Of a stretch of 64,000 bases of DNA, positions 1 through 64,000 are shown piece by piece. Both the position numbers and the translations under genes were made by a program. Source of the DNA: Sulfurimonas sp. HSL3-1 (lineage in GTDB: Bacteria > Campylobacterota > Campylobacteria > Campylobacterales > Sulfurimonadaceae); contig NZ_CP147920.1 in NCBI RefSeq assembly GCF_039645995.1, positions 1,116,001 through 1,180,000 of the forward strand. The letters are read 5' to 3'. Under the pieces are notes generated by a model. It searched no databases. It was not told where the DNA came from and saw nothing but the letters and a program-made list of their open reading frames with translations. The number at the start of each line of letters is the position of its first letter. Within the stretch, counting starts at the first letter, position 1.

Positions 1-1364
1 GGGGGGCCGGCGTCGATGAACTGACCTGGGTCGATAGGCCGCCCGTGCATGCGGTGGAAGAGGCCTCTATGATATTAATATCACTTAATATGGTAGATGT
101 TTCCGGCCGCATAACGCCGCACGGCGAAGCGGCGCTGGCGCTTGGGCTGCATCCGCGCCTGGCCCATATGCTGCTGCGGGCCAAGGCGGAGGGGCTCGGG
201 TACGAAGCGGTACTGCTGGCGACGCTGCTGCAGGAGCGGACGGGCTTCAGCGGGACGGATCTTGCCGAAGGCGTGAGGTGGCTGGACCGTGCGCTGCAGA
301 CGGGCGAGAGCGGCCACCTGCTGCGCCATGCCGTCAACCTTCTCAAAAAGCGTACGGGCTGCGAGCGGGGCAGCAGGGTGCAAACCGGTGCGGCCGGGGT
401 GCTTGCGGCACTGGCGTATCCCGACCGCATCGCCAAGCGTCGCATGAGAGGGTCGGAGCGCTTTTTGCTGGCCAACGGCAAAGGGGCGGTGCTCGGCGAT
501 GCGACTATGTTCCTGCACGACGACTACCTAGCCGTCGCCGAAGCGGGCGGACAGGGGGAGACGCTGCGCATCTTCCACGCCGCCGCTTTATCGCAGTCTG
601 AACTGGAAGCGTGGTTCGGCGATGCCATTGTGACGGAGGAGCAAGTCGCGTGGAACGACGATTCGGGTCGCGTCGAAGCACTTCGGCTTCTGCGCCTCGG
701 TGCCTTGACACTGGAGCAGTCGCGCATCGAGAACCCTTCGCCGGCACTGGTCGCGAAGGGTGTGCTGGAAGGCATACGGCGAAGCGGACTTTCCGTCTTG
801 CCGTGGGAGAAGAAGAGCCTGTCGCTCCGCGAGCGGGTCAATTTCGTCAACCGGCATCTGCCGGGAACCTTCGAATTGATGGATGACGACACTCTGCCGA
901 AGACGCTGGAACACTGGTTGCTGCCCTACCTGGACGGGGTCCGCGACCTCAAGGGGTTGCAGAAGCTCGATATGCATTCGATCCTCTCCGCGCTGCTGGG
1001 CTGGGACGCATTGCAGAAGCTGGATGCGCTGGCACCGGAGACGGTGACGGTACCCAGCGGTTCAACCATCCGTATCGACTACGCAGACCCTGAGCAGCCC
1101 GTGCTCGCCGTGCGACTGCAGGAGGTCTTCGGCTGGGAGCGCACGCCGGCGGTGCTGGCAGGGAAAATGCCGCTGATGCTCCACCTGCTCAGCCCCGCCC
1201 AGCGTCCGGTACAGGTGACAAAGGATCTGGCGTCGTTCTGGCGGGAGGGGTATGCCGAGGTACGCAAGGAGCTGCGGGGCCGGTACAAGAAACACTACTG
1301 GCCCGAAGACCCCTACGAGGCGGTCGCGACTGCTAAGACAAAGAAGGGGATGGCGCGGGGATGA
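1..1364 (+). CDS. hrpB: ATP-dependent RNA helicase HrpB, C-terminal part (5' end outside window)
   Basis: The reading frame is open from base 3, so this is a 3' fragment and the GTG at 45 is not the true start. The first visible residues (ELTWVDRPPV) match the HrpB segment after the helicase core, followed by the winged-helix/HA2-like region. The extreme C-terminus (FWREGYAEVRKELRGRYKKH, then WPEDP) is the hallmark of the HrpB C-terminal domain. HrpB is a DEAH-box helicase; the DEAH motor itself is off the window. Stop TGA at 1362-1364. Identification is firm from the tail motif; the cellular role of HrpB in this phylum is not established. Confidence 0.9.
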   Translation, partial: GAGVDELTWVDRPPVHAVEEASMILISLNMVDVSGRITPHGEAALALGLHPRLAHMLLRAKAEGLGYEAVLLATLLQERTGFSGTDLAEGVRWLDRALQTGESGHLLRHAVNLLKKRTGCERGSRVQTGAAGVLAALAYPDRIAKRRMRGSERFLLANGKGAVLGDATMFLHDDYLAVAEAGGQGETLRIFHAAALSQSELEAWFGDAIVTEEQVAWNDDSGRVEALRLLRLGALTLEQSRIENPSPALVAKGVLEGIRRSGLSVLPWEKKSLSLRERVNFVNRHLPGTFELMDDDTLPKTLEHWLLPYLDGVRDLKGLQKLDMHSILSALLGWDALQKLDALAPETVTVPSGSTIRIDYADPEQPVLAVRLQEVFGWERTPAVLAGKMPLMLHLLSPAQRPVQVTKDLASFWREGYAEVRKELRGRYKKHYWPEDPYEAVATAKTKKGMARG

Positions 1365-1418
1365 CGTGAGCGTATTTGTGTTAGCATAGCAGCATAAAAT
1401 AATAAATAGGAATAGTTG

Positions 1419-4043
1419 ATGTTGACACTGCTTGCCATCCTGATCATCTTTTTCCTCATCCTTGATCTCTACAAGAAGAACAGAGAGCTGCGCGAACGCC
1501 TGGATGCCCTGGGGGATGAGGAGCAGTCCGCGAAGCGCGAGAAACGGGAGCGACCGCGCTCCCCGCTGGAAGAGGTGAAGAAAACGCTGGTCCCTCCTGC
1601 CATGAAAACGGTGGTACCACCGGAACAGAATGCCAAAACGGTCACCCGGCCGGAAGCGGCGCAACGCCCGGTTCGGAAGACGCCGGAAGCGGCAGGCCCG
1701 GATACCGTTCGGACCGGGGCTGCGGAACCGTCGCCGCTTGCCCAGATGATTAACCGCTTCCTCACCGGCGGCAATATGCTGGTGAAGGTCGGCGGCATCA
1801 TCTTTTTCCTGGGGCTTGTTTTCCTTGTCAAGTACGCTGCCGAGCACAACATGATCAGTATCGAAATGCGTCTGATCGGCATTGCGCTCGGTGCGCTGGG
1901 CATGACCGCTTTGGGGTGGCGGCTGCGGGAGCGGGAAGGGTATTACGGACTGGTCCTGCAGGCGCTGGGGGTCGCTTCGTTCTATCTTGTCGTCTACGCT
2001 TCGGCGAAAATGTACGGCCTGTTGACGATGCCGCAGGCCTTTGTCATTATGCTGATCGTTGTCATCTGCGGCTCGCTGCTGGCCGTGGCCCAAGATGCCG
2101 TTATCCTGGCGCTCTTTTCGATCACCGGCGGTTTCCTGGTCCCGATCCTGACCTCCGACGGCAGCGGTTCGCACATTGTGCTGTTCAGCTACTACGCCAT
2201 GCTCAACATCGGGGTCCTGCTCATCGCATGGTACCGTTCCTGGCGGGTGCTCAACATTGCCGGTTTCTTTTTTACCTTTGTTATCGCCACCGCCTGGGGC
2301 GTACTGCGGTATGACCCGGCGCTCTTCATATCGACCGAACCGTTTTTGATCTTCTTCTTCCTGCTCTACCTAGGCGTGAGCATCCTGTTTACGTCGAAGC
2401 AGCCTTTTGAGGTATGCGCCTTTATCGATTCCACGCTGGTCTTCGGGCTGCCGCTCGTCGCCTTTTCCCTGCAGGCCTCCATGGTCAAGCAGTACGAGTA
2501 CGGTGTGTTTTACAGCGCAATGGTTGTGGGAAGTCTCTACCTCACGCTTTTCCGGCTGCTGTCGCCACGGGTGAAGATGCAGATGCTGGCGGAGGCGTTC
2601 CGCGCGATCGCCGTTGTCTTCTATACGGTGGCAATCCCCTATGCGCTTGACGATCGGATGACCGGTGCACTATGGGCACTTGAAGGGGCGGCGGTGATCT
2701 GGATCTCCCTGAAGTATCGCAAACATTACGGGGTGATTTTCGGGATGGTGCTGGAGCTGGCGTCGAATGTGCTCTACCTGCTCTCCACCGTAGGCCTTTC
2801 GGCCGAATTCGCTTTTGCCAACGGGATCTTTGCCGGCTATGCCGTCGTGGTGACGGCGGCCCTCTTTACGGCCTACCGGCTCCGGGCACACCCCGGCGGC
2901 GAGCCAGGGACCCTCACGCAGGCATTCTCCATGATCTTCCTGGGGACGGGGCTGCTCATGTGGCTGCTTGCCGGTTTTCTGGAAGCCGGCCGCAGCAGCT
3001 TTGAAACGGGGAATGTGCTGCTGATCTACGCGGCATTGAGCGCCGTACTGTTTGCCGCCGCCGCCATTCGTTTCGCCTGGGCGGAACTGGGCGGGGTGTC
3101 GCAGTACTACCTGCCGTTGGGCATCGTCATCTTTGCGACGCTGCTGCAACACTTTATCGCGGCACACCCCTTCGCCGGGATCGGGAGCATCGCCATCGTT
3201 CTTTTCTTTACCGTGCATTACGGTCTGCTCTGGCGTTTCGGCTCGGACTGGAAACTGGGTGCACTTTTGCACGTTGCAGGGATGGTCCTTTTGGTGCTTA
3301 TCCTGTCACGGGAGCTTCAGTATGCCGTGGAAACATGGACGGGGATCACCGTGCTCGGTCACGGGGCATTCGGCGTGATGCCGATCCTGACACTGCTGCT
3401 TCTGGTGCAGTCTGATCGCTACTATCCCTCTCTCATCCGGGAGTACCTCACCGTCTACCGCCTGGCGGGTGGGATCGCGCTGAGCACCATTGTCGGCATC
3501 TGGGAACTGAAAATCAGCGCCCTGGACGGGGCGGTGCCGTTTATGCCCTACATTCCGCTGTTAAGCCCGCTCGATCTCCTCCAGGCGGCAGGGCTGGCCG
3601 TATTTGTATACTGGCTTTATCGTGTGGAGCGTATCACGGCCGCGGCCGACCGGTTCGCGTTCAAAGCGGCCGGTATTGCGGCGTTTCTCTTCGCGACGTT
3701 GCTCCTGGGTCGTGCGGTCCATTTTTACGGGGATGTCGGGTATACGACCTATGCCCTGGCGGCGAGCCTGCTGTTTCAGGCGTCGCTCTCGATCCTGTGG
3801 AGCTGTATGGGTATCGCCGCCATGCTTGTCGGCAAGGTGCGGGGCGAGCGTACGGTATGGCTGGCGGGGGCAGGGGTCCTTGGGGTGGTGGTACTGAAGC
3901 TCTTTCTGGTCGATCTCGCGGGGAGCGGAACGGTCGAGCGGATCGTCTCTTTCATCTCCGTCGGCGTCCTGCTGCTGCTGGTGGGGTATTTTGCGCCGAT
4001 TCCGCCGTCTAAAGACGGCGCAGCGGAACAGACAGGGGCGTGA
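1419..4043 (+). CDS. DUF2339 family multi-pass membrane protein
   Basis: About 874 residues. One hydrophobic helix at the N-terminus is followed by a charged coiled-coil stretch and a Pro/Ala-rich linker (to about residue 105). After that comes an almost continuous series of around two dozen transmembrane helices. This architecture and length fit the DUF2339 family (COG5373), whose function is unknown. An upstream in-frame TTG lies at 1416, but the ATG at 1419 has an AATAGG-type ribosome site at a better distance. The stop abuts the stop of the convergent lolA-like gene with no spacer. Function not inferred. Confidence 0.8.
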   Translation: MLTLLAILIIFFLILDLYKKNRELRERLDALGDEEQSAKREKRERPRSPLEEVKKTLVPPAMKTVVPPEQNAKTVTRPEAAQRPVRKTPEAAGPDTVRTGAAEPSPLAQMINRFLTGGNMLVKVGGIIFFLGLVFLVKYAAEHNMISIEMRLIGIALGALGMTALGWRLREREGYYGLVLQALGVASFYLVVYASAKMYGLLTMPQAFVIMLIVVICGSLLAVAQDAVILALFSITGGFLVPILTSDGSGSHIVLFSYYAMLNIGVLLIAWYRSWRVLNIAGFFFTFVIATAWGVLRYDPALFISTEPFLIFFFLLYLGVSILFTSKQPFEVCAFIDSTLVFGLPLVAFSLQASMVKQYEYGVFYSAMVVGSLYLTLFRLLSPRVKMQMLAEAFRAIAVVFYTVAIPYALDDRMTGALWALEGAAVIWISLKYRKHYGVIFGMVLELASNVLYLLSTVGLSAEFAFANGIFAGYAVVVTAALFTAYRLRAHPGGEPGTLTQAFSMIFLGTGLLMWLLAGFLEAGRSSFETGNVLLIYAALSAVLFAAAAIRFAWAELGGVSQYYLPLGIVIFATLLQHFIAAHPFAGIGSIAIVLFFTVHYGLLWRFGSDWKLGALLHVAGMVLLVLILSRELQYAVETWTGITVLGHGAFGVMPILTLLLLVQSDRYYPSLIREYLTVYRLAGGIALSTIVGIWELKISALDGAVPFMPYIPLLSPLDLLQAAGLAVFVYWLYRVERITAAADRFAFKAAGIAAFLFATLLLGRAVHFYGDVGYTTYALAASLLFQASLSILWSCMGIAAMLVGKVRGERTVWLAGAGVLGVVVLKLFLVDLAGSGTVERIVSFISVGVLLLLVGYFAPIPPSKDGAAEQTGA

Positions 4044-4559
4044 CTACTCCCGGAGCAGGTCGTAAAAGGGCGGGATCTCCGGTGTGAAGAGGGTGTCGTC
4101 GAGGTTACGGTTGATCTTCTGTTTTGAGAAGCGGATCTGGACGCTATTCTCGAAAGGGTCGTTGTAGGAGATCGCCAACGGGATGTCGTCGCGGATCTTG
4201 ATGGTGAACTGCTGGGACTTGTGGGTCGCCAGGTAGGTTTCGTCGTCGAGTTTTACAGCGTTGGCGAGGATCTTGAAAAGGTCGATCTCATCGCGGAAGG
4301 TCTTGACGATGGCCTGTTCGAGTTCCGGTTCGATGATGGTGACTTTGTGGCCGATGACGAAGACGCTCTTCTCGACGGGCTTGAAGTAGTGCCAGTGGGC
4401 CTTGTCCGGGCGCGTCGCATCGACATGCCCCTCGTAGGTAATGGTCTTGTTCGTATCGTCAACGATCTGCTGGGTAAAATCCGCGCTGAAAGAGCGGATG
4501 GAGTCGGTAAACCCGAAGAGGGCGCTAAAAGCGGCGAGCAGCAGAAAAATTGTTTTCAT
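4044..4559 (-). CDS. lolA: Outer-membrane lipoprotein carrier protein LolA
   Basis: About 171 residues with an N-terminal signal peptide (MKTIFLLLAAFSALFGF). The mature part begins with SFSADFTQQI, the typical LolA start, and continues with the beta-strand-rich half-barrel pattern (YEGHV, AHWHYFKP, VIIEPELEQA-like). LolA carries lipoproteins across the periplasm from LolCDE to the outer membrane. The start ATG at 4559 has an AAAGG site; a longer in-frame start at 4589 would put ten residues before the signal peptide and is less likely. It is divergent from secA, and a LolC/E-type permease lies just beyond secA, so both ends of the Lol route flank the Sec motor. Confidence 0.85.
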   Translation of the reverse strand: MKTIFLLLAAFSALFGFTDSIRSFSADFTQQIVDDTNKTITYEGHVDATRPDKAHWHYFKPVEKSVFVIGHKVTIIEPELEQAIVKTFRDEIDLFKILANAVKLDDETYLATHKSQQFTIKIRDDIPLAISYNDPFENSVQIRFSKQKINRNLDDTLFTPEIPPFYDLLRE

Positions 4560-4699
4560 TTGAAACCTTTTTTGCGCAATTGTAACCAAAAATGGTGACC
4601 GGACACCCCTTTACGAAACCTTTATAGAAACGATACCTTCGCTTAGTTATAATCAGCGCAAAAAAAGGGGCACTGCCGGTGCCCGGAACTAGGGAAAAG

Positions 4700-7279
4700 A
4701 TGCTGCAGACGATGATGGGCAAGGTGTTCGGCACCAAGAACGACCGGGAGCTGAAACACTACAAACGGGCACTCAAAAAGATCAATGCGCTCGAAGCGAC
4801 GTACGAAGCGATGGACGATGCGGCACTGCAGGCCGCTTTCGAAGAACTGAAAACGGCCGTGCGCGCCGAAGAGAAGAGCCTCGAAGAGGTCCTTCCCGAC
4901 TCCTTTGCCATCACGCGCGAAGCGGCCAAACGTACCCTGGGAATGCGTCACTTCGACGTCCAGATCATCGGCGGTATGGTCCTGCACGAGGGACGCATCG
5001 CCGAGATGAAGACGGGGGAAGGTAAAACCCTCGTGGCCTCGCTTCCGGTCGCGCTCAACGCGATGACGGGCAAAGGCGTCCATGTTGTCACCGTCAATGA
5101 CTACCTCGCGCAGCGCGACGCCACGGAGCTCACGCCGCTGTACGGCTTCCTGGGCTATGAGGTCGGCACGGTCCTCGAAGGGGAGTACGACCCGCAGGCC
5201 AAGCGCACGCAGTACGCCGCCGATATCACCTACGGTACGAACAACGAGTTCGGATTCGACTACCTGCGCGACAACATGAGTTTCTCCCGCGACCAGATGG
5301 TGCAGCGCGGACACCACTTCGTCATCGTCGACGAAGTAGACTCCATCCTCATCGACGAGGCGCGGACCCCGCTGATCATCTCCGGCCCGACCAACCGTAC
5401 CCTCGACAACTACGTCCGCGCCGACGAGATCGCCAAGCAGCTGACGAAAGAGACCCACTTTACCGTTGACGAAAAAGACCGCCTCGTCCTCATCACCGAA
5501 GAGGGGATCGCCAAGGCTGAGGAGCTTTTCGGCGTCGACAACCTTTACAGCCTGGAGAACTCCGCCCTGTCTCACCACCTCGACCAGGCGCTCAAGGCCA
5601 ACTACATTTTCGAGATCGACGTCGATTATGTCGTCAAGGACGGCGAAGTCGTCATCGTCGACGAATTTACGGGCCGCCTTTCCGAGGGGCGCCGCTACTC
5701 CGAGGGGCTGCACCAGGCCCTTGAGGCCAAAGAGCGTGTGCAGATCAAGGAGGAGTCGCAGACCCTCGCGGACATCACCTTCCAGAACTACTTCCGCATG
5801 TATGACAAGCTGGCGGGGATGACCGGTACGGCGCAGACGGAGGCGACGGAGTTCGCCCAGATCTACCGTCTTGACGTCGTTTCCATCCCGACAAACGTCC
5901 CGGTCGTCCGCGAAGACCTCAACGACCTGATCTATAAGACCGAACTCGAGAAGTTCCAGGCATCCATCGAGAAGATCAAGGAGCTCAACGCCAAAGGGCA
6001 GCCGGTCCTCGTGGGTACGGCCTCCATCGAGAAGTCCGAAGTGCTGCATGAGCTGCTGAAGCGCGAGAAGATCGCCCATACCGTTCTCAATGCGAAGAAG
6101 CACGCCCAGGAGGGTGAGATCATCAAGAGCGCCGGCGAAAAAGGCGCGGTCACGATCGCGACGAACATGGCCGGGCGCGGGGTCGACATCAAGGTCAGCG
6201 ACGAGATCAAGGCGATGGGCGGCCTCTACATCATCGGGACCGAGCGCCACGAGAACCGCCGTATCGACAACCAGCTGCGCGGCCGTTCCGGCCGCCAGGG
6301 CGACCCGGGGGTCAGCCAGTTTTACCTGAGCCTCGAGGACAACCTGCTGCGCATTTTCGGCTCGGACAAGATCAAAACGATCATGGAGCGCCTCGGCGTC
6401 GAGGACGGCGAGTACATCGAGTCGAAAATGGTCACCCGCGCCGTCGAGAAGGCGCAGAAGAAGGTCGAGAACCTCCACTTCGAAGGGCGGAAGCAGATCG
6501 TCGAGTACGATGACGTCGCCAACGAACAGCGCAAGATCGTCTACCGTTTCCGCAACCAGCTGCTCGACCCGGAATTCGACATCGCCGTGAAGGTCAACGA
6601 GATCCGCGAAGCGTACGTGGCGCGCGCACTGACGGAGTGCGAGATCTATGAAGGCGGGGGCCGTGAGGAGTTCGACCTCGAAAAGCTCGCAAAACTGCTG
6701 CAAGAAGAGGTCCATTTCATTGTGGAGGCTGCCGACTTCGAGGGGCTCGATTATGAAGAGCTCGCCGGGAAGCTCATCGCCGACGTCAAAGATGAGTATG
6801 ACACGAAGATGGCCGTCGTGGACGAGCCGGTCCGCCGCGACATCGAGCGCGAGATCTATCTCAAGACCCTCGATACGGCGTGGCGGGAGCACCTCTACCG
6901 CATGGATACGATGAAGACGGGTATCCGTCTGCGTGCGTACAACCAGAAAGATCCGCTTGTCGAGTATAAAAAAGAGAGTTTCAACCTCTTTACGGAGCTG
7001 ATCGAGACGATTAAGTACGACACGATCAAAACCCTGCAGATCATCCGCTTCCAGCTCCGTTCGCCGGAAGAGGAGGCCGAAGCCTTCGCCCGTGCGCAGG
7101 AGATCGAACGCAAGCAAAAAGAGATGCAGATGCAGCTCAACCGCGAAAGCGACGAAGCGGCAGACGCGCCTTCCGCGAAAAAACCGGCCCGCAACGACCC
7201 TTGTCCCTGCGGCAGCGGTAAGAAATACAAAAACTGCTGCGGACAGAGCGGACCGAAGAAGGGGGCGTTTGCCTCTTGA
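4700..7279 (+). CDS. secA: Preprotein translocase ATPase SecA
   Basis: About 859 residues, the normal SecA size. Walker A (MKTGEGKT) lies near residues 102-109 and Walker B ([16 protein letters not shown]) further on. The sequence [11 protein letters not shown] and the [10 protein letters not shown] arginine-finger block mark NBD2. The C-terminal zinc-binding SEC-C motif ([16 protein letters not shown]) is intact near residues 832-848. It drives Sec-dependent export through SecYEG. ATG at 4700 ([11 protein letters not shown]) behind AGGGA is preferred over GTG at 4679. The last bases overlap the TTG start of the permease gene, so the two are translationally coupled. Confidence 0.97.
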
Positions 7280-8484
7280 AAAAGCAGCGCGGCTTGACGA
7301 ACTACCTGTTGCGCCGCTTTCTGCGGTTTGACCGGGAGCAGCCCTTCATCTTCCTCTCCGCGATGCTCGCTTTCCTGGGCATCATGCTCGGCGTCATGGT
7401 CCTTATCATCGCCATGGCGCTGATGAACGGTTTCGACAACGAGTTCAAGAAAAAACTCACGATCATGAACTACCCCCTGACCATCGTGCCGCGCTTTTAC
7501 GGCAGCGTGAACAGCGAGCTGCTGATGCGGCTCGAGCAGGAGTTCCCGCAGCTCAAGTTCAGCCCCTACGTCGCGGCTTCCGTTATCGCCCGCAGCGGCT
7601 CGCAGCTGGAGGGAGGCTACCTCTTCGGCGTGGACTTCAAAGCGGAACGAGAGGTCAACCCGGTCGTCGCGAAGGGACTCGAGACGTTGCCGGAAGGGAA
7701 CTTCAAGGTCCTCGTCGGCGAAGCGCTGCTCGAAGCGTTCGCCCTCGGCGAGGGGGATCGTCTGATGTACATCTTCACCCAGATCGAACCGGGCGGGCTG
7801 GCGGTGACGCCGAAGCTCAAGCGTTTCGTCATTGCTGGGAGTTTCGATTCGGGCCTGAGCGCCTATGACAAGGCCTACAGCTACACCGACCTGCACTCGC
7901 TGCAGACGATCATGCACCTGCCCGATAACGTCTATGACGGCATTCACATTATGACCGATGACCCCCAGAAGGTGATAGAAGAGGTCCGTTCGGTCCTGCC
8001 CGAAGGCGTGCGCATCAAGGGGTGGTGGGAAGACAACGTTAACTTTTTTGCGGCGCTGGAGCTGGAAAAACGTTCGCTCTTTATCGTGCTGATGCTTATC
8101 ATCCTGATCGCGGCCGTCAACATTATCTCGTCGCTGCTGATGACGGTGATGAACCGCCGCAGCGAGATCGCGCTGCTGATCTCGCTGGGGGCCTCCCCGG
8201 CACAGATCAAGAAGCTCTTTTTGAAACTGGGCGTCGTCATCGGCATCGGGGGGATCGCCACCGGGGCCATTCTCGGGCTTTCGGGCGTATGGGTACTGCA
8301 GACCTTCGACATCATCACGCTGCCCAAACACGTCTACCCGACGGCCCGCCTGGCGCTGGACCTCTCCTGGCAGGATTTCGTCTCCATCCTCGGCGGGGCC
8401 TTTGCCATCGTCGTCCTCTCTTCGTGGTACCCGGCGAAGAAAGCCAGTGAGGTCGACGTCCTCACCGTGCTGCGCAACGAATAG
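7276..8484 (+). CDS. LolC/LolE-type lipoprotein-releasing ABC permease (FtsX family)
   Basis: About 402 residues starting with TTG at 7276, which overlaps the secA stop (TTGA). One N-terminal membrane helix (residues about 30-50) is followed by a large periplasmic domain. Three C-terminal helices carry the FtsX-fold signatures ([20 protein letters not shown] and [14 protein letters not shown]). This is the MacB/FtsX permease topology of LolC and LolE. Together with the nearby lolA it suggests lipoprotein release from the inner membrane. The cognate ATPase (LolD) is not in the window, so LolC versus LolE, or a homodimeric LolF-like role, cannot be decided. Confidence 0.85.
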
Positions 8485-8547
8485 GGTTGCGCCCCGGCAC
8501 CTCTTTCTCCCTTTCATCCCTCCAAACCAAGACAAAATTGTTACACA

Positions 8548-8639
8548 GATAATAATATTATCGATAATCACTATCAAATTAAAGCTTCTTTGAAGAATAT
8601 CTTTTGCATACTATCAAAACGATTATGATTATCAATAAT
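8548..8639 (+). promoter_or_regulatory. Fur-like operator region upstream of cytochrome c peroxidase
   Basis: Two AT-rich palindromic blocks lie in the leader: GATAATAATATTATC followed by GATAATCACTATC (8548-8575), and GATTATGATTATCAATAAT (8621-8639). Counted by eye, the second block matches the classical 19-bp Fur box at 14 of 19 positions and sits directly before the GGAG ribosome site. The region stands out from the GC-rich surroundings. Iron (Fur) or peroxide (PerR) control of the downstream peroxidase is an inference; Campylobacterota Fur sites deviate from the enterobacterial consensus. Confidence 0.5.
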
Positions 8640-8648
8640 GGAGTCAAG

Positions 8649-9821
8649 ATGAAAATACGAACGTTTACGGGACTTGGAATCCTGCTGGTGCTGCTCGGCG
8701 GCTGTAACGAATCGAACGAGAGCGGTCTCGATCCGCAGAAGGTGGCATTAGGCGAGGCGTTTTTTAATGATACGAACCTCTCAAACACGGGGAATCAGGC
8801 CTGCGCCTCCTGCCATGACGCGGGACGCGCCTTCAGCGAACCGCGCACGGTAACGGCCCAGAACGATTTCGGGGCCGTCTCCATCGGCGATGATAACCTT
8901 TCGATCGGCGACCGCAACGCGCCGACGGCGATGTACGCGGCGTTTTTCCCGGCGTTTCATTTCGATGACGAGGCGGGCGAGGGCGAAGGGAGCGGCGGCC
9001 TTTGGCTGGGAGGCCAGTTCCATGACGGCCGTGCCGCAGACCTCAAAGCACAGGCGAAGGGGCCGTTTTTGAACCCCGTCGAGATGCAGATGCCCGATTT
9101 TAACAGTGTCGTGGCACGGGTGAAGGCGAACCCATCTTATGTTTCGGAGTTGACGGCTCTTTACGGCGACAGCGTCTTCGACGATGATGCCGCGGCCTAC
9201 GACGCGATAGGCGATGCGATCGCCACTTTTGAGAAGAGCGACGTCTTCGCGCCGTTTGATTCGAAATACGACCGCTGGCTCAAAGGCGAAGCGGAGCTGA
9301 CGGCGCTGGAACGCCAAGGGCTGGAGATGTTTGTACGCGCAGACAAAGGCAATTGCGCCGCCTGCCACCCCAACGTCGGGACCGGCGGCGCGCCGGCGCT
9401 CTTTACCGATGCGACCTTCGACAACCTGGGGGTTCCCGTCAATGAAGCGGTCCGCAGCAACCCAAACAATCCGCTCAGCGCCGTGGCGGATTACCGCGAC
9501 CTGGGCCTGGGGGAGACGACGGGCGACCCCTCCCTCGATGGTGCGTTCAAAGTGGCGACGCTGCGCAACATCGCGGTGACGGGACCCTACATGCATAACG
9601 GCGTCTTCAAAACCCTCAAAGCGGTGGTGCACTTCTACAATACCCGTGACGTGACCGGTGCGCTCAACCCGGAGACGGGCCTGCCGTGGCGCACGCCGGA
9701 GGTGCCCGAAACGATCAATGTCGACGAGCTCGGCAACCTTGGGCTGAGCGACGAGGAGGAGGATGCCATCGTCGCCTTCCTCAAAACCCTGACAGACGCC
9801 CGTTACGAATCGCTGCCGTAG
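8649..9821 (+). CDS. Di-haem cytochrome c peroxidase (MauG/CcpA family) lipoprotein
   Basis: About 390 residues. The signal sequence ends in a lipobox (LLGGC, Cys19), so a lipid-anchored periplasmic enzyme is predicted. Two haem c sites are visible: CASCH (52-56) and CAACH (236-240). The second is followed by the TDATFDNLGVPV block and by GPYMHNGVFKTLKAVVHFYN, typical of the CCP/MauG family. The family reduces hydrogen peroxide with electrons from c-type cytochromes; some members instead oxidise other substrates. ATG at 8649 with GGAG eight bases upstream. Fur-like boxes precede it. The gene stands alone. Confidence 0.9.
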   Translation: MKIRTFTGLGILLVLLGGCNESNESGLDPQKVALGEAFFNDTNLSNTGNQACASCHDAGRAFSEPRTVTAQNDFGAVSIGDDNLSIGDRNAPTAMYAAFFPAFHFDDEAGEGEGSGGLWLGGQFHDGRAADLKAQAKGPFLNPVEMQMPDFNSVVARVKANPSYVSELTALYGDSVFDDDAAAYDAIGDAIATFEKSDVFAPFDSKYDRWLKGEAELTALERQGLEMFVRADKGNCAACHPNVGTGGAPALFTDATFDNLGVPVNEAVRSNPNNPLSAVADYRDLGLGETTGDPSLDGAFKVATLRNIAVTGPYMHNGVFKTLKAVVHFYNTRDVTGALNPETGLPWRTPEVPETINVDELGNLGLSDEEEDAIVAFLKTLTDARYESLP

Positions 9822-9876
9822 CGATTGATTCGGTCCCGCCATTGCGCTATACTATCCAGAAAACAATGGAGGGGCC

Positions 9877-10101
9877 ATGTCCGTAGAGGGGCTGATGCTG
9901 AGTGCCGCCGCGCTGTTGCTGATCGTGACGGCGGGGCTTTTTTACCTTATTGTACGGCGGATCGGGCGTGCCCAGCGCGATGACAACGCCCGGATGGACA
10001 AACTCAGCGAATCGCTGATGGAGAAACTCGAATCCCAGTCACTTTCCGAAGAGCAGAAGGCGAAGATCGCCGAAGCGCTCAAAGAGATAAGAGAGCGTTG
10101 A
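9877..10101 (+). CDS. Small single-span membrane protein, unknown function
   Basis: 74 residues with one N-terminal membrane helix (residues about 5-27) and a charged, helical C-terminal tail (KLSESLMEKLESQSLSEEQK). A strong GGAGGGG ribosome site precedes the ATG at 9877, which supports real expression. No family recognised. It converges on a membrane-protein gene on the opposite strand. Confidence 0.65.
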   Translation: MSVEGLMLSAAALLLIVTAGLFYLIVRRIGRAQRDDNARMDKLSESLMEKLESQSLSEEQKAKIAEALKEIRER

Positions 10102-10105
10102 CCTT

Positions 10106-10492
10106 TTAAAGGATCGCCCACAGCACCAGCGGCGGGTAGACGGCGTAGCCTGCGTAGGGCATCCACCTTCCCAGCGGCATAATAAGCATCTCCTGCAGCG
10201 GTGCGGAGACCTCTCTTTTTTCAAACACCTGTTGCATCAGGACGATCTTTGTCGCGATATCGACCGTTTTGATAAAGAGGAGCATGACGGCGGGCAGCGC
10301 CATCCGCGTCTCCAGGATCAGCCAGATGGCAAAGTAGTAGGTGGGGTGCAGCAGGAAGAAGTAGAAAATGCTTCTGTCATAGCGGCGCCGGATGCGTATA
10401 AGCATCTCCAGCATCGTCGGCGCCTTCTGCCAGGCGATCTCGAACCCTTCGAGGAGAAGATAAAAAACCGTTACCGCGACAATGCTCTCCAT
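10106..10492 (-). CDS. Multi-pass membrane protein, unknown function
   Basis: 128 residues with about three to four hydrophobic segments (MESIVAVTVFYLLLEGF; YFFLLHPTYYFAIWLIL; ALPAVMLLFIKTVDIATKI; YAGYAVYPPLVLWAIL). Basic residues (RIRRRYDR) lie between the first two. No catalytic motif and no recognised family. It is divergently oriented from the DUF695-RraB gene. Confidence 0.65.
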   Translation of the reverse strand: MESIVAVTVFYLLLEGFEIAWQKAPTMLEMLIRIRRRYDRSIFYFFLLHPTYYFAIWLILETRMALPAVMLLFIKTVDIATKIVLMQQVFEKREVSAPLQEMLIMPLGRWMPYAGYAVYPPLVLWAIL

Positions 10493-10545
10493 CTATTCCT
10501 TCCCCAATCTTTGTTAAAATAGCGCCATTATACCAAGGGCAGTGC

Positions 10546-11286
10546 ATGAACGTTACCTACACGACGACGAATGAAGAAAATATCCCGGTCACGATCGAGG
10601 CGAACCTCGATTTTGAGCCCCAAAGCGACGATACGGTCTGGATGCTCTGGAGCTTCGCTCCGCTCAAATCGCCGAACGCGGCGGGCGGGTGCGACGCAGA
10701 GGAACGCCGTGTCCTCGATGCGATCAAGACGGAGCTGAACGATCGGCTCGAACTGCGCAACGGCGCCCTGTATGCCGGCATGCGCCTGCAGGAGGGGTGG
10801 GCGGAGCTTTATTACTATGCCGCCTGGAGCAAGGGGGCGGAGCAGCAGTTCCGGGATCTTTTCAAGCAGCATGGCTACGGCCGGATCGAGTACGGGGCGA
10901 CCCGCGACACCCATCACGCCTTTTACCACGATGTCCTCGTACCCGACCCCTTTGAGCTTCAGCAGGCCAAAAGCACCGAGATCATTGCGGAACTGGTAGC
11001 GGCCGGCGATGACCTCTCCTGTGAACGCCCGGTGGAGCATTACCTCTTTTTCCAGACGCGAACAGCGATGCAGCGCGCGGCGGTGGCCCTGGCCGAAGAG
11101 GGTGTGCGTATTGAAACGGACCTGGAAGAGGAGGGGCTCTATCCCCACGGACTACTGTACGAACGCACACACGCCTGTACCCCCGAAGTGCTTGAGGAGG
11201 TTACCCGGCCGCTGATCGAAACCGCACTCGAGGCTCACGGGCTCTACCTGGGGTGGAGCACCTCGCTTTCGGGAAGCGAGGGGTGA
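10546..11286 (+). CDS. DUF695 - RraB two-domain protein
   Basis: 246 residues. The N-terminal half (residues about 1-135) has the DUF695 look, with the run GALYAGMRLQEGWAELYYYA. The C-terminal half (about 140-240) resembles RraB, the RNase E inhibitor B family, an acidic alpha/beta protein (FFQTRTAMQRAAVALAEEGV). RraB modulates RNase E in gamma-proteobacteria; Campylobacterota normally rely on RNase Y/J, so an RNase E role should not be transferred. The gene abuts plsC (2-base gap). Confidence 0.75.
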   Translation: MNVTYTTTNEENIPVTIEANLDFEPQSDDTVWMLWSFAPLKSPNAAGGCDAEERRVLDAIKTELNDRLELRNGALYAGMRLQEGWAELYYYAAWSKGAEQQFRDLFKQHGYGRIEYGATRDTHHAFYHDVLVPDPFELQQAKSTEIIAELVAAGDDLSCERPVEHYLFFQTRTAMQRAAVALAEEGVRIETDLEEEGLYPHGLLYERTHACTPEVLEEVTRPLIETALEAHGLYLGWSTSLSGSEG

Positions 11287-11288
11287 GG

Positions 11289-11900
11289 ATGCGCAAAGGC
11301 GTGCTGCTGCTGCTCTGGACGGTGGCCGCGCTGCTGGTGTCGCTGCGTTACCGCGTCCGGGCCGAGGGGCGGGAGCACGTTCCGCGCTCCGGGCCGGTAC
11401 TGCTGCTGGGCAACCATGTCAGCTGGCTGGACTGGCTGCTGGTGCAGATCGCGCTGCGCCGCCGTCTGCTGCGCTACATGATGGAACGTGCCATCTACGA
11501 ATGGAAAGCGCTGGGGTGGATGTTCCGGCTGGGGCGGACGATCCCCGTCTCGCCCAAGGCGTCGAAGCAGGCGTTCAAAGAGGCGATATCATCGTTAAAC
11601 GCGGGAGAAGCCGTGGCCATTTTTCCCGAAGGCGGCATCAGCCGGCGCTGCGAGATAGAAAAGTTTTATAGGGGTTTTGAGATAATAGCGTCTCAGAGTC
11701 ACGGGGGGGAGATCGTGCCGTTTTACATCGATGGGATGTGCGGCAGCCGATGGTCCTATACCCGAAAGAGCCATCCCGGCCCGCGGCGTTCGCTGCGGCG
11801 CACGGTGACGGTCGTCTTCGGTGCCCCGATGCCCCTTGCCAGCAGCGCGGATTCGGTCCGCGACGCGGTCATGCAGTTAAAGGATTCGATTGCTCAATAA
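11289..11900 (+). CDS. plsC: 1-acyl-sn-glycerol-3-phosphate acyltransferase (PlsC family)
   Basis: About 203 residues. An N-terminal membrane helix is followed by the acyltransferase motif NHVSWLD (HX4D) and by the FPEGGIS block. It is expected to acylate lysophosphatidic acid to phosphatidic acid at the inner membrane. ATG at 11289 with GAGG immediately upstream; an in-frame ATG at 11253 would lie inside the previous gene. The 3' end overlaps dgkA by 11 bases, so phosphatidic acid synthesis and diacylglycerol recycling are coupled. Other acyl-acceptors (for example ornithine lipid) remain possible. Confidence 0.85.
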   Translation: MRKGVLLLLWTVAALLVSLRYRVRAEGREHVPRSGPVLLLGNHVSWLDWLLVQIALRRRLLRYMMERAIYEWKALGWMFRLGRTIPVSPKASKQAFKEAISSLNAGEAVAIFPEGGISRRCEIEKFYRGFEIIASQSHGGEIVPFYIDGMCGSRWSYTRKSHPGPRRSLRRTVTVVFGAPMPLASSADSVRDAVMQLKDSIAQ

Positions 11901-12255
11901 ACCGGAATACACCCTCTTCAAAAATACGCGCTATGCCCTGAGCGGCCTCATCGAGGTTATCCGCAATGAGAGCTCTTTCAAACTGCAGCTGCTGCTCTTT
12001 TTCGGCATGGGCACCTTTGCCTGGCTGTTGCCGATCAGCCCGCTTTACAGCGCTATTTTGAGCATTTCCCTCTTTATCCCGCTCCTGGCGGAACTGGCCA
12101 ACAGCGCGGTGGAGCGTGTCGTGGACCTGGTCACGCTCGAATACCATGAACTGGCCAAACGTGCCAAGGATGCGGGTGCGGCGCTGGTGTTCGTTTCGCT
12201 CGTGATGACCGGCGCCATCTGGATCAGCACCCTGCTGATCGCTTTTTACTTCTGA
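11890..12255 (+). CDS. dgkA: Diacylglycerol kinase DgkA
   Basis: 121 residues, three membrane helices. The family signature ELANSAVERVVDLVTLEYH and the N-terminal amphipathic start (NTRYALSGLIEVIRNESSFK) are both present. DgkA phosphorylates diacylglycerol to phosphatidic acid. The start is TTG at 11890 with AAAGGA upstream, inside the plsC end. Its stop overlaps the 3' end of the opposite-strand cysteine-rich gene by 10 bases. Confidence 0.93.
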   Translation: MLNKPEYTLFKNTRYALSGLIEVIRNESSFKLQLLLFFGMGTFAWLLPISPLYSAILSISLFIPLLAELANSAVERVVDLVTLEYHELAKRAKDAGAALVFVSLVMTGAIWISTLLIAFYF

Positions 12256-12515
12256 GCCTTTTTCGCACTCGCATTGGCATCCGCCGCATACGTGCTGGGG
12301 AGTTCCGGGGTGTATCCGTTGGCGATGTCGAGGCAGCGCCGGTAGGCGGTATCGCAGGCGTCGTAACACGACGAGGAGGCGTTTTCCATTCCGTCACACT
12401 TTGCGACGCAGGCGTCGTTCCTTTCGTCGCATACCTCCATCGGGTCTCTCTCCTCAGCTTGCGCTGAAAGTGCCGCAAACAGGAGGCACGCTCCCCAAAC
12501 TATCTGTTTCATCAT
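12246..12515 (-). CDS. Small cysteine-rich exported protein
   Basis: About 89 residues starting at the first of two adjacent ATGs (12515) behind a strong GGAGGAG site. A clear signal peptide (KQIVWGACLLFAALSAQA) precedes a mature region with six cysteines in helical spacing (CX6CX3CX9CX3CX7C). This points to a disulphide-bonded periplasmic protein resembling twin-CX3C helical hairpins. No family recognised. It overlaps the dgkA end. Confidence 0.7.
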   Translation of the reverse strand: MMKQIVWGACLLFAALSAQAEERDPMEVCDERNDACVAKCDGMENASSSCYDACDTAYRRCLDIANGYTPELPSTYAADANASAKKAQK

Positions 12516-12608
12516 GCGCTTTCTCCTCCCGGCAGTACGGCTCTCTATTTGGCATAGGGCAATGCAATGAGTGTCTAAATTATAGCGCTGTTTTCGCAAA
12601 AAAAGGAG

Positions 12609-12715
12609 TATAATTTCTGGTTTGCACTTATTTTTGTTTTGGCCGCTGCACGCGGTCATGGTCGGGTAGTAGCCCGTGTTCAGCGCCTGTCGGCGCTTTA
12701 CTATTTGAGGTCGAA
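12609..12715 (+). promoter_or_regulatory. Promoter and structured 5' leader with three hairpins
   Basis: A perfect TATAAT (12609-12614) is followed by three consecutive predicted hairpins. The first pairs 12641-12646 with 12652-12657. The second is CGGG/CCCG at 12663-12676. The third is AGCGCC-TGTC-GGCGCT at 12682-12697. The ribosome site TTTGAGG of the next gene begins just after the third. The leader is far more structured than its neighbours and does not match a riboswitch I know. Confidence 0.4.
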
Positions 12716-12967
12716 ATGACGATTTCTGATATCGAAATGGAAATGAAGTTGAACGGTGTGGAGGAAGCGGATGCCGCTTCGATCCTTGCGGTTTGTAAAA
12801 CGAAAGGGTACGCCCCCGAAACCCTTGACGAAGAGCTGGAAAAACGGGGATACGAACGTATCTTTACGTATGATTTTGAGAACGATGAAACCTGGGAGGA
12901 CGACGACGAGGACGATTTTGCGCCGGTTGAACGTTTCCCCCATAAACACCGTTTCGATGATGAGTGA
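12716..12967 (+). CDS. Small acidic protein, unknown function
   Basis: 83 residues. The N-terminal half looks like a helical UBA-like or CUE-like fold (EMKLNGVEEADAASILAVC), and the C-terminal half is strongly acidic (DENDETWEDDDEDD-like) ending in HKHRFDDE. TTTGAGG precedes the ATG. No catalytic residues and no recognised family. The SnoaL-like gene starts five bases after its stop, so both are probably co-transcribed from the TATAAT at 12609. Confidence 0.65.
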   Translation: MTISDIEMEMKLNGVEEADAASILAVCKTKGYAPETLDEELEKRGYERIFTYDFENDETWEDDDEDDFAPVERFPHKHRFDDE

Positions 12968-12971
12968 GTGC

Positions 12972-13367
12972 ATGATGGAACCGCGGCAGTTGCTCGAACG
13001 CTATTATGCGATGTGGAATGATAAGGATTTCTCCCAGGCTGACGTGCTGCTCGATCCCGATGTCCGTTTCAGGGGATCGCTGGGAATCGAAGCGAACGGC
13101 CTGGCGGGCTTCAAAGACTACGCCGAGCTGGTGACACGGGCATTTCCGGCCCTTTACCACGCCGTTGAGATTACCGTTGTCGAGAACGAGAGGGCCGCCG
13201 CGTACGTCTCCTATACGGGCAAGCATGAAGGCGAGCTTTTCGGGCATCCGGCTTCGGGCAACAGGGTGAGCTTCTCCGGCGCCTCTTTTTTCCATTTCCG
13301 TAACGGCAAGATCGCATCGATCAACGTGCTCGGCGACCTCAATACGCTGCTGTCACAGTTGTCATAG
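12972..13367 (+). CDS. SnoaL-like / NTF2-fold protein
   Basis: About 131 residues in the NTF2-like pattern: RQLLERYYAMWNDKDF at the start, DVRFRGSLG, then the terminal beta strands FHFRNGKIASINVLGDL. The family includes SnoaL-type cyclases, isomerases and many binding proteins, so a substrate cannot be named. Several in-frame starts exist (12957, 12960, 12972, 12975); 12972 was chosen because it clears the upstream stop and has GAGTGAG before it. Confidence 0.7.
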   Translation: MMEPRQLLERYYAMWNDKDFSQADVLLDPDVRFRGSLGIEANGLAGFKDYAELVTRAFPALYHAVEITVVENERAAAYVSYTGKHEGELFGHPASGNRVSFSGASFFHFRNGKIASINVLGDLNTLLSQLS

Positions 13368-13432
13368 TCACCTTTCTCTGTTACAATCTAAACCAAAAAT
13401 GCCTTTTTGGCTACGAAAGTGAGCGGCGTATT

Positions 13433-13987
13433 TTGAAGAAACGGACCTTCCTGGCGATCTTATGTTTAGTGGCGTTCAGTGCGCTGGCGGCTGCGGAGAC
13501 GGCCGCGCAGCAGCCCCCTGTCGTCGAACCGGCCGAAGTGAGCTGGAGCGATGAAGAGGCGGACGCGGGCGAGATCGGCACGAAACAGGTGATCGGGAAG
13601 GTGGAGAAGGTGTTTGTCGAACCGGGGGGCTTTGTCCTCGACGGCAGGATTGACACCGGTGCCAATACGACTTCCATCGGCGCGGAGGACCTCCAGGTCA
13701 TCAATGAAGACGGCCAGGACTGGGCCCTGTTCAACGTCAACGGAAAACCGATCCGTGCCAAGGTCGTGCGTTTCGTGCGGATCAAACAGCACGGCGCCCC
13801 GTCGCAGCGCCGGGCGGTCGTGATGCTTAAACTCACCCTCAGCGATGTGACCCAGGCGGTCGAGGTGACCCTGACCGACCGGAGCAACTTCAAATACAAG
13901 ATCCTTATCGGCGTCAATTTCCTGCATGATCACTTCATTGTCGATGTCAGCCGAAAATATATCAAAGAGCTGGTGGAAACCCCGTGA
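13433..13987 (+). CDS. Exported RimB-like ATP-dependent zinc protease (PF05618)
   Basis: 184 residues starting with TTG at 13433. The signal peptide (KKRTFLAILCLVAFSALAAA) is followed by the retropepsin-like core: DGRIDTGANTTSIGAEDLQ (the DTGA catalytic-type motif) and ILIGVNFLHDHFIVDVS at the C-terminus. Proteins of this family cleave or modify glutamate tails added by RimK-like ligases. Its stop overlaps the GTG start of the next gene (GTGA), and the third gene is an ATP-grasp ligase, so the three form a tight operon acting at or outside the inner membrane. Confidence 0.8.
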   Translation: MKKRTFLAILCLVAFSALAAAETAAQQPPVVEPAEVSWSDEEADAGEIGTKQVIGKVEKVFVEPGGFVLDGRIDTGANTTSIGAEDLQVINEDGQDWALFNVNGKPIRAKVVRFVRIKQHGAPSQRRAVVMLKLTLSDVTQAVEVTLTDRSNFKYKILIGVNFLHDHFIVDVSRKYIKELVETP

Positions 13988-15522
13988 TATCGTCACGTTT
14001 TCAGGTACTGATGATCGTCATGCTGCTGGCGATGGCGGGGCTCTTCGTCTCCTGGTACAAGGTGGTGTACCTGGGTGTTCCTGTCACGCCCCATGACAAG
14101 CGTTCCGTCTTTACGGTCACGGCGGAAGTGGACCTGGAAGGTACCGGCAGTGCTGCGTCGGTCTCGCTGCGTCTCCCGTCGCAGCAGCCGGGTATGAAGA
14201 TCCTCGAGCGGGAGGGGGAAGCCGGCGAGTTCGGCATGACGACTGCCTCCATGCAGGACGGGGAACTGCTGCACTGGACGAAACGGCAGTTTGACGACAA
14301 GAGCAAGCTCTTTTATAAAGTTAGGGTTACGCCCGAACCGCTCTACGAGCCTCAGGAACGCAAGGATATGTGGGATACGTCCCCCGCATATGACGACACA
14401 CAGTTCTGGGATGCATCGGAACAGGCCGCGGCGGCGGGGATCCTCAACTTCGCGCGGGAGCATTCGGCCGATGGGATCTCCCTGGCGGCACAGCTGATCG
14501 ATATGTTCAACACCGAAATGCCGACCGATGCGGTCAAAGAGCTCCTGGCGAAGAAGAACGAGACGACATCCTCCCTGGTCATGGCACTGCTGGCACGGGA
14601 AAAGGTTCCCTTCCGCAAGGTGCGCGGTATTATGCTCGAGGATGGGCAGAAAAAACGGCGGGCCGTGACCCTGCTGGAGGTCAAAGGGACGGACGAGACG
14701 GGCTATTTCAGCTTCAAGTCGGGGCAGATCACGCTGCCGGAGAACTTCTTTGTCTGGTCACTCGGCAACCGGGCAATGATGACGACAAAGGGGATTGCCA
14801 AAGCGCGGCTGCGCTTCTCGGTCAGCGAGGCGAAAGTCGCGGCCTCGATGCTCAGCAAGCGTGAAATGCTGCGTCAGGGTAACGATTTCCTGAACTTCTC
14901 GCTCTACACCCTGCCGAGCTCCCAGCAAAACGCTTTCAAGCAGCTATTGCTGATCCCGATCGGCGCACTGGTGGTCGTCATCTTCCGTATCCTGATCGGG
15001 ATCCGCACCATGGGGACCTTCATGCCCGTCCTGTTTGCCCTCGCCTTTATTCAGACGACGCTGATCAGCGGTCTGGCGATGTTCTTCGTCATTGTCGCGA
15101 GCGGCCTGATCGTACGCAGCTACCTCTCCAGGCTCCAGCTGCTGCTGGTGGCGAGGATATCCGCCGTTATCATCGTCGTGATCAGCATTATGTCGATCAT
15201 GAGCATCATCAGTTTCAAACTCGGGATCGACGAAGTGCTCAAGATCACCTTCTTCCCGATGATCATCCTCTCCTGGACGATCGAGCGGATGTCGATCCTC
15301 TGGGAGGAGAGCGGGGCGCGGGAGGCGTTGACCCAGGTCGGCGGTTCACTGATCGTAGCGATCGCCGCCTCTTTTGCGATGGATAACGACTTTGTACGCC
15401 ACCTGACCTTTACCTTCCCCGAACTGCAGCTGCTTGTCCTGGCCATGGTCATCCTGATCGGCCGCTACACCGGCTACCGGCTCTCCGAACTGGTGCGTTT
15501 CGCACCGATGGCCGGGCGATGA
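13984..15522 (+). CDS. UUP1 family: inactive transglutaminase domain fused to seven membrane helices
   Basis: 512 residues. One N-terminal membrane helix comes first, then a periplasmic domain with a transglutaminase-like fold (residues about 150-290, TTSSLVMALLAREKVPFRKV, where the catalytic Cys position reads Ser/Leu). A C-terminal block of about seven membrane helices follows (from residue about 315). This is the UUP1/7TM layout always seen beside an alpha-L-glutamate-ligase homologue and a zinc protease. Coupled on both sides by 4-base overlaps (GTGA, ATGA). The biochemical role is unknown. Confidence 0.8.
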   Translation: MISSRFQVLMIVMLLAMAGLFVSWYKVVYLGVPVTPHDKRSVFTVTAEVDLEGTGSAASVSLRLPSQQPGMKILEREGEAGEFGMTTASMQDGELLHWTKRQFDDKSKLFYKVRVTPEPLYEPQERKDMWDTSPAYDDTQFWDASEQAAAAGILNFAREHSADGISLAAQLIDMFNTEMPTDAVKELLAKKNETTSSLVMALLAREKVPFRKVRGIMLEDGQKKRRAVTLLEVKGTDETGYFSFKSGQITLPENFFVWSLGNRAMMTTKGIAKARLRFSVSEAKVAASMLSKREMLRQGNDFLNFSLYTLPSSQQNAFKQLLLIPIGALVVVIFRILIGIRTMGTFMPVLFALAFIQTTLISGLAMFFVIVASGLIVRSYLSRLQLLLVARISAVIIVVISIMSIMSIISFKLGIDEVLKITFFPMIILSWTIERMSILWEESGAREALTQVGGSLIVAIAASFAMDNDFVRHLTFTFPELQLLVLAMVILIGRYTGYRLSELVRFAPMAGR

Positions 15523-16457
15523 AACTGGTGACCTTCGGCGCGCTGCGGCGCAAAGGCATCATCGGGATGAATTACCGCAATATCGAACTGATCGGCCGCT
15601 ACAATCCCCGCAAACTCTACCCGATGGTCGATAACAAGCTGATGACCAAAGAGCTGGCCACCGCTTCGGGGGTACCGGTGACGGAACTTTATGCGACCAT
15701 TGAACGCCAGTCCCAGCTGCGCGACCTGCACACCATCCTCGCCACCTACGACAGTTTTGTCGTCAAACCCGATTACGGCAGCGGCGGGAAGGGGATCGTC
15801 GTCATCACCCACCGCGAAGGCGATACCTTTATCAAAGCCAGCGGCGATGCGCTCTCCCTGTCGGACCTGCGCAAACACTTCTCCAATGTCCTCAGCGGCC
15901 TCTACTCGCTGGGCGGCCGGTACGATACGGCGATCATCGAAAAGGTCGTCGCCTTCGACCCGATGTTCGCCAATTACAGTTTCGAAGGGGTGCCGGACAT
16001 CCGCATCATCGTCTACCGGGGCTACCCGGTGATGGCGATGATGCGCTGTCCGACCAAGGAGAGCGACGGGAAAGCGAACCTGCACCAGGGGGCCGTCGGC
16101 GTCGGATTGAACCTGAAAGACGGTTCGGCGCTTTCGGCGGTTATCCACGACCGTCCCGTCACGCACCATCCCGATACCCATCACGATTTCGCCCACCTTC
16201 GGGTCCCCCAGTGGGAGGCGGTGCTGTCGATGGCGTCATCGTGTTATGAGATGACGGGCCTGGGCTACCTGGGGGCCGACATCGTTTTTGACAAGAACGA
16301 CGGTGCGCTGCTGCTGGAGCTCAATGCCCGGCCGGGACTGGCGATCCAGATCGCCAACGGCATGGGGCTTCGGGGCCGACTGGAGACGGTGGACCGCCAA
16401 AAACAGACGCGGGATGCCCATGAGCGCGTGCTTTACAGTATGAACTATCTCGAATAA
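15519..16457 (+). CDS. Alpha-L-glutamate ligase homologue (ATP-grasp)
   Basis: 312 residues. ATP-grasp elements are visible: DSFVVKPDYGSGGKGIVVI (glycine-rich ATP loop), DIRIIVYRGYPVMAMMRCP, and the Mg-binding end LLLELNARPGLAIQIANG. The family adds amino acids, often glutamate, to carboxylates; the target is unknown. The lack of a signal places it in the cytoplasm, next to the UUP1 membrane partner with which it is translationally coupled. Confidence 0.82.
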   Translation: MKLVTFGALRRKGIIGMNYRNIELIGRYNPRKLYPMVDNKLMTKELATASGVPVTELYATIERQSQLRDLHTILATYDSFVVKPDYGSGGKGIVVITHREGDTFIKASGDALSLSDLRKHFSNVLSGLYSLGGRYDTAIIEKVVAFDPMFANYSFEGVPDIRIIVYRGYPVMAMMRCPTKESDGKANLHQGAVGVGLNLKDGSALSAVIHDRPVTHHPDTHHDFAHLRVPQWEAVLSMASSCYEMTGLGYLGADIVFDKNDGALLLELNARPGLAIQIANGMGLRGRLETVDRQKQTRDAHERVLYSMNYLE

Positions 16458-16472
16458 CGTCAGGGGGAGACA

Positions 16473-17288
16473 ATGCAAACGTATGGCCTGACACCGGAGC
16501 AGCAGGATGAAGCGCTTCGTATCCACGCGGAGAACCTTGCGCTCGCGCCTTACCAGGCGGAACTGATCAAGCTTCAGCAGCATATTGAACGCAACCGGTT
16601 GAAGATGATGGTGCTCTTCGAAGGGCGTGACGCCGCGGGCAAAGGAACGACGATCGGCAGCGTCAGCCGTTTCATGAACCCGAAACACTACCGCATCGTC
16701 GCCCTGGGCAAACCGACGGAGGAGGAGCGCTCCCAGTGGTATTTCCAGCGCTACATCAAACACTTCCCCCATTTCGGCGAACTGGTGCTTTTCGACCGCA
16801 GCTGGTACAACCGGGCGATGGTCGAGCCGGTCTTCGGGTTCTGCACCCCGCGCGAACATGCGCTTTTCCTCAAGCACGTCGTGCCGTTCGAGCAGGCGCT
16901 GACCGAGGAGGGGACGCTCCTCGTCAAACTCTATTTCAGCGTCAGCAAGCAGAAGCAGGCCCTGCGTTTCGAACAGCGCCGGAGTGATCCGCTGCGCCGC
17001 TGGAAACTCAGCGAGATCGACATGCAGGCGCAGAGCATGTGGGAGCAGTTTACGCAGATGAAGTACCAGATGCTGACCGTGACCGATCACGCGGCGGCCC
17101 CCTGGCACGTTATCCGCTCCAGCGACAAGCACAGGGCGCGGCTTGAGACGATGAAGCTACTGCTGCGGCAGGTCGATTACGAAGGGCGTGACGACAGCCT
17201 CATGCTCACACCGGACCCGAAAGTCTGTTTCTCCGGGCGGCAGGAGTTGAACCTGATGGACCAGCACGGCAAAGGATATACATCATGA
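16473..17288 (+). CDS. ppk2: Polyphosphate kinase 2 (PPK2 family)
   Basis: 271 residues, the usual length of a single-domain PPK2. Walker A (EGRDAAGKGTT) lies near residue 50 and the Walker B/lid block (LFDRSWYNRAMVEPVFGF) near 105-122. The family transfers phosphate between polyphosphate and nucleotides (GDP/ADP to GTP/ATP). GGGGGAG ribosome site before the ATG. Its stop overlaps the start of the M42 peptidase gene (ATGA). Confidence 0.92.
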   Translation: MQTYGLTPEQQDEALRIHAENLALAPYQAELIKLQQHIERNRLKMMVLFEGRDAAGKGTTIGSVSRFMNPKHYRIVALGKPTEEERSQWYFQRYIKHFPHFGELVLFDRSWYNRAMVEPVFGFCTPREHALFLKHVVPFEQALTEEGTLLVKLYFSVSKQKQALRFEQRRSDPLRRWKLSEIDMQAQSMWEQFTQMKYQMLTVTDHAAAPWHVIRSSDKHRARLETMKLLLRQVDYEGRDDSLMLTPDPKVCFSGRQELNLMDQHGKGYTS

Positions 17289-18334
17289 GCGGCACGGCGT
17301 TCAGCGAATTCCTCGATACTCTGAAGTACCTTGTCCGCCGCCCCTCCGTCGTGGGGGCGGAACACCCCTTCTTCCTGACGCTCAAGCGCGAACTCGACGA
17401 GCTCGGGATCGAAACGACCCTCTATGAGGGGGTGCTTTTCGCGCAGGGCAAGCAGCCCGAAACGGGGGCCTTGTCGGCGCATATCGACCGCCACGGCCTG
17501 ATCTGTACGGGGCCGAACGAGTTCCAGTACGCGGCGTTCCTGACCCAGAACCGCGCAGACCTGATCGGCAACTCGGTGGCGGAACAGACGATGAATACGA
17601 TTTCGGAACGTTTCGCGGGGCAGGCGGTCCAGGCCTATCAGCCCTGGTCAGGTACATACATCGGGCTGGGCAATATCGAGAAGGCCTACATCTGCCCGCG
17701 GCGCAACAACCTGATCTTCGAGGTGAAAGGGCTGGAGTACCTGCTGCCGGGAACACCGGTCGCCTATGTCGATTCGCTTCGGATCAATGGGGGGATGCTC
17801 TCGGCCCAGCTTGACAACGTCATCAGCGCGGCGCTGATCCTGCATCTTTACCGCTGCGGATACGAGGGGACGGCTTTTTTCACCGCACAAGAGGAGGCAG
17901 GCAAAAGCTGGCGTTTCGTGCTGGAGTGGTACCGCCGCTTCGACGGGAAGACCGACCGGCTCCTGGTGCTCGACACCAGTCCTTTCCCCGACCGAGAAAC
18001 GGCCGATGCGCAGGACCTGGTGCTGCGCTACCGGGATGCGAACGCTTCTTTCAACGAGGCATTTACGGAGGAGATCGCCGCGCGCTGTGAAACTCTCGGC
18101 ATCCGCTACAGTTTCAAAGACCGCTATATCGAGACGCAAAACGCCAAGCTGATGGCCTCCGGAGGAACGGCGGCATCACTGGGGAGTACGGAGATGGGGC
18201 GGCTGGCCGCGGAGGGGACGCTCCAGGGGACGACGCTGCAACTGCCGACGACCGGGTATCATACCGTCTCGGAGACGGTCCGGACGGAATCCGTCAAGAA
18301 GATGCTGCAGCTGCTCACTGATCTCTACCTTTAG
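17285..18334 (+). CDS. M42 family glutamyl/aminopeptidase-like metallopeptidase
   Basis: 349 residues. Metal ligands expected for M42 enzymes are visible in order: His/Asp in SAHIDRHGL, Asp in AQLDNVISA, the Glu-Glu pair in TAQEEAGKS, Asp in LVLDTSPFP, and His in TTGYHTVSE. The family forms large tetrahedral cytoplasmic aminopeptidases of the TET type. It sits between two glutamate-ligase modules, so trimming of glutamate-tagged peptides is a possible but untested role. Confidence 0.8.
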   Translation: MSGTAFSEFLDTLKYLVRRPSVVGAEHPFFLTLKRELDELGIETTLYEGVLFAQGKQPETGALSAHIDRHGLICTGPNEFQYAAFLTQNRADLIGNSVAEQTMNTISERFAGQAVQAYQPWSGTYIGLGNIEKAYICPRRNNLIFEVKGLEYLLPGTPVAYVDSLRINGGMLSAQLDNVISAALILHLYRCGYEGTAFFTAQEEAGKSWRFVLEWYRRFDGKTDRLLVLDTSPFPDRETADAQDLVLRYRDANASFNEAFTEEIAARCETLGIRYSFKDRYIETQNAKLMASGGTAASLGSTEMGRLAAEGTLQGTTLQLPTTGYHTVSETVRTESVKKMLQLLTDLYL

Positions 18335-18341
18335 GCGGCGA

Positions 18342-19385
18342 TCAGATCAGAGGCGGGTCCTGAAGCAGAGAGGGCATCGCTTCGCCGACGGCACTTTCGT
18401 CCAGGGCCTCCAGGGCCTCCAAGTGGGAGATGGTATGGGCCTTTTCCTTGGTGGCGATATGAAAGATCGCATCCCCTTCGTAGACCAGGGGGGTTTCCAG
18501 GCGTCCGATGATGACCCCGTCGAATTCGGCATAGACCTCGATCACCTCCTGCTGCAGCGGCACGTCGATCTGCGCCAGCAGTTCACCCTCTTTGACGAAA
18601 CTTCCCGGAGCTTTGAAACTGCGCATCAGCCCGCTTTGGGGCGATCGAAGCCATTTGCTGCTGCTGACGGTGACGGTCGGCAGCTTTTTGGGGGTATAGG
18701 TGGTTTTCGGCAGCATTCCCAGATGGCGCATGACGTGGACGATCCCCTTCAGCCCGGTGCGGATGGAGAGCTCGTCGTAGCGCAGCGCTTCTCCCCCTTC
18801 GTAGAGCAGTATGGGCACCCCTTTTTCTACGGCCGCTTCGCGCAGCGAACCATCGCGAAGCGCGGAGTGCATCAGCACAGGCGCACGGAATGCCTCGGCC
18901 ATTGCCAGGGTCCTTTCGTCGTCGAGGTTGGCCCGTACCTGCGGGAAGTTCGAGCGGTGGACGGCGCCGGTATGCAGGTCGATTCCCGCGTCGGCTTTGT
19001 CGACGATCTCGTCCATGAAGATCTTGGCGACCCTGGAGGCGAGGCTTCCTTTCTGCATGCCGGGGAAGGATCGGTTGAGATCGCGGCGGTCGGGGAGGTA
19101 GCGCGAATGCTGGATCAGGCCGTAGGGGTTGACGACGGGAACGGCCACGATGGTGCCGCGGAGTTTGGCGAGCTGGGGGAGCTGCAGCAGACGGCGGATG
19201 ATCTCGATACCGTTGAGTTCATCCCCATGGACGGTTGCACTGACAAACAGGGTCGGACCTTTGCGCTTTCCCCGAACGACCTCGACCGGCATATCGATCC
19301 GTTTTTCGGAGTAGAGGGCGGGCAGAGGGATGGGAATGACTTTGCGCTCCCCCCTGGCGACGGAAATTCCTGCTATCTCGAACAT
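18342..19385 (-). CDS. Succinylglutamate desuccinylase/aspartoacylase family protein
   Basis: About 347 residues. The zinc motif HGDELNGIE, the second ligand region (AGIDLHTGAVHRSNFPQVR) and the catalytic Glu region (ILLYEGGEALRY) are those of the AstE/AspA carboxypeptidase-like family. The family hydrolyses N-acyl amino acids; the commonly associated RimK and RimB-like genes suggest a substrate related to glutamate tails. ATG at 19385 with AAGGGG; an upstream in-frame start at 19454 would invade the gap to rimK. First gene downstream of rimK on this strand. Confidence 0.82.
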   Translation of the reverse strand: MFEIAGISVARGERKVIPIPLPALYSEKRIDMPVEVVRGKRKGPTLFVSATVHGDELNGIEIIRRLLQLPQLAKLRGTIVAVPVVNPYGLIQHSRYLPDRRDLNRSFPGMQKGSLASRVAKIFMDEIVDKADAGIDLHTGAVHRSNFPQVRANLDDERTLAMAEAFRAPVLMHSALRDGSLREAAVEKGVPILLYEGGEALRYDELSIRTGLKGIVHVMRHLGMLPKTTYTPKKLPTVTVSSSKWLRSPQSGLMRSFKAPGSFVKEGELLAQIDVPLQQEVIEVYAEFDGVIIGRLETPLVYEGDAIFHIATKEKAHTISHLEALEALDESAVGEAMPSLLQDPPLI

Positions 19386-19398
19386 GGCGTCATCCCCT

Positions 19399-20310
19399 TT
19401 ACATTGGTGAAAGTCTCGGCTTTTTGGCGCGGGGCTTGCTGCTGGCCTTTTCAAGGTGCTGGATAATGAGACCGGCGATGTCTTTGCCGGAGGCGCTTTC
19501 GATCCCCTTGAGCCCGGGGGAGGAGTTGACCTCCATAATCAGCGGGCCGCGTTTGGAACGGAGCATATCGACGCCGCAAACCTGCAGCCCCATTGCTTTG
19601 GCCGCGGCAACGGCGGCCGCGCGTTCGTCGGGAGTGATCTTGATCACTTTGGCGCTGCCGCCGCGGTGCAGGTTGGAGCGGAACTCCCCCTCAGGCCCCT
19701 GGCGCTTCATCGCGGCGACGACCCTGTCGCCGATGACAAGGCAGCGGATATCCGCACCGCCCGCCTCCTTGATGAACTCCTGGACCATGATGTTGGCATT
19801 GAGCCCCATGAACGCCTGGATAACGCTCTCGGCGGCCTTTTTCGTCTCGGCGAGGACCACGCCGATCCCCTGGGTCCCTTCGAGGAGTTTGATAACGACC
19901 GGGGCGCCCCCGACCATGTCGAGTACGTCATCGATATCGTCGGGATTGCGGGCGAAGCCGGTTGCCGGCATCCCGACCCCTTTGCGCGCCAGCAGCTGCA
20001 GGGAGCGCAGTTTGTCACGGGCACGCTTGATGGCGATGGAGTCGTTCAACGGGTGCAGTCCCATCACCTCGAACTGCCGCAGTACCGCCGTCCCGTAAAA
20101 GGTGATCGACGCCCCGATGCGGGGAATAACGGCATCGAACCCGACGAGGTCTTCGCCCTTGTAGTGCATCGACGGCCGCTCGGAGGTGATGTTCATGTAA
20201 CAGCGCAGGGTGTCGATGACCTCGACCTCGTGTCCGCGTGCCTGGGCCGCTTCGACGAGGCGGCGGGTTGAATAGAGATTCTTGTTGCGTGAAAGGATGG
20301 CAATTTTCAT
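19399..20310 (-). CDS. rimK: RimK family alpha-L-glutamate ligase (ATP-grasp)
   Basis: 303 residues, full RimK length. Seen: start [18 protein letters not shown], the ATP-grasp loop [16 protein letters not shown], the second block [15 protein letters not shown], and the Mg site [13 protein letters not shown]. RimK adds glutamate residues to the C-terminus of ribosomal protein S6 and can make poly-glutamate. It overlaps the upstream RimB-like gene by 4 bases and is followed by the AstE-like gene: the familiar rimA-rimB-rimK-type cluster. Confidence 0.92.
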
Positions 20311-20747
20311 TCGGCGGGCTCCCCGGTAAGATAAGAGGCATCGGGATCGACAATGAAACGTTTTTCCATGGCACGGCGGCCAAGCAGCATCCGGAACACC
20401 ATCGTGTCGCGGTTGGTGAGGGTGACTTCGGCGTCAAAGGTTACATTTCCGATGCAGATCGGCGTCAGGATGACGTAGCGCTCTTCCCGGTGACCGCCGG
20501 AATCGCTGACGGTGCGTACATCAAAGAGTTCGGCAACGCATTCGACGACCGTCTCCGTATCATTTTGATTCGGGTGCAGTCCGAACCGCACCATCCGTTT
20601 GCCGTCCGTCTCAAACGCCTCAACGTAAAAGGCATGGAGGGCAGACGTTTTGGCCCCGGTGTCGATTTTACAGTTGACGGCGTCGACGCCCAGTGCCGGG
20701 AGTCCAACCTGTTCACGCCAGCCGATAACCTGTTTATCCTGCTTCAT
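20307..20747 (-). CDS. RimB-like retropepsin / ATP-dependent zinc protease
   Basis: About 146 residues, cytoplasmic (no signal). Begins [19 protein letters not shown]; the [11 protein letters not shown] motif is the catalytic-type signature, and the C-terminus has [16 protein letters not shown]. It is homologous in design to the exported protein at 13433-13987 but lacks the signal peptide. The ATG at 20747 was chosen because homologues begin near WREQ; an in-frame ATG at 20783 would add 12 residues. Operon with rimK. Confidence 0.82.
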
Positions 20748-20789
20748 GTGGTTTACTCTTGTATCAAAGTTTAATTCTACCATTATAGG

Positions 20790-22442
20790 TCATGATTGAT
20801 TAAGAAGAGGCCCCTTGGGCAGGGCGTTTCTCAGGGACTTGGTAAAGCTCTTGACCAGGTGCAGGGCATTGACGGTGATTGTCGTCATCTCCGAAGGGAT
20901 GGCAGGGTTTTTGGCAATGGCTTCGATGACCTCCATGCTGTTTTTGTAGGAGTTGGCCACCCGCCTGTAGGTCTCCTCCAGTACTTCGCGTTCCGCTTCG
21001 GCACCCTGGGCGACGGCATGATAGGCCAGGACGCTTTTGAGGATCTGGTAACGGAGGTCTTTGTAAAAGGACTGCTCCTCGGGCGACGCGGCATCGTAGA
21101 GACGTTCGATGTCGTAAAGCATATCTTTGATCGCCTTGGCCGCGGTGGCCAGGTAGGCGATGGTACGCTGCAGTGCCAGGAGCTGCACCTGCTGCTCCTG
21201 CTGGGGGCAGTTCGGGGCGAGCAGGATGATGTAGCGGTAGATCTCCCCCTCATGCCGGCGGATATTCGAGTAGAGCCGGTCAAAAGCGATGTCGAAGTGC
21301 TTGGGCGGGGCTTCGAGGAGCTTGTCGACGGAGAGCCCCGCCTCAAACGCTTTCGGCGGCGGGATGTCGATGGCGAGCAGGGCGAACTCCTCGACCCGCT
21401 GTGACAGGGTCGTCACTTCGTTTTTCAGGGCGTCTATCGCCATGTCCGGGACCGTGACCGCCACTTTGTGGATCCACTTGGTTACCTGCAGCGGTTCTTT
21501 TTTGAAGGTACGTTTCAAGAGCCGTTCAAGCAACCGGATGAAGGGGAACCACAAAACGACGCCCAGCACATTGAAGACCGTATGGAACACGGCGATCCTG
21601 ACGACGTCATTCAGCGGTGCTGCGGCGCTCTCCACCAGCCAGATCAGCGGATGGAGAAGCGCCAGGGCAAGGGCACCGGTCGAGATATTGAACACAAAGT
21701 GGGCGAGCGCGACACGTTTTTTGTCCGGTGTCCCGCCGATGGCGCCGAGCATCGCCGTGACCGTCGTACCCGCGTTGGCGCCGATGACAAAGGCGGCGGC
21801 CGCATCAAAGCTGATTATATGGGCGAAAATGGCGCTTTGCGCGATGGCAATAGACGCGGCACTGGCCTGGATCACCGCGGTCAGCACCAGGCCCATCACG
21901 GCGAACCAGTAGGGGCTGAGGGAGGCGAAGTGGGTGAGATCGAAGACGTCGGCGAAACCGCCGAAACTCCGTTTCATCCCCTCGAGACCGAGAAACAGAA
22001 GACCGAACCCGACCATGACGCCGAAGTGGTTTTTCCAGCGCCCCTCGGAACTCACCAGCACACCGCCGATCCCCCCGATGCCGATCATCAGGTAGGCGAC
22101 AAGGTTAATGTCGACCTTGAAGCCGACAAGCGCGACGATCCAGACGGTAATGGTGGTCCCGATATTGGCGCCGAAGATGACGGCGATCGCGCTGCCGAGC
22201 GTCAGGAGCTGTGCCCCGACGAGCGACAGCGCCATCAGGGTGACGACGGAAGAGCTTTGAAAGACGGCCGTCGCGCCCAGCCCCGTCATCAGGCTGCGCA
22301 GAGGCGTACCGGTCGCACGCTGGACGATGCTTCTGAAGGCATGGCCGGCGGACTGGCGGATCTCGCTCTCCAGGAAGAGCATCCCGAAGAGGAAAAGACC
22401 GAGCCCGGAGAACGCCTCCACCCAGAGGATGAATGACGGCAT
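20790..22442 (-). CDS. Na+/phosphate cotransporter family protein (NptA-like) with PhoU-like tail
   Basis: 550 residues. Two inverted Na_Pi_cotrans repeats are recognisable by QSSS-type motifs (VFQSSSVVTLMALS; VIQASAASIAIAQ) and the NIGTT/NAGTT pair (FGANIGTTITV; IGANAGTTVTA). The last about 220 residues are helical and PhoU-like. The transporter moves phosphate with sodium; export to prevent overload has been proposed for the family. The start ATG at 22442 is the only good candidate. Confidence 0.9.
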   Translation of the reverse strand: MPSFILWVEAFSGLGLFLFGMLFLESEIRQSAGHAFRSIVQRATGTPLRSLMTGLGATAVFQSSSVVTLMALSLVGAQLLTLGSAIAVIFGANIGTTITVWIVALVGFKVDINLVAYLMIGIGGIGGVLVSSEGRWKNHFGVMVGFGLLFLGLEGMKRSFGGFADVFDLTHFASLSPYWFAVMGLVLTAVIQASAASIAIAQSAIFAHIISFDAAAAFVIGANAGTTVTAMLGAIGGTPDKKRVALAHFVFNISTGALALALLHPLIWLVESAAAPLNDVVRIAVFHTVFNVLGVVLWFPFIRLLERLLKRTFKKEPLQVTKWIHKVAVTVPDMAIDALKNEVTTLSQRVEEFALLAIDIPPPKAFEAGLSVDKLLEAPPKHFDIAFDRLYSNIRRHEGEIYRYIILLAPNCPQQEQQVQLLALQRTIAYLATAAKAIKDMLYDIERLYDAASPEEQSFYKDLRYQILKSVLAYHAVAQGAEAEREVLEETYRRVANSYKNSMEVIEAIAKNPAIPSEMTTITVNALHLVKSFTKSLRNALPKGPLLNQS

Positions 22443-22572
22443 ACCGCTCCTTTTTCCACGATTTAAGACAGTATAGCAAGATTACGCTCCGGCGACAATC
22501 GTCCTGTTTTCGGGGGCTGCTTAAACGGAAATAGGTTACTATTTTAGGTGAATTTATTGACGAGGTAGAAGA

Positions 22573-23757
22573 ATGGCTACTGTATTGATTATCGGTGCGG
22601 GCGGCGTGGGCCGCGTGGTGACGCACAAGTGCGTTATGAACAGCGAAACGTTTACAAAGATTGTCCTGGCGAGCCGCAGACTCGAGAGCTGCAAGGCGAT
22701 TGCGGACGAACTCCCGGTCGGTGCCGTCGCGATTGAACAGGTCAATGCGGACAGCGTCGAAGAGACCGCTGCCCTCATCAAAAAGGTCAAGGCCGACATC
22801 GTTATCAACGTGGCGCTTCCCTATCAGGACCTCTCTATTATGGATGCCTGTACCCTGACGGGCGTCGACTACCTGGATACGGCGAACTACGAGCATCCGG
22901 ACGAAGCGAAGTTCGAGTACAAGGAGCAGTGGGGCCGCGACGCGGCATTCAAACAGGCGGGGATCATGGGGCTGCTGGGCAGCGGCTTCGACCCTGGCGC
23001 GACCAACGTCTTCTGCGCCTATGCCCAGAAGCACTATTTCGACGAGATCCATACCATCGACATCCTTGACTGCAACGCCGGCGACCACGGCTATCCGTTT
23101 GCGACGAACTTCAACCCGGAGATCAACCTCCGCGAGGTGAGCGCGAAGGGACGCTACTGGGAAGAAGGCGAGTGGATCGAGACGGACCCGATGCAGATCC
23201 ATATGAGCTGGGACTACCCCGAAATCGGGCCCAAAGAGAGCTATCTGCTCTATCATGAAGAGATGGAGTCGCTGGTGAAGCACATCAAGGGGCTTAAGCG
23301 TATCCGCTTCTTCATGACCTTCGGCGAGAGCTACCTGACCCACATGAAGTGTCTGGAGAACGTCGGGATGCTGGGCATAGAACCGGTGGAGCACCAGGGG
23401 CAGAAGATCGTCCCGATCGAGTTCCTCCGTACCCTGCTGCCCGATCCGGCGAGCCTGGGGCCGCGTACCAAGGGCAAGACGAACATCGGCATCGTCGCCG
23501 AAGGGCTCAAAGACGGCAAAAAACGCAAGGTCTACATCTACCAGGTGAAAGACCATGAGGCGTGCTACGCCGAGGTTAAATCACAGGGCGTCTCCTACAC
23601 GACGGGTGTCCCGGCGATGATCGGCGCGAAACTGATGCTGGAGAAAAAGTGGTATGAGAAGGGGGTCTGGAATATGGAGCAGTTCGACCCGGACCCGTTT
23701 ATGGACGAAATGAACGCGCAGGGCTTACCGTGGAAAGTCCAGGAGCTGGACGCGTAA
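22573..23757 (+). CDS. Carboxynorspermidine/carboxyspermidine dehydrogenase (saccharopine dehydrogenase family)
   Basis: 394 residues. The N-terminal Rossmann motif GAGGVGRVVTHKC is followed by LASRRLESCKAIAD; the substrate domain contains YLDTANYEHPDEA and GLLGSGFDPGATNVFCAY. This is the Campylobacter-type CASDH that condenses a diamine (putrescine for spermidine) with aspartate semialdehyde. The decarboxylase partner nspC is one gene away on the same strand, which fixes the pathway. Its 3' end overlaps a convergent gene by 59 bases. Confidence 0.93.
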   Translation: MATVLIIGAGGVGRVVTHKCVMNSETFTKIVLASRRLESCKAIADELPVGAVAIEQVNADSVEETAALIKKVKADIVINVALPYQDLSIMDACTLTGVDYLDTANYEHPDEAKFEYKEQWGRDAAFKQAGIMGLLGSGFDPGATNVFCAYAQKHYFDEIHTIDILDCNAGDHGYPFATNFNPEINLREVSAKGRYWEEGEWIETDPMQIHMSWDYPEIGPKESYLLYHEEMESLVKHIKGLKRIRFFMTFGESYLTHMKCLENVGMLGIEPVEHQGQKIVPIEFLRTLLPDPASLGPRTKGKTNIGIVAEGLKDGKKRKVYIYQVKDHEACYAEVKSQGVSYTTGVPAMIGAKLMLEKKWYEKGVWNMEQFDPDPFMDEMNAQGLPWKVQELDA

Positions 23758-24679
23758 GGTTTGTCTCCGGCTCCTCCTCGCAGGGGACCGGTTCTTTCTC
23801 TTCCCCCTCCACTTTGACTTCGTTGAGTGCGCACATCTGCTGTTCAGACGCTTTTTTCTTCGCGGCTTCCTCCATCTTCTGCGCGACATACTCCGGAACG
23901 ATATCGACCAGCGCGATCGGCGCGTAGGAGGGCGTATCGTAGGTGTAGAGCTTGTTGGCCTTCATGACGTAGTAGAGGCGGGCGACATATTCGTCGCGCA
24001 GCTCCGAGTAGCGGCGCAGGTGGCGCAGCAGCTCGAAGGGGTTGTCGGTCTGGTAGCGTGCGCGCCGGAAGCCGCTGTAGGCGTATCCCTTGGCGATCAT
24101 CCTGAAATAGCCGCGGATCGCGTCGTTGAGGGTGGCGAACTTCTTCACATAGATCGTCTTGGTGCCGCGCTGCTCCGAGGCGGCGATCCTTGGCTCATGC
24201 TTGTTATACGACCAGATCCCGAAAACGTTATTGGCCACCTTGAAGAAACGCGAGCTTCCCCACCCGGTCTCCAGTGCCGCCTGGGCGATAACGAGGCTGA
24301 TCGGGTGCGTGTGCATACTGCGCAGCAGACAGGGGTACCCGGCAACGTTGTAGCGCTGCATCTGCTCCTGGAGCCACGCCTCTTCAGCGGTCGTGCGCCC
24401 GGGTTTGTTTATCAGCATTTTTGCCCGGGCGTATTCGGCATCGAGTTCGGCTTTGACCGCCTGCACCGCGGGGAGGATCTGGCGGATGAAACGGGCTTTT
24501 TTCTCGCGGGCACTCAGCCTCTGCTCCGGGTGCAGTTCGGGGTTGGCCGTGACCGCTTCGGTCCCGTTCGGGGCCTTGACAGGTTCATTTTCGGCGGGGG
24601 AAGAGGTTATAATATCGTAGAGTGAATAGAGGGTGAAGGCAAGCGCGATGGCCGCGACACCCAGTATGAATTTTTGCAT
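23699..24679 (-). CDS. Bax-like glucosaminidase-domain protein
   Basis: About 326 residues with an N-terminal membrane anchor (QKFILGVAAIALAFTLYSL). The glucosaminidase block LVIAQAALETGWGSSRFFK, followed by NNVFGIWSY, shows the expected catalytic Glu in ALETGWG. It probably cleaves peptidoglycan glycan strands in the periplasm. The C-terminus is charged (KKKASEQQ, EEKEPVPCEEEPE), and its last about 19 codons are read antisense to the end of the dehydrogenase gene. ATG at 24679 chosen; it is divergent from nspC 28 bases away. Confidence 0.85.
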   Translation of the reverse strand: MQKFILGVAAIALAFTLYSLYDIITSSPAENEPVKAPNGTEAVTANPELHPEQRLSAREKKARFIRQILPAVQAVKAELDAEYARAKMLINKPGRTTAEEAWLQEQMQRYNVAGYPCLLRSMHTHPISLVIAQAALETGWGSSRFFKVANNVFGIWSYNKHEPRIAASEQRGTKTIYVKKFATLNDAIRGYFRMIAKGYAYSGFRRARYQTDNPFELLRHLRRYSELRDEYVARLYYVMKANKLYTYDTPSYAPIALVDIVPEYVAQKMEEAAKKKASEQQMCALNEVKVEGEEKEPVPCEEEPETNLTRPAPGLSTVSPARSFRP

Positions 24680-24707
24680 GGACGGGATTATATCGAAAAG
24701 TAACACG

Positions 24708-25844
24708 ATGAAAAAGTATTATGACGTTGAAACACCGGTTTATATTTGTGAAGAGGCGCGTCTGGCATCGAACCTCGCGCTGCTCGATCGCGTCCAGCGC
24801 GAGAGCGGCGCGAAGATCATCCTGGCGCTCAAAGGCTTTGCGATGTGGTCGACGTTCGACCTCGTCGGACGTTATTTGCAGGGGTGCACCGCCAGCGGCC
24901 TGCATGAGGCGAAGCTGGCGCGGGAGAAGATGAATAAAGAGGTGCATACCTACTCCCCCGCCTATAAAGAGCGGGATATCGATGAGATCGCAGCGATCTC
25001 CGACCATATCGTCTTCAACTCCCCGGACCAGCTGGCGCGTTTTTATGATCGTGTCAAAAGCGTCAATCCGGGCCTCTCCGTCTCCCTGCGCGTCAACCCG
25101 GAGTACTCCTCGTCGCCGGTCGACCTCTACAACCCCTGCGGGCTTTACAGCCGTCTGGGAACGACGGCGGCCAATTTTGACGCGGCCCAGCTTCCAAAAC
25201 TCGACGGGCTGAATTTTCATGCGCTTTGCGAACAGAACGTCGATGCCCTTGAAGGGGTCCTCGAAGCCTTCGAAGCGAAGTTTGGTGCCTACATCGACGG
25301 GCTCGAGTACATCAATTTCGGCGGGGGGCACCACATTACCCGCGCCGATTACGACGTCGAGCGCCTGATCGAGGTGATACGCGCTTTCCGCGAGCGCCAT
25401 AAGGGGATCACCGTCTACCTGGAACCGGGTGAAGCGGTCGGCTGGCAGACCGGTCCGCTGGTCGCGACGGTGCTCGACATCGTGCATAACGGGATGGACA
25501 TCGCCATCCTCGACATCTCCGCCGAGGCGCATATGCCTGACACACTGGCCATGCCGTACCGCGCCGAGGTGCGCGATGCTGCCGAGACCGGGGAAAAACC
25601 TCATACCTACCGTCTCGGTGGCAATACCTGTCTGGCGGGCGATATCATGGGAGACTACGCCTTCGATGCGCCGCTGCAAGTAGGGGACCAGATCGTCTTC
25701 GAAGACCAGATCCACTACACCTTCGTCAAAAACACGGCCTTCAACGGTGTGCAGCTTCCTTCACTGGCCATACTGCGGCAAAACGGACAGATGGAGATCA
25801 TCAAGCGGTTCGGCTACGAAACCTACCGCGATCGTCTCTCCTGA
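24708..25844 (+). CDS. nspC: Carboxynorspermidine decarboxylase
   Basis: About 378 residues of the alanine-racemase-fold group IV decarboxylases. The PLP lysine is in ILALKGFAMW (Lys42). Further marks are GLNFHALCEQNVDALE, YINFGGGHHITRADYD, the GNTCLAGDIMGDY active-site segment, and FEDQIHYTFVKNTAFNG. Removes the carboxylate from carboxyspermidine to yield spermidine. ATG at 24708; the longer in-frame start at 24633 would overlap the divergent gene. Confidence 0.94.
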   Translation: MKKYYDVETPVYICEEARLASNLALLDRVQRESGAKIILALKGFAMWSTFDLVGRYLQGCTASGLHEAKLAREKMNKEVHTYSPAYKERDIDEIAAISDHIVFNSPDQLARFYDRVKSVNPGLSVSLRVNPEYSSSPVDLYNPCGLYSRLGTTAANFDAAQLPKLDGLNFHALCEQNVDALEGVLEAFEAKFGAYIDGLEYINFGGGHHITRADYDVERLIEVIRAFRERHKGITVYLEPGEAVGWQTGPLVATVLDIVHNGMDIAILDISAEAHMPDTLAMPYRAEVRDAAETGEKPHTYRLGGNTCLAGDIMGDYAFDAPLQVGDQIVFEDQIHYTFVKNTAFNGVQLPSLAILRQNGQMEIIKRFGYETYRDRLS

Positions 25845-25867
25845 CCGATTTCTTACCCTGAAGGGCA

Positions 25868-27109
25868 TCATAGCCTGTTGATGTAGGGTTCGACCTCTTT
25901 TTGCAGCATCGCTTCGAGCTCCTTTTCGCTCCGCTGCAGCGTCTCGCGGTAGATCCCGGGCACGATGCGAATGAACACTGCGACGATGGCGGGATCGAAG
26001 TGGGTACCGGAATGGCTTTTGATGTAGTCGAGGGAGGCCTCGAGCGTCATGGGCGCTTTATAGGGGCGGCGTGAGCTCAGGGCGTCAAAGACGTCGGCGA
26101 CGCTGAAGATGCGCGCTTCCAGGGGGATCGCCTCTCCGCGCAGGCCGTGGGGATAACCGCTGCCGTCATACTTCTCATGGTGGCCGGCGATCACGCTCCC
26201 GGCGTTGGAAAGCCAGGTGACATGGCTGACGATTTCCAGCCCTTTCTCGACATGGCTTTTCATTAGCTCGAACTCATCGGCGGTCAATTTGCCCGCTTTT
26301 AACAAAATTGCGTCCGGAATGCCGATTTTGCCGATATCGTGGAGATAGGCGCCGAGGATGATATTGGCAATGTGCTTTTGACCGCAGCACTGCAGCGCCT
26401 CGGCAAGTCTCAGCGTATAGAGTGTGACACGGTAACTGTGGCTCGACGTGCCGCTGTCACGCTGGGCGACGGCGCTGCCGAGGGCGGAAACGGTCCCGAA
26501 ATAGCTGCGGATCAGCTCACTGTTTTTGAGGCGAAGCTGCCGATAATAGAAGAGGATCATCGGAAAAAGGGCGAGGGCAAATACCGCGCCGGTCGCGAGC
26601 ACAAGCCAGAGCGCGTTGGCATAATGCTCACGCATGCGCCGGATGATGCCCTCGTCGACGGGCAGCACGCCGCGGAAGGCTCTGACGACATGCCGCCCGA
26701 ACGGGTTCTTGATTTCGGTAGGTCCGGTTGCAAAAACAAGATAGGGGGAGTGGGCATGTTCGATCAACGTAAAATGTTCTTCGCCGCTGACCGGCAGTTC
26801 AGGCAGGGGAGTACCCTGCCGAATCGACGGCCATTCTCCAGAGGCGAAAGTGTGCAGCAGGCGCCCTTTCCCGTCATAGGCCTCGAGATAGGGGATCTGC
26901 ATGCTGTGCAGCACTTCACGCATCTCTTCACTGACCGTTTCGGCTTCATCCATCGTCAGGTGTGCACGTACCTGCGTCATGACGTCCGCGAAGAGCTGAC
27001 TGACATAATCTTCCATCCGTGAATGGTGCTGTTGGTACACCGTGGCAAACATGATGCCGATGACAATGAGATAAGCGGTAATCATGCGTAACGTGAACGA
27101 GAGGAGCAT
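25868..27109 (-). CDS. Membrane-bound HD-GYP domain phosphodiesterase
   Basis: About 413 residues. TM helix 1 (residues about 5-25), a periplasmic sensor region to about 150, TM helix 2 (about 160-185), then the HD-GYP domain. Metal motif AYLHDIGKIGIPD and the signature HHEKYDGSGYPHGL are intact, so cyclic-di-GMP hydrolysis is expected. ATG at 27109 with GGAG eight bases upstream is better than the start at 27136. Sensor ligand unknown. Confidence 0.9.
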   Translation of the reverse strand: MLLSFTLRMITAYLIVIGIMFATVYQQHHSRMEDYVSQLFADVMTQVRAHLTMDEAETVSEEMREVLHSMQIPYLEAYDGKGRLLHTFASGEWPSIRQGTPLPELPVSGEEHFTLIEHAHSPYLVFATGPTEIKNPFGRHVVRAFRGVLPVDEGIIRRMREHYANALWLVLATGAVFALALFPMILFYYRQLRLKNSELIRSYFGTVSALGSAVAQRDSGTSSHSYRVTLYTLRLAEALQCCGQKHIANIILGAYLHDIGKIGIPDAILLKAGKLTADEFELMKSHVEKGLEIVSHVTWLSNAGSVIAGHHEKYDGSGYPHGLRGEAIPLEARIFSVADVFDALSSRRPYKAPMTLEASLDYIKSHSGTHFDPAIVAVFIRIVPGIYRETLQRSEKELEAMLQKEVEPYINRL

Positions 27110-27195
27110 AGTGGCATCTCCGGTACAGTGTGTCAACCTCTATTGTAACGCATCAGGGTACCGGATCCCAATGCCCGGGATCACCGGGGCAGCGC

Positions 27196-28587
27196 TTAGG
27201 GAAGGGCGACGACGTAGACTTGCCCTTTGCGGTAGACGTAGACACGCTTGATTTTCCCTTTGGCGTTTTTGTGCGCTTTGACCAGGGAGGCGATGTCGGT
27301 GACGGGGGTGTTTTCCAGCTGGACAATGATGTCTCCGGGCCGGATACCCTGCATCGCCGCATCGCTCTCGGCGTCGACTTCGGTGACAAGGACCCCCTCG
27401 ACGTCATCGGGTATCCGCAGGCGGTAACGCTGCTGCGCGTCGATGTTCTGCAGGCTCACCCCTTCAAAGACGGCGTCGGCGTCGTTCGTGTCGTGTTCGC
27501 CCAGGTCGGTCAGATTGACATAGACGCTGTCGGTGTCGCCGTCGCGTTCATAGGTGATTTTGACACGGCTTCCGGGACGGTACATCCCGACCCTGTTCTT
27601 CAGGTCGGCGGCGTTGCGGATCGGGTCGCCGTCGACGGCGATTATGAGGTCGCCCCGTTTCAGTCCCGCCTTTGCCGCCGGCGAATCGACAACGATATCG
27701 TTGAGCAGGGCACCCTGCTCATGCTTGTACAGCGACTGCAGCTCTTTGGTCATATTGCCGATGCTGACGCCGAGGTAGCCCCGCGTGACGCTGCCGTCCT
27801 CGATCAGTTTCTTGGCAATGCTTTTGACCATATCGACCTCGATGGCAAAGCCGATCCCGTTGTTGCCGCCGCTGCGGGTGATAATGGCGGAGTTGATGCC
27901 GATCAGCGCCCCGCGGCTGTCGACCAGGGCCCCGCCGGAGTTCCCGGGATTGATGGAGGCATCGGTCTGGATGAAGTTCTCGTACTCATTGATCCCGATG
28001 CCGCTTTTATGCTGGGCCGAAACGATGCCCTGCGAGACGCTGAGGCCGACACCGAAGGGGTTGCCGATCGCAAAGACGATATCCCCGATCTGGAGCTCGG
28101 CGGAGCTGCCCATCCGGATCGGCGTCAGCCCCTCCGCGTCGATTCGGATAACGGCGATATCCGATTTGGGGTCACTACCGACAAGCTTGGCGCGGTACTC
28201 CTTTTGGGAATCCGGCAGTTTGACCATGATGGTGTCGGCATCTTCGACGACATGATTATTGGTGACGATGTAGCCGTCCTTGGTAACGATGACACCGGAA
28301 CCGAGGCTCTGGCGGTGGGGATTGGGATTGTAGCGCCGTCCGAAGAACTGTTCAAAGAACGGGTGCATCTGTTCCATGTACTTCTGGGAGCGCGTCTGTT
28401 TCGATGAGATGTAGACGATGGATGCCTTCGCCCGCTCGACGGCAGGACTGAATGAGAGCACCTCGTTGGGACCGTTGGGCATCACCCTCTTGGTCACCGG
28501 AGGCATTTCGTCAAAGGTGACGGCCGCGGCCTGGAGGGTCAACACGGCGGAAAGAATGGAACTGAGTAGTAGGTATCTTCTGGGCAT
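27196..28587 (-). CDS. degP: Periplasmic serine protease HtrA/DegP (Do family)
   Basis: 463 residues. Signal peptide (LLLSSILSAVLTLQAAAV), trypsin-like domain with the triad His in VTNNHVVED, Asp in KSDIAVIRI and Ser in PGNSGGALVD, then two PDZ domains (GYLGVSIGNM; GVLVTEVDAES, RPGDIIVQLENTPV). It degrades misfolded envelope proteins. AAGGATG ribosome site before the ATG at 28587. Monocistronic by spacing. Confidence 0.95.
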   Translation of the reverse strand: MPRRYLLLSSILSAVLTLQAAAVTFDEMPPVTKRVMPNGPNEVLSFSPAVERAKASIVYISSKQTRSQKYMEQMHPFFEQFFGRRYNPNPHRQSLGSGVIVTKDGYIVTNNHVVEDADTIMVKLPDSQKEYRAKLVGSDPKSDIAVIRIDAEGLTPIRMGSSAELQIGDIVFAIGNPFGVGLSVSQGIVSAQHKSGIGINEYENFIQTDASINPGNSGGALVDSRGALIGINSAIITRSGGNNGIGFAIEVDMVKSIAKKLIEDGSVTRGYLGVSIGNMTKELQSLYKHEQGALLNDIVVDSPAAKAGLKRGDLIIAVDGDPIRNAADLKNRVGMYRPGSRVKITYERDGDTDSVYVNLTDLGEHDTNDADAVFEGVSLQNIDAQQRYRLRIPDDVEGVLVTEVDAESDAAMQGIRPGDIIVQLENTPVTDIASLVKAHKNAKGKIKRVYVYRKGQVYVVALP

Positions 28588-28655
28588 CGATCATCCTTTG
28601 AAAAGTGGAATAACCCAGTATAGAACGCGCTATTTAATCGTGTGTAAACAGTGTG

Positions 28656-28862
28656 CTACTCGTAGCGGAACAGGTCGGAGTCGCTGTAGGTGGAGTCTTC
28701 CGAGATATAGGCGTCGGGATGGGCGTCAAGAATTTTTTTCGCCTCTTCCGTGCTGGTGCATTTTCCCAGAAGCTCCTCGTACTCGAAGGGGCCGCTGGCC
28801 AGATTGATCCGCTTGCGCTGCTTGATAATGTAGATATGCTGTTTGACTTTTTCCGTTCCCAT
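28656..28862 (-). CDS. Small protein, unknown function
   Basis: 68 residues, hydrophilic, with KQHIYIIKQRKRINLASGPF at the N-terminus and an acidic tail (ISEDSTYSDSDLFRYE). AGGG precedes the ATG. Its position between htrA and pdxA and its codon pattern support a real gene; no family recognised. Confidence 0.55.
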   Translation of the reverse strand: MGTEKVKQHIYIIKQRKRINLASGPFEYEELLGKCTSTEEAKKILDAHPDAYISEDSTYSDSDLFRYE

Positions 28863-28954
28863 CAGTCAACCCTAAAATAGTTTGGTATAGATAGATTCTA
28901 GTGTGAAAATGTCAATTTAATATCACAAATAATTATAAAATAAATGAAAGTTTT

Positions 28955-29890
28955 CTAGAGGAGTCTCAGTGCGGTATCCACGGCATTGCGGTAACTGTTG
29001 AGGCGTGCTTTGCCGCGGTAGGCGATGTCGAACGCGGTGCCGTGGTCGACGGAAGTACGGATAATGGGAAGGTTCAGCGAGATGTTGACACTTTCGTCGA
29101 AATAGAGGGCCTTGAGGGGCGCGAGCCCCTGGTCGTGATACATGGCCACAATGTGACGGTGCACGGAACGGAAGGTCGGCGTAAAGGCGGCATCGGGAAC
29201 GACCGGCCCGAAAAAGGGGCGTCCGTCGCACTTGAACCCTTTTGAGGCGATCGTGTCGTTGGCCAGGTCAATGGCCGCTTCGATCTCCCGCTCTTCATCA
29301 CCGAGTACGCCGTTGTCCCCGGCATGGGGATTGAGCCCAAGCACGGCCATGTCATCGAAGCCGGTGGCCCGGTAGAGGTCGACGAGAAAACGGGCGAGGG
29401 CGTTGCGTTCGATCTTCGCCGGTACCTCTTTGAGCGGAACGTGTTCGGTAAAGAGCGCGACATAAAGCTGGCTGCACCCCAGCATCATGATCGCTTCCTG
29501 CTCGAAATGATCACGCAGCAGGTCGGTGTGACCTTTGTAGGTGATGCCCGCCTGCATCCACGCCTCTTTGTGGATCGGGAGAGTGACGATGGCATCCGTT
29601 TCGCCCGCTTCGGTCAGCGCGATCGCCTTGACAAAGGAGGCGTGGCTGTAGCGCCCGGCATCGGCGGTGACGCATCCGGGCTTGATGGCGACGGGGAGCC
29701 CCAGAGGGACCATGGTGAAATCGTCGGGCAGCTGCATGCCCAGCAGGGATGCCGCCTCGGCCATGACCTCGGGGTCGACGCAGTAATAGGGGCGGCAGAC
29801 GTCGGCAATCTGAGGATGGGTCCGCAGGGCGATCTCCGGGCCGACCCCGTTCGGATCACCGATGCTGACGGCGAGGCGCGGCAGGCTCAT
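28955..29890 (-). CDS. pdxA: 4-hydroxythreonine-4-phosphate dehydrogenase
   Basis: 311 residues. Start SIGDPNGVGPEIALR, the metal-binding TYKGHTDLLRDHF segment, LNPHAGDNGVLGDEE, and the terminal MYHDQGLAPLKALYFDESVN plus RTSVDHGTAFDIAYRGKA are all diagnostic. It oxidises 4-phosphohydroxy-threonine in the DXP-dependent pyridoxal phosphate pathway. It overlaps the pdxJ stop by four bases and so is translated with it. Confidence 0.97.
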   Translation of the reverse strand: MSLPRLAVSIGDPNGVGPEIALRTHPQIADVCRPYYCVDPEVMAEAASLLGMQLPDDFTMVPLGLPVAIKPGCVTADAGRYSHASFVKAIALTEAGETDAIVTLPIHKEAWMQAGITYKGHTDLLRDHFEQEAIMMLGCSQLYVALFTEHVPLKEVPAKIERNALARFLVDLYRATGFDDMAVLGLNPHAGDNGVLGDEEREIEAAIDLANDTIASKGFKCDGRPFFGPVVPDAAFTPTFRSVHRHIVAMYHDQGLAPLKALYFDESVNISLNLPIIRTSVDHGTAFDIAYRGKARLNSYRNAVDTALRLL

Positions 29891-30690
29891 CGGACGAGCA
29901 GCGCTTTCATATCGCGCACTGCAGCGGCAAGCCCGGAGAAGACGGAGCGTGCGACAATGCTCTGGCCGATATTGAGCTCCGTGATCTCTGCAATGGCCCT
30001 GATGGCCTGTACGTTGTGGTAGTTGAGTCCGTGGCCCGCGGCGATTTCGAGGCCGATGGAATGGGCGTGTTCCGCGCTCTGGCGCAGGGCGTCGACGGCG
30101 GCTTCGAGGCGGCGCTGCAGGTCGTCGCGCGGCAGTTCGAGGTCGGGGATGCTGTGGCGGGTATAGGGGAGGGCGGAGTGAAGCATCGCATAGATATTGG
30201 CGTAGGTTCCCGTGTGGAGTTCCACCATTTCCGCTTCCAGGGCTTTGGACTGTTCCATAATGTGCGCGGAGGGATCGACGAAGAGCGATACGGGGATCCC
30301 GGCATCGTGAAGCTGGTCGATCGCATCGGAGACGGCGGTGCTTTGGCCGATGACGTCAAGCCCGCCTTCGGTGGTCACCTCTTCGCGGTTTTCCGGCACA
30401 AGCGTGGCGCGGTGGGGACGGAGTTCGCAGACGATGTCGATGATCGACTGGTTGATGGAGCACTCCAGGTTGACCGGCAGCGGCGAGGAGGCGATGATCT
30501 TCTGGGCGTCCTCGTCGTGAATGTGGCGGCGGTCTTCGCGGAGGTGGATGGTGATCTGGTCCGCGCCGTTCTGCGCACAGAGGGCGAGGGCCATCAGCGG
30601 GTCGGGATCATTGATGCGGCGCGCTTCGCGCAGTACGGCGATATGGTCGATATTGACGCCGAGCTGGATGGGACGGTGATCCTGGGGCAT
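29887..30690 (-). CDS. pdxJ: Pyridoxine 5'-phosphate synthase
   Basis: About 267 residues. LGVNIDHIAVLREARR, the HLREDRRHIHDED motif and GLEIAAGHGLNYHNV are the PdxJ signatures. It condenses the PdxA product with deoxyxylulose 5-phosphate. ATG at 30690 with AAGGAG is clearly better than the upstream start at 30714. The gene runs away from the guanidine riboswitch promoter on the opposite strand. Confidence 0.97.
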   Translation of the reverse strand: MPQDHRPIQLGVNIDHIAVLREARRINDPDPLMALALCAQNGADQITIHLREDRRHIHDEDAQKIIASSPLPVNLECSINQSIIDIVCELRPHRATLVPENREEVTTEGGLDVIGQSTAVSDAIDQLHDAGIPVSLFVDPSAHIMEQSKALEAEMVELHTGTYANIYAMLHSALPYTRHSIPDLELPRDDLQRRLEAAVDALRQSAEHAHSIGLEIAAGHGLNYHNVQAIRAIAEITELNIGQSIVARSVFSGLAAAVRDMKALLVR

Positions 30691-30860
30691 GCAACTCCTT
30701 CTCTGCTCTCTCAATGGTCATGAAATTATACCCATATTAACAGATAAAATCGGTAAAAAGGATTTGGCCGTTTTCGCGCATTGAACACGAAAGTTGTGAC
30801 TGTTTTTAATGGTGATTATTTTTTAACCACCAAACTTCTTCACCTGTTTGATAAAAATGT

Positions 30861-30866
30861 TATACT
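30861..30866 (+). promoter_or_regulatory. Predicted -10 element of the guanidine operon
   Basis: TATACT in an AT-rich window, about 20 bases before the first arm of the riboswitch leader. No convincing -35 box is visible, as is common for sigma-70 promoters of this phylum. Confidence 0.45.
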
Positions 30867-30887
30867 GACACCCAGAAAGCATGTCAC

Positions 30888-31021
30888 GAGGTTGTTTAAC
30901 CTCACCACTGTCTACAATAGGCGGCTAGGGTTCCGGCGGGTTACCGTGTCTGGTCCGAGAGCCGTCGACCTCTTGAGTAGGGGTTACACGGAGGGATAAA
31001 AGCCCGGGAGGTTACAACCTC
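30888..31021 (+). promoter_or_regulatory. Guanidine-I riboswitch (ykkC class) with switching arms
   Basis: The conserved ykkC core is present in order: CTAGGGTTCCG (30925-30935), GGTCCGAGAG (30952-30961) and ACACGGAGGGATAAAAGCCC (30986-31005) with GGGAG behind it. These blocks form the guanidinium-binding pocket in characterised guanidine-I RNAs. Around them lie two copies of GAGGTT (30888, 31008) and two of AACCTC (30898, 31016). They can pair as two local hairpins or as the long-range P1 stem (30898-30903 with 31008-31013). It precedes an ABC transporter for a guanidine-like substrate, so ligand-induced expression is expected. Confidence 0.93.
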
Positions 31022-31059
31022 TTGGCGTGTTTATTCCATTACCTACTCAGGAGATTTAC

Positions 31060-32130
31060 ATGAAATCTATTTTCAAATCTACCTCAAAACTCTTAGTTGC
31101 CGCTACGCTGGTCATGGGCCTTGGTGCCTCTTCGCTGATGGCGGAAGTCAAAGATAAGTTTCAGGTCTCCTGGACGATCTATGTCGGATGGATGCCCTGG
31201 GATTACGCCCAGCAAAAAGGGATCATCGACAAGTGGGCCAAAAAATACGGCATCGAGATCGAGATGGTCCAGGTCAACGACTACATCGAATCAATCAACC
31301 AATATACTGCAGGAAAATTTGACGGCTGTCTCATGACGAACATGGACGCCCTCACTATTCCGGCTGCCGGCGGCGTTGACTCTACGGCGGTCATCATGGG
31401 TGACTACTCCAACGGGAACGACGGTATCCTCCTCAAAAACAAGAAAAAACTTTCCGACATCAAAGGCCAGACGGTCAACCTCGTCGAACTCTCTGTCTCA
31501 CACTACCTGCTGGCGCGTGCGCTTGAAACGGTTGGCCTGAGCGAGAAAGACGTCAAGGTCCTCAACACATCCGACGCCGACATGGTCGCGGCATGGGGGA
31601 CGAAAGACGTTACGGCGATGACGACATGGAATCCGCAGCTCAGCGAGATCATGGCCAACAATAAAGATGCGAACCTTGTCTTCGACTCCAGCAAGACGCC
31701 GGGCGAGATCATCGATATGCTCGTCATCAACACTGAAACGCTCAAAGACAACCCGAAACTGGCCAAGGCACTGACCGGTGCATGGTTTGAAACGATGGCA
31801 CTGATGAAAAAGGGCGACGAAGCGGCCCTGACTTTTATGGCGCAGGCTTCCGGTACGGACCTCGCGGGGTACAAGAGCCAGCTTGACTCCACGATGATGT
31901 TCTACGAGCCCGCTGACCTGCTGACGTTCACAACCAGCGACGCCATTCCGGCGACGATGAAAAAAGTCAGCGAATTCTCCTTTGATCACGGCATCCTCGG
32001 TGAAGGTGCTCCTGACGCCGAGTTCATCGGTATGGCGTTCCCGGGCGGTAAAACGTTCGGTGATCCGAAAAACATCAAGCTTCGCTTCGACGACACCTAC
32101 GTCAAAATGGCAGCCGAAGGGAAACTGTAA
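31060..32130 (+). CDS. ABC transporter substrate-binding protein, guanidine-associated (urea/nitrate-like type)
   Basis: 356 residues with a signal peptide ending ASSLMA. The mature protein has the NMT1/nitrate-sulfonate-type periplasmic fold: VGWMPWDYAQQKGIIDKWAK, then GDYSNGNDGILLKNKKKLSD and DADMVAAWGTKDVTAMTTWN. It is the family often annotated as a putative urea transporter, and it sits directly behind a guanidine-I riboswitch, which points to guanidine or a derivative as ligand. AGGAG before the ATG at 31060. First gene of the operon. Confidence 0.85.
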   Translation: MKSIFKSTSKLLVAATLVMGLGASSLMAEVKDKFQVSWTIYVGWMPWDYAQQKGIIDKWAKKYGIEIEMVQVNDYIESINQYTAGKFDGCLMTNMDALTIPAAGGVDSTAVIMGDYSNGNDGILLKNKKKLSDIKGQTVNLVELSVSHYLLARALETVGLSEKDVKVLNTSDADMVAAWGTKDVTAMTTWNPQLSEIMANNKDANLVFDSSKTPGEIIDMLVINTETLKDNPKLAKALTGAWFETMALMKKGDEAALTFMAQASGTDLAGYKSQLDSTMMFYEPADLLTFTTSDAIPATMKKVSEFSFDHGILGEGAPDAEFIGMAFPGGKTFGDPKNIKLRFDDTYVKMAAEGKL

Positions 32131-32139
32131 GGTCCTCTC

Positions 32140-32964
32140 ATGAAACGTTTAATGAACCTCAGACCGTCGAAGCCGTCCCTCTTTTTCCTGGGGCTGCTGC
32201 CGTTTGTGCTGATCGTGCTCCTCTACCTGGGAGCGTCGGAAGTCCGTCTGGCGGAAAATCCGAACGACAAACTGCTGCCCTCCATGAGCAGCTTTGCCGA
32301 AGCCATCGACCGTATGGCGTTTGAACCGAGCAAGCGTACCGGCGAATACCTCTTCGCCCGGGATACGGTTGCCTCACTCGAGCGTCTCGGCCTCGGCGTG
32401 CTCATCAGTGCGGTGCTTGCGCTGCTGATGGGGATCCCGCTGGGGTTCATTCCCTTCGTTCGTGCGGGCCTTTCGCCCTTCGTCGCGGCCTTTTCCATGG
32501 TGCCGCCAATGGCTATTTTGCCCATCTTATTCATTATCTTCGGTATGGGTGAGCTGGCTAAAGTAGCACTGATCGTCATCGGGGTGACCCCGCTGATCGT
32601 CCGCGACCTGCAGCAGCGGGTCATGGAGATTCCTGCGGAGCAGCTGATCAAGGCACAGACCCTGGGCGGATCGTCCTGGACGATCGTCCTGCGCGTCGTG
32701 CTGCCGCAGATCTTTCCGCGCCTGCTTGATGCGGTGCGCCTCACCATGGGGACGGCGTGGATCTTCCTGATCTCCGCCGAAGCGATTTCGGCCACCGAAG
32801 GGCTGGGGTACCGGATCTTCCTGGTACGCCGCTATCTGTCGATGGATGTGATCCTGCCGTATGTCGCCTGGATCACCTTCCTCGCCTTTTTGTTTGATTA
32901 TCTGCTCAAGCGATTCACTTACAAGGTGTTCCCGTGGTATGACGCAGGAAAGGAGCAGTCATGA
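32140..32964 (+). CDS. ABC transporter permease of the guanidine-associated system
   Basis: 274 residues with about six membrane helices. The EAA loop region (EQLIKAQTLGGSSWTIVLRV, then PQIFPRLLDAVR) couples to the ATPase, as in the SsuC/NrtB family. Nine bases after the binding-protein gene, and its stop overlaps the ATPase start (ATGA). Confidence 0.88.
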   Translation: MKRLMNLRPSKPSLFFLGLLPFVLIVLLYLGASEVRLAENPNDKLLPSMSSFAEAIDRMAFEPSKRTGEYLFARDTVASLERLGLGVLISAVLALLMGIPLGFIPFVRAGLSPFVAAFSMVPPMAILPILFIIFGMGELAKVALIVIGVTPLIVRDLQQRVMEIPAEQLIKAQTLGGSSWTIVLRVVLPQIFPRLLDAVRLTMGTAWIFLISAEAISATEGLGYRIFLVRRYLSMDVILPYVAWITFLAFLFDYLLKRFTYKVFPWYDAGKEQS

Positions 32965-33725
32965 GCCTCGTCACCGTCAAAAACCTCTGGAAAGAGTACG
33001 GCGACAACGTCGTGCTGGAAAACCTGAACCTGAACATCGAAGCGGGGGAATTCTGTACGCTCGTCGGACCGTCGGGCTGCGGGAAAACGACCTTTCTGAA
33101 GATGCTGCTGGGGCAGGAGAACCCGACCCGCGGCACCTTTTTGCTTGATGGGAAGCCTTTCCCGGAAGAGCCGGGTGTCGACCGCGGGATCGTCTTCCAG
33201 CGTTACTCGGTCTTTTCGCACCTGAGCGTGCTGAAAAACGTCATGCTCGGGATCGAGTTTGACCAGTCGCCGCTGATGGGGCGCCTTTTCGGCCAGGCCC
33301 GCAAGGCGGCGGAAGCCGAAGCGATGGCTATGCTTGAAGCCGTCGGCCTGGGCGACGCGGCGCACAAGTACCCCAGCGAGCTCTCCGGGGGGATGCAGCA
33401 GCGTCTCTCCATCGCGCAGTCTCTGGTGAAAAAGCCGAAGATCCTGCTGCTGGACGAACCCTTCGGAGCCCTCGACCCGGGGATCCGCGCCGACATGCAC
33501 GCGCTGATCCTCGACCTGTGGGAGAAGAACAACCTCACCGTCGTTATGGTGACCCATGACCTCCACGAGGGATTCTACCTGGGAACGCGGCTGCTGGTCT
33601 TCGACAAGGTTCGTCACGATCCGCATGCACCCAACGCCTACGGGGCGCGCATCACCTACGACATCCCCGTCGGGGATACGCGCGAATCCGTACTCGAAGA
33701 GATCGATAAAACCATCAAGGTTTGA
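32961..33725 (+). CDS. ABC transporter ATP-binding protein of the guanidine-associated system
   Basis: 254 residues. Walker A GPSGCGKTTF, signature LSGGMQQRLSIAQ, Walker B ILLLDEPFGALDP and H-loop VTHDLHEG are all intact. Energises uptake by the two preceding proteins. Stop at 33725, ten bases before the hairpin module of the first guanidine-II riboswitch. Confidence 0.92.
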   Translation: MSLVTVKNLWKEYGDNVVLENLNLNIEAGEFCTLVGPSGCGKTTFLKMLLGQENPTRGTFLLDGKPFPEEPGVDRGIVFQRYSVFSHLSVLKNVMLGIEFDQSPLMGRLFGQARKAAEAEAMAMLEAVGLGDAAHKYPSELSGGMQQRLSIAQSLVKKPKILLLDEPFGALDPGIRADMHALILDLWEKNNLTVVMVTHDLHEGFYLGTRLLVFDKVRHDPHAPNAYGARITYDIPVGDTRESVLEEIDKTIKV

Positions 33726-33734
33726 TCCAATCCC

Positions 33735-33797
33735 GGAAGAGCAGATCTTCCAGTGCCGCAGGACGACTTGCGGCATCATGACGCGCGGGACGGCCCG
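33735..33797 (+). promoter_or_regulatory. Guanidine-II riboswitch (mini-ykkC), copy 1, with preceding GGAAGA hairpin
   Basis: Two hairpins with ACGR tetraloops define mini-ykkC. The first is TGCCGCAGG-ACGA-CTTGCGGCA at 33754-33775 (nine pairs, one G-T). The second is CGGG-ACGG-CCCG at 33786-33797. They are joined by a 10-base linker and followed by the GAAGGAG ribosome site of the next gene. A third hairpin, GGAAGA-GCAGA-TCTTCC (33735-33751), lies directly before and is repeated in copy 2. Known guanidine-II RNAs expose the ribosome site on binding guanidinium; the same is expected here. Confidence 0.92.
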
Positions 33798-33817
33798 AAA
33801 ACTTTGAAGGAGAAACA

Positions 33818-34555
33818 GTGATTACTGAACACAAAAACCTGAAACCAGAATCCATCATCCTCGACGAGGTGCTCCCGGGCGGTGCACGCTGGTCGAAGAT
33901 CATCAAGCGCGGCGACAAGATCCGCATCACGACCAAGGACGGGCTGGGCACCCTCAGCGCGATGTTCTACAACGCCGACAACACCTCGGAGCGTTTCAAC
34001 TCTGCCGACACGGTCAAACTTCAGCATAATGCCTACTTCTGCAAAGGGCGGGTTTTCTATTCCGAGCAGGGCCGCGTTCTGCTTTCCATTACGGAAGATA
34101 CGACCGAGGGGCTTTTTGATGCCATCGGCGGGATCAGCAACCCGCGCCTTGTCGCGAAAAACTTCGGCGAAGGCGATTTCGAACATATCCGCAACCGCTA
34201 CTACAAAAGCGACCGGGAGAACTTCCTCGTCGAACTCGGCAAATACGGCATGGGAAAACGCGACATGCTTCAGGCGGTCAACTTCTTCAGACGTGTCGAC
34301 GTCAAAGAGGGCAACAAGCTGGCGCTTTCGGAAAAGCGGCCGCAGCCGGAGAGCTACATCGAACTGCGTGCGGAGATGAACGTCCTGCTGGTACTCTCCA
34401 ACACGCCGCATGTCATGGAAACGGGAACGTACAACCCGAGCGACGTCCAGCTGACGCTGTTCAAAGCGGCCCCGGTCACCGAAGATGATTACTGCATGAA
34501 CTTCAGTATCCAGTCCCAACGTGCGTTCAAGAACAACGCACGCTACTTTGCCTGA
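33818..34555 (+). CDS. Urea amidolyase-associated / carboxyguanidine deiminase subunit (DUF1989), larger
   Basis: 245 residues, GTG start behind GAAGGAG. The DUF1989 pattern is visible: LPGGARWSKIIKRGDKIRI, SAMFYNADNTSERFNSADT, AVNFFRRVDVKEG and ELRAEMNVLLVLSNTPH. In guanidine-degrading bacteria two such proteins form carboxyguanidine deiminase (CgdA/CgdB), which turns carboxyguanidine into allophanate and ammonia. It is the first gene after guanidine-II copy 1 and is paired with a second DUF1989 gene. Which is CgdA and which CgdB is not decided here. Confidence 0.88.
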   Translation: MITEHKNLKPESIILDEVLPGGARWSKIIKRGDKIRITTKDGLGTLSAMFYNADNTSERFNSADTVKLQHNAYFCKGRVFYSEQGRVLLSITEDTTEGLFDAIGGISNPRLVAKNFGEGDFEHIRNRYYKSDRENFLVELGKYGMGKRDMLQAVNFFRRVDVKEGNKLALSEKRPQPESYIELRAEMNVLLVLSNTPHVMETGTYNPSDVQLTLFKAAPVTEDDYCMNFSIQSQRAFKNNARYFA

Positions 34556-34565
34556 GGAGCGCGTG

Positions 34566-35186
34566 ATGAAAAGAGATATCGAAACAGCCGTATACAACCA
34601 CAAACTGCCGGCCGGCGTGCCATGGAGCTACGTCGTGAAAAAAGGCCAGACGCTGCGTATCGTCGACCTTGAAGGGTGCCAGGCCGTCGACACGCTTTTT
34701 TACAATGCCAATGATCATGAAGAGCGCTACTCGGCCAACGATACGATCCGCGAGCAGGGAAGCATCTTCGTCACGACGGGCACCCAGCTGATCTCCACCG
34801 ACGACAATGTCATGATGACGATCACCGACGATACCTGCGGCAATCACGATACCCTAGGTGGGCACTGCTCTGCGGAGAGCAACACCGTACGTTACGGCCA
34901 CGATACGAAGTACATGCACAGCTGCCGTGACAACTACCTTTTCGAGATCGGTGAACGGGAAATGGATCCGCGGGACCTCACGAACAACATCAACTTCTTC
35001 ATGAACGTGCCGATCGAGGAGAACGGTTTCCTGATCATCGTCGACGGTATCTCCAAGCCGGGCGACTATGTCGACATGAAAGCCGAGATGGACACACTGG
35101 TGCTGATCTCGAACTGTCCGCAGCTCAACAACCCGTGCAACGCGTTCAACCCGTCGCCGATTCAGCTGGTCATCTGGGACGACTGA
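34566..35186 (+). CDS. Urea amidolyase-associated / carboxyguanidine deiminase subunit (DUF1989), smaller
   Basis: About 206 residues, a paralogue of the preceding protein: LPAGVPWSYVVKKGQTLRI, DTLFYNANDHEERYSANDT. It also carries the Cys/His cluster (TCGNHDTLGGHCSAESN and HSCRDN) expected to bind zinc, which the larger subunit lacks. It is therefore the likely catalytic half of the deiminase, the other being structural or complementary. GAGGAG site before ATG 34566; four bases from the desaturase-like gene. Confidence 0.88.
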   Translation: MKRDIETAVYNHKLPAGVPWSYVVKKGQTLRIVDLEGCQAVDTLFYNANDHEERYSANDTIREQGSIFVTTGTQLISTDDNVMMTITDDTCGNHDTLGGHCSAESNTVRYGHDTKYMHSCRDNYLFEIGEREMDPRDLTNNINFFMNVPIEENGFLIIVDGISKPGDYVDMKAEMDTLVLISNCPQLNNPCNAFNPSPIQLVIWDD

Positions 35187-35190
35187 GACG

Positions 35191-36204
35191 ATGAAAAAGG
35201 CGACACGGCTTCTGCGCTTCGAAGATGCATGGCTGCCGAACCTGGCGGCATGGACCTATATGCTGAGTGCCTACGTGGGCGGATTTGCCGCCATCCTGGC
35301 CGATTCCTTGTGGCTGAACGCGGCAGGGGTACTCCTGCTGGCGCACGGTATGGTCATCGCCGCCTATTTCATTCACGAGTGTGCCCACGATTCGCTCTTC
35401 AGGCTGCCGATCAACAACCACCGCTTCGGAGAGGCACTGCTCTGGATCTGCGGCGCGTCGTACAGTGATTACGAGGCGATACGTCTGAAGCATGTCCGCC
35501 ACCACTTGGATCGTGCCGACGTCGTTTCGTTCGATTTCCGTACCCGCCTGCTGCACTATCCGAAACTGCTCAAGACGATCCAGGTACTGGAGTGGTTCTA
35601 CATCCCGGCCCTTGAGATCATGATGCACGCCCTGGTCGTGGTTCTGCCGTTTGTCAAAGAGAGCCGCCGCTATCTGCGCCGCCGCGTCGTTACGGTACTG
35701 CTGCTGCGTATCGCTTTCTTTGGCGCACTGGCCTCGATTTCGCTGAAGGTGCTGCTGCTTTACCCGCTGGCGTACATGATTTTCCTGACGGTCATGCGTT
35801 TCATGGACGTGCACCAGCACACCTATGATGTGCATGAAACATTGGACTTTTCGCGCGAAGCGCAAGTAAAACAGTATGACCGCGCCTTCGAATCGCGCAA
35901 CACCTATTCGAACCTGATCTCAGAGAAATACCCGTGGCTGAACCTGCTGGTCCTCAATTTCGCGTACCACAACGTTCACCACGACCAGCAGATCCAGCCG
36001 TGGTACCGGCTGCCGGGGCTGCATGCCAAGCTCTACGGCGAGGACAGGACGCAGGTGCTGATGTTCTCTGACCTGGCGCGCAGCTACCACCGCTACCGTG
36101 TCGCGCGGGTCCTCAACGGGGACCCGGCCGACCTTGACGTCAAGCACGATGCAGGCCGCACCTTTATCGGGGTGGACGGCGTCTCGTTCCTGACGGCGCA
36201 CTGA
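35191..36204 (+). CDS. Membrane di-iron fatty-acid-desaturase-fold enzyme
   Basis: 337 residues with about four to five membrane helices. The three histidine boxes of the desaturase/hydroxylase superfamily are present: HECAHD (62-67), HVRHH (101-105) and HNVHH (260-264), plus an extra HQH near residue 210. Such enzymes use O2 at a di-iron site to desaturate or hydroxylate. It is embedded in the guanidine operon, four bases after the deiminase gene, so a nitrogenous substrate (for example an alkyl- or acyl-guanidine) is more plausible than bulk lipid, but this is inference. Not a known part of guanidine assimilation. Confidence 0.8.
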   Translation: MKKATRLLRFEDAWLPNLAAWTYMLSAYVGGFAAILADSLWLNAAGVLLLAHGMVIAAYFIHECAHDSLFRLPINNHRFGEALLWICGASYSDYEAIRLKHVRHHLDRADVVSFDFRTRLLHYPKLLKTIQVLEWFYIPALEIMMHALVVVLPFVKESRRYLRRRVVTVLLLRIAFFGALASISLKVLLLYPLAYMIFLTVMRFMDVHQHTYDVHETLDFSREAQVKQYDRAFESRNTYSNLISEKYPWLNLLVLNFAYHNVHHDQQIQPWYRLPGLHAKLYGEDRTQVLMFSDLARSYHRYRVARVLNGDPADLDVKHDAGRTFIGVDGVSFLTAH

Positions 36205-36215
36205 AGGAGTCCAAC

Positions 36216-36998
36216 ATGACACAGGTAAAGAAGTTCTGGCCCATCCTGACGGGAACCCACCGTTACGAGAAGACGCTCTCAACCCGCAACCACGGGGCGG
36301 GAGTGATCATCGACGCCCCGATCCTGGCTTACCTGATCGAGACGTCCAACGGCCGTATCCTTTACGATGTGGGATGCGACTACACGAAGATCGCCGACCC
36401 GGTTCTGCGCAAGCAGTTCTACGAGCACGAGGGCTTTCCCTTCGGCCCGCCGCAGATGACCGAGGAACAGCGTCTGCCCAACCGTCTGGCGGAGCTGGGG
36501 CTGCAGAAGGAAGACATCGACGTCGTCTTCTGCGGGCATCTGCATTTCGACCACGCCGGCGGGGTCTGCGAATTCTGCGGTGCGGAAGTGCACGTGCATG
36601 AAAAAGAGCTCGAGGCGGCGCGGGAGCCGGCGGACGAAGCCTACTTCAAAGAGGACTTCGACTGTCCGGTGAACTGGCGCGTTTACACGGGTGAATACGA
36701 CCTCGTCCCCGGCGTCCGCGCCATCGAGACGCCGGGCCATACGGCCGGCCACATGTCAATGATGATCGAGCTGCCCAAGGGCTCCCCGATCCTCCTTGCC
36801 GGCGACGCGGCGGACCTGCGGGAGAACCTGGAGCGGGAGATCGCGCCGGGGCTCTGCTACCGCGACGACGAAACGCAGGCGCTGGAGAGCATCCGCAAGC
36901 TCAAACGGCTCGCCCTTGAAACGGGCGCGGATCTGTGGCCCAACCACGACATGGCCTTTTTCGAGAGCAAGAACCGCTTTCCGAAATTTTTCGAATAA
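36216..36998 (+). CDS. Metallo-beta-lactamase-fold hydrolase (N-acyl homoserine lactonase-like)
   Basis: 260 residues. The di-zinc motif HLHFDHAGG (His108, His110, Asp112, His113), the later GHTAGHMS His and the LLAGDAADL Asp are those of the AiiA/AttM lactonase subgroup. The family opens lactones, esters or thioesters. Eleven bases after the desaturase-like gene and immediately before guanidine-II copy 2; the substrate is unknown, but the pairing suggests a two-step oxidise-then-hydrolyse reaction. Confidence 0.82.
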
Positions 36999-37003
36999 CG
37001 CCG

Positions 37004-37066
37004 GGAAGAGCGTTTCTTCCAGTGCCTCGGGACGGCCTGCGGCATTCAGACGACCGGGACGGCCCG
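37004..37066 (+). promoter_or_regulatory. Guanidine-II riboswitch (mini-ykkC), copy 2, with preceding GGAAGA hairpin
   Basis: Same architecture as copy 1. First hairpin TGCCTCGGG-ACGG-CCTGCGGCA (37023-37044) has one mismatch and one G-T; the second, CGGG-ACGG-CCCG (37055-37066), is perfect. The preceding hairpin GGAAGA-GCGTT-TCTTCC (37004-37020) keeps the copy-1 stem exactly but changes the loop. The two copies are nearly identical over about 63 bases, so one arose by duplication. TAAGGA, the ribosome site of the carboxylase gene, follows at 37081. Confidence 0.92.
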
Positions 37067-37093
37067 AAAAGTACTATTTTTAAGGACCTGAAA

Positions 37094-40000
37094 ATGTTTA
37101 GCAAAGTTTTGATCGCCAACCGCGGAGAGATCGCCTGCCGCGTCATCCGTACGCTCAAGAAGATGGGCATAGGCTCCGTCGCCGTCTATACCGGCGCTGA
37201 TACCGACTCCCTGCATGTCAGCCTCGCTGACGAAGCCTACTATATCGGCCACGGTGTGGCTTCCGAAAGCTATCTCGATGCGGCAAAGATCCTTGACATT
37301 GCAAAACAGAGCGGTGCCGAAGCGGTGCACCCGGGCTACGGCTTCCTGAGCGAAAACGCGGCGTTTGCCAGCGCCTGCGAGGCGGCCGGGATCGCCTTTA
37401 TCGGTCCGCGTACGGAGCATATGGAGAAGTTCGGCCTCAAGCACACGGCCCGTGCCCTGGCCGAGGCGAACAACGTCCCCCTCCTGCCGGGCTCCTCGCT
37501 GCTGGCCGACCTGGACGAAGCGAAAAGTGAAGCGGTGCGCATCGGCTACCCGGTCATGCTTAAAAGTACCGCCGGCGGCGGTGGGATCGGTATGCAGCTC
37601 TGTTTTGACGAAGCGCAGCTGCTGAGTGCCTATGACTCCGTCAAGCGCCTCAGCGAAAACAACTTCTCCGACGGCGGGATGTTCCTGGAAAAATACGTCG
37701 CACATGCTCGCCACATCGAAGTGCAGGTCTTCGGGGACGGTGAGGGCTTCGTGGCGACCCTGGGCGACCGCGACTGTTCCGTCCAGCGCCGCAACCAGAA
37801 GGTGATCGAGGAGACTCCGGCCCCTTTGATCTCGGATGAGACGCGCGAAGCGCTCTACACGGCCGCCAGAGACCTGACGGCTTCCGTCGCCTACCGCTCC
37901 GCCGGGACGGTCGAGTTCGTCTACGACACTGACAGCGGCGCGTTCTATTTCCTTGAGGTCAATACCCGCCTGCAGGTCGAGCACGGCATTACCGAAGAGG
38001 TGACAGGTGTCGACCTCGTCGAATGGATGATCCGCACGGCCGCCGGCGAGAACCCGGCGCTTTACAACTACGTCCACGCCCCGCAGGGCCACGCCATCCA
38101 GGTGCGTGTCTACGCCGAAGACCCGATGAAAAACTTCCAGCCCAGCTCAGGGGTCCTGACGAACGTCGCCTTCGCCGATGGGATCCGCTGCGACACCTTC
38201 ATTGAAACGGGCCTCGAGGTTTCATCCTTCTACGACCCGATGATCGCCAAGCTCATCGTCAAGGGCAGCGACCGCAGCGACGCGCTTGCCAAGATCGGCA
38301 GCGCCATCGCACAGACCCGCATCGACGGCATCGAGACGAACCTCCGCTACCTCGGGGCCATCGTCGCCTCCGATGTTTTCGAACAGGGCAAACAGACGAC
38401 GAAGTACCTTGACGGCTTCAGCTTTACGCCAAACAGTATCGACGTGCTGCGCCCGGGAACACAGACGACGATCCAGGACTACCCGGGCCGCAGCGGCTAC
38501 TGGGACATCGGCGTTCCGCCGTCAGGTCCTTTCGACGGCTTCAGCTTCCGCTATGCCAACCGCCTCGTGGGTAACAGCGAAGCGGCGGCGGGCCTCGAGA
38601 TTGCCATCGCCGGGCCGACGCTGCGCTTCAATACCGACAGCGTCGTCGCGCTCTGCGGCGCGCAGATTGACGCCTCTATAGACAACGAGCCGGTGGGCAT
38701 GAACGAAGCGCTTGCGGTCAAGGCCGGCAGCGTGCTTAAACTGAAAAAGATCCATAACGAGGGGTTTAGAACCTACCTCGCCGTCCGCGGCGGATTCGAT
38801 GTCCCCGAGTACCTCGGCAGCCGCTCGACCTTTACACTGGGTCAGTTCGGCGGCCATGCAGGGCGCACCCTTGTTCCCGGCGACGTCCTGCACATCGACA
38901 CGATGACGGAGAACGACGCCGCAACCGTACCGGCTACGCCGCGCCACGGATATGAGAACCGCTGGGAGATCGGCGTGCTTTACGGACCGCACGGCGCCCC
39001 GGATTTCTTCACCGACGAGGACATCGAGACCTTCTTCAAGACGGAGTGGGAGATCCACTACAACTCCAACCGCACCGGCGTACGCCTGATCGGCCCCAAA
39101 CCGCAGTGGGCGCGTACGGACGGCGGCGAAGCGGGGCTGCATCCCTCCAACATCCATGATAACGCCTACGCGATCGGCGCCGTGGACTTTACCGGCGACA
39201 TGCCGGTCATCCTCGGCCCCGACGGTCCGAGCCTCGGCGGTTTCGTCTGCCCGGTCACCATCGTCAGTGCCGAGCTGTGGAAGATGGGCCAGCTTCGCGC
39301 GGGGGACAAAGTGAAATTCGTCCCGGTGGAGCATGATACGGCGATGGAGATGCTCAAAGCGCAGGAGGAGGCGATCGCTACGCTCTGCACCTATGACGAG
39401 CGTCCTTTCCTCGACCCCAAACCGATCGGTTCGCCGATCCTTTTCGCCGATGAAGCGAAGGGAGACCTTCCAGCGATGGTTATCCGCCAGTCCGGTGACG
39501 CGAACCTCCTCGTCGAGTACGGCGAGATGCAGCTTGACATCGAACTGCGCTTCCGCGCCCACGTGCTGATGGAGGCGATGAAAGAAGAGTCCTTCGAGGG
39601 CGTCACGGACATCACCCCGGGTATCCGCTCGCTGCAGGTGCATTTCGACCCGAAAGCCTGCGACCGCGCGGCGCTGATCGAGCGCCTGAAAGAGATCGAG
39701 CTGACCCTGCCGTCCATCGACGACATCGAGGTACCGGCCCGCGTCGTACACCTGCCACTCTCCTGGGACGACGAGTCGACCCGCGTCGCCATCGACAAGT
39801 ATATGAAAACGGTCCGTCCCGATGCACCGTGGTGTCCTTCGAACATCGAGTTCATCCGTCGCATTAACGGTCTGGACTCCATCGACGAGGTCAAGAAGAT
39901 CGTCTTCGGTGCCAACTACCTCGTCATGGGGCTGGGGGACGTCTACCTCGGTGCGCCGGTTGCGACACCGCTCGACCCGCGCCACCGCCTGGTCACGACC

Positions 40001-40696
40001 AAATACAACCCGGCGCGGACCTGGACCCCGGAAAACGCCGTCGGCATCGGCGGGGCCTATATGTGTGTCTACGGCATGGAAGGTCCCGGCGGCTACCAGT
40101 TCGTCGGTAGGACGGTGCAGATGTGGAACCGCCACCGTCAGACGGCGGATTTTAAAGAGGGCAAGCCGTGGCTGCTGCGCTTCTTCGACCAGATCAAGTT
40201 CTACGAGGTCAGCGCCGAGGAGCTGCACAAGATGCGCGAGGATTTCCCCCGCGGCCGCATGAAGCTCGAAGTCGAAGAGACGACTTTCAGCCTCAAAGCG
40301 TACAAGGATTTCCTGAGCGAGAACGAGGCGAGTATCAAAGCCTTCAAAACGACGCAGCAGAACGCCTTTGACGAAGAGCGCGCCATGTGGGAACGCACGG
40401 GCTTGGCGAACTTCACCAGCGAGAGCGGCGAAGTGAAAGCGGAGACGATGGAGGTGATCGCGCTTGGCGAACACGACGAAGCGGTCGAATCCCCGGTACA
40501 GGGAAGCCTCTGGAAGGTGATGGCGAAACTCGGCGACACGGTCGAAGAGGGCGAAGTACTGGCCATCGCCGAATCGATGAAGATGGAAGTCGACATTGAA
40601 GCCCCCGAAGCGGGCAAGATCGTCAAGGTGCTCTGCCACGAGGGCGAGAGCGTGCACGCGGGCAAGATGCTCTTCGTCATCGAACCGCAGGAGTAG
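37094..40696 (+). CDS. Guanidine carboxylase (urea carboxylase family, biotin-dependent)
   Basis: 1200 residues, all domains in one chain. Biotin carboxylase (about 1-450): start [22 protein letters not shown] loop [25 protein letters not shown]2-like carboxyltransferase part (about 475-780): [22 protein letters not shown]1-like part (about 800-1030), linker, and biotin carrier domain with AESMKMEV (Lys near 1163). The family carboxylates urea or guanidine with ATP and bicarbonate. The guanidine-II riboswitch directly upstream and the deiminase pair make guanidine the likely substrate; sequence reading alone does not exclude urea. Confidence 0.9.
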
Positions 40697-40704
40697 GATG
40701 GATC

Positions 40705-41556
40705 ATGGAACTGCAGCGTTATAAAACCATGTGGGGCTTTACGGGGGATTTCGAAACCGCCTGTGCCGAAGCCCTTGCGGCGGGGTTCGATGGGATCGAA
40801 GGGCCGGCACCCGAATCCTCCTCCCAGCGTGCCTACTGGAAAGCGTGTCTTGAAAAGTACGGCCTGCACTATATCGCCGAGGCGGTAACCGGGGGCGATT
40901 ACGTCCCGCGTCGTGATCTCGGTGTCGAGGGGCACCTGGATGACCTCAACGCGATTCTCGCGCGGAGTGCGGAACTCTCCCCGCGCTTTGTGACCTGCAT
41001 CGGCGGGCTGGACGCCTGGAGTGAGGCGGAGAGCCTGCGCTTTTTCAAAGAGGGGATGAAACTGGCGGAGCGCTACGGCCTGCAGATCAGTTTTGAGACC
41101 CACCGCAGCCGCAGCCTCTTCAACCCTTGGGTGACGCGCCGGATCGTTGAAGCGTTGCCGGCGATCTCCCTGACGGCCGATATCAGCCACTGGTGCGTCG
41201 TCTGCGAACGGCAGATGGACAGCGAACGCGAGACCATCGAGGCGATCGCGCCGAACGTGAAACATATCCATGCCCGCGTCGGTTACGACCAGGGGCCGCA
41301 GGTCCCGCACCCGGCGGCACCGGAGTATGCCTATGCCCTGGAGGCGCACCAGGCGGCCTGGGAACGTTTCTGGGAAGCGCAGTACCACCGCGGCTTCGCG
41401 ATATCGACGATGACGCCGGAGTTCGGCCCCGACGGCTATCTGCATACGCTCCCCTTCACCCAGGCCCCGGTGGCCGATCTGTGGGAACTCAACCAGTGGA
41501 TGGGCGACACGGAACGGCTCCATTTTCAGCGCCATATGGCAAAGGCGGCGGCATGA
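40705..41556 (+). CDS. TIM-barrel sugar phosphate isomerase/epimerase-like protein
   Basis: 283 residues of the xylose-isomerase-like (AP endonuclease family 2) superfamily. Metal/active-site style residues are visible in QISFETHRSRSLF, SLTADISHWCVV, KHIHARVGYDQG and ISTMTPEFGPDG. Members isomerise hydroxy-keto compounds or hydrolyse/epimerise diverse small molecules. It lies between the carboxylase and the EamA transporter (ATGA overlap with the latter), so it is certainly co-transcribed with guanidine genes. No such step is part of known guanidine assimilation. Confidence 0.78.
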   Translation: MELQRYKTMWGFTGDFETACAEALAAGFDGIEGPAPESSSQRAYWKACLEKYGLHYIAEAVTGGDYVPRRDLGVEGHLDDLNAILARSAELSPRFVTCIGGLDAWSEAESLRFFKEGMKLAERYGLQISFETHRSRSLFNPWVTRRIVEALPAISLTADISHWCVVCERQMDSERETIEAIAPNVKHIHARVGYDQGPQVPHPAAPEYAYALEAHQAAWERFWEAQYHRGFAISTMTPEFGPDGYLHTLPFTQAPVADLWELNQWMGDTERLHFQRHMAKAAA

Positions 41557-42437
41557 GATCGCACCTGCCTGTCGTCGTGCTGCTCGGCGCGTCGGTCCTT
41601 TGGGGGCTTACCTGGCTGCCGCTCAAACAGATCAATAGCATGGGCATAGACGGCATCGCACTGACGATGGGGGCCTACGGCATCCTTGCCCTCCTGCTGA
41701 CGCCGGTGCTCATGGCGCAATTTTCGCAGTGGCGCGAACATAAGCGGGCGATGGGAATGATCCTGCTTTTCGGCGGGGGTGCGAACCTTGCGTTTACCTA
41801 TGCCCTGATCAACGGCGAGGTGATCCGCGTCATGGTGCTCTTCTACCTGCTGCCCGTCTGGGGCGTGCTCGGCGGGAAGTTCTTCCTGCGTGAAGGCGTC
41901 GATCTCTGGCGCTGGCTCGGTGCCGCCCTGGCGGTCACGGGTGCCTTTGTCATTCTCGGCGGTTTCGACGCCCTCAGCGGTGCCCCGTCATGGATCGACC
42001 TGATCGCGCTGCTTTCGGGCTTGCTCTTCGCGATGAACAACCTGGTTTTCCGCGCGGCGGCAGCGGTCCCGGTCGCATCGAAGATCACGGTGATGTTCTA
42101 CGGCTGCCTGATCCTGGCCGGTGCACTGCTCGGACTGGGCGTGGAACAGCTCCCCTATGACGCAGCTCCCGAAGCGTGGTTTGCCCTCGCGGCTTACGCG
42201 TTGCTGTGGCTGCTGCTGGCCAACATCGGTTCCCAGTGGGGCGTGACGCATATGGAAGCGGGGCGCTCCTCCATCATCATTATCATGGAGCTGATCACCG
42301 CCGTTATCTCCGCGACGCTGATCGCGGGAGAGCGCATGGACGCCATGGAGATGATCGGCGGCGTGCTGATCCTCGCGGCGGCGCTGATCGAGGCGCTGCG
42401 TACCAAAGAGGACGATCTCCCCGAGACGACGATATAA
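41553..42437 (+). CDS. EamA/DMT family transporter
   Basis: About 294 residues with ten hydrophobic segments in two EamA repeats (LGASVLWGLTWLPLKQI; LLANIGSQWGVTHMEAGRSS). Drug/metabolite transporters export amino acids or metabolites. Smaller guanidine exporters (Gdx/SugE) belong to the same superfamily but are about 105 residues. It overlaps the TIM-barrel gene (ATGA). Export of guanidine or of a pathway intermediate, or uptake of a precursor, are all possible. Confidence 0.85.
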   Translation: MRSHLPVVVLLGASVLWGLTWLPLKQINSMGIDGIALTMGAYGILALLLTPVLMAQFSQWREHKRAMGMILLFGGGANLAFTYALINGEVIRVMVLFYLLPVWGVLGGKFFLREGVDLWRWLGAALAVTGAFVILGGFDALSGAPSWIDLIALLSGLLFAMNNLVFRAAAAVPVASKITVMFYGCLILAGALLGLGVEQLPYDAAPEAWFALAAYALLWLLLANIGSQWGVTHMEAGRSSIIIIMELITAVISATLIAGERMDAMEMIGGVLILAAALIEALRTKEDDLPETTI

Positions 42438-42450
42438 AAAGGAATAGATT

Positions 42451-43785
42451 ATGACGATTTCACAACTTTTGAACGACTATAAAAACGGGACAACAACACC
42501 GCGCGACGTCATGGCGAATATCCGTGCGCAGATCGCGGAACATGCGGAAAACCCTATTTTCATCCACGCGCTGAGCGAAGCGGAACTTGAACCGTACCTG
42601 CAGCGTCTCGAAGGGGTAAGCCCCGATGCCCTGCCGCTCTACGGCATCCCTTTTGCGATCAAGGACAATATCGACCTCGCCGGTATCCCGACGACGGCCG
42701 CCTGTCCGGCATTCAGCTACATTCCGGAAGCCTCCGCTTTCGTCGTCGCGCAGCTGATCGAAGCGGGGGCGATTCCCGTCGGCAAGACGAACCTCGACCA
42801 GTTCGCGACGGGGCTTGTCGGGACGCGTTCACCCTATGGCGCCTGCCGCAACAGCATCGACCCCGCCTACATCTCCGGCGGTTCCAGTTCGGGGAGCGCC
42901 ATCAGCGTCGCCCTGGAGATGGCGGCCTTCTCTCTGGGGACGGATACGGCGGGATCGGGACGCGTTCCGGCGGCCTTTAACAACCTTGTGGGCGTCAAGC
43001 CCTCCAAGGGGGTATTAAGCACCTCCGGTGTCGTGCCGGCGTGCCGCAGCCTCGACTGCGTCTCCATCTTTGCCCTCAACACCGAGGACGCCAAAGCGGT
43101 CTTTGACATCGCATGCGCTTTTGACGCCGCGGACCCCTACAGCCGCAAGATGCCGAAGACAGGAGGTACAGCGGAAAAAACGATGCGCTTTGCCGTACCG
43201 CTGCCGTCGCAGCTGAAGTTCTTCGGGGACAGCGAGGCGGAGGCGCTCTTCAACGCGGCGGTAGCCCGCTTCGAATCCATGGGGTATACGGCGGTCGAAA
43301 CGGATTTCTCACCGATGCTCGACGCGGCGAACCTGCTCTATTCGGGTCCCTGGGTCGCCGAACGCTATATCGCGACGAAACAGATTATGGACGAAACGCC
43401 CGAGCAGGTATTGGACGTCACCCGTTCGATCATCGAACAGGGACGTGACAAGAGTGCAGAGGCGTATTTCAATGCCGAATACCGTCTCAAAGCCTACAAG
43501 CGCCACTCCGAACAGATGCTCGAGGGGACGGATTTCGCCCTGACTCCGACGACGGGGACCATTTACACCATCGAGGCGGTCAACGCCGACCCGGTGCAGC
43601 TGAACACGAACCTCGGCTACTACACCAATTTTATGAACCTGCTTGACTTCGCCGCCTACGCGGTACCGGCCGGCTTCCGCCCCAACGGGCTCCCCTTCGG
43701 CGTCACGCTCTTCGGCGACGCCTTTGAAGACCGCCGTCTGATGGACGTCGGCGAAGCTTTTGTTGCGGAGGCACCCCGTGGCTAA
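42451..43785 (+). CDS. atzF: Allophanate hydrolase, amidase domain
   Basis: 444 residues of the amidase signature family. The Ser-cisSer-Lys triad is visible: Lys in PFAIKDNIDLAG, Ser in ISGGSSSGSAISV, and the second Ser in TDTAGSGRVPAA. Allophanate hydrolase converts allophanate to two CO2 and two ammonia, the last step of guanidine/urea carboxylase pathways. It ends where AtzF-type enzymes normally continue into a C-terminal domain, which is here a separate gene. AAGGAA ribosome site before ATG 42451. Confidence 0.9.
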   Translation: MTISQLLNDYKNGTTTPRDVMANIRAQIAEHAENPIFIHALSEAELEPYLQRLEGVSPDALPLYGIPFAIKDNIDLAGIPTTAACPAFSYIPEASAFVVAQLIEAGAIPVGKTNLDQFATGLVGTRSPYGACRNSIDPAYISGGSSSGSAISVALEMAAFSLGTDTAGSGRVPAAFNNLVGVKPSKGVLSTSGVVPACRSLDCVSIFALNTEDAKAVFDIACAFDAADPYSRKMPKTGGTAEKTMRFAVPLPSQLKFFGDSEAEALFNAAVARFESMGYTAVETDFSPMLDAANLLYSGPWVAERYIATKQIMDETPEQVLDVTRSIIEQGRDKSAEAYFNAEYRLKAYKRHSEQMLEGTDFALTPTTGTIYTIEAVNADPVQLNTNLGYYTNFMNLLDFAAYAVPAGFRPNGLPFGVTLFGDAFEDRRLMDVGEAFVAEAPRG

Positions 43786-44176
43786 GACGATCGAGATCGC
43801 CGTCTGCGGCGCGCACATGCGTGGTCTGCCGCTCAACCACCAGTTGACGGAGCTGGACGCAACCTTTGTGACGGCGACAAGCACGGTAAAAGGGTACCGC
43901 CTCTTTGATGTGCCGGAGAAAGTGCCGCCGCGGCCGGGGATGGTCCGCGACAGTGAGGCACAGAGCAGCGTCACCCTTGAAGTGTGGTCGATGCCGCTGG
44001 AGCATTTCGGCGCGTTTATGGTCCAGATCGCTTCGCCGCTCTGTATCGGCACCGTGCAGCTCGAAGACGGCAGCGACGTATACGGCTTCTTGTGCGAGGC
44101 CGATGCGCTCAAAGGTGCCGAAGAGATCACTGCCTTCGGCGGCTGGCGGGAGTACCTCGCTTCAACGCCGCGCTGA
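43778..44176 (+). CDS. Allophanate hydrolase C-terminal domain protein (split AtzF)
   Basis: About 132 residues starting with GTG at 43778 behind GGAGG, overlapping the amidase gene by eight bases in another frame. The content (CGAHMRGLPLNHQLTELDAT, YRLFDVPEKVPPRPGMVR, GTVQLEDGSDVYGFLCEADA, FGGWREYLAS) is that of the C-terminal gamma-glutamyl-cyclotransferase-like domain fused in AtzF. In characterised enzymes this domain removes the carboxylate of the intermediate N-carboxycarbamate. Split genes with an own ribosome site are plausible; a frameshift in the assembly is the alternative. Confidence 0.85.
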   Translation: MAKTIEIAVCGAHMRGLPLNHQLTELDATFVTATSTVKGYRLFDVPEKVPPRPGMVRDSEAQSSVTLEVWSMPLEHFGAFMVQIASPLCIGTVQLEDGSDVYGFLCEADALKGAEEITAFGGWREYLASTPR

Positions 44177-44349
44177 CGCTTCTTTTCAGCAGAAGACAAA
44201 ACCAACTTTTTGGAGGTGGAAAAAATGAGATGAATAGAATTTGTCCTATGCATGATTAAAAAATAAACAATATAGCGGTTTAAAAATGTTAGACCGTTGG
44301 TAAAGTACTAAAGACATAAAGCAAGTCTATCTACCGATAAGGAAACATA

Positions 44350-45564
44350 ATGAAAATGACAAAAATGAGTTTGATGGCGGCACTGCTCCTGGGAAGCAGC
44401 GCTTTTGCATTTGAAAATACAGAAGTCGGCGGTGATGCCCGTTTCTTCTACTCTACATTTGACGGTCACGGTGCCGACCTTTTCGGCAAAGCGAGCAGCA
44501 CGGCCGATTTCGGTGCACGCCTGAGCATTACAACGGATATCGATGAGATCCTCTCTGCCGGCGTAACAGGTTACGCTGTCAGTACGCTTGGCCTTGACAA
44601 AGAGATTGCCAATAACGTATGGTCCGGTGCGCATCTTGATACTGCGACAGGTGACTTCTATACGACGACCGGTTGGATCGGCGAAGCGTGGCTCTCTGCA
44701 AAACTGGGTAACACCGTTGTCAAAGGCGGTCGTATGGAACTCGACACGCCGCTGCTCTTTACGGAAACGTGGGGCATTACAGCAAACAACTTTGAAGCGG
44801 CGACGGTTACCAATACGGATATCCCGGATACGACGCTTGTCGGTGCATGGGTTGCAACCGGAAACGGCTACTCCCAGTTCCTGCTGACAGACACGAAGGG
44901 TAACTTCTCCACTATCGGCGACCAGGGTGCGATCGCCGTCGGTGCCATCAACAACTCTTTTGAACCGCTGACGGCGCAGGCGTGGTACTATGAGCTGCCT
45001 GATACGGCGACGGCCTACTGGCTCGAAGCAGACCTCTCCATGGCAGGTGTTGTCGCAGGTCTCCAGTACGCGGACATGAACCCGAACGAGCTCATCTCTG
45101 CAGCGGACGACTCCACGGCGTTTGCGGCAAAACTGGGTTACGAAGGGATTGAGAACCTCGGTATCTACGCTTCCTACTCCACAACGGATAAAGACGGTGA
45201 CATGTACATCGGTAATATCGCAACCACACCGGGCGAAGGCTGGGGTATGCAGTCCAAGCTCTACACGGAAGCATGGTGGAACTTCGGTTATGTCGGCCTG
45301 CCGGGTACGGATGCCTACAACGTCACGGCGACATACAGCATTCCTGAAATGGCTGATCTCGGACTCTTCTACACCAACATCGACACAGATGGTGGCTTTG
45401 GTCCGGCTTATTTCAAAAACACGGTGAGCGAAGTAACCTTTACGGCTGCCAAATCATTCGGCAAGCTTGATGCGCTGTTCGCATACATCTATGCGGATGA
45501 CGACGCCATTAACAACGGCGACGCTTACAACACGCTGCAGCTCTACCTCGTCTACAACTTCTAA
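44350..45564 (+). CDS. Outer-membrane porin, OprD-like Campylobacterota type
   Basis: 404 residues. The signal peptide ends SSAFA; the mature chain begins with ENTEVGGDARFFYSTFDGHG and alternates short beta strands to a C-terminal aromatic end (LYLVYNF), as outer-membrane barrels do. A leader of about 170 bases with its own AT-rich promoter region (44250-44349) separates it from the guanidine genes, so it may be independently expressed. AAGGAA before ATG 44350. Passage of guanidine through it is possible but not shown. Confidence 0.85.
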   Translation: MKMTKMSLMAALLLGSSAFAFENTEVGGDARFFYSTFDGHGADLFGKASSTADFGARLSITTDIDEILSAGVTGYAVSTLGLDKEIANNVWSGAHLDTATGDFYTTTGWIGEAWLSAKLGNTVVKGGRMELDTPLLFTETWGITANNFEAATVTNTDIPDTTLVGAWVATGNGYSQFLLTDTKGNFSTIGDQGAIAVGAINNSFEPLTAQAWYYELPDTATAYWLEADLSMAGVVAGLQYADMNPNELISAADDSTAFAAKLGYEGIENLGIYASYSTTDKDGDMYIGNIATTPGEGWGMQSKLYTEAWWNFGYVGLPGTDAYNVTATYSIPEMADLGLFYTNIDTDGGFGPAYFKNTVSEVTFTAAKSFGKLDALFAYIYADDDAINNGDAYNTLQLYLVYNF

Positions 45565-45606
45565 TTGAAGCCGTAGATGCGCGCCGACGCGCGACACACT
45601 ACTTTT

Positions 45607-45637
45607 GCCCGGGAGCCTTCATTCTCCTCTTCCGGGC
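45607..45637 (+). terminator. Likely transcription terminator between the porin gene and the dioxygenase gene
   Basis: GCCCGGGAG pairs with CTTCCGGGC (nine pairs, one G-T) around a 13-base loop and is followed on the plus strand by a pyrimidine-rich stretch ending CCCTTTTTC. It lies between two convergent genes and may serve the porin. Confidence 0.45.
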
Positions 45638-45656
45638 GCCTTCTCCTATCCCTTTT

Positions 45657-46466
45657 TCAAGACCACAGAAACATCGCCGAAGAGACGCCGAGTATCTCCG
45701 CCTCGAAAACGCTGTCGCAGGCTCGTCCCGTCGCGCCGTAACAGACATGCAGCGGCAGGAGATGTTCCGCCCTGGGGTGGCAGTATCTGGCGTAGGGGGC
45801 ATGCTCCCAGTTGATCAGCCGTTCGCTGCGTTCGCTCTCGATCAGCGCTTTGTCCGAACAGGTCTTGATGAGCCAGCGCTTGAAGGCGTCGTTCTTATCC
45901 GTACGTTCCCGGGAGGGTGTAAAGAAGGCGTTCATATTGTGAAAAGAGAAGCCCGAGCCGATCACGAGGATGTTGTCGTGCGAGAGCGATGCCAGCGCCT
46001 CGCCCATGTGCAGATGCGCGGCCGGCTCCAGGCCCTTGACGAGCGAGAGCTGTATGCAGGGAATGTCCGCATCGGGATACATGATCTTGAGGGGGACGAA
46101 CAGCCCGTGGTCGAAGCCGCGATCGTCGTCCAGGATCGATTCGATCCCGTGCTGTTGGAGGCTCCAGTGCAGCTCATCCGCCAGGGCCGGCGCACCGGGA
46201 GCGGGGTAGGTGATGTCGTAGGCTTCGTCGGGGAATCCGTAGTAGTCGTAGATGAGCTCCGGTGTGCTGCCATGGGTGATCGTCGGGGTGATTGTTTCCC
46301 AATGGGCGCTGACGACAATGATGGCCGAGGGTTTTGCGATCATCGCAGCGATCCGCTTCAGGGTGATTACCATCTCGTCGTGACCCCTGTCTCCCAGCAG
46401 CGGCATCGGCCCACCGCCGTGGGAGAGGTAGAGGACACGCATATGCTTGGAGTCATTTAGGGCCAT
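45657..46466 (-). CDS. Class III extradiol dioxygenase, 4,5-DOPA dioxygenase (YgiD/LigB-like) family
   Basis: 269 residues. The start SHGGGPMPLLGDRGHDE, then VVSAHWETITPTI, DDDRGFDHGLFVPL and YCHPRAEHLLPLHV contain the iron ligands and the distal histidines of the YgiD family. It opens aromatic diols with O2. AGGAG before ATG 46466. It stands alone, without other aromatic-degradation genes in view. Confidence 0.88.
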   Translation of the reverse strand: MALNDSKHMRVLYLSHGGGPMPLLGDRGHDEMVITLKRIAAMIAKPSAIIVVSAHWETITPTITHGSTPELIYDYYGFPDEAYDITYPAPGAPALADELHWSLQQHGIESILDDDRGFDHGLFVPLKIMYPDADIPCIQLSLVKGLEPAAHLHMGEALASLSHDNILVIGSGFSFHNMNAFFTPSRERTDKNDAFKRWLIKTCSDKALIESERSERLINWEHAPYARYCHPRAEHLLPLHVCYGATGRACDSVFEAEILGVSSAMFLWS

Positions 46467-46681
46467 TGTGCGCTCCTTTTTATCCCGCTTGGTGATGCAG
46501 TTGGTGATTTCATTATAACGCGGAGGAAGGCGCGACAGTTTAATCGGGCGGACTAGCGCGGAGCGTTCAGTCGCCGTTTAACAGCTCAGGCGCATAATGA
46601 AGTATTATTGTGCAAAAAGGAGAACGACGCATACACCGTATCGGCATGCGCGGCAGAAACAGGCAGCCGCAAGGAGGCCGC

Positions 46682-47554
46682 ATGAAACGCATTGTGAACC
46701 AGTTCCGGCAGCACCGGCATGCGATCGAAATGTTTTTGCGCAACAGGGTAGAGGATGACCGTTTCAATTTTGAGGACGAAGCCGGAATACGCACTGCCTT
46801 CAGCCATCTGCCTTTTTTGCAGATGATCTATCTGATCGGACCCGACCTCAAACAGACGAGCCCGAACTACTACCGGCGGGGCAGGGATGTGACGCGCGTC
46901 GGCACGGATAAAAGCCACTACTTTGCCAATATCAATTTGGAGAACTTCAGTACCTACATGACCAGCCCCTATATTCACCACATCACCGGTGATTCCAGCG
47001 TGACGCTCGTGACAGCGGACGGGGAGGGGGGCTTCGTCGTTTTCGACTTCAACCTGCTCAAACTGCTCGAGGCGCTGCGCCTGATCGAACACAACTCCCG
47101 CTTTGAGCGTTTCAAACTGATCGTCTATGCCCTGGGCGGATCCACCCTGGTCGCTGTCTCGCTTTTCCTGATCCTCTACGGTGCGTATACGTTCGCCTAT
47201 GTCTTCTTCCATACCGCCGACGCCATGCTGCACGAGGTTTTCAAAGCGATCATCGCCATTACCCTGGGGATGGCCATTTTCGACCTGGCCAAAACGATTC
47301 TTGAGAACGAGGTGATGTATAAAAACGCCGGTCGGCAGCGGGAAGGACAGTATGCGCTGCTGGGCAAGTTCCTCGTCTCCATCATCATCGCCCTCTCCAT
47401 CGAGTCGCTGATGGTCGTCTTCAAGATTACGCTGGGAGACTATACGGGGATGGGGTACGGTTTTCTGCTGCTGTTGGGCGTGACGCTGATGATCGTCGGG
47501 CTCGGGTGGTTTGACTACCTGACGACGCGCAGAGTATTGGATGAGGATAAGTAG
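46682..47554 (+). CDS. Membrane protein with periplasmic-sensor-like N-terminal region
   Basis: About 290 residues. The N-terminal 145 residues lack a signal but resemble PDC/Cache sensor cores (FLQMIYLIGPDLKQTSPNYY, DKSHYFANINLENFSTYMTS, HHITGDSSVTLVTA). Four hydrophobic helices follow with a basic loop. No catalytic domain is attached. AAGGAGG precedes ATG 46682; the longer start at 46610 is poor. Function unknown. Confidence 0.7.
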   Translation: MKRIVNQFRQHRHAIEMFLRNRVEDDRFNFEDEAGIRTAFSHLPFLQMIYLIGPDLKQTSPNYYRRGRDVTRVGTDKSHYFANINLENFSTYMTSPYIHHITGDSSVTLVTADGEGGFVVFDFNLLKLLEALRLIEHNSRFERFKLIVYALGGSTLVAVSLFLILYGAYTFAYVFFHTADAMLHEVFKAIIAITLGMAIFDLAKTILENEVMYKNAGRQREGQYALLGKFLVSIIIALSIESLMVVFKITLGDYTGMGYGFLLLLGVTLMIVGLGWFDYLTTRRVLDEDK

Positions 47555-47558
47555 AAAC

Positions 47559-48743
<1,185 letters not shown>

Positions 48744-48867
48744 CTACAATGTCTCCCGATAATAGACAGGCCGTGCCACGCTCATCCCGGCACCGGGCCT
48801 CCACTGCAGACGAAAGAAGGTATTCGCACCGCTACGGGCCCCTGTGCCCGTGTCGCGACATTGGACC

Positions 48868-50271
48868 ATGAAAAAAATTCTCATCATCACGGATTGCACG
48901 ATCGGCGAGCATCTCGTCGAGCGTGCCATCGAAGCCTATTCCAAAGACAATCTTTACTACGTCATCCAGATGAAGGAGCGCAGTTACGAGAATGCCGGTC
49001 CGGACCGCTTCAAATTCTTTACCTTCGACCCGACGAGCCGTTACAAGCTCAGCAACGTATTGAAGATGGAGTTCGTGCAGATCATGCTGGTGATGAGCAG
49101 CCGCGCGGACGCCGTGAATACCCTTGAGAACATCCGGGCCGACAAGCCCTCCGTCCGCGTCATCATGCTGGACCAGTGGGACCTCAAAATCGACGACCCG
49201 AACACGCTCACCATCGACGTCAACGACCAGCTCTCCGCCCGCCTCATCGATTATCTCCCCAACGTCCCCGTGATCGCCCAGAACGTCGGGCTCGGCGAAG
49301 GGGAGGTGATGGAGGTGCTGGTCCCATTCGGCAGCGCCTATGTCTACCGCCATGTCGGTGCCATCGAGCAGTCGCAGTGGCGCATTGCCGGCATCTACCG
49401 CGACCAGCGGCTGATCCTGCCGACCGAACGGACCCTGATACACCCCAACGACCTGCTGCTCCTTGTCGGCGAACCGGACGTACTGATCTCCATCTACCGA
49501 TCTTTCAAGCGGGAACTGGGGCACTTTCCCGCCCCCTACGGCAGCTCAATTTACCTCTTTTTCGACATGGATGTGGACCGCGCGGAGGATATCGTCCCGA
49601 TGCTGCGCAAAACCCTTTACGTGCAGGAGCGCCTCCGCCGCAAGCTCTACATCCGTGTCACCAACCCCGGCGACCTGGACGTGCTGCGCGAAATCAAGGC
49701 TATGCGCTCTTCGGATGTCGAGGTGATGATCGACTATGACCGCCGGGGCGAGGTCTACCTGCTCAGTAATGACAAACGCCATGTCCATGCGGGCTTCATT
49801 ATCGTTTCACGGAAGCTTTTCGGGATCGACGCCGTGCGCAAAGTGCTCTACGATCTCAAGGTCCCGGTGCTGAAAATGGCCTCAGGACAGATGCACAACG
49901 TCAAACGCGCGGTCATGCTGCTCTCCGAGTCCGAGGATGTCGAGAAGATCACCACCACGATGTTCGATATGGCGTCGCAGATGGAGTGGATGATCGAGCT
50001 GCTGGAGTACCAGCAGGACGACAACAGCTTCAAAGAGCAGGTGGAGCAGTACTACCAGAACCTCTCCGCGATCTTCTCACAGTCCGTCTCCATCCGCAAA
50101 AGTACGGACAACCCACTGCGCATGCTCAAAAAAGAGGAGCGATTCGTGCAGTGCATCCCCTTTTCCGAGACGGTCATGCAGCGGCCGGTACTCACCCTTT
50201 TCTCGACAGATCTGCAGGGACTCTCCTTCCACCTGGACCATTTTCACCAGCTTTTCATCCCGGTCCTCTAG
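48868..50271 (+). CDS. TrkA-like protein with C-terminal TrkA_C domains (COG3400)
   Basis: About 467 residues without membrane helices. N-terminal Rossmann-like start (KKILIITDCTIGEHLVERAI, lacking the GxGxxG of true TrkA-N domains), then VLVPFGSAYVYRHVG and IHPNDLLLLVGEP (TrkA_C/RCK_C) and a helical C-terminal part. The family is typical of Campylobacterota. A role in potassium-transport control is suggested by homology alone, and loss of the nucleotide-binding glycines questions it. TACAAT-type -10 lies upstream near 48746. Confidence 0.75.
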   Translation: MKKILIITDCTIGEHLVERAIEAYSKDNLYYVIQMKERSYENAGPDRFKFFTFDPTSRYKLSNVLKMEFVQIMLVMSSRADAVNTLENIRADKPSVRVIMLDQWDLKIDDPNTLTIDVNDQLSARLIDYLPNVPVIAQNVGLGEGEVMEVLVPFGSAYVYRHVGAIEQSQWRIAGIYRDQRLILPTERTLIHPNDLLLLVGEPDVLISIYRSFKRELGHFPAPYGSSIYLFFDMDVDRAEDIVPMLRKTLYVQERLRRKLYIRVTNPGDLDVLREIKAMRSSDVEVMIDYDRRGEVYLLSNDKRHVHAGFIIVSRKLFGIDAVRKVLYDLKVPVLKMASGQMHNVKRAVMLLSESEDVEKITTTMFDMASQMEWMIELLEYQQDDNSFKEQVEQYYQNLSAIFSQSVSIRKSTDNPLRMLKKEERFVQCIPFSETVMQRPVLTLFSTDLQGLSFHLDHFHQLFIPVL

Positions 50272-50345
50272 GAAGCGCACTGTCTCAAGATGGCTATAAG
50301 TCCCATTTAAGTATTATAAGTCACTAATTTTTTTTCGGATAGAGA

Positions 50346-51401
50346 ATGACCGTAGACATCGATCTCAAAAAGACTGTTGACACCTCGTACAAGATCTATA
50401 TTGACGCGCTCCCGGCGCTGACCTTTGACAAGAAAGTTGCCGTCGTAACGAACCCGACGGTTTCCGGGCTGCACCTGGACTACCTGCTCGAGCGCCTTGA
50501 GGCACCGGCGGTGGAAGTGATTACCCTTCCTGATGGCGAGCAGTACAAGAACTGGGAAAGCATTGAGACGGTACTCGGTGCGCTTTTCGAGGCGCGTTTC
50601 AACCGCAGTTCGCTCCTTATTGCCTTCGGCGGCGGTGTGATCGGCGACATGACGGGGTTTGCCGCGAGCATCTTCCAGCGGGGGATCGACTTTATCCAGA
50701 TCCCGACGACGCTGCTCTCGCAGGTCGATGCCAGTGTCGGCGGCAAGACCGGGATCAACAACCGCTACGGCAAGAACCTCGTCGGGGCCTTCCACCAACC
50801 CATCGCCGTCTATGCCGACCCCCACTTCCTTGCAACCCTTCCGCCGCGCGAATTCGCCGCGGGGGTCGCGGAGATCGTCAAGATGGCCGTCACTTTCGAT
50901 GCCGATTTCTTCGCATGGCTCGAGACGGCGGACCTCTCAAAACCAGAACAGCTTGCCGAAGCGGTGGCGCGTTCGGTCAAAACGAAGGCAGCCGTGGTCG
51001 CCCAGGACGAGAAGGAGCGTGGGCTGCGCGCGGCGCTGAACTACGGGCACACCTTCGGCCACGTCATCGAGAACGAGACGAACTACACGACCTATCTGCA
51101 CGGCGAGACGGTCGCCATCGGGATGGTCATGGCCAACCGCCTGGCCGTTGCGCTGGGGCTGATGGAGGCGACGGAAGCGGAGCGGGTCGAGCAACTGCTG
51201 CAGCGCTACGGCCTGCCGGTCCGCTACGCCATCGCCGACGTCGATGCCTTCTACGAGGCCTTCTTCCTTGACAAAAAGAGCGGCGACAACTCGATCACCT
51301 TCATTCTGCCGCAGCATCTCGGCGGTGTCGAGATGCGCAGTGACATTCCCCGCGAGGCGGTGATGGACATCCTGCGCACTTTCACGGAGGCTGCACAATG
51401 A
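50346..51401 (+). CDS. aroB: 3-dehydroquinate synthase
   Basis: 351 residues. GGGVIGDMTGFAAS (NAD-binding), PTTLLSQVDASVGGKTGIN, and the metal-site NYGHTFGHVIENE identify AroB. It is the second step of the shikimate pathway. First gene of a run of overlapping genes reaching mogA; its stop overlaps the mscS start (ATGA). Confidence 0.97.
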   Translation: MTVDIDLKKTVDTSYKIYIDALPALTFDKKVAVVTNPTVSGLHLDYLLERLEAPAVEVITLPDGEQYKNWESIETVLGALFEARFNRSSLLIAFGGGVIGDMTGFAASIFQRGIDFIQIPTTLLSQVDASVGGKTGINNRYGKNLVGAFHQPIAVYADPHFLATLPPREFAAGVAEIVKMAVTFDADFFAWLETADLSKPEQLAEAVARSVKTKAAVVAQDEKERGLRAALNYGHTFGHVIENETNYTTYLHGETVAIGMVMANRLAVALGLMEATEAERVEQLLQRYGLPVRYAIADVDAFYEAFFLDKKSGDNSITFILPQHLGGVEMRSDIPREAVMDILRTFTEAAQ

Positions 51402-53482
51402 TCGGACGTCTCGCCGAAAGCCTGCTCTGTTCGGCAGTACTGCTCTTTACCGGACCGCTGGCCGTTTCAGCCATGGGCGCCGAAACGCCTGCAAAGGCGG
51501 CGATCACATTACAAAAGCCGCTCTCCTGGAGCAGTGTCGTCGACACCTATGCGCACCGCCATATCCTCCAGGAGCGTCTGGCACAGGTCGATGTGGCGCT
51601 GCAGAACGCCAAAGCGGCGGGCAAAGCCGAAACGGTCCGCCGTCTGGAGCGTGACCGTCAGCGGCTGGACGCGGAGCTGGGACGGATCGACACCGCTGCC
51701 GTAGCCGCCGTCGAGTATTATGTCCACCCTATGGGCGAAGAGCTTTCCATCCGCACCGAAATGTACCGCGGTTACGAATCGAAGGCTGCCGAACTCGAAC
51801 CGCTGAAGAGCGAGCTGCAGCAGAAGCAGCAGAGCCTCAACCAACTGCTGGGGACGGCACGGGACTCCGCCGAGGTGCAGCAGTCGCTCAAGGCGACGAC
51901 CTTCGCCTTGGAAACGATCAGCCGGATCCAGCAGCGGATCGTCCACCTTTCCGACGCGCGGCTGACCCGGGTCAACGAGCTGCGTAAGCAGGAAGACGAT
52001 CTTAAAGACGAACTGGACAAAAGCAATATCTGGCAGAAGAGCTATACGGCCTACCTGACCTACCTGGACGTTAAAAAGGACCTCGCGGCGCTGCAGGAGC
52101 AGATCGATGCCATCGACCGCTCCGACGACTCTGAAGCCCGTATGGAGCAGCGCGACGCCCTGCTGGCGAAGCAGAAGATCATGAGCGACCAGCTCTCCTT
52201 GCTGCAGTCGCACTCCGCTTCTCCCTTCGCGGACCTGCTCAAACCCGAGGAGATCGACGCGGCGCCGGAGATCAGCAACCCCATCGACATTTTCGCCGGG
52301 GTCTCCTACAACAAGAAGGTGCGCGAACAGCTCAGCGAGTATATCAAGCGCGGGGACGAGCTGAAACGTTACCTGCGGCTGCTGCTGGACGAACGTCAGC
52401 TTCTCTCCAGCCTCTCCGACGTCGACAGCGAGGAAGCGTACGCCAAGAAGATCGCCGGACTCGACTCCATGACGGACAAGTACCAGACGGCCTATACGAC
52501 GCTGCAGGATACGGCGGACGTCTATGCCAAGCGGGTCGAGGAGATCGAACTCAAGAACAACAAGGCGATCGAGGAGCAGCTCTTCAAACTGGCCAATATC
52601 GGCGGTATCATCCTGTTCCTGCTCATCATCTTCTTCATCATGAAGCAGATCGCGAAGCGCTATATCAGCGACAACGAACGTTTCTATATGGCGAACAAAG
52701 TCATCACCTTCGCCAACGTCTCATTGATTCTGCTGGTCCTGCTCTTCAACTACATCGAGAACGTCAGCTACGTCGTCACTGTCCTCGGGTTTGCCTCCGC
52801 CGGTATCGCCATTGCGATGAAGGACTGGTTTATGAGCATGCTCGGCTGGCTCGTCATCGTCTTCGGCGGCTCCATCCACGTCGGTGATAGGGTCCGCGTC
52901 GACAAGGACGGCAAGCAGTACGTCGGGGACGTCCTGGACATCTCGCTGCTGCGGATCACCATTCTCGAAGATATCACGCTGACGACCTATATGCACAACC
53001 GCCGGGCGGGACGGGTCATCTTCATCCCGAACAACTACATCTTCACGGAGATGATCGCCAACTATACCCACGTCTCCCTCAAAACGGTGTGGGACGGCAT
53101 CGACATCACGATCACCTTCGATTCAAACCACAAAAAGGCGCAGCTCATCGCCAAGGAGATCACGCGCAAGTTCGCCAAGGGGTATACGGACATCACCCGT
53201 AACCAGCTCAACAAGCTGCGCAGCCGCTACAACCTGAAAAACACGAACGTCGAACCGCGCATCTACTCTTTTGCCGAGGAGAACGGGGTGCGTATCAGCG
53301 CCTGGTACCTCACCAATGCCTACGCGACCCTGACGCTGCGCAGCACGATCTCCATGGAGATCCTCGACGCCTACGGGAAGGAAGACGACATTACCATCGC
53401 CTACCCGACCCAGCGTCTGCGTCTGCAGAACGAGCCGCTGCCGCAGCCGCGATCCCTGCCCGAGGAGGGCGAACCTGTATGA
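51398..53482 (+). CDS. MscS family mechanosensitive channel with long periplasmic coiled coil
   Basis: 694 residues. A signal-like first helix, then about 380 residues of mostly helical, heptad-rich periplasmic region (KSELQQKQQSLNQLL), then three to four membrane helices and the MscS core (FASAGIAIAMKDWFMSMLGW, VVFGGSIHVGDRVRVDKDG, RVIFIPNNYIF) with the cytoplasmic vestibule. It releases solutes on osmotic downshock. ATGA overlaps on both ends. Confidence 0.9.
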   Translation: MIGRLAESLLCSAVLLFTGPLAVSAMGAETPAKAAITLQKPLSWSSVVDTYAHRHILQERLAQVDVALQNAKAAGKAETVRRLERDRQRLDAELGRIDTAAVAAVEYYVHPMGEELSIRTEMYRGYESKAAELEPLKSELQQKQQSLNQLLGTARDSAEVQQSLKATTFALETISRIQQRIVHLSDARLTRVNELRKQEDDLKDELDKSNIWQKSYTAYLTYLDVKKDLAALQEQIDAIDRSDDSEARMEQRDALLAKQKIMSDQLSLLQSHSASPFADLLKPEEIDAAPEISNPIDIFAGVSYNKKVREQLSEYIKRGDELKRYLRLLLDERQLLSSLSDVDSEEAYAKKIAGLDSMTDKYQTAYTTLQDTADVYAKRVEEIELKNNKAIEEQLFKLANIGGIILFLLIIFFIMKQIAKRYISDNERFYMANKVITFANVSLILLVLLFNYIENVSYVVTVLGFASAGIAIAMKDWFMSMLGWLVIVFGGSIHVGDRVRVDKDGKQYVGDVLDISLLRITILEDITLTTYMHNRRAGRVIFIPNNYIFTEMIANYTHVSLKTVWDGIDITITFDSNHKKAQLIAKEITRKFAKGYTDITRNQLNKLRSRYNLKNTNVEPRIYSFAEENGVRISAWYLTNAYATLTLRSTISMEILDAYGKEDDITIAYPTQRLRLQNEPLPQPRSLPEEGEPV

Positions 53483-54726
53483 AGCCCAAAGTCTACTTCA
53501 AGACCTTCGGATGCCGCACCAACGTCTTCGACACGCAGGTGATGATGGGGCGGTTGCAGGATTTTGAAGTCACCGAGGACGAATCGGCCGCGGACATCGT
53601 CGTCGTCAACTCCTGTACCGTCACCAACGGGGCCGATACGGGGGTCAGAGGTTACATCAACGCCCAGGAGCGCGCGGGCCGGACCGTCATGCTGACGGGC
53701 TGCGGGGCGCACACCAAGGGCGAAACCCTCTTCGACGCCGGAAAGGTCCAGGGGGTTTTCGGACAGTCGGAAAAGGCGAAGATCAACGAACTGCTGCAGC
53801 GCAAGACCCGTTTTTACGAACTGGGAGACCTGGAGTTCATCGACGACAACGTCGTCGAGCAGTTCGTCGGTAAAAGCCGCGCCTTCATCAAGATTCAGGA
53901 GGGGTGCAGCTTCCGCTGCAGCTACTGCATCATCCCCTTTGTGCGAGGGGATGCGCGCAGCGTCGACGAGCAGGTGATCCTGGAGCAGGTGAGCCGCCTG
54001 GCCGCCAACGGTTTCGGGGAGTTCATCCTCACCGGGACCAACATCGGCAGCTACGGGCAGGGTGAGAACCGCTCCATCGCCACGCTGCTGCGGAAGATGA
54101 GCCTGATCCGCGGTGTGCGCCGCATCCGCCTGGGTTCTTTGGAACCGGTGCAGATCACCGACGCTTTCAAGGAGATTCTGGACGAGCCGTGGCTGGAGCG
54201 CCACCTTCACATCGCTCTGCAGCACACCTCCAAGGAGATGCTCAAACTGATGAACCGCCGCAACAAGTTCGACGAGGACCTGAAGCTCTTTTCCGAGCTG
54301 GCCGCGAAGGGCTTCGCGCTGGGCACGGATTTCATCGTCGGGCACCCCGGCGAGACGGAGGCGCGCTGGGAAGAGGCGTGGGGACATCTGCAGCAGCTGC
54401 CGCTGACGCACGTACACGCCTTTACCTACTCCAAGCGCGACGGCACGCCCTCGGCGACGATGAAACCCGAGATCAGCGGGGCCGTCGCCAAGGAGCGGCT
54501 GTCGCAGCTGACGGCCCTGGTGGATGCGAACAACCTTGCGTTCCGCCGCGAACACTGCACGGACCTGGACGTGCTCGTCGAGTCCGTGACAGACGACGGG
54601 CGCTACCAGGGGTATGACCAGTACTACAACAAGATCCTTATCGACAGCGAGGCAGACCTGGAAGGCAACTGGATCCGGATCGAATCCGCCACCGCAGCAG
54701 AGGAGTACAACCATGCAGTCGTCTGA
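53479..54726 (+). CDS. mtaB: tRNA t6A37 methylthiotransferase MtaB
   Basis: 415 residues. The N-terminal UPF0004 domain (FKTFGCRTNVFDT; VNSCTVTNGAD), the radical-SAM cluster CSFRCSYC, HIALQHTSKEMLKLMNR, GFALGTDFIVGHPGE and a TRAM-like C-terminus identify an MtaB/MiaB-type enzyme. It thiomethylates t6A37 of tRNA. Overlaps mscS by four bases and the FtsH-like gene by 14. Confidence 0.93.
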   Translation: MKPKVYFKTFGCRTNVFDTQVMMGRLQDFEVTEDESAADIVVVNSCTVTNGADTGVRGYINAQERAGRTVMLTGCGAHTKGETLFDAGKVQGVFGQSEKAKINELLQRKTRFYELGDLEFIDDNVVEQFVGKSRAFIKIQEGCSFRCSYCIIPFVRGDARSVDEQVILEQVSRLAANGFGEFILTGTNIGSYGQGENRSIATLLRKMSLIRGVRRIRLGSLEPVQITDAFKEILDEPWLERHLHIALQHTSKEMLKLMNRRNKFDEDLKLFSELAAKGFALGTDFIVGHPGETEARWEEAWGHLQQLPLTHVHAFTYSKRDGTPSATMKPEISGAVAKERLSQLTALVDANNLAFRREHCTDLDVLVESVTDDGRYQGYDQYYNKILIDSEADLEGNWIRIESATAAEEYNHAVV

Positions 54727-56356
54727 CAAAGCCAAGTGGATCATCGCCGCCTCGGCGGTCCTGCTCATCGCATTGACGCTCTTCGCCTTTCTGCGCGACA
54801 GCACCAAGCCGATCAGCCGCGATCAGCTCAATACGCTCATTGCCGGGGGAGAACTGAAACAGGTCGTCGAACGGGAGAGCTCCTACCTGCTGAGCAGCAG
54901 CGAAGGGCGATTCAGCATCGTCAAATCCCAGGTCCCCTCTGGTACCTTCGACGCCTATGTCGTCAAAACGGAGGAGGGCGGGGCCATCGTCATCGCCATT
55001 TTGACCCTGATCATTCTCCTGGGAGCGGCGTCACTGCTGCTGCGCTACTGGATGAAGCACCGCCGCTTCCCGGGCGCACCGGTCAAATCCGCCCAGGGGG
55101 CGGGTGCGCCGGAACAGACCTACCACGTTCAGCCGGTTGTCTCCGACGTCACCTTCAGCGATATCGGCGGCATCAGCGACGTCAAGGAAGAGCTCGAGGA
55201 GATTATCGATTTTCTCAAGAACCCCCAGCGCTACCGTCACTTCGGTGCGCGCCTGCCCAAGGGCGTCTTGCTGGTCGGCCCTCCGGGCGTCGGCAAGACG
55301 ATGATCGCCAAGGCGGTCGCCGCCGAGGCGAACGCGCCCTTTTATTACCAGAGCGCTTCCTCCTTTGTCCACATCTACGTCGGGATGGGGGCCAAGCGCG
55401 TCAGCGAGCTCTTCCGCGCCGCGGCGTCCAACGCCCCGGCCATTATCTTTATCGACGAGATCGACGCCGTCGGCAAGGTGCGCGACGGGGGCAGCAACGA
55501 GGAGCGCGAAGCGACCCTGAACCAGCTGCTCACCGAGATGGACGGCTTTACAGATTCCAGTGGCATTATCGTTATCGCTGCGACGAATAAGATCGAAGTG
55601 CTCGACCCGGCCCTGCTGCGCGCGGGCCGCTTCGACCGCCGCATTTTCGTCGATCTTCCGACGCCGCATGAGCGCGAGGCGATCATCGCGAAGTACCTGG
55701 AGAAGATCCCCCACAGCGTGGACGCGAAAGCGATCGCGGAGATCACCGTCGGCTTCAACGGTGCGGCGCTGGCCGCGCTGGTGAACGAAGCGGCGCTGCA
55801 CTCCCTGCGCAACCGCCAGATCCATGTCCGTATGGAGGACGTTTTGGCCGTCAAGGACAAGGTCGCCTACGGCAAGAAGCGGCTTCCGATCCTCAACGAG
55901 GAGCAGAAAGAGTGCCGGGCGACCTACCTCGCGGGCAAAGCCGTCGCCGCTACCTGGTTCGACCTGGCCTTTGAAAAGGTGATGCTGGGTTCGGAAAGCA
56001 TCCGTCCGGCCCTCTCCGACCCGCTGATGCGTCACGAGATTGAATCGCACATCCGCATGCTGCTTGCCGGCAAGGTAATGTGCGATATCCGCTACCGCGA
56101 ACATGCCTCCAGTGCCAAAGAGGATATCGATGCCGCACTGACCCTTGCCAAAGCGATGCTCTTCGAGTACGGCATGGGTGATTCACTGCTGCCATCGCAG
56201 GAGGCGCTGCCGCAATTGCTCGAGCGCATCGAGCAGGAGACCCGCACTCTGCTCGAGGGCAAAACGGCCCTGGTTGACGGGATCGTCGATGTGCTGCTTG
56301 AGCGCGAAAGCATCTCCAAAGAGGAGATCAAAGCCCGGATCGATGCGGTTTTATAG
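54713..56356 (+). CDS. FtsH-like AAA+ protein without the metalloprotease motif
   Basis: About 547 residues. N-terminal membrane helix, periplasmic segment, second helix (residues about 85-110), then a full FtsH-type AAA+ module: Walker A GPPGVGKT (about 189-196), Walker B IIFIDEIDAVG (about 243-252), and the second region of homology with RAGRFDRRIFVDLPTP. Where FtsH has HEAGHA, this protein reads TYLAGKA (about 403-409); both His and the Glu are gone, so proteolysis should be lost. It may act as an unfoldase or chaperone. GAGGAG ribosome site within mtaB. Confidence 0.88.
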   Translation: MQSSDKAKWIIAASAVLLIALTLFAFLRDSTKPISRDQLNTLIAGGELKQVVERESSYLLSSSEGRFSIVKSQVPSGTFDAYVVKTEEGGAIVIAILTLIILLGAASLLLRYWMKHRRFPGAPVKSAQGAGAPEQTYHVQPVVSDVTFSDIGGISDVKEELEEIIDFLKNPQRYRHFGARLPKGVLLVGPPGVGKTMIAKAVAAEANAPFYYQSASSFVHIYVGMGAKRVSELFRAAASNAPAIIFIDEIDAVGKVRDGGSNEEREATLNQLLTEMDGFTDSSGIIVIAATNKIEVLDPALLRAGRFDRRIFVDLPTPHEREAIIAKYLEKIPHSVDAKAIAEITVGFNGAALAALVNEAALHSLRNRQIHVRMEDVLAVKDKVAYGKKRLPILNEEQKECRATYLAGKAVAATWFDLAFEKVMLGSESIRPALSDPLMRHEIESHIRMLLAGKVMCDIRYREHASSAKEDIDAALTLAKAMLFEYGMGDSLLPSQEALPQLLERIEQETRTLLEGKTALVDGIVDVLLERESISKEEIKARIDAVL

Positions 56357-56855
56357 CGGTTTCTGCCTGAGGGACGAATCGACCTTCTTCGCGCCGTGGC
56401 TGAAGCAGAACGACTTTACGGTCGCAGGGTTTAGCTACGGGGCCATTAAAGCGCTCTATGACGTCCTGCAGAGCGAGAGGCGCATCGATACGCTGCAGCT
56501 CTTCTCGCCCGCTTATTTCTGCAACAAGCCCGACAGTTTCAAACGGCTGCAGATGAAGGGGTACAAACGCGATAGCGCGGCGTACCGGGCGCATTTTATC
56601 GAGAGTTGTTTCGCGCCTTATCCCGCCCGCGACGTCAGCGTCTATGACGAGGGGGAGGAGGCGCTCGAGGATCTGCTGGGATACCCATGGCCCGAAAAGC
56701 CGCTGCGGGAGCTGAACGAACGCGGGGTGCACATCGAGGTCTACCTCGGCGGGAAGGACGCCGTCATCGACGCAGATGCGGCCCGGGCGTTCTTCAAACC
56801 CTACGCGACTCTATACTATTTTAAAGACGCAAACCACTTTTTGCAAGGAGCATAA
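56343..56855 (+). CDS. bioV: Pimeloyl-ACP methyl ester esterase BioV
   Basis: 170 residues, an alpha/beta hydrolase reduced in size. The N-terminus MRFYSGFCLRDESTFFAPWL and the nucleophile elbow VAGFSYGAIKA (Ser31), Asp in LGGKDAVID and His in DANHFLQ match the Helicobacter-type BioV. It frees pimeloyl-ACP from its methyl ester for biotin synthesis, which would in turn support the biotin-dependent carboxylase in this window. Overlaps the FtsH-like gene by 14 bases. Confidence 0.85.
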   Translation: MRFYSGFCLRDESTFFAPWLKQNDFTVAGFSYGAIKALYDVLQSERRIDTLQLFSPAYFCNKPDSFKRLQMKGYKRDSAAYRAHFIESCFAPYPARDVSVYDEGEEALEDLLGYPWPEKPLRELNERGVHIEVYLGGKDAVIDADAARAFFKPYATLYYFKDANHFLQGA

Positions 56856-56856
56856 T

Positions 56857-57390
56857 ATGAGCAATATCAAAATCGGTGTCATCACCGCCTCCGACCGCGC
56901 CAGTGCGGGTATCTACGAAGACATTTCCGGCATGGCGATCCAGGAGACGATGACGGCGTACCTCACGAGCAGTTTCGAGATCGAGTACCGCTGTATCCCC
57001 GACGAGCAGGAGACCATCGAAGCGACAATGAAGGAGCTCTGCGACGAAGCCGGCTGCTGCCTCGTCGTCACGACGGGCGGTACGGGCCCCGCGCCCCGCG
57101 ACGTCACCCCGGAAGCGACGGAGAACGTCTGCGAAAAGATGATGCCGGGCTTCGGCGAGCTGATGCGCCAGGTAAGCCTGCAGTACGTCCCGACGGCGAT
57201 CCTGTCGCGCCAGACGGCCGGCATCCGCGGCCAGTCGCTCATCATCAACCTCCCGGGCAAACCGAAGTCCATCCGCGAGTGCCTCGACGCCGTCTTCCCG
57301 GCCGTGCCGTACTGCATCGATCTGATCGGCGGCCCTTACCTCGTCACCGATGAGAGCGTCATCAAAGCCTTCCGTCCGAAGGCGAAATAG
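56857..57390 (+). CDS. mogA: Molybdopterin adenylyltransferase MogA
   Basis: 177 residues. IGVITASDRASAGIYEDISG, VVTTGGTGPAPRDVTPEAT and LSRQTAGIRGQSLIINLPG are MogA signatures. It activates molybdopterin by adenylation before metal insertion. ATG at 56857 behind AAGGAG, one base after bioV. The final 17 codons have a degenerate twin at 59226-59276, which marks this 3' end as an insertion boundary. Confidence 0.95.
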   Translation: MSNIKIGVITASDRASAGIYEDISGMAIQETMTAYLTSSFEIEYRCIPDEQETIEATMKELCDEAGCCLVVTTGGTGPAPRDVTPEATENVCEKMMPGFGELMRQVSLQYVPTAILSRQTAGIRGQSLIINLPGKPKSIRECLDAVFPAVPYCIDLIGGPYLVTDESVIKAFRPKAK

Positions 57391-57448
57391 CGTCAGCTCT
57401 CCCTGAATCTTGTAGGACTGTCCAACTTTGCGCCGGGGCTCTCAGGCC

Positions 57449-59035
57449 TTAGCGGCCACTGCTTTTGAACAGGTTGATGTAGCCGTTGACACCATGGCAG
57501 ACGGCGTCCGTTCTGACTTCCTCTCTCTTATCATTTCTGATAAGGCCGCCGATCGCTTTCTCGGGTTCTTTCAAAAAATAGGTATTCTCTTCAGAATAGG
57601 TGTTTTGGATCAGCCATCGCATCATGCCCAGCATATGCGCTTTGTACCTCTCGCAACCGCCCCAGTTCTCCCGCCTGCATGACAGATACACTTCCGAGGT
57701 GACTTCGTTGATCCATCCGTTCCCGCTTGTATTTTGACCGGTACCGACCCTGCCGTAATTCTGCATATCGTTCGGATCGTTTTTCTGCCGCGTAAAAATC
57801 GCATCTAGACACTTCAACAATGTCTTTTTATAGACGTCGTTTTTGCTGATTTTATAAAAATCAAGAAGACTCATCACCGCCCAGCTTGTCGGAACCGCGT
57901 CTGTTGGCGTGCGGTAGTCGTCCGTCAAAAAATAGGAATCTTTCGCTGCTCTTTCCCGAAAATTGTCCGCCAGTATGGCAGCGGCATCGTAGTAGCGTTG
58001 ATCCGACGTCACCGCATACATTCTCGAAAAGGCGGAGAGCACTTCGCCCGTATAAAGATTGGAGTATCTTTTGTCAAAAACCGGTCGGCCCGATTCGATT
58101 TTAACCTGATTGATGACGGTGCCGTCTGGGTTCCGCATGGTAAGCAGCCAGTCGGCGGCCGATACGACGGCATCCAAATAGCGTTTCTCTTTTGTCCGTT
58201 TATAGAGATCCAACAGGGTGAAGATGGTTTTCGAAGCCGTTCCGACGACGAACCTGTCATCCTTTTTGCCGCTGTCGAGGGAAAGGGAGTAATGAAATGC
58301 CCCCTTGTTGCTTCCTTTTTGAATCTGCATGGACAAGATAAATTCGGCGATCAGGGGGGTGACTGCGGCGATGCGTTCATCCTTTTCCAAATCGTTGAGT
58401 TTTAACAGACTGTAGAGGCTGGATGAGGAGTAGGTGGTGATGACGCGTCTGTCGTAAGCGGCATCGTCGGCGGTATAGAGTTTGTGAAGTCCATGGGTCT
58501 CTTTGTCCATAGCGCGCAGAAGGTACGCTTTCGCCTCCATGATCTTGGTATAGATCAGATCGCTGTCCAGATGTCGAATGACCACGACGTCGCCGATCAG
58601 CTCTTTTGCTTCACTCTTGTACTCAATCAGCGCGTGGGCCGGAGCGTCAGGGCGGGCAAAGGAGATCATCAACCTTGACGCTGCGAAATCCTTTGCACCC
58701 GGATGGGTATGGCCGGGGCCAGCAAGAAGGTCTTGGACCGCATGCTCAATCGCCTGGCGCAGCGTATGCGCTTGCCCCGTGCCTTCGCCGACGATCTCTC
58801 CATGCAAATAGGGCGTGACAGATACGGTCCAGTCACCATAAACGGCTAACACCTTGTGATCAGGAGCAGGGGCACCTGAAAAATGTGTCTGCGCAACGGC
58901 GCGTGCATACGTCAACACCTCATTTCTGGTACTCTGATCGGCAATGGACTCTGCATTGCTGAAACCGATGGTTGATGCGAACCCTGTGGTGACGAACCAA
59001 AGAACGAGAATGAAGTGACGGTACAGTTTTTTCAT
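57449..59035 (-). CDS. Exported alpha-toroid-like protein, unknown function
   Basis: 528 residues with a signal peptide (KLYRHFILVLWFVTTGFAS). Residues about 180-520 repeat a helical pattern of the six-hairpin glycosidase/terpenoid-cyclase-like toroid type (KTIFTLLDLYKRTKEKRYLD, AADWLLTMRNPDGTV, YTGEVLSAFSRMYAVTSD, AVPTSWAVMSLLDFYKIS). Four cysteines (SCRRENWGGCE etc.) cluster near the end. The N-terminal 150 residues have a separate alpha/beta character. No catalytic residues assigned. It lies opposite in direction to mogA within the probable insertion. Confidence 0.65.
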   Translation of the reverse strand: MKKLYRHFILVLWFVTTGFASTIGFSNAESIADQSTRNEVLTYARAVAQTHFSGAPAPDHKVLAVYGDWTVSVTPYLHGEIVGEGTGQAHTLRQAIEHAVQDLLAGPGHTHPGAKDFAASRLMISFARPDAPAHALIEYKSEAKELIGDVVVIRHLDSDLIYTKIMEAKAYLLRAMDKETHGLHKLYTADDAAYDRRVITTYSSSSLYSLLKLNDLEKDERIAAVTPLIAEFILSMQIQKGSNKGAFHYSLSLDSGKKDDRFVVGTASKTIFTLLDLYKRTKEKRYLDAVVSAADWLLTMRNPDGTVINQVKIESGRPVFDKRYSNLYTGEVLSAFSRMYAVTSDQRYYDAAAILADNFRERAAKDSYFLTDDYRTPTDAVPTSWAVMSLLDFYKISKNDVYKKTLLKCLDAIFTRQKNDPNDMQNYGRVGTGQNTSGNGWINEVTSEVYLSCRRENWGGCERYKAHMLGMMRWLIQNTYSEENTYFLKEPEKAIGGLIRNDKREEVRTDAVCHGVNGYINLFKSSGR

Positions 59036-59225
59036 TTTTTCTTTAACGGACTGCCATCATTCTACACGATAGCAGATTGCGGGGTTGGATTACAGGTATA
59101 GTACACCATTGGCTCTTCTATTTTCCCCGTTTGAGTGTTCCGGGGACCATTAGTGGCAAATGGTAGATGACTTGTGTGATCTGATATTGTGATCATAATA
59201 AAATATACAAATTTTCTGGAATTGC

Positions 59226-59276
59226 CTCGTGTCTGACGAGAGTGTTATCAAAGCTTTCCTCCCGAAGTCCGAATAA
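59226..59276 (+). pseudogene. Degenerate remnant of the mogA 3' end
   Basis: Reading in frame gives LVSDESVIKAFLPKSE and a stop, against LVTDESVIKAFRPKAK and stop at the end of intact mogA (57340-57390). By eye 38 of 51 bases agree. No further mogA sequence precedes it; similarity begins abruptly at CTCGT. This looks like the displaced original or alternative end of mogA. Confidence 0.8.
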
Positions 59277-59280
59277 GTCG

Positions 59281-59643
59281 TTAGCACTTGGACAGCGGCG
59301 TCTCCAGTGTCAGATCGACGCAGAGCCGGCGCGGTTTCTGTAAAAGCAGGAAGTAGAAGATGTAGCCGAAAAAGCCGACATAGTAGAGTGTTCCGATCAT
59401 CATCAGGAAGATACCGATATTGAAATGCTTTTTTTCGGCGACTAACGTGTCTTCCCTCTTTTTGGTGATGGTGTAGCCGTTCTCGTAGAACATCGCGTCG
59501 ATGCGCTCCATCTTCTGCGTGTCATCCAGCTCGGAACCTTGCAATTGAACAATGTAGTCGTTAAAGAGTGCAATGCCCTGTGCAATATTTTTCCTGTCCC
59601 AGAAGTAGATAATGAGTCCAATGGGAAGAAAGAAAAGCAACAT
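59281..59643 (-). CDS. Small membrane protein, unknown function
   Basis: 120 residues with an N-terminal helix (LLFFLPIGLIIYF), a charged middle (DDTQKMERIDAMFYENGYTI, resembling a short SHOCT-like or DUF-type segment) and one or two C-terminal helices (IGIFLMMIGTLYYVGFFGYI). The stop is embedded in GCTAAC (reverse strand) like those of the neighbouring cassettes, but its 3' end is GC-rich and no full attC follows. No good ribosome site, so the 5' end may be truncated. Confidence 0.55.
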   Translation of the reverse strand: MLLFFLPIGLIIYFWDRKNIAQGIALFNDYIVQLQGSELDDTQKMERIDAMFYENGYTITKKREDTLVAEKKHFNIGIFLMMIGTLYYVGFFGYIFYFLLLQKPRRLCVDLTLETPLSKC

Positions 59644-59666
59644 GCTGGGAGCTTTGATGAAATTTG

Positions 59667-60050
59667 TTATGCATAGTACCTAATCACTACCGTAACCAGC
59701 ATACCTAAAAGGAACGATGAGAAGGTTATGACAAGCCTGAAACCTACTATCGGTGTAAAAAGGTTTTCCGGTTTGAGCATATGTGAAATTGCGGCATCGA
59801 CTTTCCCAACCAGATAACCAGATGCGAACAGTGCAATGACTGATGCGTACTCCGCAAATTCGGCTTTTTGTCCTGCGCTATAAGGGGTGAGAAAAATCCC
59901 GACCACCCAGCCAATCGCACCGCCGAGAATAACAAGTCCAAGATTGATGGCCACGTCTGATGGTTCTTTCTTGACCCTCGTAGACAACCATGCTAAGAGA
60001 GCATATACGGACAAGATAACAATACCGCTTATTGCCAATTTGACGTTCAT
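59667..60050 (-). CDS. Cassette gene: small membrane protein, unknown function
   Basis: 127 residues, four hydrophobic segments (ISGIVILSVYALLAWL; NLGLVILGGAIGWVVGIFL; ASVIALFASGYLVGKV; LVITFSSFLLGMLVTVV). AAGGAAC precedes ATG 60050, and the gene begins 12 bases after the attC-like site at 60063-60133, as cassette genes do. The sequence just after its stop (reverse strand ATAACAAATTTC) matches the beginning of the next attC-like site, apparently truncated. AT-rich, unlike the core genes. Confidence 0.6.
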   Translation of the reverse strand: MNVKLAISGIVILSVYALLAWLSTRVKKEPSDVAINLGLVILGGAIGWVVGIFLTPYSAGQKAEFAEYASVIALFASGYLVGKVDAAISHMLKPENLFTPIVGFRLVITFSSFLLGMLVTVVIRYYA

Positions 60051-60062
60051 ATAGTTCCTTTT

Positions 60063-60133
60063 GTATAACGTTTAAAATGAGTAATCAAGAATCTGTTTGC
60101 GTGTTTTTGATAATCTCCACGCCATTGTCAGTT
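60063..60133 (-). repeat. attC-like recombination site, second copy
   Basis: On the plus strand it runs from GTATAAC (60063-60069) to GTCAGTT (60127-60133). Inner arms GAGTAATCAA (60079-60088) and TTGATAATCTC (60107-60117) pair with one unpaired base and one mismatch. It shares TTTAAA flanking the AAC core with the site at 61232. It begins within the stop of the upstream cassette gene and ends just before the next gene. Confidence 0.5.
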
Positions 60134-61180
60134 TTCATGCACTATCAATTGATCAAGAAAGTCAATCATTTCATTCTGAAAAACTTCAATGACATATTCG
60201 CTGTTTCGATGTGACAACAACACATATGTGTCATTGTCTTGTGGATTTTTTATCATCCATGATCTGTCTTTGTCAATCACAGTATTTGTAAAACCCAATT
60301 TGGAATATTGTGACTTTAGCTTCTCTTTTAAGTCTTCAAATGTGACGTCACCTTTATCGTGAATAACGATCTTGTGATTTTTATCATTGCTTATGACTGT
60401 AGTTTCTCGTATTTCTACTTCCTCTTCTTTATTGTCTGGTTCCAAATATTCAAGATGCTCTTCGATTATTATTTTATAGGTCGCTGACAGTGCGCTGACC
60501 GTGATGACGGCGATGACAATGTTTAAAACGGAGAACAAAAAGAAGAGTTCGTAGTGAATGATGGAAGAAATCAGTTTAATAGCCAAACCATACACGAAAC
60601 CAAATACGAACGAAAACAATAGGGGAAAAAGAACGACTGAAACAAAGACAAAAAGTTTGTACTGTTTTGTGAAGGTCCATGCATCTGAAAAGGTCATTGC
60701 CTTGTCTACCGAGATTGACGGAAACACTAGTGAAACACGGGATACGATGATGGATAAGACTACACCAATAATCGCAATACTTAGGATAAAGCCTATGCTG
60801 TCAAACGAAGCACTTAACGATAAAACTGAAAACGCGACAAACATCATTAGCAGGCCCAGGAGAAAGCCATTGAACATAAATGACCATTCTCTTTTTGTGA
60901 ATTTGTACAATCCCCATTTGGGAATACTGTCCTCCCCTAAAATAAGGATCCTGTGAGTCGAGATGGCCACCATGATATAGATAATCCAGTTGGCCAAAGC
61001 AGTGATAAACAATAGAAGTCCATTATCTATATCCGCATTACCTTTCACATAAACTATATTATTCAGATTAACATAGTCGATGATGATCATGAAGACCAAA
61101 TAGATTGTAAGCGCGTTAATGAGAGCCATATGCTTTTCAAAAACAGAAGAGAGGGCCATATTTAGCATTCTTTTATACAT
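60128..61180 (-). CDS. Cassette gene: multi-pass membrane protein, unknown function
   Basis: 350 residues. About six to seven membrane helices occupy the first 240 residues, with a helical pattern loosely like the membrane domain of glycerophosphodiester phosphodiesterases. A hydrophilic C-terminal domain of about 110 residues follows (EEEVEIRETTVISNDKNHK; GDVTFEDLKEKLKSQYSKLG; DRSWMIKNPQDNDTYVLL). GGAG precedes ATG 61180. AT-rich. No catalytic motif recognised; its position between two attC-like sites supports cassette status. Confidence 0.65.
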   Translation of the reverse strand: MYKRMLNMALSSVFEKHMALINALTIYLVFMIIIDYVNLNNIVYVKGNADIDNGLLLFITALANWIIYIMVAISTHRILILGEDSIPKWGLYKFTKREWSFMFNGFLLGLLMMFVAFSVLSLSASFDSIGFILSIAIIGVVLSIIVSRVSLVFPSISVDKAMTFSDAWTFTKQYKLFVFVSVVLFPLLFSFVFGFVYGLAIKLISSIIHYELFFLFSVLNIVIAVITVSALSATYKIIIEEHLEYLEPDNKEEEVEIRETTVISNDKNHKIVIHDKGDVTFEDLKEKLKSQYSKLGFTNTVIDKDRSWMIKNPQDNDTYVLLSHRNSEYVIEVFQNEMIDFLDQLIVHEN

Positions 61181-61231
61181 TTATACTCCGTATTCAATTT
61201 TCTTTATTATCTCGTGATTCATCGATTTATC

Positions 61232-61303
61232 ATCTAACGTTTAAACTCACCAATATGAACTCCCAGTGCGGAGCTCATATTGGTGTGCAGAGATTTGTTA
61301 GCT
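61232..61303 (-). repeat. attC-like recombination site of an integron cassette
   Basis: Plus-strand boxes are ATCTAAC (61232-61238, a perfect RYYYAAC) and GTTAGCT (61297-61303, one deviation from GTTRRRY). Inside, CACCAATATGAACTCC (61248-61263) and GGAGCTCATATTGGTG (61270-61285) form 16-base arms with a single mispair and a 6-base loop. Length 72, within the attC range. As in cassettes, the stop codon of the gene 61298-61744 lies in one box. No T-run follows, so it is not a normal terminator. Confidence 0.6.
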
Positions 61304-61744
61304 GCTCCAAGGCAGCACCACTATGACTAAAAATAATATAGGTATTGTAAAAAATACAGTCAAAGCAAGTGTTGTGAACCGTTTATAGTTCAGCTTCAGT
61401 TCTTTGACAACTGGGTCAGACAGATCATCATCGGAGTTGACAAAAGACAGAGTACGAAGGCTGTTGTATCCACCTGAGCCAAAGCCTGAAACATGTGTGA
61501 TGTGTTCCCATGTTTGGTGATGATTTTCTTCAAGATAGTTTCTTAGTCTATATTCTTCTATTATGTTTAGAACCATAATAGCAATCCATGTTGGAATCAT
61601 GTAGCAGTTGAATAACGTGAAAGCAAAATCCGTTTCAGTAAGGTGAGGCAAAGAAAAACGAAGGATAAATAGGCAAGCGATAAGCGTAAACCAGATTTTC
61701 CAATATAGCTTGATCTGGGATTTTGGAATAGTGTTACTTGTCAT
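61298..61744 (-). CDS. Cassette gene: small membrane protein, unknown function
   Basis: About 148 residues: three hydrophobic segments (LYWKIWFTLIACLFILRF; FNCYMIPTWIAIMVLNII; FTTLALTVFFTIPILFLVIV) and a polar middle containing a glycine-rich turn (HVSGFGSGGYNSLRTLSFV). ATG at 61744 with GAGG is preferred to GTG at 61747. Flanked by attC-like sequences at both ends. Family not recognised. Confidence 0.6.
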   Translation of the reverse strand: MTSNTIPKSQIKLYWKIWFTLIACLFILRFSLPHLTETDFAFTLFNCYMIPTWIAIMVLNIIEEYRLRNYLEENHHQTWEHITHVSGFGSGGYNSLRTLSFVNSDDDLSDPVVKELKLNYKRFTTLALTVFFTIPILFLVIVVLPWSS

Positions 61745-61999
61745 CACTTCCTCTTCAGTTAACTATTAATTAGATTACATTTGAGTGTACTATAGAACTT
61801 TTTTGGTTAGAAAATCCTGCAAAAATAATAACAATATGAAATATTTTAAATCTTTCGATGTGCTGTAGAATAAAAATGTATACATGATTATTATCGATAT
61901 CCGGGGATGGATTAACATGTTGTGGGTCTATTAGCAGTTTTCGATGTTAATCATACATTGGAGTGGAATGGCTCTTCTTTATGACGAAGATTTGCTGGC
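61745..61999. other. AT-rich intergenic stretch at the outer end of the cassette array
   Basis: No gene seen. It holds a weak attC-like segment (61757-61824, boxes near AGTTAAC and GTTAGAA, with a 7-bp stem TAG..TACA/TGTA.CTA carrying a 2-base bulge). It also holds a perfect 9-base inverted repeat GATTAACAT/ATGTTAATC (61910-61918 and 61944-61952). Neither an integrase gene nor a convincing attI site is visible. Confidence 0.4.
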
Positions 62000-62482
62000 T
62001 TACAGTTTCTTTTCCCAAAACTGCGCGCTTCCCGCTTTGGGGTCAAGCTCGTAGGCGGCGAAGCCGAATTTCCTGTAGGCACCCTGGGCGACTGCGTTAT
62101 TGCCAAGCACTTCCAGGGTAATTTTGCAGCAGCCTTTTTCAGCGGCGATCTCTTCGACTTTTTCCAGCAGTTTCTGGCTGATGCCCAGCCCTCTGTATTT
62201 GGGAAGGACGGTGATGTCGTGGATGTTGACGAGGGGTTTGCAGGCGAAGGTGGAAAACCCCTCGAAACAGTTGGCCACTCCCGCCGGCTCTCCGTCGGCG
62301 TAGGCGATGACGGAGAAGGCGTAGGGGCGTGTTGAAAGCTCTGAGACCAGGTTGTGTTTTACCACTTCATCCAGAGGCTTTCCGCCGCCCATAGGGTCAC
62401 GCGCATAGGCGTCGAGCATCATGGGGATCTCTGCTTTGTGCTTTTCACTGGAATAATCTGCTTTGACGACTTGAATGTTCAT
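62000..62482 (-). CDS. GNAT family N-acetyltransferase
   Basis: 160 residues. The acetyl-CoA-binding motif VLPKYRGLGISQKLLEKVEE and the strand before it (INIHDITVLP), then LEVLGNNAVAQGAYRKFGFA, are classical GNAT elements. Substrate unknown. Its GC-rich composition contrasts with the preceding cassette genes, marking the return to core sequence. Confidence 0.87.
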   Translation of the reverse strand: MNIQVVKADYSSEKHKAEIPMMLDAYARDPMGGGKPLDEVVKHNLVSELSTRPYAFSVIAYADGEPAGVANCFEGFSTFACKPLVNIHDITVLPKYRGLGISQKLLEKVEEIAAEKGCCKITLEVLGNNAVAQGAYRKFGFAAYELDPKAGSAQFWEKKL

Positions 62483-62575
62483 ATTTTGCCTTGTGATCGG
62501 AGTAATGGATGTTAAATTATGTGCACGCGAATATGTTATGCATATTTTAGTGCAACGAAAGTAAAAAGGAAACTA

Positions 62576-62902
62576 ATGACCTGCAAACTCCACGAGGTAA
62601 TCGATTTTGTCCGTCAGTACCACCTGCTCGACGACCTGAGCGATGAAGATATCGAAGGCTACTTCCACACCTTTCACCACGCCTGCAAATGGGATAAAGA
62701 GATCCACTCCCACGACATCGACTGCGACGAGATCGGGATTATCGTCGACAAGACGAAAGAGGTGCTTGACGAAGCTTACGAGCACGAATATACCCTGCCG
62801 CAGATCTTTGAGGTCGCCAAGGCGTTCTGCGGCGTTTTCGAAGCGGCAAAGGCCCCTAAAGCGCCTGTGCCGTTTGTCATTGTCCTGCTGACCAGACTCT
62901 AA
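62576..62902 (+). CDS. Small protein, unknown function
   Basis: 108 residues, acidic and mostly helical, with several His/Asp clusters (GYFHTFHHACKWDKEIHSHD, IDCDEIGIIVDKTKEV) that could bind metal. AAAAGGAAA precedes ATG 62576; an in-frame start at 62519 is less likely. No family recognised. Confidence 0.6.
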   Translation: MTCKLHEVIDFVRQYHLLDDLSDEDIEGYFHTFHHACKWDKEIHSHDIDCDEIGIIVDKTKEVLDEAYEHEYTLPQIFEVAKAFCGVFEAAKAPKAPVPFVIVLLTRL

Positions 62903-62923
62903 GCTGCACTTTCATACGAAACA

Positions 62924-62941
62924 GGCCCCCTTTCGGGGGCT
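62924..62941. terminator. Hairpin between convergent genes, probable bidirectional terminator
   Basis: GCCCCC-TTTC-GGGGGC is a perfect GC stem with a four-base loop between two convergent genes. No strong T-run follows on either strand, so efficiency is uncertain. Confidence 0.55.
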
Positions 62942-62985
62942 GCTCCACAAAATTATTTAGCGAAATATATAACCGGTGTGAAGCA

Positions 62986-63762
62986 CTACAGCGCGAGGCG
63001 GATGCCGACGGGGCAGTGGTCGGAGCCTTCGATGTCCTGGAGGATGAAGGCGTCTTCAAGTACCTCGGTCAGGTCGTCGGAGATGAAGAAATAGTCGATC
63101 CGCCACCCCACGTTCTTCGTGCGGGCGCTGAAACGGTAGGACCACCAGCTGTACTCCTCCTCAATGTCGCCGTGCACGTAACGGAAAGTGTCGATGTAAC
63201 CGTGTTCGACGAGCTTATCGATCCACGCGCGCTCTTCGGGCAGAAAGCCGGAGGTCTTGGCATTGGACTTGGGGTTTTTCAGGTCGATCTCGCGGTGTGC
63301 CGTGTTAACGTCCCCGCAGATGACGATGCTTTTTCCTTCGTCGCGCAGCGCGTCGCAGTAGGTGAGGAACTTCTCGTAAAAGGCCATCTTGTACGCGAGG
63401 CGCTCATCGTCCTTCTGGCCGTTGGGGAAGTAGACGTTAAAGAGGGTGAAATCGTCGTAGTCATGCTGGATGATGCGCCCTTCGTGCTCGCTGTCGATGT
63501 CGAGGCAGAACTCGGAGGAGTCGGGAACGAGGTGTGAGAAGGTTGCCGTACCGGAGTAGCCTTTTCGCTCGCCGCTATTGATGGTCAGCGTCGCGTAGTT
63601 GGTATCGAAGAGGTCGTCGGGGAACTGGGACGCTGTGGCTTTGATCTCCTGGAGACAGAGAATATCCGGACGGCGTTCATCGACCCATTTGAGTGCCTGC
63701 TTGTTGGCGACGGCGCGGATACCGTTGACGTTCCATGAAAGTATTTCGATTGTATCGGACAT
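62986..63762 (-). CDS. xthA: Exodeoxyribonuclease III
   Basis: 258 residues. ILSWNVNGIRAVANK, DILCLQEIKA, VICGDVNTAHREIDLKNPK, WWSYRFSARTKNVGWRIDYF and the final EGSDHCPVGIRLAL provide the metal-binding and catalytic residues of the ExoIII/APE family. It repairs abasic sites. Start ATG at 63762. Confidence 0.96.
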   Translation of the reverse strand: MSDTIEILSWNVNGIRAVANKQALKWVDERRPDILCLQEIKATASQFPDDLFDTNYATLTINSGERKGYSGTATFSHLVPDSSEFCLDIDSEHEGRIIQHDYDDFTLFNVYFPNGQKDDERLAYKMAFYEKFLTYCDALRDEGKSIVICGDVNTAHREIDLKNPKSNAKTSGFLPEERAWIDKLVEHGYIDTFRYVHGDIEEEYSWWSYRFSARTKNVGWRIDYFFISDDLTEVLEDAFILQDIEGSDHCPVGIRLAL

Positions 63763-63816
63763 TGAATGTACCTTGTGAGAGCAGGGGAGAGGCGCAGGCA
63801 GCGCCCCGTGTAGTCG

Positions 63817-64000
63817 TTAGACGAAGTTGACCTTGGAGACGTGGTGCTTGAGACCGAGTTCGGCCGGCGTGCAGCCCAGGGCCAGGCCGACCATCTGCTG
63901 CATGTGTAGGACCGGCATCTTGACGTCGCGGCCGACGGCGTGGCCGGCGTGCTCGTACTGGGTGTCGAGTTTCAGGTGGCACAGCGGGCAGGGTGTGACC
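63817..64000 (-). CDS. HdrB/SdhE-like CCG-domain subunit, C-terminal fragment
   Basis: The minus-strand frame from the window edge to the stop at 63817-63819 gives about 60 residues including VTPCPLCHLKLDTQYE and MPVLHMQQMVGLALGC. The CPLCH segment is part of a CCG iron-sulphur motif. This is the C-terminal end of a heterodisulphide-reductase-B-like protein, as in the SdhE/FrdE subunit of Campylobacterota methylmenaquinol:fumarate reductase or succinate dehydrogenase. The N-terminal part is outside the window, so the exact complex is open. Confidence 0.8.
   Translation of the reverse strand, partial: VTPCPLCHLKLDTQYEHAGHAVGRDVKMPVLHMQQMVGLALGCTPAELGLKHHVSKVNFV

Follow-up and report, generated by a model that had tools for sequence, protein, structure and literature searches.

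A guanidine-I leader of Sulfurimonas with a candidate Shine-Dalgarno-masking P2 strand and a closing stem from the predicted mRNA 5′ end

Introduction

How does a guanidine-I riboswitch control its genes when the hairpin behind its aptamer lacks a clear T tract? This question is raised by a leader in Sulfurimonas sp. HSL3-1, which we analysed within a window of 64,000 nucleotides (contig NZ_CP147920.1, positions 1,116,001 to 1,180,000; coordinates below are those of the window). A first-pass annotation had recognised four short arms around a guanidine-I aptamer that could form either two local hairpins or a long-range P1 stem, and it had doubted that control is by plain intrinsic termination. 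The usual expression platform of guanidine-I is given as a terminator in the relevant part of a review (PMC12186494), and a passage of a paper on guanidine use by comammox bacteria calls guanidine-I a transcriptional suppressor (PMC11410670). In the PRPP/ppGpp riboswitches (ykkC subtype 2), a P0 helix joins both ends of the aptamer and serves the expression platform, and P0 is described as absent from guanidine-I in the section concerned of the same source (PMC6031431). For guanidine-II and guanidine-III, release of the Shine-Dalgarno sequence by guanidine is described or predicted, again in a section of the review (PMC12186494).

Materials and Methods

Comparisons drew on 45 Campylobacterota loci, of which 42 were collected by a core pattern and three (L026, L035 and L037) through Rfam coordinates; cluster tests used 19 representatives of the 42 core-pattern loci. 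The control set was taken from 117 loci, from which L042 was moved to the Campylobacterota and L136 and L156 were dropped by hand (genome repeats). The remaining 114 loci carry 115 aptamers; parsing failed for 24, which left 91 for the analysis. Because the MAFFT alignment A1 misaligned the P2 loops, pairs were counted by fixed rules, and none was taken from A1.

The count of pairs between P2 and the ribosome-binding site (RBS), hereafter P2:RBS, covers 39 loci, five being omitted by rule (L016, L017, L018, L038 and L039) and L035 by choice; L035 was included in the slid-register and tree-null tests of this helix. The count of outer P0 pairs covers 34 loci and omits the 11 loci of the g6 genus, which have a different arm grammar. 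The tree of the downstream gene omits ten loci (eight before porin-like genes, one before another gene and one shortened), and the tree null lets the two strands evolve independently from a paired ancestor in 1000 simulations. Energies were compared in 24 folded leaders, that of the window included, namely 20 leaders and four porin-type second copies.

Results

The Rfam model RF00442 (Guanidine-I, ykkC) matched positions 30914-31012 of the + strand with 89.3 bits (gathering score, 63), over model positions 1-107, and this aptamer, with its P1, P2 and P3, is placed between the arms of the four-arm element. It was the single guanidine-I copy found in the genome. The first gene behind it (31060-32130, +) encodes an ABC transporter substrate-binding protein (TIGR03427, 559 bits, cut-off 333.9; PF09084) and is followed on the same strand by genes for a permease, an ATPase and two DUF1989 proteins (UAAP1 and UAAP2). 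Further members of the cluster encode a desaturase-like protein, a metallo-beta-lactamase-fold protein and a urea-carboxylase-type enzyme, with an amidase gene farther downstream. This is a cluster for guanidine import and breakdown, and the gene context of the leader is one of guanidine genes, as against the purine or amino-acid context of ykkC subtype 2. The full-length model match and the context of guanidine transport and degradation genes place the aptamer in the guanidine-I class. Note that RF00442 alone, and not the subtype 2 (PRPP/ppGpp) model, was reported at the locus, weaker overlapping matches of the same clan being hidden by the search output.

The fatty-acid-desaturase-like and metallo-beta-lactamase-fold genes occupy 35191-36998, between UAAP2 and the carboxylase. 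Guanidine-II elements lie at 33755-33797, before UAAP1, and at 37024-37066, before the carboxylase; the latter scored 29.0 bits, which is under the Rfam cut-off here, and the element is over the cut-off in two congeners. One gene cluster is served by three guanidine sensors, one guanidine-I and two guanidine-II. According to part of the review, other bacteria have clusters in which the importer carries guanidine-I and enzyme genes carry guanidine-II (PMC12186494). Guanidine-II elements of their own on two later genes would be less needed if guanidine-I gated transcription of the whole cluster.

The four arms stand in the order that had been proposed, with GAGGTT at 30888-30893 (arm 1), AACCTC at 30898-30903 (arm 2), GAGGTT at 31008-31013 (arm 3) and AACCTC at 31016-31021 (arm 4), all on the + strand. 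A 6-mer, its reverse complement and the same two again at similar spacing appeared in none of 20,000 mononucleotide shuffles of 30871-31040, which rules out a chance origin of the arms, and no dinucleotide shuffle out of 200 folded as stably as the leader (30880-31040; z = -3.36). The arms as first described were real but incomplete, since folds extend arm 1 in the 5′ direction to 30877 and arm 4 in the 3′ direction to 31032. Extended arm 1 (30877-30895, +) would be the 5′ strand of an outer P0 helix, and its GAGGTT would pair with arm 2 in the other state; extended arm 4 (31014-31032, +) would be the 3′ strand, as folds and covariation of the outer pairs suggest. From sequence and folds, arm 2 may pair with arm 1 in a hairpin or with arm 3 in the inner P0, and arm 3 with arm 2 or with arm 4.

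RNAfold paired 30877-30903 with 31008-31032, i.e., arms 1:4 in addition to arms 2:3, with extensions, so that the full P0 would have ~25 bp. The folds bear out the earlier view that the arms can form either two local hairpins or a long-range stem that closes the aptamer, except that this stem is not the P1 of the class. The class P1 lies inside the aptamer, and the long-range stem is, in the fold, an added P0-like stem outside the modelled aptamer. A TATAAT-like hexamer (at most one mismatch) stands directly 5′ of arm 1 in 44 of the 45 leaders; in the window it is a -10-like box, TATACT (30861-30866, +), listed as a weak promoter-like site, from which transcription is predicted to start at ~30874. 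Since the box adjoins arm 1 in nearly all leaders, arm 1 is probably the extreme 5′ end of the mRNA. This predicted 5′ end finds its P0 partners in arms 3 and 4 together with the U-rich tail.

A duplex of 19-29 bp between the 5′ and 3′ segments was found in 45/45 Campylobacterota leaders and was weakest in five porin-type leaders. For the outer seven P0 pairs, 74 of 84 cells were paired against 67.6 in shuffles (0/5000 as good; 34 loci of one arm grammar, 12 of them distinct), with compensatory changes at two positions. Slid registers gave 11-55%, and the tree null attained the observed value in 1/1000 simulations. Within the g6 genus (11 loci with different arm sequences), the outer P0 showed no covariation (130/144 cells paired vs 130.2 in shuffles); the g6 locus L030 retains 16/16 P0 pairs despite arms that are quite different in sequence. 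Among the 19 Campylobacterota representatives, 6 of 5000 permutations were as good as the cognate duplex of the leader with arm 3 (arms 2:3), for which near-invariance makes the comparative support weak, and the duplex of arm 3 with the downstream segment was not significant (597/5000). Judged by this comparison, P0 is conserved, and it covaries in its outer part.

A second helix, which would provide a concrete output other than a terminator, had been missed in the first-pass annotation; its 3′ strand lies beyond the stretch described there. Specifically, CTCTTGAGTAGG (30970-30981, +), in the P2 hairpin (P2 stem 30968-30984), is complementary over 12 contiguous pairs to CCTACTCAGGAG (31042-31053, +), the ribosome-binding region with the Shine-Dalgarno sequence AGGAG at 31049-31053. 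Covariation and folds make the former a candidate RBS-masking strand and the latter its putative target. In relatives, GAGTA/TACTC is replaced by GAATA/TATTC, AAATA/TATTT, ATATA/TATGT or AAGCG/CGCTT, and compensatory changes occurred at 7/7 tested pairs. Overall, 85 of 91 cells were paired against 69.5 in shuffles (0/5000; 13 distinct arm pairs from 39 of the 45 loci), and pairing was 92% in register and 32-44% with the partner slid. In the test over 35 loci on the downstream-protein tree, 232 of 245 cells were paired against 168 under the null, and 0/1000 simulations reached the observed value. Even with the Shine-Dalgarno sequence excluded, cognate duplexes had -7.09 kcal/mol and permuted ones -4.74 kcal/mol, 0/10,000 being as good. 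Segment combinations without expected pairing, which share the same relatedness, were flat in the permutation test of the 19 Campylobacterota representatives. With independent contrasts taken pair by pair, events were too few for significance, and no test pointed in the wrong direction. The exceptions to the P2:RBS rule are the porin-type second-copy leaders L016, L017, L018, L038 and L039; L035 fits partly.

Five of the seven covarying nucleotides belong to the P2 loop, so that pairing would be possible without opening P2. About 5-7 pairs could then form a pseudoknot between the P2 loop and the RBS with P2 intact, acting as an OFF contact or a constitutive damping contact, whether ligand-independent or ligand-caused. 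We consider this improbable, because the pairing runs on contiguously into the 5′ strand of P2 and spans AGGAG (12 pairs), and because initiation would be blocked in the ligand-bound state, yet the genes are expected to be induced. The covariation of P2:RBS also bears on a different role for P0, in which the helix would mainly act as a clamp on the mRNA 5′ end, keeping it double-stranded and so controlling decay, and would switch translation or termination little. Arm 1 does adjoin the predicted start in 44/45 leaders and is fully paired within P0, but the starts are themselves predictions and a clamp would leave the P2:RBS covariation unaccounted for, which makes this role very improbable in our judgement.

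In the folding model, P0 and P2:RBS were mutually exclusive in nested folds. For an RNA ending at 31095, the state with P0 and P1/P2/P3 had -76.8 kcal/mol and the state with hairpins 1:2 and 3:4 and P2:RBS had -72.4 kcal/mol. The probability of P2:RBS was 0.95 for an RNA ending at 31060 and 0.32 for one ending at 31095, and the unconstrained minimum-energy fold of the leader to 31095 was already the P0 state without ligand, which counts against the reading preferred below. Of the 20 leaders outside the porin-type second copies, 19 had forced P0 and forced P2:RBS less than 5 kcal/mol apart, and L035 had a gap of 6.7 kcal/mol; among the second copies the gap was 2.8 (L016), 24 (L017), 5.1 (L018) and 1.3 kcal/mol (L038). 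Comparison and folding together support P0 and P2:RBS as pairings that exclude one another in nested folds and belong to states of nearly equal energy. As modelled, the leader has a Shine-Dalgarno-masking helix that P0 and P2 exclude in nested folds, as expected of a translational riboswitch.

Termination was then weighed against this output. Hairpin 3:4 (31002-31026, +), terminator-like by sequence and folds, reuses the GCC of aptamer P3, which would link it directly to ligand binding. It overlaps P3 as the usual guanidine-I terminator platform would, and it has GTGTTTATT, a poor U tract, as its tail. The earlier doubt about the T tract was borne out: the tail reads CGTGTTTATT, and although 31004-31025 is listed as terminator-like with 5 T in 8, the total of such sites is at background (4 in 30600-34000 vs 3.3 expected in shuffles). 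With this tail and this count, 3:4 as a good terminator in the window was unsupported. A clear T run is confined to the g6 genus, whose real U tract, TTTTTTCT, makes termination likely there.

Plain transcription attenuation would take 3:4 as an intrinsic terminator, arms 2:3 (with 1:4) as an antiterminator closed by guanidine, and P2:RBS as having a minor role. This is the usual mode given for guanidine-I in part of the review (PMC12186494), and it would suit the stability of 3:4, the use of P3 bases by this hairpin and the T-rich tail of the g6 genus; however, the tail in the window is poor, the covarying P2:RBS helix would be left unexplained, and in an RNA ending at 31034 P0 is favoured by ~13 kcal/mol without ligand, so that 3:4 could terminate transcription only through kinetic trapping. 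We therefore regard plain attenuation as unlikely for this leader. The suspicion that control is not plain termination was well founded, given the poor tail and the covarying P2:RBS, and termination probably does not explain the control by itself.

We also scored clusters of guanidine-I leaders from all groups for P2:RBS and P0-like pairing by a common test; because starts were called automatically, and sometimes wrongly, the figures are rough outside the Campylobacterota. P2:RBS and P0-like pairing, respectively, were found in 16/19 and 17/19 Campylobacterota, 0/29 and 0/29 Bacillota, 6/13 (cognate vs permuted 0/5000) and 2/13 of a group of gamma- and other proteobacteria, 2/7 and 0/7 Moraxellaceae, 0/20 and 3/20 other betaproteobacteria, 1/4 and 0/4 Nitrospira, 0/9 and 0/9 Nitrosomonadaceae, 0/6 and 0/6 cyanobacteria, and 0/3 and 0/3 others. 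The zeros of betaproteobacteria and Nitrosomonadaceae are soft, since start calls were visibly wrong for some leaders (e.g., L054 and L101). An earlier scan without start calling had placed 15 of the 91 control loci at z < -2. A platform general to all guanidine-I leaders was unsupported, with Bacillota at background and cyanobacteria flat for both pairings.

In leaders of Nitrosospira, Nitrosomonas and Nitrospira (L054, L063, L087, L101 and L102), a start region of the form GGAG...ATG has its complement in the 3′ strand of P2, a hint that this strand may mask the start codon. Guanidine-I leaders with the same P0 also stand before porin-like outer-membrane genes (L016, L017, L018, L038, L039, L033, L159 and L161); in several genomes they lie ~1.6 kb 5′ of the guanidine-I that belongs to the transporter. 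This placement suggests that guanidine controls uptake across the outer membrane. In L041 (Sulfurospirillaceae), the leader precedes a gene for a short protein (164 aa) unlike the transporter protein.

Discussion

The reading that we prefer, with a probability of roughly two in three, is a guanidine-I riboswitch that is ON with ligand and whose platform would flip between two sets of helices. Without guanidine, the 5′ hairpin 1:2 would be made first and persist, arm 3 would pair with arm 4 and remove the GCC from P3, and the P2 strand would open and pair with the Shine-Dalgarno region, so that the transporter gene would not be translated; in those lineages whose U tract is good, 3:4 would probably also terminate transcription. 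With guanidine, P1/P2/P3 would be held, and arms 2:3 and 1:4 would zip into a P0 of ~25 bp from the mRNA 5′ end, precluding hairpin 3:4 and freeing the Shine-Dalgarno sequence. The pairings come from comparison and folding; we infer the direction of the ligand effect, the translational output, the transcription start and the kinetics. The leader in the window probably acts on translation, to which termination, weak or limited to certain lineages, may be added.

This leader resembles guanidine-I (RF00442) in the sequence and structure of the aptamer, gene context, expected ON direction and overlap of the 3′ hairpin with P3, but it adds to the usual arrangement a P0 from the predicted mRNA 5′ end and a putative P2:RBS masking helix. 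As in ykkC subtype 2, a P0-like helix joins the aptamer ends, here conserved and covarying in its outer part; whereas P0 of that subtype joins in ligand recognition, here it is longer, lies outside the modelled guanidine-I aptamer and goes with guanidine genes. The proposed freeing of the Shine-Dalgarno sequence by guanidine is shared with guanidine-II and guanidine-III, but their aptamers are unrelated, and the mask here would be a strand of the guanidine-I aptamer itself. We found no description of P0 or P2:RBS in guanidine-I in the literature searched, to which the original Nelson 2017 and Reiss 2017 papers did not belong. The aptamer is known, and its expression platform (P0 and the P2:RBS mask) is apparently an undescribed variant.

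For the class as a whole, we hold it somewhat more probable than its opposite that guanidine-I is more than a terminator switch, the P2 arm acting as an anti-Shine-Dalgarno strand in Campylobacterota and part of the Gammaproteobacteria, and the P0 from the mRNA 5′ end in Campylobacterota also consuming the terminator-like hairpin and tail, to give transcriptional and translational outputs. The P2 arm-Shine-Dalgarno helix is a specific second output that is cheap to test, and a translational output of this kind would answer why the T tract is absent, offering a reason for the leader's apparent terminator without a U tract. It would show a single aptamer fold serving two expression platforms and would alter the reading of expression data on guanidine-using bacteria, suggesting that the guanidine-I class can control protein synthesis besides transcription.
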